Shown piece by piece: positions 1-23,897 of a stretch of 23,897 nt of DNA. The translations under genes and the position numbers were made by a program. Below the pieces are notes generated by a model. It was not told the origin of the DNA, did not search any database, and saw nothing but the letters and a program-made list of their open reading frames with translations. The stretch's first letter is position 1; every line of letters begins with the position of its first letter. Origin of the DNA: a virus; the IMG/VR virus record IMGVR_UViG_3300025102_000289, positions 1-23,897 of that record; one strand, given 5' to 3'.

Positions 1-1181
1 TCTACAACTAACGGTATACCAGCATCAAAAATAATGATCGGTATTACTGGAGCACCTGTAATCACATTGTTGAAACTGAGGACTTGATTTCTGACTACGG
101 TGAAAGAACCAGTTGTGGGAGAGCCACTTACAACATCTATAAATGTAAATTCATTAGCTATCGCTAGACTGAAAGAACCAGTTGTGGGAGCGCCAGTAGA
201 AACATTGTTAAATGTAAAGCTATGGTTTTGAGTAAGACTAAAACTTGCAATCTCAGGAGCGCCAGAAGCAACAGAACTAAATACAAAGCTTTCTTCTTCA
301 GCTGCTGCAAAGCTTGCAATTGCTGGAGAGCCAGTGACTACATCGTTAAATGTAAAGTTGTGAGTTTGTGTTACAGATAAGTTAGCTACATCTGGAGCAC
401 CAGACGTAACATTTGAAACGCTAATAGCACCAGACTGAAGCGCAATAAAATTATTTATTACTGGCGCACCAGTTGTTACACCATTGAAAGTAAAGTTGTG
501 AGTTTGTGTTACAGATAAGTTATCAAGCGCTGGTGAGCCAGTTACAACATTGTCAAAAGAGAATGTTTCATCTTCAGCTGCTGCAAAGCTTGCAACTACT
601 GGAGCGCCTGTTACTACAGCGTCGAAAGTAAATGAGTGAGTTTGATTTAGTGCATAGTTAGCAATTGTAGGTAGGCCAGCTGTGACATTTCCAAGAGCTA
701 ATATCTGCGCTTGCGTTAGTGTTAAATTGTCAACAAGTGGAGCGCCTGAGTAGACGTTTTGAGATACTAATGTTTCACGCTCTGCACAGTTAAAATTCGA
801 TACAATTGGAGCACCAGTTACAACATTACTAAATGTAAAGCTGTGATTTTGTGTCAGCGTAAAAGCTGAAATACTTGGTGGTGCTGTTGCAATGTTGAGA
901 GTGATAAGACCGTGTGTCTGCGTAAGCGCTACGTTGTCTATTTGTGGAGAGCCAAGAGCAACGCCACTAAATGTAATAGCACTTGAAATGCCTACAGCAG
1001 AATTTTCTACAACTGGAGCACCAGTTACAACATCGCTAAATGTAAAGTTGTGGACTACAGTTACAGAAAAATTGTCTACTGCTGGAGCACCTGTAACAAT
1101 ACTACTTGGTGTAATATTGGCAACATTTACAATTACATCATCTGCAATAGGGGCTGATGCAATTGGCGCGAAACCAAACAT
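1..1181 (-). CDS. 23-residue repeat virion/fibre-like protein, C-terminus cut by the window edge
   Basis: An open frame starts at ATG 1181 and continues without a stop to base 1 (393 full codons), so its end lies outside the window. After a 28-residue leader it consists of 15 complete units of exactly 23 residues (residues 29-373). The consensus is roughly (V/T)TGAP.(V/I)..FS.T..(H)NFTF..V, giving a TGAP or TGSP turn each period followed by two short hydrophobic strands. The sixteenth unit starts normally and then diverges into a hydrophobic stretch. Such regular beta-strand and turn repeats suggest an elongated solenoid or fibre. The start lies 3 nt after the stop of the preceding gene, so it belongs to the same fibre operon. 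Similar TGAP-repeat proteins are, to my knowledge, seen in phage and marine bacterial sequences, but the function is not established. A structural or adhesive role is inferred from position. Confidence 0.8.
   Translation of the reverse strand, partial: MFGFAPIASAPIADDVIVNVANITPSSIVTGAPAVDNFSVTVVHNFTFSDVVTGAPVVENSAVGISSAITFSGVALGSPQIDNVALTQTHGLITLNIATAPPSISAFTLTQNHSFTFSNVVTGAPIVSNFNCAERETLVSQNVYSGAPLVDNLTLTQAQILALGNVTAGLPTIANYALNQTHSFTFDAVVTGAPVVASFAAAEDETFSFDNVVTGSPALDNLSVTQTHNFTFNGVTTGAPVINNFIALQSGAISVSNVTSGAPDVANLSVTQTHNFTFNDVVTGSPAIASFAAAEEESFVFSSVASGAPEIASFSLTQNHSFTFNNVSTGAPTTGSFSLAIANEFTFIDVVSGSPTTGSFTVVRNQVLSFNNVITGAPVIPIIIFDAGIPLVV
63..1097 (-). repeat. 15 tandem 69-bp (23-codon) coding repeats
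   Basis: These are direct repeats within the partial gene at the left edge. The period is exactly 69 bp with no indel across 15 units. Most units have diverged at DNA level, but some stretches remain identical at multiples of 69. The sequence gaaagaaccagttgtgggag occurs at 102 and again at 171 (1 x 69). A stretch beginning aaagttgtgagtttg recurs 138 bp apart (2 x 69). A stretch beginning cttcagctgctgc recurs at 296 and 572 (4 x 69). Confidence 0.85.
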
Positions 1182-1184
1182 GGT

Positions 1185-1493
1185 TTATGACCTAGCTTCT
1201 ACCCAAGCGTTAACCATTGCCGTGACTTCTGCATTAGTCATGTTTGACATTGTGCCGTCATCAGCGGATTTTTGAAACTTATTAGCAGCGTGCATTGCTA
1301 AAACTCTTGTATTCAATTCTGTCGGAGTCATAGTCGTAACTGTATCAGGCACGTAATACTCTCTGTCAGCTTCATCTGGAGACCAACCTATTTTAGTATT
1401 TGTAGCATCATCTTGGAAATAACCACCGTCTTCTATCCACTCTGGCGTTCTCATTCCACCAGCGGTCATGTGCATTTTATATTCTATAATCAT
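1185..1493 (-). CDS. Hypothetical protein, 102 aa
   Basis: I do not recognise this small soluble protein. It is rich in Asp, Glu, Met and Thr, has no membrane segment or signal peptide, and looks mostly helical in its C-terminal half (from about residue 55). Its ATG overlaps the stop of the upstream 272-aa gene by 4 nt (ATGA), a typical translationally coupled arrangement. The stop is followed after 3 nt by the start of the repeat protein at the left edge. Its place between fibre genes makes a structural or fibre-assembly role possible, but nothing in the sequence shows this. Confidence 0.7.
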   Translation of the reverse strand: MIIEYKMHMTAGGMRTPEWIEDGGYFQDDATNTKIGWSPDEADREYYVPDTVTTMTPTELNTRVLAMHAANKFQKSADDGTMSNMTNAEVTAMVNAWVEARS

Positions 1494-2308
1494 TTTTTTG
1501 ACTCCTTAGATTTTTCAAGTTGCAGCATATAGTCTGTATTTAAAAAGTCTGACTTTCCAAATATTCTCTTAGCGGTCACATCAGCATTTTTAAAATACTT
1601 GTCAGCCATTTTATCTAGAAATTCTTCCAGATCATTACTGTGCAAATTCTCTAGTTTTGCAATTCTATCAGCCGTAACTTTTATGTAGCCACTAACCTCA
1701 GTAAGTGCGAGTTGTGGATGAACTCCATATTGTTGCATATACTCAATCGTTGCTGTGGAAGCTCTGCCACCGTCCATTAGGTTACGATACATAAGCTCAA
1801 AGCCTCGACGAACATGATGCCGCTTTTCTTCTCTTTCAAAAGCCACCTCATCCCACTCGTCAATGCCGTAATTCTCTTTTATGTTTTCATAGCTATCTAT
1901 AAGAGTTGCAATGTCTTTGATTGAGCCATTAATCTTGTTTTCCATTTGAATTAAACTATGGCGTTTTTGTCTTAGCTTTGCTTCACTAACTGCATCGCTT
2001 GAACCTTCTAACTCCATAATCTCCATACGAACTTCAGCATGAGAAACCTGCGCTTCATTTAATGCGTTTTCTCGCTTCTCTACTTCAGCTGTTATTTGTC
2101 GCAACATTCGATATGGCGAGTGACCATTAAGCATAGTCAGCGTCATCATGTTTAATGTTGTTTGGCTGTTGTTACGATCAAATGCCCTAGTTGCTTTTGC
2201 AATCTCTGGCAACTTCTCAGCGACTTTTGCAGCCGCAACTTGATTAATATTTTTACTTGCCTCTACTGGCAAAGAAAAGGTTATCGGTTTTGTAATTACG
2301 TTTGTCAT
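1490..2308 (-). CDS. Hypothetical helical/coiled-coil phage protein, 272 aa
   Basis: The protein is strongly helical and charged, and the region at about residues 70-145 has heptad-like spacing consistent with a coiled coil. It has no signal peptide or transmembrane segment and no catalytic motif that I recognise. The start ATG 2308 is preceded by TTAGGA, which overlaps the stop codon of the last fibre gene. The 3' end overlaps the next gene by 4 nt. It contrasts with its neighbours, which are beta-rich, low-complexity fibres. A fibre chaperone, adaptor or minor virion protein is conceivable from context only. Confidence 0.75.
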   Translation of the reverse strand: MTNVITKPITFSLPVEASKNINQVAAAKVAEKLPEIAKATRAFDRNNSQTTLNMMTLTMLNGHSPYRMLRQITAEVEKRENALNEAQVSHAEVRMEIMELEGSSDAVSEAKLRQKRHSLIQMENKINGSIKDIATLIDSYENIKENYGIDEWDEVAFEREEKRHHVRRGFELMYRNLMDGGRASTATIEYMQQYGVHPQLALTEVSGYIKVTADRIAKLENLHSNDLEEFLDKMADKYFKNADVTAKRIFGKSDFLNTDYMLQLEKSKESKK

Positions 2309-2315
2309 TCTTTTT

Positions 2316-2321
2316 TCCTAA
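2316..2321 (-). promoter_or_regulatory. Stop/ribosome-binding-site overlap after third fibre gene
   Basis: The minus strand reads TTAGGA. The TAG inside it is the stop codon of the third fibre, and TAGGA is the Shine-Dalgarno for the ATG at 2308. This suggests coupled translation and matches the junctions after the other two fibres. Confidence 0.6.
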
Positions 2322-3445
2322 GAAGCATTTCCTGAGTTAGCGCAACAGTCTATACTATCTCCTAAAAGATCGCCAAAGTCTGTAGCATTGCTTGGGGTTG
2401 CTATTGTTACATATTGAATAGTGTTGGACACATTAGCACCTCCACCAGCAGAAACAGTCATCCTTTCTTGATTACAACAAGATGTATGACCGTTATTTGC
2501 GGCATCTAGATCGCCAAAGTCAGTTGCGTTACTAGGGGTGGCAACAGTAATGTACTCGATAGTGTTCACATTAGTACCTGCACTTTGACCACCTGCAAAT
2601 ACACCATAAGTTATGTTTGCACTCCCACAAAAATTTTGCCGTGTCGAGGTTAAATCTCCAAAGTCTGAACCATTTGCAGAAGTATCATAGGTAATTTTTT
2701 CTATTGTGTTTACTGTAGCACTTGAGGAGTTTGTAGATGTACCACCGGCCTTAATAAAAGTTGTTTTATCTGATAAGCCACAAGGAGTTATTACTGCAAC
2801 ACTCATAGTATAGCCAAAATCTGTTGCATTACCTGCTGTTGCTATTGTTACTTTATCAATAATAGAAGGGCTGAAAATAAGGTTGTTACTACCATCTCTA
2901 TAACGTGTGAGGTTCATAAGACCAATTGTTCCATTAGAACCTGCTGCAAAATTCTCAATTGTATGAGTCAAATCGCCAAAGTCTGCTGCACTACCAGTTG
3001 TTGCAAAGGTAATGTGGTTAAGGGTTACACTTTCCCCTATGCCATAAATGCCACGCGTTATATTTGATAAATTACCGTTTTGATAACTTCTACCATTAGA
3101 TAATAAATCGCCAAAGTCTACTGCATTTCCTGCTGTTGGGATTGCAAAATAGTCCAAACTACTTTGAGCTAAACCTCCTGTGGTATAACCTCTGTGATGT
3201 ACTCCCCTATCGCCACCATTACTTAGAGTAACGTTTACTGAAATACTTTTAAACTCACCATTCATATATTGATAAATAACTTTGTTAGTACTGTCGTACC
3301 AAATATCCCCTGCGCTTGGAGAAGAGGGCTCTGTACCGCTTGAAGTGTAGGCTTGCTCAATAGAGTTACCGCCAATCTTTAGCTTATTAGGAAAGTCTAC
3401 ATTTGAGCCGCTATTATCAATCGTGTTTACTTTTATTGTACTCAT
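2318..3445 (-). CDS. Tail fibre with six GNATDFG-type repeats (paralogue 3), 375 aa
   Basis: This is the third of three tandem paralogues. The short N-terminal region (about residues 1-30) resembles that of the other two. A shared EPSSP..GD.WYD module follows (about 39-68) and probably attaches the repeats to the virion. From residue 77 (NGGDRG) there are six repeats of 45-54 residues, marked by GNAVDFG, GSAADFG, GNATDFG, NGSDFG, SNATDFG and SNATDFG near residues 106, 151, 205, 257, 305 and 352. The protein ends in a half-unit, SGNAS. Repeats of this size with a GG turn and an aromatic/Ile strand look like kelch- or RCC1-type propeller blades, so a six-bladed beta-propeller is inferred. Paired cysteines occur at 323-324 and 367-368. 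A good Shine-Dalgarno (AGGAG) precedes ATG 3445. The likely role is receptor binding or a virion surface decoration. Confidence 0.75.
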   Translation of the reverse strand: MSTIKVNTIDNSGSNVDFPNKLKIGGNSIEQAYTSSGTEPSSPSAGDIWYDSTNKVIYQYMNGEFKSISVNVTLSNGGDRGVHHRGYTTGGLAQSSLDYFAIPTAGNAVDFGDLLSNGRSYQNGNLSNITRGIYGIGESVTLNHITFATTGSAADFGDLTHTIENFAAGSNGTIGLMNLTRYRDGSNNLIFSPSIIDKVTIATAGNATDFGYTMSVAVITPCGLSDKTTFIKAGGTSTNSSSATVNTIEKITYDTSANGSDFGDLTSTRQNFCGSANITYGVFAGGQSAGTNVNTIEYITVATPSNATDFGDLDAANNGHTSCCNQERMTVSAGGGANVSNTIQYVTIATPSNATDFGDLLGDSIDCCANSGNAS

Positions 3446-3450
3446 TTTAT

Positions 3451-3458
3451 TCTCCTAA
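3451..3458 (-). promoter_or_regulatory. Stop/ribosome-binding-site overlap between fibres 2 and 3
   Basis: The minus strand reads TTAGGAGA. TAG is the stop of fibre 2, and TAGGAG serves as the Shine-Dalgarno for fibre 3 (ATG at 3445). Confidence 0.6.
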
Positions 3459-4594
3459 GTTCCACTGGCTGAGTCACCACTTTGCGTCTGGTCTAATAAG
3501 TTACCAAAATCAGCGGCATTTCCTAAAGTATTAATATCTACATATTCAATCTCTTCCGCACTGTGAGGCGCACCAGTGAGCTGACCCCCAGAAATACAAG
3601 CTCTACCTGCTATATTTGCACACATACTTGTATCGTATTTTACAACGGAGAGATCACCAAAGTCAGTTGCGTTACCTGCTGTGCCAATGGTGATGTATGA
3701 TAATTCATTCACAGAAGCATAAACATTTGTTCCTTTGTGTATAAGTCCACGAACATTTTCGCTTGTTCCTGATCCGTAATAAGCAGTTGTATTTAAGTCT
3801 CCAAAGTCCGTTGCGTTAGCAGCAGTTGCAATTCCAACTTGATCTATGACGTTTGTAGTTTGTGGTGATCCACTTCCCATACCACCAAAGAATATACCAT
3901 TAGTGCCGTTTGATATATTACCACCTATATAATTCCTAGCTACTGTAAGATCACCATGATCAGTTGCATTTGATGCAGAAGAAGTTGTAAACCTATCTAT
4001 TGAATTTGACCTACTAGCTTGTCTGTCACTAGCAGCAGCAAGGGCAATAGTTCCGTCACAATTACCTGCTCCATAAGCTGAGTTTTCTATAAGATCACCA
4101 TGATCAGTTGCGTTGCCTGTTGTTGCAACAACAATCGCGTCAATGTGCTTATAACTGTGTGGTACGCCTCCCATAGTAAAGGCTCTTGTTCCATCGCTTG
4201 TTGCCGAATGGTGTCTATTAGCAATAGTAAGATCACCGAAGTCAGTAGCATTCCCTGTGCTTGCCATAGACCAATATTGAATGACATTCATAACCGCGCC
4301 AGTGGTTCTTCCATAACCACCCATATATAAGCCCCTATCACCACCATCAACTAATGTTGCTGCATTGCTGTGAGTGATCTGCTTAAACGCACCGTCAGCA
4401 TAAATATAATATTTATCGTTTGCTGTGTCGTACCAAGTGTCACCGTTTGCAGGTGACGATGGTTCTGTACCTGACGCTGTATAAGCTTTACCGATTAAGC
4501 CGCTATCTGAGCCGCCTATATTCACCCCGTATGTAAAATTAGGAGCGCCAGTACCTGCACGATCTGTAATTTTTTTTGTATCAAATTCTGACAT
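3455..4594 (-). CDS. Tail fibre with six GNATDFG-type repeats (paralogue 2), 379 aa
   Basis: I take ATG 4594 (MSEFDTKKIT) as the start because TTAGGAGA lies just upstream and the resulting N-terminus aligns with the other two fibres. An upstream in-frame start at 4642 would overlap the previous gene by 38 nt. The EPSSP..GDTWYDTAN module lies at about residues 44-72. Six repeats follow, marked at residues 114, 160, 208, 259, 307 and 358; two of the units read DHGDL instead of DFGDL. The C-terminus (SGDSASGT) is a half-unit that could close a ring with the first strand, as in velcro-closed propellers. The propeller fold and receptor-binding role are inferred. Confidence 0.75.
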   Translation of the reverse strand: MSEFDTKKITDRAGTGAPNFTYGVNIGGSDSGLIGKAYTASGTEPSSPANGDTWYDTANDKYYIYADGAFKQITHSNAATLVDGGDRGLYMGGYGRTTGAVMNVIQYWSMASTGNATDFGDLTIANRHHSATSDGTRAFTMGGVPHSYKHIDAIVVATTGNATDHGDLIENSAYGAGNCDGTIALAAASDRQASRSNSIDRFTTSSASNATDHGDLTVARNYIGGNISNGTNGIFFGGMGSGSPQTTNVIDQVGIATAANATDFGDLNTTAYYGSGTSENVRGLIHKGTNVYASVNELSYITIGTAGNATDFGDLSVVKYDTSMCANIAGRACISGGQLTGAPHSAEEIEYVDINTLGNAADFGNLLDQTQSGDSASGT

Positions 4595-4600
4595 TATTTT

Positions 4601-4608
4601 TCTCCTAA
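4601..4608 (-). promoter_or_regulatory. Stop/ribosome-binding-site overlap between fibres 1 and 2
   Basis: The minus strand reads TTAGGAGA. TAG (4605-4607) terminates fibre 1, and the overlapping TAGGAG is the Shine-Dalgarno that decides the start of fibre 2 at 4594 rather than at 4642. Confidence 0.6.
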
Positions 4609-5705
4609 GAAGCGTTCCCTGATGCAGAACCCCTGTGTTCACTATTTACTGTGCAATCACCAAAATCTGTAGCGTTCCCTGCTGTTGCAGTAGAGAACCT
4701 CTCAATATTGTCTGATAGCGTGCCATTAATACTAGAGGCTACAACACAAGCATAAGTTCCATCGCAACAAGCATCGCAACCATAAATATCTGTAGCCAGA
4801 TCACCGAAGTCGGTAGCATTGCCAAGGGTTTGTATAGTGACTTGATGTATTTCACCTTTCATACTTTGGCTATGACCTGCAATATGAAAACCAGTAACCG
4901 AATCCGCTGTTGCCCCTGTGTATGAAACGCCACTATAAATTGTATCCCCAAAGTCTGTTGCATTGCCTGTTGTCTGTATGGTGATGTATTCAATCACATT
5001 GGTGTTTTGACCGCCAAAAGTTAGACCTCGTGTTGCGTCAGCACATGAGGATCTGTAAGCTTTTGAAACTGTCTGATTACCAAAATTTGTAGCATTACCC
5101 GTTGTGGCTATAGTGATGTATTCCATCTTGTCACTATCTTCATAGTCTGAAATACCACAAATAAAGACGCCTCTAGTCCCATCACCACAAGCAGAAGGTG
5201 CTTTTTGGTCACTGTTTGCCATAGAGCCAAAGTTAGTAGCGTTGCCTGTTGTTGCGCAAGTTATATAATCATACTGCTCTGTCCAACTACCTGCACCACT
5301 CATTACGATTCTAGCTAAGTTGCTAACCCCTGCGGAAAGACCTGACCCTGAGTTAGTCATATTTCCAAAATCGGTTGCGTTACCTGCGTTTTGAATATCA
5401 AAGTATTCTATGACATTTGTATTATCACCACCAAAAGCAAAACCCCTCGTGCCGCCATTAAGTATTGCACTAGAAACGCCTATCGTTTCTTGCCACTCAC
5501 CTCCAACATAAAGAAATATCTTTTCGTTTGCTGTATCCCACCAGATTGAGCCGTTTTTCGGAGAGCTAGGCTCACTAGAACTTGCGGTATACTCATTAAG
5601 ATTTAGCGTAGAAAGTGCCGCGCCATTTACAGTTACACCAGTACTAAAATTAGGTTTGCCAGTACCTGCTAAATCTACGACTGTATCAACTTTTATTTCT
5701 GTCAT
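4605..5705 (-). CDS. Tail fibre with six GNATDFG-type repeats (paralogue 1), 366 aa
   Basis: This is the first of the three paralogous fibres. The N-terminal leader is at about residues 1-38, and the EPSSP..GSIWWDTAN module at about 45-72. Six repeats follow, with GNAT(D/N)FG at residues 108, 154, 203, 247, 295 and 343. Spacings of 44-49 make this the most regular of the three. Each unit has the form TRG..FGG...NVIEYI.I.TTGNATDFG, resembling a kelch/RCC1 blade. Cysteines cluster in the inter-strand loops (173, 221, 310, 313-314, 320). The start overlaps the upstream stop by one base (TAATG). A six-bladed beta-propeller and a role in host recognition are inferred from repeat geometry and position. 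Confidence 0.75.
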   Translation of the reverse strand: MTEIKVDTVVDLAGTGKPNFSTGVTVNGAALSTLNLNEYTASSSEPSSPKNGSIWWDTANEKIFLYVGGEWQETIGVSSAILNGGTRGFAFGGDNTNVIEYFDIQNAGNATDFGNMTNSGSGLSAGVSNLARIVMSGAGSWTEQYDYITCATTGNATNFGSMANSDQKAPSACGDGTRGVFICGISDYEDSDKMEYITIATTGNATNFGNQTVSKAYRSSCADATRGLTFGGQNTNVIEYITIQTTGNATDFGDTIYSGVSYTGATADSVTGFHIAGHSQSMKGEIHQVTIQTLGNATDFGDLATDIYGCDACCDGTYACVVASSINGTLSDNIERFSTATAGNATDFGDCTVNSEHRGSASGNAS

Positions 5706-6820
5706 TATATTACCGCGTATCGCGCCCCACTGCTAATTGTTAAAGTTACACCGCTTGCAATGCTTACTGGTCCGACGGAAAATCCATTGTCAGTCGCTGC
5801 TATAGTAGTATTAGAGCTAATCGTTTGAGAGTGTGTATTAACAGGATCAAGACCAGAGCTACCTGCATTGTCAGCAGCCCAACTTAAATTTCCTGACCCA
5901 TCCGTTTTCAACACATAATTTGCAGTGCCGTCAGACGTAGGCCAAGATAAACCATCTAGTACAATCTTACCTGATCCGTTTGGTGTAATCGCAATGTTTC
6001 CGTTAGATGCGGAGACGATAGCGTTTCCATTTACATCAAGCGATCCTCCTAATTGCGGAGTCGAGTCAGCCAAAACACTCGCAATACCGCCTGATCCAGA
6101 TTGATCATCTGCCCAAGCATAATCGCTACCATTCCAACTTAATATTTGCCCTGAGCTTGCACCGCTTACATTTAGGTGAGTATTTACATCAGCGTCTGTA
6201 TAACTTGCATTATCCACCCACGCATAATCTGATCCGTTCCACGAAAGAACATATCCGCTAGTAGGGTTAGATTGGTTTAGGTGAGTATTAACATCAGCGT
6301 CTGTATAACCAGCATTATCTACCCAAGCATAGTCTGATCCGTTCCACGAAAGAACATATCCACTTGTAGGGTTAGATTGATTTAGGTGACTGTCAACATC
6401 ACTGTCACCATATGCGCTTACTGGTGCTGTCTCTGCACCAGCGCCCATACCGCTGTGATTGCCGCAATAATAATATAGTTGATCTGGCGCGTCTTGTTGA
6501 AACTGTACCTCTACATATGCCCCTGCGCTACCTGCTGTTCCTGATGTTGTTACACCAGTTGTATACGCTGACCCACCGCCATGAGTACCATCGGAAGTTG
6601 TGCTAAACCTCAATGGGTGATTACTCATTGAACTATCGCTTACATCAAATCTATATTTGACGCCTTTAGGAATAAACATATCCTGTTGTGCTGTTCCATC
6701 AATATGGTACTTATTACTTCCTCCAACGGACGCAACTGTAACAATAACTGCAATTCCCTTTAGACTACCATCCGTTTGAACATCTTTTGCGAAAGTTGCT
6801 AAATTTCTGTTTATACTCAT
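5705..6820 (-). CDS. Virion protein with cupredoxin-like domain and 35-residue repeats, 371 aa
   Basis: Three regions are visible. Residues about 30-133 look like a cupredoxin: a strand-rich stretch, then FDVSDSSMSNHPLRFS with His68, then LYYYCGNHSGMG with Cys119, His122 and Met125. The His...Cys-x2-His-x2-Met order and spacing match the type 1 copper site of amicyanin. Residues 139-243 are three units of 35 residues (D.DVN.HLNQSNPTSGYVL), typical of phage fibre stalks. The C-terminal part (about 250-371) has repeated G.A, NG and TDGSGNLSW motifs common in fibre proteins. The start ATG 6820 has AAGGA 7 nt upstream. The gene lies directly before the three fibres, so a structural role is likely. 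Whether the domain binds copper is an inference from the residues. Confidence 0.75.
   Translation of the reverse strand: MSINRNLATFAKDVQTDGSLKGIAVIVTVASVGGSNKYHIDGTAQQDMFIPKGVKYRFDVSDSSMSNHPLRFSTTSDGTHGGGSAYTTGVTTSGTAGSAGAYVEVQFQQDAPDQLYYYCGNHSGMGAGAETAPVSAYGDSDVDSHLNQSNPTSGYVLSWNGSDYAWVDNAGYTDADVNTHLNQSNPTSGYVLSWNGSDYAWVDNASYTDADVNTHLNVSGASSGQILSWNGSDYAWADDQSGSGGIASVLADSTPQLGGSLDVNGNAIVSASNGNIAITPNGSGKIVLDGLSWPTSDGTANYVLKTDGSGNLSWAADNAGSSGLDPVNTHSQTISSNTTIAATDNGFSVGPVSIASGVTLTISSGARYAVI
6092..6406 (-). repeat. Three 105-bp (35-codon) direct repeats
   Basis: The repeats lie within the cupredoxin-like protein. The first two units are nearly identical at DNA level (both contain gatccgttccacgaaagaac), while the third has diverged. 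Successive His codons of the DVN.HLN motif (residues 145, 180 and 215) are exactly 35 codons apart. Confidence 0.8.
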
Positions 6821-6829
6821 ATCAGATCC

Positions 6830-7543
6830 TTAAATTGCATACTGTTGAACTTGCACAATATCGCCAGTGCTAGCGCCAGAAACTAAGGTAACTGTGCTTG
6901 ACGAAATTGAATAATCGGTAGTCGGTAAAAGCAAAATGCCGTTCATGTAGACCGCACTTTTTGCGGTATTATAACTGCCAGAAAATGCAGTTTGTCCTGA
7001 CGTTGCAGTGAACTCAGTTGTAGAATAATTTGCAGAAGCACCGCCATACTCTACAACCTCTACAATATCGCCAGCACTAGCCCCAGCGCCTAAAACTACA
7101 GCCGTTCCTGAGCTTGCTGTAAATGACGAGCTATCTAATTTAGCTCCGTTCATAAACACGAGAATGTTACCAACTGTGTAATTAACGCTAAAAGACGTTT
7201 GATTAGCTGTCGCTGTAAACGCTGTAAAATTGTGAGCAGCACCTGATAGTGTTAGGTCAGCAGCAGACGGACTGATAAACAGATATGCAGAGCCGCTAAG
7301 ATTAAGAAGCGAACCAGTAGAGCTACTGCTTAGAGTCCTAGAAAGTGTCGTGCCGCTGTGGGTGTAAGTGCCAACGCCAATTTCCCAAGCTGTACCATCT
7401 TCAATAACATAGCGCACTTCATCACCGTTTGAAATGCCACCATCTGCAAACGTCTGATAACCAGAACGAGCAGACCCTAAAGTTATCGTACCCGTTCCAG
7501 TTGTGCCAGTGCTTACAGAGACTCTATCAGCAAATTTTACCAT
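6830..7543 (-). CDS. Tail fibre/virion protein with duplicated FTAT..GQT.F domain, 237 aa
   Basis: The N-terminal domain (about residues 3-95) has the pattern TGTGTITL, G...F, DGD.VRY.IEDG..WE.G.GTY, LSR, which I recognise from many phage fibre or adaptor proteins. It is followed by two copies of a roughly 60-residue beta-rich domain. Copy 1 spans about 108-167 and copy 2 about 177-236, each running FTAT..QT.FS..Y......V.MNG..L....(F/Y).......V.L..GAS.GDIV.V. These domains are also common in marine phage fibres. ATG 7543 lies directly after the stop of the small upstream gene (TAAATG). No catalytic motif is seen. A structural role in the tail periphery is likely. Confidence 0.75.
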
Positions 7544-7681
7544 TTACTTTTCCGTTTCTTTTTTCTCGTCTTTACCCTCATCGCTCTTCAAATCTGTCGT
7601 GTAGCCTTTGTCAGAGATTTTCTTTGCGACTTCATCAGAAACAAACTCAAAGTGATGGACTGTTTTTGTAGTCATAACCAT
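7544..7681 (-). CDS. Small charged hypothetical protein, 45 aa
   Basis: This short gene begins at ATG 7681, with AAGGA 8 nt upstream on the minus strand, and ends at TAA directly before the next ATG. An alternative ATG lies two codons in. The protein starts MVMTTKTVHHFEFVSDE and ends in a highly charged Lys/Glu/Asp tail, with no membrane segment. Operon position, a good ribosome-binding site and perfect packing between neighbours support it as a real gene. Its function is unknown. Confidence 0.6.
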   Translation of the reverse strand: MVMTTKTVHHFEFVSDEVAKKISDKGYTTDLKSDEGKDEKKETEK

Positions 7682-7692
7682 TAGCTAATTCC

Positions 7693-8064
7693 TTATGATG
7701 GATCTGGAATACCCGTAGCAAATGAAGCGCCTGTAAATGAGTTTCCGTTAGTGACAGACTGAGAAGCTGATAAGCTGCCAGTGACAAGCAATCTGCTATT
7801 ATTTGTATCGCTGATGGAATAGTGTGTAGCAGTGCCAGTGCCTGTAATACTTCCATCTGTGATTGCCGCAAAAACAACCTCACGGCCACCGCCAGATCTG
7901 TCAGAAGGTGCAGCGCCAGAAAGTGATGTAGAGTTCCCTAGTGTGTAAGTAGAAGTAGCTTCAGCATATGTAGTCGGTTCTTGACTACACACGTCTATTC
8001 TATTTGCTTCTGTGTCTAGGGTTGTGAGACCAGAGTCTAGCACTCTGTCATTTAATGTAGCCAT
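7693..8064 (-). CDS. Hypothetical virion-associated protein, 123 aa
   Basis: The protein is rich in Ser, Thr, Gly and Ala. It begins MATLNDRVLDSGL and has a central SGAAPSDRSGGGREVVF segment followed by alternating beta-strand-like sequence (DGSITGTGTATHYSISD). This pattern resembles small structural proteins that lie beside fibre genes in other phages, but I know of no assigned function. ATG 8064 is preceded by a strong Shine-Dalgarno, AAGGAGAT, 8 nt upstream. It lies in the same operon between the chaperone-like gene and the small charged protein. Confidence 0.7.
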   Translation of the reverse strand: MATLNDRVLDSGLTTLDTEANRIDVCSQEPTTYAEATSTYTLGNSTSLSGAAPSDRSGGGREVVFAAITDGSITGTGTATHYSISDTNNSRLLVTGSLSASQSVTNGNSFTGASFATGIPDPS

Positions 8065-8091
8065 TTTTAAGATCTCCTTATTTGGTTGGCA

Positions 8092-8478
8092 TTATGGCAA
8101 GGTAGGCCATACGGGGTTGAGAGGATCAAAGCCGTCAGCTTGCGGCATATCCCTCAAAATCTGTCTTAGTGTGAGATAATTTTGTTTGTCAGTTTCAGAT
8201 AACGGACTGTCTAAAGTTTGCGTCCAATCGGTTGCTGCTAAACGTTTGTTACGCTCTTCTCTAAATTCTTCTAAAGCTTGTTCGTTTGCTTGCGTAGACG
8301 TTTGAGGTACTGATACCCCGTCTACAACATAAGCATAATCTACGCCCTCATGATCTTCTGGCGCTTGCAAAATTGCATGAGTATCACCGTTTTCATCTGC
8401 CAGTTGTTGCGCTTCAGCTTCTGTAGAAAGCTTACAATTTATAAACCCGTCAGCAACTGTGTATACAAAATAGCTCAT
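8092..8478 (-). CDS. Tail fibre assembly chaperone-like protein, 128 aa
   Basis: I chose ATG 8478 (MSYFVYTVAD) because its ATGA overlaps the gpJ-like stop by 4 nt. A longer in-frame start at 8595 would overlap gpJ by 121 nt with no gain in homology. The C-terminal segment (about residues 73-113) runs REERNKRLAATDWTQ, then D.PLS, then a YLTLRQILRDMPQ helix. This is the signature of the phage tail assembly chaperone family Phage_tail_APC (PF16778) and related XkdW-like proteins. The N-terminal half is a small alpha/beta region of unknown role. It probably assists assembly of the adjacent tail tip or fibres, without certainty about which partner. Confidence 0.7.
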   Translation of the reverse strand: MSYFVYTVADGFINCKLSTEAEAQQLADENGDTHAILQAPEDHEGVDYAYVVDGVSVPQTSTQANEQALEEFREERNKRLAATDWTQTLDSPLSETDKQNYLTLRQILRDMPQADGFDPLNPVWPTLP

Positions 8479-11400
8479 GACGTTATCGCTATGCACATGA
8501 GATTTCCAATAAAGGTGGCTCTTGTTGTAGATGAAAAAGTAAGGCTTACGCTTTGTGACGTTCCTGATGATGCAATAGGTATAAAACCAGTACAATTATA
8601 CACGTTATTAGAGAGTAACTGAGTACGACCCATAACTTGAATAGTTGTACCTCCTGACACTATATTTACAAAAGCTGCTTTTGAACTTGTTGTTGATCTT
8701 TTAACGCCACCAGTAAAACCAATTAAAACCTTTGATCCTGAGCGTAATCCAGAAAAAGTGGCTGACCCTGCTGTGCCAGATAAATTAGAATTTTGACCAC
8801 CCCCAGTAGAATAATTTACTGCTGATGTTTGTACTGAAGCAATACCTGACCCAATAAAAACATCCGCAGTTATTGTGCCACCTGTAATTTGGTTCGCACT
8901 AATATTAATTGCAGCTAGATAACTGGTTGCGATTGAATACGCTTGAATAGATATTAAATTCCAACCGTTGTTTAACCAATAATAGTATGATTGAGTAGGT
9001 GTGTAATACCAAAGGTCATAGTCGTTAGGTGTACCAGCTGGGCCGGATGATCCAACATGCACACTATTTTTTGAGTTTAGTGCTGTAGTAGTTGCAAATC
9101 CTGACGTACCACTTGCGACAGCACTTGAAACTTGTGAGGCTGTTTGAAACCCCTCATCATTGTTTAAGTCACTTGTATTAGTAGGAATAGTTGGTGTGTT
9201 ACTTAAATTGCTAAAACTTCCTGTTGTTGCAACTGTAGCTAAACCTGCAACATCACCAGCTGCTATATTACTTTGTGTTGCAAGTGAACCTAAACCAGAA
9301 ACATCTGAAGCGGCTACTGAGTTCTGTGTCGCTAGTGACCCTAAATCAGTAATTTTATTAGCTGTTAAATCAGGTATACGACCAACTGCTAACGTACCGC
9401 GAATAGCAGCCGCTTGAAACTCCGCTGTTCCATCATTCTTAATTTGCCAACCTTGATTACCTGTTTGAAAGTTAGAACTTTCGATAGTGTCTGTAATTTG
9501 AAAAGCACCATTAGCTGTGCCGTATTTTATAGAAGTAACAGTACCGCTAACATTTGCTTCAACAGTATATGGAACAGTCCATTCTTTTTCTACAAAACTT
9601 GTATTGCTTACAGTAGTTTGGCTGTGTGACCATCCAGTAGGAGGTGTACTAAATGATGCACTTGTAACACTAAAAGTACCAGTGTCGTTTGTTGGTGCGC
9701 TAGGTGCAGTTGCTTGTAGTGTTGTATAATATAAAATCCCAGAATAAACGCTTGTATCTGTATCAACACCACTAGAAGTTGCATCAGTAGTTGCGTTCTC
9801 AGAACTACTAGCTGCACTTTCATTTCCAGAAAAATCAACCGCTGTAACCCAATAATAATATTGTGTGCTTACTGCTAGTGCAGCATCTACAAATTTGTCA
9901 GACCCACTAAAAGCAATTGGATTAGCTGGCTGTGAATCAGTTGTGGCTCTATAAATATTATAGCCTTTTAAATCATACAGTGTTCCTCCACCGACTTGTG
10001 TTGTCGGAGCAGTCCAATCTAAAGTAATTTGTTTCTGTCCACCAGTAGCACTGAACCCAGAAACACCGCTAGGAGCAGTTGTATCACCGCCTACAGTATA
10101 CGCTGACGCTGCTACCCAAGAACCTACATTACCTTTAACACCTACGCCTCTCACTCTAACATTGTACTGAGCGCCACTTTCTAAGGGACTTATATTAGCA
10201 GCTGTGTCAGACGCTGGTATTTCTGTCCTAAAGTAATTACTGTCTGTAGTTTTTTTCCATTCAATTTCATAGTGATTTAAAAATTTACTTGCTGCTGCTG
10301 TCCAGCTAACTCGCGCTTGTGTTACAAAAGTTCCGTCTAATTGCACTGCACCAATGTCGGTCACTGAAACACTACTTGGGCTTAGACCTGCTCTAATATC
10401 TGTAAGTGTAGAATTGTTACTTAGTATCTCGCTTTCTTCAGCTGACCAACTAAAAGCAGCTGAAGATGTTTCTCGAAGTGTTAAGCTTACACTAAGTTCA
10501 CCGCTGGAACTACTATTAGAAAACTTCCAGCCAACTACCTCAAATTCTTTTGCAGACCAACCGTAGCGGCTAGTTGTTATTCCTACAATGTCACCGACTT
10601 GAACATTAAACGCATCTAAACCAAAATCAGCTGTGAGCGTCATACTCTCACGCGCTCTAAACAAAGTCATTTTTGCTAGGCGCTGTGCCATTGCGCTAGA
10701 CGTTGTATAGGGTAGGGCTAAGTCTATGGCACTCTCAACACCAGCGTCGTTTGCAATAAAAGTAGCGCTTCTAATTTCGGGATAGTCAGTCCGTATGTAA
10801 TCGTCAGCAGCAGAGTTAAACATACCGCGCACAATATTAAAGGTATCGCGTCTACTAGGTTTTGTTTCAACATTAATGCCAGATCTAAAATCGTCTAAGG
10901 TAAATGTCTTTATAGCTGCTGTGTATTCTCCTACTTTTAATTGCCAATTACCCTGACCCCAAAAAAGGGTAGCAGCGCAAGAAGTCATCATATCGCCCAA
11001 AATATCAGACGGGCTTCTGTCTAAACTTACGACACCGTTTAGCTCATATCTTTTTTCAGTGCCGCCACCAGCTAAGGTAACAGTTTCATCACATGCGTTA
11101 GCAGCTGCTGAAAATACGGTATCGTTTGTAACTCCCGTATTATCAACACCGTAAGCGCTCGTGAGATAATCACGAATACATAAAGCAGCATTAGCTGAAT
11201 AAGCAGTGCTGGATGATCTAGGATCATAAACCTTTTTACCCTGCACTATTGCAGTAAATAAGGGTATCCCTTCAGCAAAAACATTTTGGTCATATTCCAT
11301 CCTCACATAGAGGCAAGCAATCCCTTCACCTTTAAAGTTAGTATCTTCACTACTGCTAGGAGCAACCCCGTCTATCTTCCACTCAGGGGGATCATCAATC

Positions 11401-11948
11401 CCGTTTAGTTGGCTATATACATTTTGATTATCAGCGCCCGTAAACTTTCGGATATATATTTTTGCGTTACTGCTATCGTCTTTCCAACGTGCATCAGAAA
11501 CAAAATAATCTGCTCCAATTGTTACGGTAGTGTCATTAATGTAGACGTTACCTATGTCATTTACTTCATGTCCAGCCAGCACAATAATCTGATGTAAAAA
11601 CTTATTAGTGTCACCAGTGCTTTCGATGTATGTAACAACACCGCCTTTTCTTATAGTGCCGTAGACAATTTCTTGAGGCGCTGTTGCTGTCCTAGTGTTT
11701 GCTAATAATCCAGAGCTAGTACCAAATGCACCAAAATCAGGCTTAGGCATTAGAGCTTTTATTGCCCAGCTGCTGATTGCTGCTATCGCTAGATAGTTTA
11801 TAGCTTTGGTGATAAATATTTGCGTAGCCGTAGCACTCGCTAATATATTTCCACCGAATAAAATAAAGGGATCTCTAGGTATTCTTTCCCAGCTGTTAAG
11901 GCTGACCAATCTGTAATTGTAAAGACTGTCTTTCACGCTAGCACCCAA
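8475..11948 (-). CDS. gpJ-like tail tip/host specificity protein with two FN3 domains, about 1157 aa
   Basis: This is the largest gene here and forms the tip of the tail that contacts the host. Residues 45-66 are hydrophobic, as in many gpJ/GTA gp15-like proteins. Residues about 85-500 contain the conserved hub region, including YGTIRKGG, VLAGHEV, NGVVSLDRSP..ILGDM and GDIVGITTSRYGW. Two fibronectin type III domains follow (about 535-620 and 625-720), each with W and Y core residues. GWQIKNDGTAEFQAAAIRG (833-851) resembles the DUF1983-like stretch of lambda gpJ. Short SLATQ..VA repeats and a Gly/Ser-rich beta C-terminus end the protein. The start is uncertain. TTG 11948 overlaps the preceding gene by 16 nt, whereas GTG 11936 overlaps it by 4 nt (GTGA) and costs only four residues. 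Confidence 0.85.
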   Translation of the reverse strand: MGASVKDSLYNYRLVSLNSWERIPRDPFILFGGNILASATATQIFITKAINYLAIAAISSWAIKALMPKPDFGAFGTSSGLLANTRTATAPQEIVYGTIRKGGVVTYIESTGDTNKFLHQIIVLAGHEVNDIGNVYINDTTVTIGADYFVSDARWKDDSSNAKIYIRKFTGADNQNVYSQLNGIDDPPEWKIDGVAPSSSEDTNFKGEGIACLYVRMEYDQNVFAEGIPLFTAIVQGKKVYDPRSSSTAYSANAALCIRDYLTSAYGVDNTGVTNDTVFSAAANACDETVTLAGGGTEKRYELNGVVSLDRSPSDILGDMMTSCAATLFWGQGNWQLKVGEYTAAIKTFTLDDFRSGINVETKPSRRDTFNIVRGMFNSAADDYIRTDYPEIRSATFIANDAGVESAIDLALPYTTSSAMAQRLAKMTLFRARESMTLTADFGLDAFNVQVGDIVGITTSRYGWSAKEFEVVGWKFSNSSSSGELSVSLTLRETSSAAFSWSAEESEILSNNSTLTDIRAGLSPSSVSVTDIGAVQLDGTFVTQARVSWTAAASKFLNHYEIEWKKTTDSNYFRTEIPASDTAANISPLESGAQYNVRVRGVGVKGNVGSWVAASAYTVGGDTTAPSGVSGFSATGGQKQITLDWTAPTTQVGGGTLYDLKGYNIYRATTDSQPANPIAFSGSDKFVDAALAVSTQYYYWVTAVDFSGNESAASSSENATTDATSSGVDTDTSVYSGILYYTTLQATAPSAPTNDTGTFSVTSASFSTPPTGWSHSQTTVSNTSFVEKEWTVPYTVEANVSGTVTSIKYGTANGAFQITDTIESSNFQTGNQGWQIKNDGTAEFQAAAIRGTLAVGRIPDLTANKITDLGSLATQNSVAASDVSGLGSLATQSNIAAGDVAGLATVATTGSFSNLSNTPTIPTNTSDLNNDEGFQTASQVSSAVASGTSGFATTTALNSKNSVHVGSSGPAGTPNDYDLWYYTPTQSYYYWLNNGWNLISIQAYSIATSYLAAINISANQITGGTITADVFIGSGIASVQTSAVNYSTGGGQNSNLSGTAGSATFSGLRSGSKVLIGFTGGVKRSTTSSKAAFVNIVSGGTTIQVMGRTQLLSNNVYNCTGFIPIASSGTSQSVSLTFSSTTRATFIGNLMCIAITS

Positions 11949-12352
11949 CCACTTGTAATTGTTTCTATCGGTAGGGCTTCCAAAGATTTCTTTCCTAGAA
12001 AGACAGCGCTGCTACCTAAGCTTATTCCTAAAGCGTCATTTATAACCCACCGTCTAGCTGCTTTAGTTGTAACTAACGCGCCTCTAGGCGGCACTCCGTC
12101 AACTCGCTTTAGTTTAGTTGCTAAAGCCTCATAAAGTGTTTTTGCTGCAAAGCTTTTCCTAAGCTTCTCACGACTTAAATACATTCCGTTTTCTGTATAT
12201 TTACTAAGCCAATCGTCAGCATAACCAGTGCCATACATTGCTTTGAAACAGTTGTTAGTAAATATAAAGCAATCGTTTGTATGCCACTGAAACCCGTAAT
12301 CTCTATTTGCTCTTATATAATCGTTAAGAGCATCAAGATCAGGTTGCTTCAT
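11933..12352 (-). CDS. DUF6950-like (NlpC/P60-like) tail tip protein, 139 aa
   Basis: The order between the hub and gpJ matches the NlpC/P60 peptidase position of GTA and lambda-type tails. The protein has the DUF6950 pattern: an N-terminal helix, W.TNDCF with His24, Asp27 and Cys28, then PPRGALVTT (about 88-96) and WVINDALGISLG, ending in WVLA. Cys28 sits where the catalytic Cys of the P60 fold would be. I do not see the expected downstream His, so activity is doubtful. I chose ATG 12352; the longer form needs a TTG at 12415 and a 77-nt overlap. The 3' end overlaps gpJ. The likely role is in tail tip assembly, possibly with a vestigial cell-wall hydrolase. Confidence 0.7.
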   Translation of the reverse strand: MKQPDLDALNDYIRANRDYGFQWHTNDCFIFTNNCFKAMYGTGYADDWLSKYTENGMYLSREKLRKSFAAKTLYEALATKLKRVDGVPPRGALVTTKAARRWVINDALGISLGSSAVFLGKKSLEALPIETITSGWVLA

Positions 12353-12926
12353 CACTCGCTTGAACTTCTCTACCCCAGACAATTGATTTATCTTGCAAGC
12401 CAGAAACCCAATCAAAAAAACTGTCAGATCCAGACAGACCTTTAGACGTTCTTACAGCCTTGTGGCTTTCGCTTGTGTAGCGTCTCATATTAGGGCGCTC
12501 TAAAGTGATTAGTCTGTTTTCAACCGTTAGCTTAATAGTTGCGCTGTCTGCTTCATCTACAATAGTCATTTGATCCATGTAGCCGCTAAAGACTTCAACT
12601 ACATCACTGACCCCACTTAGACCCCAATAAATTGTTACTAATCTACCTTGGTACTCTTCAGTTAAAGCGTAGGTCAGAACTGTGTTTGCTAAACCTGACA
12701 GAGTTAAAGTCGTTCCTCTAGCTGATAAATCGCCAGCCTCTTCAAGACCTTCAATAGAAAGAAGCGTACCCGTTCCCGTATAGGTTGCAGAGTTAATTGT
12801 TTTATCACCGTAGCCTGTCCACAGACGCAAAGCACCAGAATTAAAAGCTAAGTCTACAGCGTAGAACGGTTCAATTTCAGCGTTTGATAGAGCTGATAAA
12901 ATCGCGCTCGGAACTGCTCTAGTCAT
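12339..12926 (-). CDS. DUF2163-like tail hub protein, 195 aa
   Basis: The N-terminus (MTRAVPSAILSAL...IEPFYAVDLAF) and the following GALRLWTGYGD, TYTGTGTLL and GLEEAGDLSARGTTLTLSGL segments fit the N-terminal part of DUF2163/GTA gp13-like baseplate hub proteins. At 195 aa it is shorter than the roughly 300-residue GTA form and lacks the C-terminal part. It starts with an ATGA overlap on the preceding distal tail gene. It probably links the distal tail ring to the gpJ-like tip. The family assignment rests on pattern recognition and gene order. Confidence 0.7.
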   Translation of the reverse strand: MTRAVPSAILSALSNAEIEPFYAVDLAFNSGALRLWTGYGDKTINSATYTGTGTLLSIEGLEEAGDLSARGTTLTLSGLANTVLTYALTEEYQGRLVTIYWGLSGVSDVVEVFSGYMDQMTIVDEADSATIKLTVENRLITLERPNMRRYTSESHKAVRTSKGLSGSDSFFDWVSGLQDKSIVWGREVQASDEAT

Positions 12927-13522
12927 ACTGCTTCCATAGCTCCAAAACTAATCCCATAAACTGCTAATTGATCTACACTGTATGCAGTCTCATTACTGCT
13001 TAGTCTGAATAAGCCATTAGCGCTTGTAAGATCCGCTGATACTGCTGACCGATCTTTTCTAAGGCTAGGCCATATCTCTAGATCTGCTGCGCTGCCAGTG
13101 CCTGTATAATCCTGTAAAACTTTATGCAACGTCGAGTCAGAGCCAGTACCCAAAGCCAAAAAGTCACCAGCCTTTAAAGTCTGACCAGACGTTACAACTG
13201 CACTAACTGTATTATCACCAGCAGAGCCTGAGATAGTAGCCGCTGTCGCTGTACCTTGTATGCTGTGCGATATAGGATCACTCAGTAGAAATGTCCCATG
13301 CTGACCCCTTAGACTAATAAGCCACGCTACCCAAGCCTCAGCGGTATCTCTCCGCATTGGTTTTAGACTTACATCTACTGACCACATTTGACCGCTGTAA
13401 GTGTGCGTTTGTCCATGAAAAGAAAACGGACTACGAGAATACGCAACAGAGTTTATTGCTCTAAAATCTATAGATCTGATTGTTGTGTAATCAGGTAAGC
13501 TTAGAGGATATGTTATCGCCAT
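12923..13522 (-). CDS. Distal tail protein-like (DUF2460-position) protein, 199 aa
   Basis: It lies directly after the tape measure gene (TAATG junction), where Dit or GTA gp12 (DUF2460) proteins are found. The sequence starts MAITYPLSLPDY and has W..D.SLKPM.R..AEAWVAWL.SLRGQ.GTFLL.DP at about residues 47-83. A beta-rich C-terminal half begins with a Gly/Ser/Thr-rich stretch and KAGDFLALG. This block is familiar from many siphoviral proteins that sit between the tape measure and the hub. It probably forms the ring at the distal end of the tail tube. The structural role is quite likely; the exact family is less certain. Confidence 0.7.
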   Translation of the reverse strand: MAITYPLSLPDYTTIRSIDFRAINSVAYSRSPFSFHGQTHTYSGQMWSVDVSLKPMRRDTAEAWVAWLISLRGQHGTFLLSDPISHSIQGTATAATISGSAGDNTVSAVVTSGQTLKAGDFLALGTGSDSTLHKVLQDYTGTGSAADLEIWPSLRKDRSAVSADLTSANGLFRLSSNETAYSVDQLAVYGISFGAMEAV

Positions 13523-15189
13523 TAGCTAAAAGCCCGTCCGTAACTGCCACCCCGACGCTTGCTATCAACAACAGCTGCTTTCGCACTTTCAGCGATTTGA
13601 GGTAGCAAGGTTTTAATTTCGTTTCTAACCGTCTGCTGGACGCCTGTAGTCACGTTAATCGTTTGATTGATTGTCACCCCATCACCACCGCTTAAAGCGC
13701 TCTGTGCTTGCCCTACGCTTAGGACACGACCACTTTGAGACGGAACAAATATTTCTCTTCCATGCTCACCGACAACAGCAGCTTGACCAGCTTGCATATA
13801 GCCGCCAGAAGCTAAATTAGTAGGCACAACTCCAGTTGGTACATTAATTCCACCAGCTGACGGAAAACCTAGAAAACTCATTGTAGCATTTACTAAGCGC
13901 TGTACTACTAAGATCCTGTATAGCTCTCTTATGATTGCTTGGGCTGAAGATTTTAAAGTATCTTTAAAACTTTTTGATCCTTCTATTGCGCTCATAAAAA
14001 CATCTTCAAAAGCAGATTCTAAAGTAGAGGCCATAGAGTCTAGATCTTCTAGAGTTTTGTTCATTATCTTTAATTCAGCAGTAGCTTTTTTTACATCAGC
14101 TGGATCTATCGGTGAAAAGCCTGTACCTTTGCTATTTCTTGCTTTTTCCATTTTCATAATTAATTGTGTTCGCGCTTCTTCTTGGTCTAGCAATTTCATT
14201 CTTTCATCTTGAACACCAGCAAGCTTTATTTCCGCGACAACTAGATTATCTATCATAATTTGCTTTTTCTTATTGAAATTTTCTTCAGTATCAAAAGCAG
14301 CTTTTTTAAATTTCTCAATCGCCTGACGTTTTTTTAAAACTTTTTCTTCTAACTTAATTTCTTGTTCGTACAGTGAATCCATTCTTGCTTTGTCAGTCAT
14401 TTGAAAAATAGCGTCAAAAGCTTCTAGCGCTGTTAAAGCAAACTTTGAAAACTGCTTACCCATAGCGTCCAGAATTTCATCCATTCGCCTACGCATTTCA
14501 ACTCCAGCTAATACTGTATCATTAGATAATACTAGCCCAAGCTCTCTAGCTCTTTCTGACATTTCACCCATTGCTTTGGCGTTATCTTGAAACAACGGAA
14601 CAAGTAATGTTGCATCACTAGCAAGCGCTTCCATAAAGAATGTCATTTCTTGCTGGTTTACGTTTGCATCTTCTAAAGCTTTTACATAAAGCGCTAGACC
14701 TTCATCTGAACTTAGCCCCTTAAAAGCGTCAGCAGTCAGCCCAACTTTAGGAGCGATCTGCTCAAAGAAGTCTACAGCGCCACCACCGCCAGTTTGGAAA
14801 AAGTCAGCAAACTTGTCGTTTGTGTCTTTAAGTATGTCTGCAAGTTTTTCCTGAGAAACGCCAAAGTTTGCAGCCGCAAAAGACATTTCTTGGAAGCGCT
14901 CAACATTCACGCCAGCAAGGGTTGAAAGATTTGTAATTTCTTTTGACGTTTGTGTAGCGTTATCAATCATTCTTTGAAAGCCAACACTGATAGCACCAAC
15001 CGATAACAAGCCGCCAAGCTTACCAGCAGAGATACTAAGCTTATCCATAGCTTTAGTTGTTTGGTTTAAATTAGTCTTAGACTTATGTGCAAATCTTTGG
15101 ATCTTTTTATTTGCACGATCCATAGCCTTATTAAATTCACGATCTTTTGCAGAAAGTATAATATTTAATTCTTCTGCACTAATCGCCAT
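13522..15189 (-). CDS. Tail tape measure protein, 555 aa
   Basis: This is a long, mostly helical protein with charged coiled-coil segments (about 270-350 and 365-392). Near its C-terminus it carries the lambda-family block ASGGYMQAGQAAVVGEHGREIFVP (about 460-483). The start shares a TAAATG junction with the frameshift extension of the tail assembly chaperone, as expected for a tape measure gene. A hydrophobic stretch (about 419-448) may help in membrane passage. No lytic transglycosylase or peptidase domain is seen. At roughly 0.15 nm per residue, a known rule for tape measures, it predicts a short tail of about 80-90 nm, at the low end for siphoviruses. Confidence 0.9.
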   Translation of the reverse strand: MAISAEELNIILSAKDREFNKAMDRANKKIQRFAHKSKTNLNQTTKAMDKLSISAGKLGGLLSVGAISVGFQRMIDNATQTSKEITNLSTLAGVNVERFQEMSFAAANFGVSQEKLADILKDTNDKFADFFQTGGGGAVDFFEQIAPKVGLTADAFKGLSSDEGLALYVKALEDANVNQQEMTFFMEALASDATLLVPLFQDNAKAMGEMSERARELGLVLSNDTVLAGVEMRRRMDEILDAMGKQFSKFALTALEAFDAIFQMTDKARMDSLYEQEIKLEEKVLKKRQAIEKFKKAAFDTEENFNKKKQIMIDNLVVAEIKLAGVQDERMKLLDQEEARTQLIMKMEKARNSKGTGFSPIDPADVKKATAELKIMNKTLEDLDSMASTLESAFEDVFMSAIEGSKSFKDTLKSSAQAIIRELYRILVVQRLVNATMSFLGFPSAGGINVPTGVVPTNLASGGYMQAGQAAVVGEHGREIFVPSQSGRVLSVGQAQSALSGGDGVTINQTINVTTGVQQTVRNEIKTLLPQIAESAKAAVVDSKRRGGSYGRAFS

Positions 15190-15402
15190 TTATCCGTACT
15201 TCCTTGCTAGTTCTTTTGCCTCTTCTAGAGAGGGTGCATTTTTGCCAGCCCTGTTTGGGCTATGCGCTTTTTGCCAACCATCGAAAACAATAAAAACGTC
15301 TTTAGGTATCATGTTCCTAATTTCGTCAGGCTTTAATCCAGCTACTATTCCGTTTGCTATTATTTTACGGACTTCAAGCCTTGTTTGCTTTTGCGTGTAA
15401 CT
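15190..15402 (-). CDS. Tail assembly chaperone frameshift extension (gpT-like, 70 codons in the -1 frame)
   Basis: This open frame fills the 170-nt space between the chaperone stop and the tape measure start. It has no ATG, GTG or TTG before its conserved part. Its first ATG (15312) lies inside the conserved segment, with an AGGA only 2 nt away. Read in the -1 frame from the A9 run at 15402-15410, it gives 70 residues ending at TAA directly before the tape measure ATG. The core GLKPDEIRNMIPKDVFIVFDGW resembles the small GTA rcc01693 / Phage_TAC proteins (L.PDE......P......GW). A -1 slip would join it to the first 116 residues of the upstream chaperone, giving a 186-residue G-T-like product. 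Confidence 0.65.
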   Translation of the reverse strand, partial: SYTQKQTRLEVRKIIANGIVAGLKPDEIRNMIPKDVFIVFDGWQKAHSPNRAGKNAPSLEEAKELARKYG

Positions 15403-15749
15403 TTTTTTTTAGGCTCTGAGGCAAATGCGTCAGGCATAAACGCAATACCTAAAACAGCCTGAGCAATTTGGTAGAGCCGCAAATAATCAGCTGGGGAGCA
15501 ATCTTCAATTATTGCATCAGCTTCTTGATCTTTTAAACCACCACCAACTAAGCCTAATGCTAAAAGATCTTTTATTTCTGTTGAAGTTGGCTTGCTACTG
15601 CGCTCAAAAAAGCTATCCCAAAATTCAAAAACGCCTCTATGCTTATCCTCAAATCTTTCGATCTCTTTAATTCTCAGAACAAACGTGTAGCTAATGCCGC
15701 CAAGCTCCTCAACTAAACCCCCTCTAGGGGCTTCAGCGGTAATAGCCAT
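15360..15749 (-). CDS. Tail assembly chaperone (GTA gp10-like), 129 aa
   Basis: This small acidic protein, with ISYTFVLRIKEIERFED near residues 19-35 and helices throughout, matches the Phage_TAC_11/GTA gp10 pattern and sits between the tube and tape measure genes. It starts one base inside the major tail protein stop (TAATG). Its C-terminal tail is basic (SEPKKKVTRKSKQG). The three Lys codons AAA AAA AAA form the A9 slippery run described separately. In known systems such chaperones (lambda gpG and gpGT) coat the tape measure protein and recruit tube subunits. The unshifted product ends 13 codons after the run. Confidence 0.8.
   Translation of the reverse strand: MAITAEAPRGGLVEELGGISYTFVLRIKEIERFEDKHRGVFEFWDSFFERSSKPTSTEIKDLLALGLVGGGLKDQEADAIIEDCSPADYLRLYQIAQAVLGIAFMPDAFASEPKKKVTRKSKQGLKSVK
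15402..15411 (-). other. Candidate -1 ribosomal frameshift site (T-A9)
   Basis: The minus strand reads T followed by nine A, then G. In the chaperone frame this is CCT AAA AAA AAA GTT, which contains the canonical slippery heptamer A AAA AAA. Slipping back one base gives AGT TAC ACG and then continues open to the tape measure start. No strong downstream hairpin is evident by eye. Confidence 0.6.
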
Positions 15750-16174
15750 TATGCAGCAGTAAACGTTACAGCACCGTTACTTTCAAGACTTGTTGAGAAC
15801 GTAACTCCACCTTCTGTTTCTCCACCAAACTCCAAAGACGTTACTCTAAAGTTGCCAGCATATGTTCCAAAGTCAGGTACAAGAATTTGACAATTCATTG
15901 CTGGATCAGATTGCATTGCTACAGTGTTTAATCTAGCCTCAGCTGTCTCATCTAGAAAAACTCCATCAGCAGATAAGCTAACAGACTTCAGCCCGTTTAA
16001 GCTTGAAGCAAACAGCGCTCCAGCTGGCGAACTTGCGTCAGGGGTTGTTACATCAATTGCACTGTTATTGATTGTAATTGTCTTAGAGTTTAGCCCAGCT
16101 AAAGAAGTAAATACCTCTGAGCCGCCACCGTCACCGACTTTTAATAATAGTGCTCTACCTAGTTGTTTAGCCAT
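15749..16174 (-). CDS. Major tail (tube) protein, 141 aa
   Basis: The protein is beta-rich and begins MAKQLGRALLLKVGDGG. It contains the SLAGLNSKTITINNSAIDVTT block (about 24-44), the defining N-terminal pattern of the Phage_tail_2/TP901-1-type major tail proteins, including GTA gp9. The C-terminal half has VTSLEFGGETEGGVTFSTSLESNG. The length is typical for the family. A strong ribosome site, AAGGAG, lies 8 nt before ATG 16174, as expected for an abundant protein. It is flanked by the DUF3168 terminator gene and the chaperone. It polymerises into the tail tube around the tape measure. Confidence 0.9.
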   Translation of the reverse strand: MAKQLGRALLLKVGDGGGSEVFTSLAGLNSKTITINNSAIDVTTPDASSPAGALFASSLNGLKSVSLSADGVFLDETAEARLNTVAMQSDPAMNCQILVPDFGTYAGNFRVTSLEFGGETEGGVTFSTSLESNGAVTFTAA

Positions 16175-16189
16175 AGTAAAAACTCCTTA

Positions 16190-16603
16190 TCAGGCTGTTT
16201 GAATATTTGCGTTAAAAAGAATTGAGCCTTTATGCCCTCTATCATCAGTATTCTTTTCAACCATGTAATTTTCGCAACGTAGATCTATAAGATGGAAACC
16301 CGTTAAACTTACGTTTGTTTCTTGTCGATGAAGCGCTGTCCGGACAGCTTCTAAAATTCTTGTAGCTTCTACACGTCCAGTTGTTTGACTAAACGCCTCA
16401 ATAAATAATGTTACCTCTGCTCCAATACTTCCGTCTGTATCGTCAGCGCGTGGAACAATACCGCCAAACCTTATAAACGGATACGTTACGGGGGTAGGGG
16501 CTTCATCATAAATTCTATCAGATACAAGAGCAGTTGTAGAACTATCAGCTGATAACCTTGTCCTTACCGCCTTTTGTAATTCTAATGCAAAACCATTACT
16601 CAT
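16190..16603 (-). CDS. Tail terminator/completion protein, DUF3168-like, 137 aa
   Basis: The protein has the DUF3168 pattern: an N-terminal helix (ALELQKAVRTRLSAD), then ALVSDRIYDEAPTPVTYPFIRFG (about residues 25-47), a beta hairpin, and a FSQTTGR.EA..ILEAVR.AL helix. GTA gp8 and lambda gpU-like proteins of this type cap the tail tube and join it to the head. The start overlaps the previous stop by 4 nt (ATGA). The gene order, directly before the major tail protein, supports the call. Confidence 0.85.
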   Translation of the reverse strand: MSNGFALELQKAVRTRLSADSSTTALVSDRIYDEAPTPVTYPFIRFGGIVPRADDTDGSIGAEVTLFIEAFSQTTGRVEATRILEAVRTALHRQETNVSLTGFHLIDLRCENYMVEKNTDDRGHKGSILFNANIQTA

Positions 16604-17034
16604 TTCAAACCGTTTTCTTTTGCAGCTTTGTTAATTGCACGTTTAATTTTTCGCATATGTTTTTTACCCAGCAGCAACCAAGTTGTCCTAATAAAACTAT
16701 GTGGTTCAGTTGTACCCGTAGTTTTAAACTTACCTGATAATCTGGGCTGTCTAGTCCGACTTGTGTATTGTCTTCCAAATTCTATAGACAGAGCCTTGAT
16801 CTGATCTTTTGCTGTCGCTGGTGCAGCTTCTACAGACCCAACAAAACTATTCTTTCTAAACTCAAACTTGGCATGTATGCCGCGCCTTAATGCGCCAGTA
16901 TCACTTGGGGCAAACGCTCTTGCTTTTGCAACACCCTCTAGCGTTGAACTGCGTACTGCATCGCCTATTAATTTTCGTTGCCGCCTTGGATATTTTTTAA
17001 TATTTGCTGAAAGTTTTTCAACCTCAACCTTCAA
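16600..17034 (-). CDS. HK97 gp10-like head-tail completion protein, 144 aa
   Basis: The protein is basic, with the HK97-gp10_like pattern: an N-terminal helix, EGVAKARAFAPSDTGALRRGIHA (about 34-56), and a C-terminal basic helix after a PHSFIRT segment. It starts at TTG, with a strong AAGGAG 7 nt upstream and a 4-nt TTGA overlap on the head closure gene. No in-frame ATG occurs in the first 60 residues. It probably completes the head-tail or tail-end interface. Confidence 0.8.
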   Translation of the reverse strand: MKVEVEKLSANIKKYPRRQRKLIGDAVRSSTLEGVAKARAFAPSDTGALRRGIHAKFEFRKNSFVGSVEAAPATAKDQIKALSIEFGRQYTSRTRQPRLSGKFKTTGTTEPHSFIRTTWLLLGKKHMRKIKRAINKAAKENGLK

Positions 17035-17369
17035 GCTGCAACTCCTTTTTCTAAAACAAACAATGTAATATCGTTTTTAGCTGTAGGGCTTGTTATCGAC
17101 TTAATAGCCCAGATTGTATTTCTAGCAATCACACGATCTGACAAGGTGATTGTGTTTACTGTGCTGTCTGTCCTGACGCGCATATTTGCTTTTGCTACAT
17201 CTTCAAACGCGCCTGTTTCATCGTTCATAGTACCAGAGCGCTCTACAATCTCAGCAAAACGGCTGATAAGATCTGACCAGCTGTCTTGTGTTACATTGCC
17301 AAAGTCATCAGCAGTTGCTGACATTCTTTGAAACCTGACACGATCTCTGAAGAGTCCAGACCTAGCCAA
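17031..17369 (-). CDS. Head closure/head-tail joining protein (gp16/Phage_H_T_join-like), 112 aa
   Basis: The N-terminal GLFRDRVRFQRMS..ADDFGNVTQDSW is the usual opening of head-tail joining proteins (GTA gp7, SPP1 gp16 type). It is followed by RFAEIVERSG and a beta-rich C-terminus with NTIWAIKSI. Keeping this motif requires the TTG start at 17369, because the first ATG (Met16) would remove it. The gene overlaps the connector gene by 8 nt. The protein plugs or extends the portal-connector channel before tail attachment. Confidence 0.8.
   Translation of the reverse strand: MARSGLFRDRVRFQRMSATADDFGNVTQDSWSDLISRFAEIVERSGTMNDETGAFEDVAKANMRVRTDSTVNTITLSDRVIARNTIWAIKSITSPTAKNDITLFVLEKGVAA
17042..17047 (-). 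promoter_or_regulatory. Shine-Dalgarno deciding a TTG start
   Basis: AAGGAG on the minus strand ends 7 nt before TTG 17034. It supports TTG initiation of the HK97 gp10-like gene, which has no nearby ATG. Confidence 0.6.
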
Positions 17370-17961
17370 CCCACGAACTCCGTTCCATTGCTATTAGCTG
17401 CTCAACGCCAAAAGGTAGAGTTTTGGATATTGTTCCTATAAGTTCGTTTTCACGATTTTCATAATAGTTAGCGACCAGCATTTTTATAGCATGACGCACC
17501 GTGTCAGGCACACTTGCCGCTGTGTCACCATAACCAACAACATAGGTTATCTTTATAGCATCATCGCGCTTAAAGGTTACAGGCCAAGAATACCCAGATT
17601 TAGGGTATATTGTCTTGTAGCCTTTTGTACCGATTATATAATAATTTGACAGTGTGTCAGTTTGCAGAACGTTGTTTACGTCATAATATTCTATAGAAGT
17701 TACAGACTGCACTGGGGTGATACTTAGGTGTACTGTGGTTGCATGAAAATCAACATACTCAGCCCATGTCTGTGTAATCATTGCTTTACCAAGCATACCC
17801 GTGACGTCTAAATACTTTACTGCAACATTTATCAAAGATCCAATAACTTCATCATCGTCACTATGCTCAATACGCATATGACGTTTACACTCAGCAATAG
17901 TCACGGGATCTATTGTCGGAGCAGTCACTAACTCTAATCGGTGTTGCAGAGGTAAATTCAT
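17362..17961 (-). CDS. Head-tail connector (HK97 gp6/GTA gp6-like), 199 aa
   Basis: The protein has the N-terminal pattern of phage connectors: P.T..EC..HMR.(E)HSDDDE.I..LI..AV.YL...TG (about residues 16-57), and ITQTWAEYVD. A beta region (TPVQSVTSIEYYD) follows, then a C-terminal helical part with P..VRHAIKMLVANYYENRE (about 150-170). This is typical for gp6-like adaptor subunits that dock below the portal. ATG 17961 follows the stop of the small 64-aa gene after 2 nt, with a weak GAAAGAG ribosome site. Confidence 0.85.
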   Translation of the reverse strand: MNLPLQHRLELVTAPTIDPVTIAECKRHMRIEHSDDDEVIGSLINVAVKYLDVTGMLGKAMITQTWAEYVDFHATTVHLSITPVQSVTSIEYYDVNNVLQTDTLSNYYIIGTKGYKTIYPKSGYSWPVTFKRDDAIKITYVVGYGDTAASVPDTVRHAIKMLVANYYENRENELIGTISKTLPFGVEQLIAMERSSWVG

Positions 17962-17963
17962 TG

Positions 17964-18158
17964 TTACTCTTTCACAGCTGTCTTTTTCTCAACAACTTGC
18001 TTTGTTGCCTTTTCTACTTTTTTCTCTTCAACAATCTCAGCTATGCCGCGCTCAACGTATCTTTGCAGAGCGTCAGGATCATTAATTTCGACAATATCTC
18101 CAACACTGTTACTGAAACCAATACCAGCCATAGACTGTAATAATCTTACTTTTGCCAT
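17964..18158 (-). CDS. Small head-region protein of unknown function, 64 aa
   Basis: It begins MAKVRLLQSMAGIGFSNSVGDIVEI, a compact beta-rich segment. DALQRYVERGIAEI follows, and then a Lys/Glu-rich tail (about residues 45-64). I recognise this layout from small genes between capsid and connector in other phages, but no function is established to my knowledge. AAGGA lies about 8 nt before ATG 18158, and the gene is the first one after the capsid terminator. It could be a minor head or decoration protein; this is inferred from position only. Confidence 0.7.
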   Translation of the reverse strand: MAKVRLLQSMAGIGFSNSVGDIVEINDPDALQRYVERGIAEIVEEKKVEKATKQVVEKKTAVKE

Positions 18159-18171
18159 GTTTATATTCCTT

Positions 18172-18202
18172 AAAAAAAGTGAGGGGGTTGTTTCCCCCTC
18201 AC
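18172..18202 (-). terminator. Intrinsic terminator downstream of major capsid gene
   Basis: In the transcript, GTGAGGGGG pairs perfectly with CCCCCTCAC (9 bp, positions 18194-18202 with 18179-18187). The loop is 6 nt, and seven U follow (18178-18172). It begins 9 nt after the capsid stop. The opposite orientation lacks a U tract directly after the stem. Confidence 0.85.
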
Positions 18203-18210
18203 ACTGCCAT

Positions 18211-19452
18211 TTAAGCTTGGGTTAGCGCTTTGATAGCGCCCGTGTCTGATAGACAACCATCAAATCTTATATAACCAAGCACGCCCACATCAGGCGCAAA
18301 TCGCTCTCTCAAAACTGTAATGCTCGGAGCGCCTACCTTACGAACATAGAAAGCAGACATGTCACCGAACAAGACTGACTTCTTACCAGTAGCGATAGAT
18401 TCCATGTCCTGATTTACCATTACTGGATAGCCCAGAACTGTCTGTGGCATGTCAGCAGCATAGCCGCCAATCTCCCACAAATATCTATTCTGGCTGTCTT
18501 TCAGTTTTCTAACAGCTGATAGTGTGCTGTCATTCATCATCATAGCCACATTACCGCCTTGTCTGTAGGCTGGATCTACTGAATGAACTAAATCAATCAA
18601 TTCATCAGCTGCAATTGCTGTCGCTGAGGCTGCTGTTATTCCAGCACCAGCGTTTGTTGCAATTCCTTCAACGTCACTAGAACCTGATCCAGTTGTAAGT
18701 TTTGCGTTAGCAATTCGAGCCAATCTCATACCCAACAATCTACCTAAAAGGCTTTCCATGTTAAGAACTGAGTCTTGCTGCATTTCGTGAGAAAATCTAA
18801 TGAATTCAGTATTAAAGCCGAAAGCATTTATCTGCTTCTGCCCAAAAGTTACATCTTTTCCACCGTCATCAGTTGGAGCAACGCCCTCAGTATGAGCTTC
18901 AGCAGTTACCGTTGTGTCATCAACAGTTGGGATTTTAAAAGGCTCACCACTTGTTGTATTAATAGTTGTGAACATGGTTGAGGTGTACATTTCACCGTGA
19001 GCTTTCATTGTCTCGATGATGACGTTTGAAAGGGTTTCTGGAACAGTAAAACCGCCTGACGTATTAGTGCCAGTTACTTGCACACGTTTTTCTATCAGTG
19101 CTTGCCTAGCTTCTGGTGAAACGTCAGCTAGACCACCTTTAGAAACGTACTCCATGAACGCAGCGCGATATTCCATAGTCTCGCCTTGATCTGTAGCTGG
19201 AGCAGTACGCCCTTCTACTTCTGGAAGCTTTGACGTGTCAGGTGCTTCTATTGCGGCCTGAGCTTTATTAAGTCTTTCCTCACGATCAGCGCGTGCCGCT
19301 AGCTTGTCGTGATCTTCCATCATAGCATCAAACTCACGCTCGATTTCAGCTGCTCTTTCTTCAACCACATCATCGGTGATTTCTTCTAGTTTCTTACGCG
19401 CTTCTGTGGCAATGTTCGCCATTTTATCACGCAAAGTTTTTATCTCAGACAT
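18211..19452 (-). CDS. Major capsid protein, HK97 fold, 413 aa
   Basis: The N-terminal 75 residues are a highly charged coiled coil, like the delta scaffold of HK97 gp5. The Phage_capsid body follows, starting at about residue 90. Recognisable parts are TNTSGGFTVPETLSNVIIETM, FKIPTVDDTTVTA, FSHEMQQDSVLNMESLLGRLL, SVDPAYRQGGNVAMMMNDSTLS and the end RERFAPDVGVLGYIRFDGCLSD.GAIKALT. I chose ATG 19452 because AAAGGA lies 6 nt upstream. A start five codons earlier (19467) overlaps the protease stop by 4 nt (ATGA) but has no ribosome site. The N-terminal region is probably cut by the neighbouring protease during maturation. It is the last gene before the terminator. Confidence 0.95.
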   Translation of the reverse strand: MSEIKTLRDKMANIATEARKKLEEITDDVVEERAAEIEREFDAMMEDHDKLAARADREERLNKAQAAIEAPDTSKLPEVEGRTAPATDQGETMEYRAAFMEYVSKGGLADVSPEARQALIEKRVQVTGTNTSGGFTVPETLSNVIIETMKAHGEMYTSTMFTTINTTSGEPFKIPTVDDTTVTAEAHTEGVAPTDDGGKDVTFGQKQINAFGFNTEFIRFSHEMQQDSVLNMESLLGRLLGMRLARIANAKLTTGSGSSDVEGIATNAGAGITAASATAIAADELIDLVHSVDPAYRQGGNVAMMMNDSTLSAVRKLKDSQNRYLWEIGGYAADMPQTVLGYPVMVNQDMESIATGKKSVLFGDMSAFYVRKVGAPSITVLRERFAPDVGVLGYIRFDGCLSDTGAIKALTQA

Positions 19453-19458
19453 ATGAGA

Positions 19459-19464
19459 TCCTTT
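19459..19464 (-). promoter_or_regulatory. Ribosome-binding site of major capsid gene
   Basis: AAAGGA on the minus strand, 6 nt before ATG 19452, decides between the two candidate capsid starts. Confidence 0.55.
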
Positions 19465-20690
19465 CATTTAGGGAGAAATTTTGCTTTCATCTTTAAGCGT
19501 CTAATGACGCTGTGATGTCTGCGTTTTGCGTGTCGCGCTTTTCGGTACTCCTCCAACGCATCAATTCCACTTCTAAGACCTATAGAAGTTGACTCATACG
19601 CTGGGGTTGTAACAATGCTTACATCGTGCAAATCAGCCCTAGTAATGGTGCGAGTAGGCATTTCACCTTCATCGTTCCATTCTTGCTGTGTTGGTACGAA
19701 AGCAAACGACATTTTGTCCAAATCGCCCCTTTTCATTTTGGGGAGAATTGATCGGACATCGGGATCAGAAGGATCTAGATTAGCTCTTATTTTAAGCCCT
19801 CTTTCATCTTCAGATAATTCTAACGTACCAGAACGGGTACGCGCTAGTGGCAAGCCAGTGTGATTAATTAGAAAAACAACATCGTCACGATCTACAGCCT
19901 CAGTAAAAGCGCCTCTAGCAATTTGCTCTTGCCACTTACCAGCTATTACCGTGGGGCTGTCAAAGACAGCTGCATAACCTTCAACCGCTACAGTACCGTC
20001 TTCAGCCTCTCTAACCTCTAAGCTAGGTGCTGGACGCGACTCCCTGTATTTGTTTTTATCTTTTTTCTTTTTCTTGCCGTTCATACTTTCCTCAACATCT
20101 TCATTGTTTAATCTTTCATCTACGACTGTAAGTGTTGAGAATTTGTGACCGACAAGCTGACCAGTAGGAGCGTACCCGTCATCACCTTCACGATAGAGCA
20201 TTATTAATGCTGCTGGATCTTCCTCAGTTGCGTTAAGGGTAAAATCAGTATCCGGCACGTTCAGCGTACCGTCTCTGACTATGCGCCTTACTTTACCGTA
20301 AGCCCTGCCACCCGAACTATCCCAGCTGACAAAATCTCCGACTTTAACTCCATCGGGTGCTGCTCTATCTTCCATGCGTTTATCTTCCTCACTTTTTGAG
20401 TATCTATTAGCGAAAGCTTTTCCAGCGTCTCCACCCCACAACGCCCATGCTATACGTCCAGCTGAGGGATAGCCTTTCTCACCTTGGCTAAAACCCTCAC
20501 CCTTTTTGTCTACTTCATGTCTTGCAAAGTAGCTTTTCATTCTCCGAATTGTGCTCAGAGAAAGATCCTTATTGTTTGCAATATCTCGCGCTCTAGCCAC
20601 ACCTACAGCCGTACCGCCTCTATTAAACTCTCTACGCCATTCAAGACCGCGCCTTGCTTCCTCACGCATCCCCTGAGTAGGTTTAACCAT
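19464..20690 (-). CDS. Prohead protease fused to two N-terminal domains, 408 aa
   Basis: Three parts are visible. Residues 1-100 contain MREEARRGLEWRREFNRGGT, VARARD, RRMKSYFARHEVDKKGEGF and GYPSAGRIAWALWGGDAG, a small helical block I recognise from phage proteins but cannot name. Residues 113-192 (VKVGDFVSWDSSGGRAYGKV...LVGHKFSTLTVVD) match the DUF2945/TUDOR-like hypervirulence-associated pattern. After a Lys-rich linker (205-215), residues about 222-385 are a Prohead protease S78 domain: VEGYAAVFDS, INHTGLPLART with probable catalytic His277, and MSFAFVP with probable catalytic Ser328. Met203 has its own strong ribosome site, so a protease-only product of 206 aa may also be made. The start overlaps the portal stop by 8 nt. 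In the related HK97 system the protease cuts capsid, scaffold domain and itself. Confidence 0.85.
   Translation of the reverse strand: MVKPTQGMREEARRGLEWRREFNRGGTAVGVARARDIANNKDLSLSTIRRMKSYFARHEVDKKGEGFSQGEKGYPSAGRIAWALWGGDAGKAFANRYSKSEEDKRMEDRAAPDGVKVGDFVSWDSSGGRAYGKVRRIVRDGTLNVPDTDFTLNATEEDPAALIMLYREGDDGYAPTGQLVGHKFSTLTVVDERLNNEDVEESMNGKKKKKDKNKYRESRPAPSLEVREAEDGTVAVEGYAAVFDSPTVIAGKWQEQIARGAFTEAVDRDDVVFLINHTGLPLARTRSGTLELSEDERGLKIRANLDPSDPDVRSILPKMKRGDLDKMSFAFVPTQQEWNDEGEMPTRTITRADLHDVSIVTTPAYESTSIGLRSGIDALEEYRKARHAKRRHHSVIRRLKMKAKFLPK
20086..20093 (-). promoter_or_regulatory. Internal ribosome-binding site within protease gene
   Basis: GAGGAAAG on the minus strand lies just before the in-frame ATG at 20084 (Met203), with GAGG about 5 nt away. 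The position falls exactly in the linker between the TUDOR-like and protease domains. Confidence 0.5.
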
Positions 20691-21891
20691 CGAAGTTAAC
20701 TGATTGTGTATTGATCGGAACTGTCGCGCCTTGGATCAGCAAATCATCACCGCTTGGCTTTGCAGCTAGACCTTCAATCTCTCTTACTTCATTAGGTGTT
20801 TTAACAGCGTTTTGAATTGCAGCAGCGTGCGCTTCCATACGGGTTTTTAAATCACCTCTAAGCAAGCTATCTACATTGTAGCGAACCTCTAAACTGCTCT
20901 CACGACCAAACAGCTTTAAATTCATTTCCTGTTCTGTCTGCTCAATCCAGCGCCTTAGCGTATGCTTTACAAAGTGCAGATCCTGTTGCTCATTGTTGCT
21001 AAATGTGCCGTTGCTTAGATCTTGTAGGAAAACAGGCGGTAAGCTGTATATACGTGCAATCTGCTCAAGTAAAAATCTCTGCAATTCAATCAGTTGCATT
21101 TCAGAAGGGCTAAAGCCTACCGCCTTTAATTCGTGTCCAGCTGGCAAGGCTAATACTTGCCTACCTTCTTTTGCTAGTTTTGCTGTTGCCGCTGCAACAT
21201 CTTCCGACGCTCTTTGTGCAGCTGCTCCACTTTGGAAACTTCCCTGTAGAGACATGGGAGGAATACCGCCACTTTGAAAAGCTTTTGATCCGTAGCGAGT
21301 AGCTGCGATTGCCAAACCAACAATGTCCTTGTTGGTAATAATAGGAGAACGAATATCTAAATTGTTGTGCTTGGTCATATAGGTAAAATCAAGCACCTCA
21401 GCAGCTGAATAAGTTTGTGATGTTGTCCTGTAAGCGCGACTTAGAAAACCATTATCATCCTTTGTCTCAATAACAGTTATATCAGCCGGATCTATTGGAA
21501 CTAAATCAGTTACATCACCACGGGCATTACGGACAATTAATGTAACGGATCTACCACCTGTAAGCACTTGCTCGAATGAATACTTACGCCAATGAAAGCT
21601 AGAGGTAGTTGGGTTTACAGCGCGATTCATCCACGCTCCTATACCCGTTGTCTGCTTCTCTCCGTTACGGAAAACCTCAAGTGGCAAAGACGCCAAAGTG
21701 CCACTGATAAAATTTACAGCCGCCCAAATTGACGGAACACCTAAAGCGTTATCTATATTCACATCAACGCCAGCAGTAGAGTTTGTATTTCCAAAACCAA
21801 TTAAATCGAAAAAATTATTTCCAGTGAAAGGCGTATTTGGATTTTCTAAAGTTCTAGCTTCTACTTTTTTAAAGCTGTCAAATATTCCCAT
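20683..21891 (-). CDS. Portal protein, HK97 type (Phage_portal), 402 aa
   Basis: The protein has the pattern of HK97-type portals: VPSIWAAVNFISGTLASLPLEVFR (about 52-75), a wing region including LVPIDPADITVIE, and FTYMTKHNNLDIRSPI (about 169-184). The stem and clip region follows with GFSPSEMQLIELQRFLLEQIARIYSLPPVFLQ (about 259-290), then a long helix starting QQDLHFVKHTLRRWIEQT (302 onward). The length is typical. It starts 2 nt after the terminase stop and overlaps the protease gene by 8 nt. Twelve copies would form the DNA entry vertex of the capsid. Confidence 0.92.
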   Translation of the reverse strand: MGIFDSFKKVEARTLENPNTPFTGNNFFDLIGFGNTNSTAGVDVNIDNALGVPSIWAAVNFISGTLASLPLEVFRNGEKQTTGIGAWMNRAVNPTTSSFHWRKYSFEQVLTGGRSVTLIVRNARGDVTDLVPIDPADITVIETKDDNGFLSRAYRTTSQTYSAAEVLDFTYMTKHNNLDIRSPIITNKDIVGLAIAATRYGSKAFQSGGIPPMSLQGSFQSGAAAQRASEDVAAATAKLAKEGRQVLALPAGHELKAVGFSPSEMQLIELQRFLLEQIARIYSLPPVFLQDLSNGTFSNNEQQDLHFVKHTLRRWIEQTEQEMNLKLFGRESSLEVRYNVDSLLRGDLKTRMEAHAAAIQNAVKTPNEVREIEGLAAKPSGDDLLIQGATVPINTQSVNFDG

Positions 21892-21893
21892 GC

Positions 21894-23408
21894 CTACACC
21901 GCCAATTTAAAATTTGGATCATCCCAAGCGCTAACCTGTTGTAATTGTTCATCTTTTCCGATTGCGCCTAATGCCATTGCTAAGGCAACAAGACCGTCAA
22001 TCTTTGAATAACTTTTTGCTTTGTGAAGCTTTCTATTTCCAGCTGGATCACTGGTAGCCACAGCGCCAGCTGCGTTCATGTTTAAAATAGGGTGATCACC
22101 GTGATTTAACTTTCGATCAACCACCAGACGCTCAAGTTTTTCTATGGCTGGTGACATATCCCGAAAGCCTTGACCGTGTGCAGCCATAGGAATATCAGCG
22201 CCAATTGCATCAAGCTCACGCTTAAAATCATTGATACGCCAGCGGTCAAACGCTAGCAGTTTTAAATCATATGTCTCAGCGACTTCAGCGACAAACCTAG
22301 CAATAATCTCAGGCTGTATTACAGCGCCCTCAATAGTGTGCAGAAACCCTTGCTTTGCCCATAGATCATATGGCACTTTCTCGCTTTGTGACTTGTCTCT
22401 TAATCCCTCTTCTGGAAGCCAGAAGTGAGGCACAACGTCAAAGCTTTCTCCGCGAGGGAAAACCAAAACTAGAGCAGTTAAATCACGACTAGCTGACAAA
22501 TCTAAACCAGCAAAACAAATGTCATCTGGTTTATGATTGGGAGCAACTTTGTTAGCTTGCCATTCAGCCCTAGAGAGAAATGGACTTTGTGCCTCTATTC
22601 TTTGGTTGAGATATAACCATCTAAAACTATTAGCCTTAGCTGGTAGTCTTTCAGCTTGCTTTGCAAAATCTTTTATATCTGCAACAGACCTAAACTTTCC
22701 TAGTGCTGGATTTGCTGCTTTCCATGCTTTGCGATCTGACAAGTCACACTCAACAGGAGCGCTGTAGACGTGGCTAACTATTCTAGGATCTTTTGCATTA
22801 GCAGCATCGTCTAACCACTGAGAAAATAAATCTCCGTCAGTTGCAGACTGTGTAGAGATAGCAATGAGTAGGGGTGAGTTATGCGCTCCCTGCGCTGTCT
22901 CAATCGCTTCTACAAAGCTGTCTTGATTTCCCCTGACTTGCCCAAGCTCATCCAGTATTGCCAACACGGGTGACAGCCCGTGTGCAGTATTAGCCTCAGC
23001 TGATATTGCTCTGTATTCTACGTTACAGATTAAGCCTAACAGCGTTTTTTGTGACGGTACTATTCTTACAATTTTGTGAAGCTCAGGATTAAGCCTAACC
23101 ATTTTTTCAGCAAGTTTATAAACCAGTGACGCTTGTTCCCGTGATCTCGCGCCACTGATTATCTGACTGTTCTGTTTTGCTTCACTTCCAACCAAGTGAG
23201 CAAGTACGATAGCAGCAATTAAAGCTGACTTACCGTTTTTTCTTGCAACTGATAAATAGGCTCTACTAGTTCCAGTAGGGTTGTCATAAACGTCAATGAT
23301 AAACTTACGCTGAAAAGGCATAAGCTTCATAGGCTTTCCAACGTGCTCACCTTCTGGAATTAGGCAATAACGCTCTATAAATTTGCAGACCTTTTGACCT
23401 CGCGTCAT
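21894..23408 (-). CDS. Terminase large subunit, 504 aa
   Basis: This is the packaging ATPase and nuclease. The Walker A motif is VARKNGKS (54-61) and the Walker B is VLAILDE (148-154, Asp153/Glu154). The coupling motif is ISTQS (184-188). The C-terminal nuclease has GLDLS (Asp303), AFDRWR (Asp388) and SKIDGLVALAMA (Asp471), the expected metal-binding acidic triad. The pattern belongs to the Terminase_1/HK97-like family, and the length is typical with no truncation. The ATGA start overlaps the small terminase stop by 4 nt, and the portal follows after 2 nt. Confidence 0.95.
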   Translation of the reverse strand: MTRGQKVCKFIERYCLIPEGEHVGKPMKLMPFQRKFIIDVYDNPTGTSRAYLSVARKNGKSALIAAIVLAHLVGSEAKQNSQIISGARSREQASLVYKLAEKMVRLNPELHKIVRIVPSQKTLLGLICNVEYRAISAEANTAHGLSPVLAILDELGQVRGNQDSFVEAIETAQGAHNSPLLIAISTQSATDGDLFSQWLDDAANAKDPRIVSHVYSAPVECDLSDRKAWKAANPALGKFRSVADIKDFAKQAERLPAKANSFRWLYLNQRIEAQSPFLSRAEWQANKVAPNHKPDDICFAGLDLSASRDLTALVLVFPRGESFDVVPHFWLPEEGLRDKSQSEKVPYDLWAKQGFLHTIEGAVIQPEIIARFVAEVAETYDLKLLAFDRWRINDFKRELDAIGADIPMAAHGQGFRDMSPAIEKLERLVVDRKLNHGDHPILNMNAAGAVATSDPAGNRKLHKAKSYSKIDGLVALAMALGAIGKDEQLQQVSAWDDPNFKLAV

Positions 23409-23860
23409 TGTGGCCTTGCTAATAACCCATCATCTAAAGGATTATCAGCCTCAATACTTTGAGCAATCGCTGTCTTTTTGTTGGCTACATGTTGCTCTTC
23501 TCGCGCACGCGCATTGACCCCCAAAGATCTACGCAGTGATAGCAAGTCTCCCGTCAAGCTTTTTACTATTCTAACTCTAGGATTTTCTACACTTGTTCCG
23601 TTTTGACGGGTGGTTATATAGCCCTCAGAGCGCAAAGCTTGCTGCTCTGTGTTAAGATCTGCCATTGTTCTAGCCATCATTGCAGCAATTTCTAGAGCGT
23701 GTTGTGTCCACTGAGATCTAGCAAATTCGTTTATCACATTATGAAAAAAAGGTAAGTCGCTTTTATCTAGTGGAGTGTTGCTTGGTACGTGTACAGGCTG
23801 CGCTCCAGCTTTCATTATAGCCGCTGCACTTTCTTTGCTGTCTGTCCTAGTTCTAGCCAT
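23405..23860 (-). CDS. Terminase small subunit, P27-like, 151 aa
   Basis: The protein has the P27/Terminase_4 pattern: helical W.QHALEIAAMMARTMADLN (about 51-70), an acidic segment and SEGYITTRQNGTSVENPRV (NG at 87-88, NP at 93-94), and LLSLRRSLGV at 106-115. It is located directly upstream of the large subunit with a 4-nt overlap, the usual order. It probably recognises the packaging site and regulates the large subunit. The ATG at 23860 has only a weak AGGA, about 13 nt upstream. It is the first gene of the visible operon; 37 bases upstream of it show no clear promoter. Confidence 0.85.
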   Translation of the reverse strand: MARTRTDSKESAAAIMKAGAQPVHVPSNTPLDKSDLPFFHNVINEFARSQWTQHALEIAAMMARTMADLNTEQQALRSEGYITTRQNGTSVENPRVRIVKSLTGDLLSLRRSLGVNARAREEQHVANKKTAIAQSIEADNPLDDGLLARPQ

Positions 23861-23897
23861 ATTTCGATAAAAATCCTAGTTTACAATGTGTGTTTGT

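Follow-up and report, generated by a model that had tools for sequence, protein, structure and literature searches.

The locus raises the question of why a virus should carry three related repeat genes side by side, and of what the constant number of repeats in them means. In the window (i.e. the whole stretch of 23,897 nucleotides of viral DNA analysed here), positions 2318-5705 are occupied by three ORFs in tandem, all on the minus strand, which we call gene A (4605-5705), gene B (3455-4594) and gene C (2318-3445). As developed below, the products of A, B and C are most likely receptor-binding proteins, i.e. tail adhesins, from a marine siphovirus, with exchangeable propeller heads carried on three distinct, position-specific leaders.

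Anatomy of the three tandem genes

A motif scan found exactly six GNATDFG-type units of 44-54 aa in each protein, with unit spacings of 46/49/44/48/48 residues in A, 46/48/51/48/51 in B and 45/54/52/48/47 in C. A repeat HMM of the whole family, trained on 671 distinct units (consensus DLTVARYGLAGCSNSTRGVFAGG...NVIDYVTIATTGNATDFG), likewise detected six units in each of them. Coordinates, motif scan and HMM thus agree with the first-pass annotation, which had described three tandem paralogues with exactly six repeats each. Pairwise identity among the three proteins is 35-38% over nearly the whole length, indicating paralogy. They have in common an N-terminal leader of about 35 aa, an EPSSP..W[WY]D module, and 15-17 residues after the last motif.

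In gene A, the leader (aa 1-38; 5592..5705, minus strand) belongs to a class designated alpha (alpha leader HMM, 136 bits at residue 1), and is followed by an EPSSP..WWD beta module (aa 39-75; 5481..5591, minus strand) and by the head (aa 85-366 plus stop; 4605..5453, minus strand). Gene B starts with a leader of class beta (aa 1-36; 4487..4594, minus strand; beta leader HMM, 134 bits), continues with an EPSSP..WYD module recognised by alignment (aa 37-73; 4376..4486, minus strand), and ends with six HMM units and a closing strand (aa 86-379 plus stop; 3455..4339, minus strand; 36% identity to A, full length). In the long ORF of gene B, homology to other leaders is seen only from residue 17 onwards, and we therefore moved the start of gene B from GTG 4642 to ATG 4594, which is the preferred start; the seeming overlap with gene A is thereby removed. 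Gene C has a leader of class gamma (aa 1-31; 3353..3445, minus strand; gamma leader HMM, 125 bits), an EPSSP..WYD module, again from the alignment (aa 32-68; 3242..3352, minus strand), and a head of six HMM units and a closing strand (aa 79-375 plus stop; 2318..3211, minus strand; 35% identity to A, full length). The name "fibre" given to these genes at first is therefore a loose one, each protein consisting of a short leader and a globular head. Promoter and terminator scans returned fewer sites than in shuffled sequences and thus gave no hint of separate transcripts for the array genes.

Predicted six-bladed propeller fold and repeat number

The first-pass annotation had proposed that the six repeats form a closed six-bladed propeller with velcro closure. 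Structure prediction, which was run on A alone with an alignment of 67 relative sequences, gave this fold: the AlphaFold2 (AF2) model is a six-bladed Kelch-type propeller at residues ~85-366, mostly with pLDDT above 90 (overall mean 86). The EPSSP module is well defined (pLDDT ~81-88; strands 39-42, 54-57, 62-67 and 70-75) and the leader poorly so (pLDDT 53-65 in the monomer). In a Foldseek search of the PDB, the best matches of the model were six-bladed Kelch domains and the SAKe6 designs, with TMt of about 0.8-0.87 (KLHL12 Kelch, E 4.9e-14). VIA-align gave a Z-score of 34.3 and an rmsd of 2.1 Å over 269 residues for SAKe6BE, and a Z-score near 33 for Keap1. The last strand of the model (359-363) lies inside the C-terminal stretch, as velcro closure would have it. 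This stretch had been described as a half-unit; a terminal piece is indeed present, but it amounts to only about one third of a unit and contributes this one strand. The model and its structural matches thus support a closed six-bladed Kelch-type propeller with velcro closure for the head of A, and the heads of B and C would be six-bladed propellers too, by homology to A.

At the sequence level, a Pfam search of A, B and C returned no Kelch match. Across the family, Kelch_1 was hit in four of 67 members, reaching only E 0.034 (cut-offs were not reached), and the family profile found no match among PDB sequences. The double glycine after strand B is present in the units (consensus RGVFAGG), and entropy is near 0 at both glycines of the parsed units, a position at which the parser itself demanded G and a small residue. 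The heads are therefore Kelch-like in fold and are not members of the Pfam Kelch families.

The number of units was also counted in homologues. Automatic counting over 319 complete homologues, non-redundant and drawn from 183 sequences, found six units in 254, twelve in 36 and eighteen in three, i.e. 293/319 in total. In the proteins examined, a long spacer or linker follows unit 6 in 12-unit proteins, and units 6 and 12 in 18-unit proteins. Most of the remaining 26 are cases of unit degeneration, frameshift or gene splitting, and split genes for which the two halves are available add up to six units. This quantisation indicates that the six units are not a matter of chance, and free variation of repeat number is excluded within the family. 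An open-ended repeat fibre or solenoid, with six units by coincidence, would fit the head-to-tail arrangement and degeneracy of the repeats, and a distant repeat protein of cyanophage S-SKS1 has about nine units. However, the quantised counts, the linkers after unit 6 in the 12-unit proteins and the closed model of A (Z of 34 to six-bladed Kelch folds) make such a structure extremely improbable.

Tail context, leader classes and exchange of heads

The window represents the structural half of an HK97-type siphovirus, with terminases, portal, protease, major head protein and tail genes. The tail genes are arranged in the order tail tube, tape measure, Dit, tail proteins, J, tail-fibre chaperone, gene U and A-B-C. 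The J-like central tail-tip protein (8475..11948, minus strand; PHROG central tail fiber J, 3.4e-70) is closest to those of Roseobacter phages CRP-821 to CRP-823, with 49% identity to the CRP-823 tail protein. It is followed by a phage tail (fibre) assembly chaperone (8092..8595, minus strand; PF16778, 1.4e-15) and by gene U (5705..6820, minus strand), a tail-fibre protein (PHROG tail-fibre matches, 1e-17) with a cupredoxin-like domain and then repeated modules. Gene U stands directly upstream of the alpha gene in related arrays and is 62-79% identical in relatives with enough length to compare, which makes it a candidate proximal partner of A-B-C. In CRP-823, a single 587-aa tail-fibre gene occupies the place of U and A-B-C. 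Directly downstream of gene C lies a 272-aa gene (PHROG 1409; 1490..2308, minus strand), which is 88-97% identical in relatives where the heads differ. The array can be assigned to the host-recognition module from the nearby J-like protein, and synteny suggests a location of A, B and C at the tail tip.

Among 50,697 phage records of INPHARED, tblastn with A and C as queries gave no match, and with two other family members it gave only cyanophage S-SKS1, which is weakly related. The S-SKS1 relatives, another repeat family with broken ORFs, were set aside as evidence on repeat number. A scan of genome contigs identified nine loci, seven in records titled as metagenome-assembled genomes, one in an Epulopiscium record and one in a Desulfobacter vibrioformis record, and yielded no host assignment.

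Unsupervised clustering divided the leaders of the marine family into three classes, alpha (that of A), beta (B) and gamma (C), which are paralogous to one another. The leader HMMs found the order alpha-beta-gamma in the window and in arrays L007, L008, L009, L011, L012 and L033. The set of 73 complete non-redundant arrays includes 39 with three genes, 17 with one and nine with two; arrays of four and five genes are also present. Under the same mean, 10.7 (geometric) or 16.8 (truncated-Poisson) triples would be expected, a comparison that is only indicative, since common ancestry of the arrays makes the counts interdependent. At the finest of the three clustering thresholds tried, each of the three leaders fell into a cluster of its own in 36 of the 39 complete triples (19/39 and 29/39 at the coarser ones). 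In the marine family, as in a freshwater-type family whose leaders are unrelated, a given leader cluster almost always keeps to one position. The four complete six-gene arrays are without exception 2:2:2 in composition, in the order aabbgg (L016 and L097) or aabgbg (L022 and L174; a, b and g for alpha, beta and gamma). Unequal compositions also occur (L031, 1:2:2; L024, 2:2:1; L027, 1:3:2 in a truncated array), and L031 and L024 rule out strict equality of the leader classes as a universal rule.

The heads evolve fast and are exchanged between viruses independently of leader class. Where two leaders shared 80% identity or more, the median identity of their heads was 46-48%. The best match in another array stood at the same position for 309 of 459 leaders, as against 165 of 459 heads (36%, with 33% expected by chance). 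The beta head of L021 and the alpha head of L040 are 85% identical, on leaders with 41% identity. When the window is compared with its relatives, identity is mostly 87-97% for the two flanking proteins (237 aa and 272 aa), 73-96% for the leaders and usually only 35-54% for the heads; exceptions are the A head against L007 (93%) and the C head against L015 (62%). Heads of other types also occur: in L012 all three are five-repeat SGL/lactonase-like propellers, on the same leader classes, and in L021 the gamma head alone is of another type, with a weak match to SBBP repeats. The family thus combines a conserved N-terminal attachment region with an exchangeable, hypervariable C-terminal head.

Variation within the heads is unevenly distributed. 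In 45 close pairs, with residues assigned to loops and strands by motif position and not from model coordinates, substitutions were most frequent in the two loops DA (34%) and BC (30%), intermediate in the CD turn and strand A (20%), and lowest in the AB turn and strands B, C and D (8-10%). Nearly all within-blade gaps in these pairs were in BC loops. The substrate surface of KLHL20 is made of its BC and DA loops (PMC6720452). Variation in the corresponding loops of the viral heads suggests that each head has a single ligand-binding face, and this BC/DA face is the likely receptor-binding surface. Propellers are also known in enzymes and at other virion positions, and the heads could instead belong to a glycan-acting enzyme or a capsid decoration protein. 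We regard this as improbable, because an active site would be expected to be conserved whereas the BC/DA face is the most variable part of the head, and because the A-B-C genes come after J and the tail-fibre chaperone.

Taken as adhesins, A, B and C would be carried on the virion and bind host surface molecules. In each, a short leader specific to its position would be followed by a small EPSSP..W[WY]D beta module and then by a head folded as a closed six-bladed Kelch-type propeller. The alpha, beta and gamma leaders may dock into three distinct slots of the neighbouring tail-tip or fibre complex (J and gene U), and the propellers may serve as interchangeable recognition cassettes whose BC/DA face meets the receptor. 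The three side-by-side versions had been thought at first to imply either that the tip is heteromeric or that there are several receptor specificities. There are arguments for both: the three position-specific leader classes in fixed order favour distinct assembly slots, and the exchange of heads independently of leader class favours receptor specificity.

Two arrangements would realise this adhesin model. Three separate homo-oligomeric fibres, each with its own docking site and receptor, may have arisen by tandem duplication and subsequent subfunctionalisation, and we give this close to an even chance. The position-specific leaders, the heads varying and swapping independently of one another, and the arrays of one, two, four and five genes are consistent with it, but by itself it predicts neither the sharp mode at three nor the equal 2:2:2 composition seen in six-gene arrays. 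These last two features argue for a single 1:1:1 heterotrimer of A, B and C, i.e. one adhesin with three different propellers, to which three ordered leader classes in both the marine and the freshwater-type family, leaders that are mutually paralogous and poorly ordered as monomers, and the joint replacement of all three heads in L012 also lend weight. However, the unequal arrays, the one- and two-gene arrays, the change of head type in gamma alone in L021, and the shared ancestry behind the array counts speak against it, and we hold the heterotrimer only as a tentative possibility. Slightly more doubtful still is its widest form, a widespread adhesin class of obligate alpha/beta/gamma heterotrimers, in which one fibre with three exchangeable heads would read three receptors and be re-targeted by the swap of a single head. 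If the sets were such obligate heterotrimers, they would break the usual homotrimer rule for phage fibres.

Comparison with known propeller proteins

The adhesin model describes a large aquatic family in which Kelch-type wheels would act as interchangeable putative recognition heads in ordered sets of three. With its three conserved stalks in fixed order, the array may equip the virus with three host-recognition heads, ready for use and open to exchange. This gives a concrete model of how recognition may diversify in uncultured marine phages, and the combination of a leader class with six units provides a sequence signature for finding such adhesins.

Solved phage propellers of this function are rare. 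The receptor-binding protein Gp45 of Staphylococcus aureus phage phi11 is a siphovirus adhesin with a beta-propeller recognition domain near a trimeric stem, and the 2016 study describing it names just two other putative cases, phiKZ gp131C with seven blades and PRD1 P2 with five distorted blades (PMC4901313). Gp45 is a homotrimer from one gene, with five blades, a coiled-coil stem and a tower, whereas here three paralogous genes encode six blades on a short leader; the heterotrimer considered above would be a heteromeric version of it. With six blades in the AF2 model and the VIA alignment, A is not of the five-bladed phi11 type. The phiKZ and PRD1 propellers have other blade numbers and sequences unrelated to A-C, and no ordered triples are described for them in the phi11 study (PMC4901313). 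Propellers in phage receptor-binding proteins are therefore already known. Literature searches on GNATDFG and on heterotrimeric paralogous phage fibres found nothing relevant, and in a search of incomplete coverage we found no description of ordered triples of propeller adhesins. The same predicted fold as that of A is seen in the uncultured phage proteins A0A6J7WZC1 (30% identity to A) and A0A6J5LLM0 (BFVD models) and in a Kelch-motif protein of BcepSaruman, which are listed as uncharacterised or named by motif only.

The closest structural parallels of A are the Kelch domains of Keap1, KLHL12 and KLHL20 and the SAKe6 designs, which share with it six closed blades, four-stranded blades and the double glycine after strand B. 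Identity between A and its Kelch structural matches is 9-14%, and the viral leader stands in place of BTB-BACK. The Kelch consensus has a tryptophan where the phenylalanine of the DFG motif stands in the viral units. The ligand face that Kelch domains of eukaryotes form from their BC and DA loops is paralleled here by the variable BC/DA face, on which the variation of the viral heads is clustered.

Leaders and neighbouring genes

The alpha-beta-gamma leader triple that characterizes genes A, B and C also occurs with replaced heads (L012:6001-9084, a homologous locus), where all three heads are a different propeller, SGL/lactonase-like and five-repeat. A cupredoxin-like domain is found in the adjoining upstream tail-fibre gene U (window 5705-6820, minus strand); inspection by eye suggests that its NHP...C..H...M residues could plausibly serve as type-1 copper ligands. 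The same domain is also fused to six-unit propellers at L065:6986-8230 and L057:5806-7074, suggesting that it is tied to the same structure as the propellers. Directly downstream of C, a 272-aa protein (window 1490-2308, minus strand; PHROG 1409, unknown function) shows 88-97% identity among relatives with differing heads. This protein is possibly an assembly factor for the adhesin set.

Split propeller genes

One propeller gene is present as two ORFs in three lineages (L034:4940-6027, L036:5321-6408, L105:1644-2758 and L123:7126-8297), the same split being seen in the separate assemblies of L034 and L036. The break is a TAATG stop-start overlap falling within a BC loop, on the presumed ligand face, and the two pieces together still sum to six units. 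Split genes may yield two-chain propellers via termination-reinitiation.

Distant relatives

A divergent relative (L180:7443-8885), encoded on a contig that binning assigned to a Thermoprotei archaeon, has six units plus a C-terminal half unit, behind an N-terminus of another, phage-fibre-like type. The cultured cyanophage S-SKS1 (L184, L185) carries several tandem genes with a distant propeller-like repeat (YGYFGGG...NTIDRIDFSNETTSAPGNNL), at about nine units per ORF, the ORFs being apparently frameshift-broken in the record.
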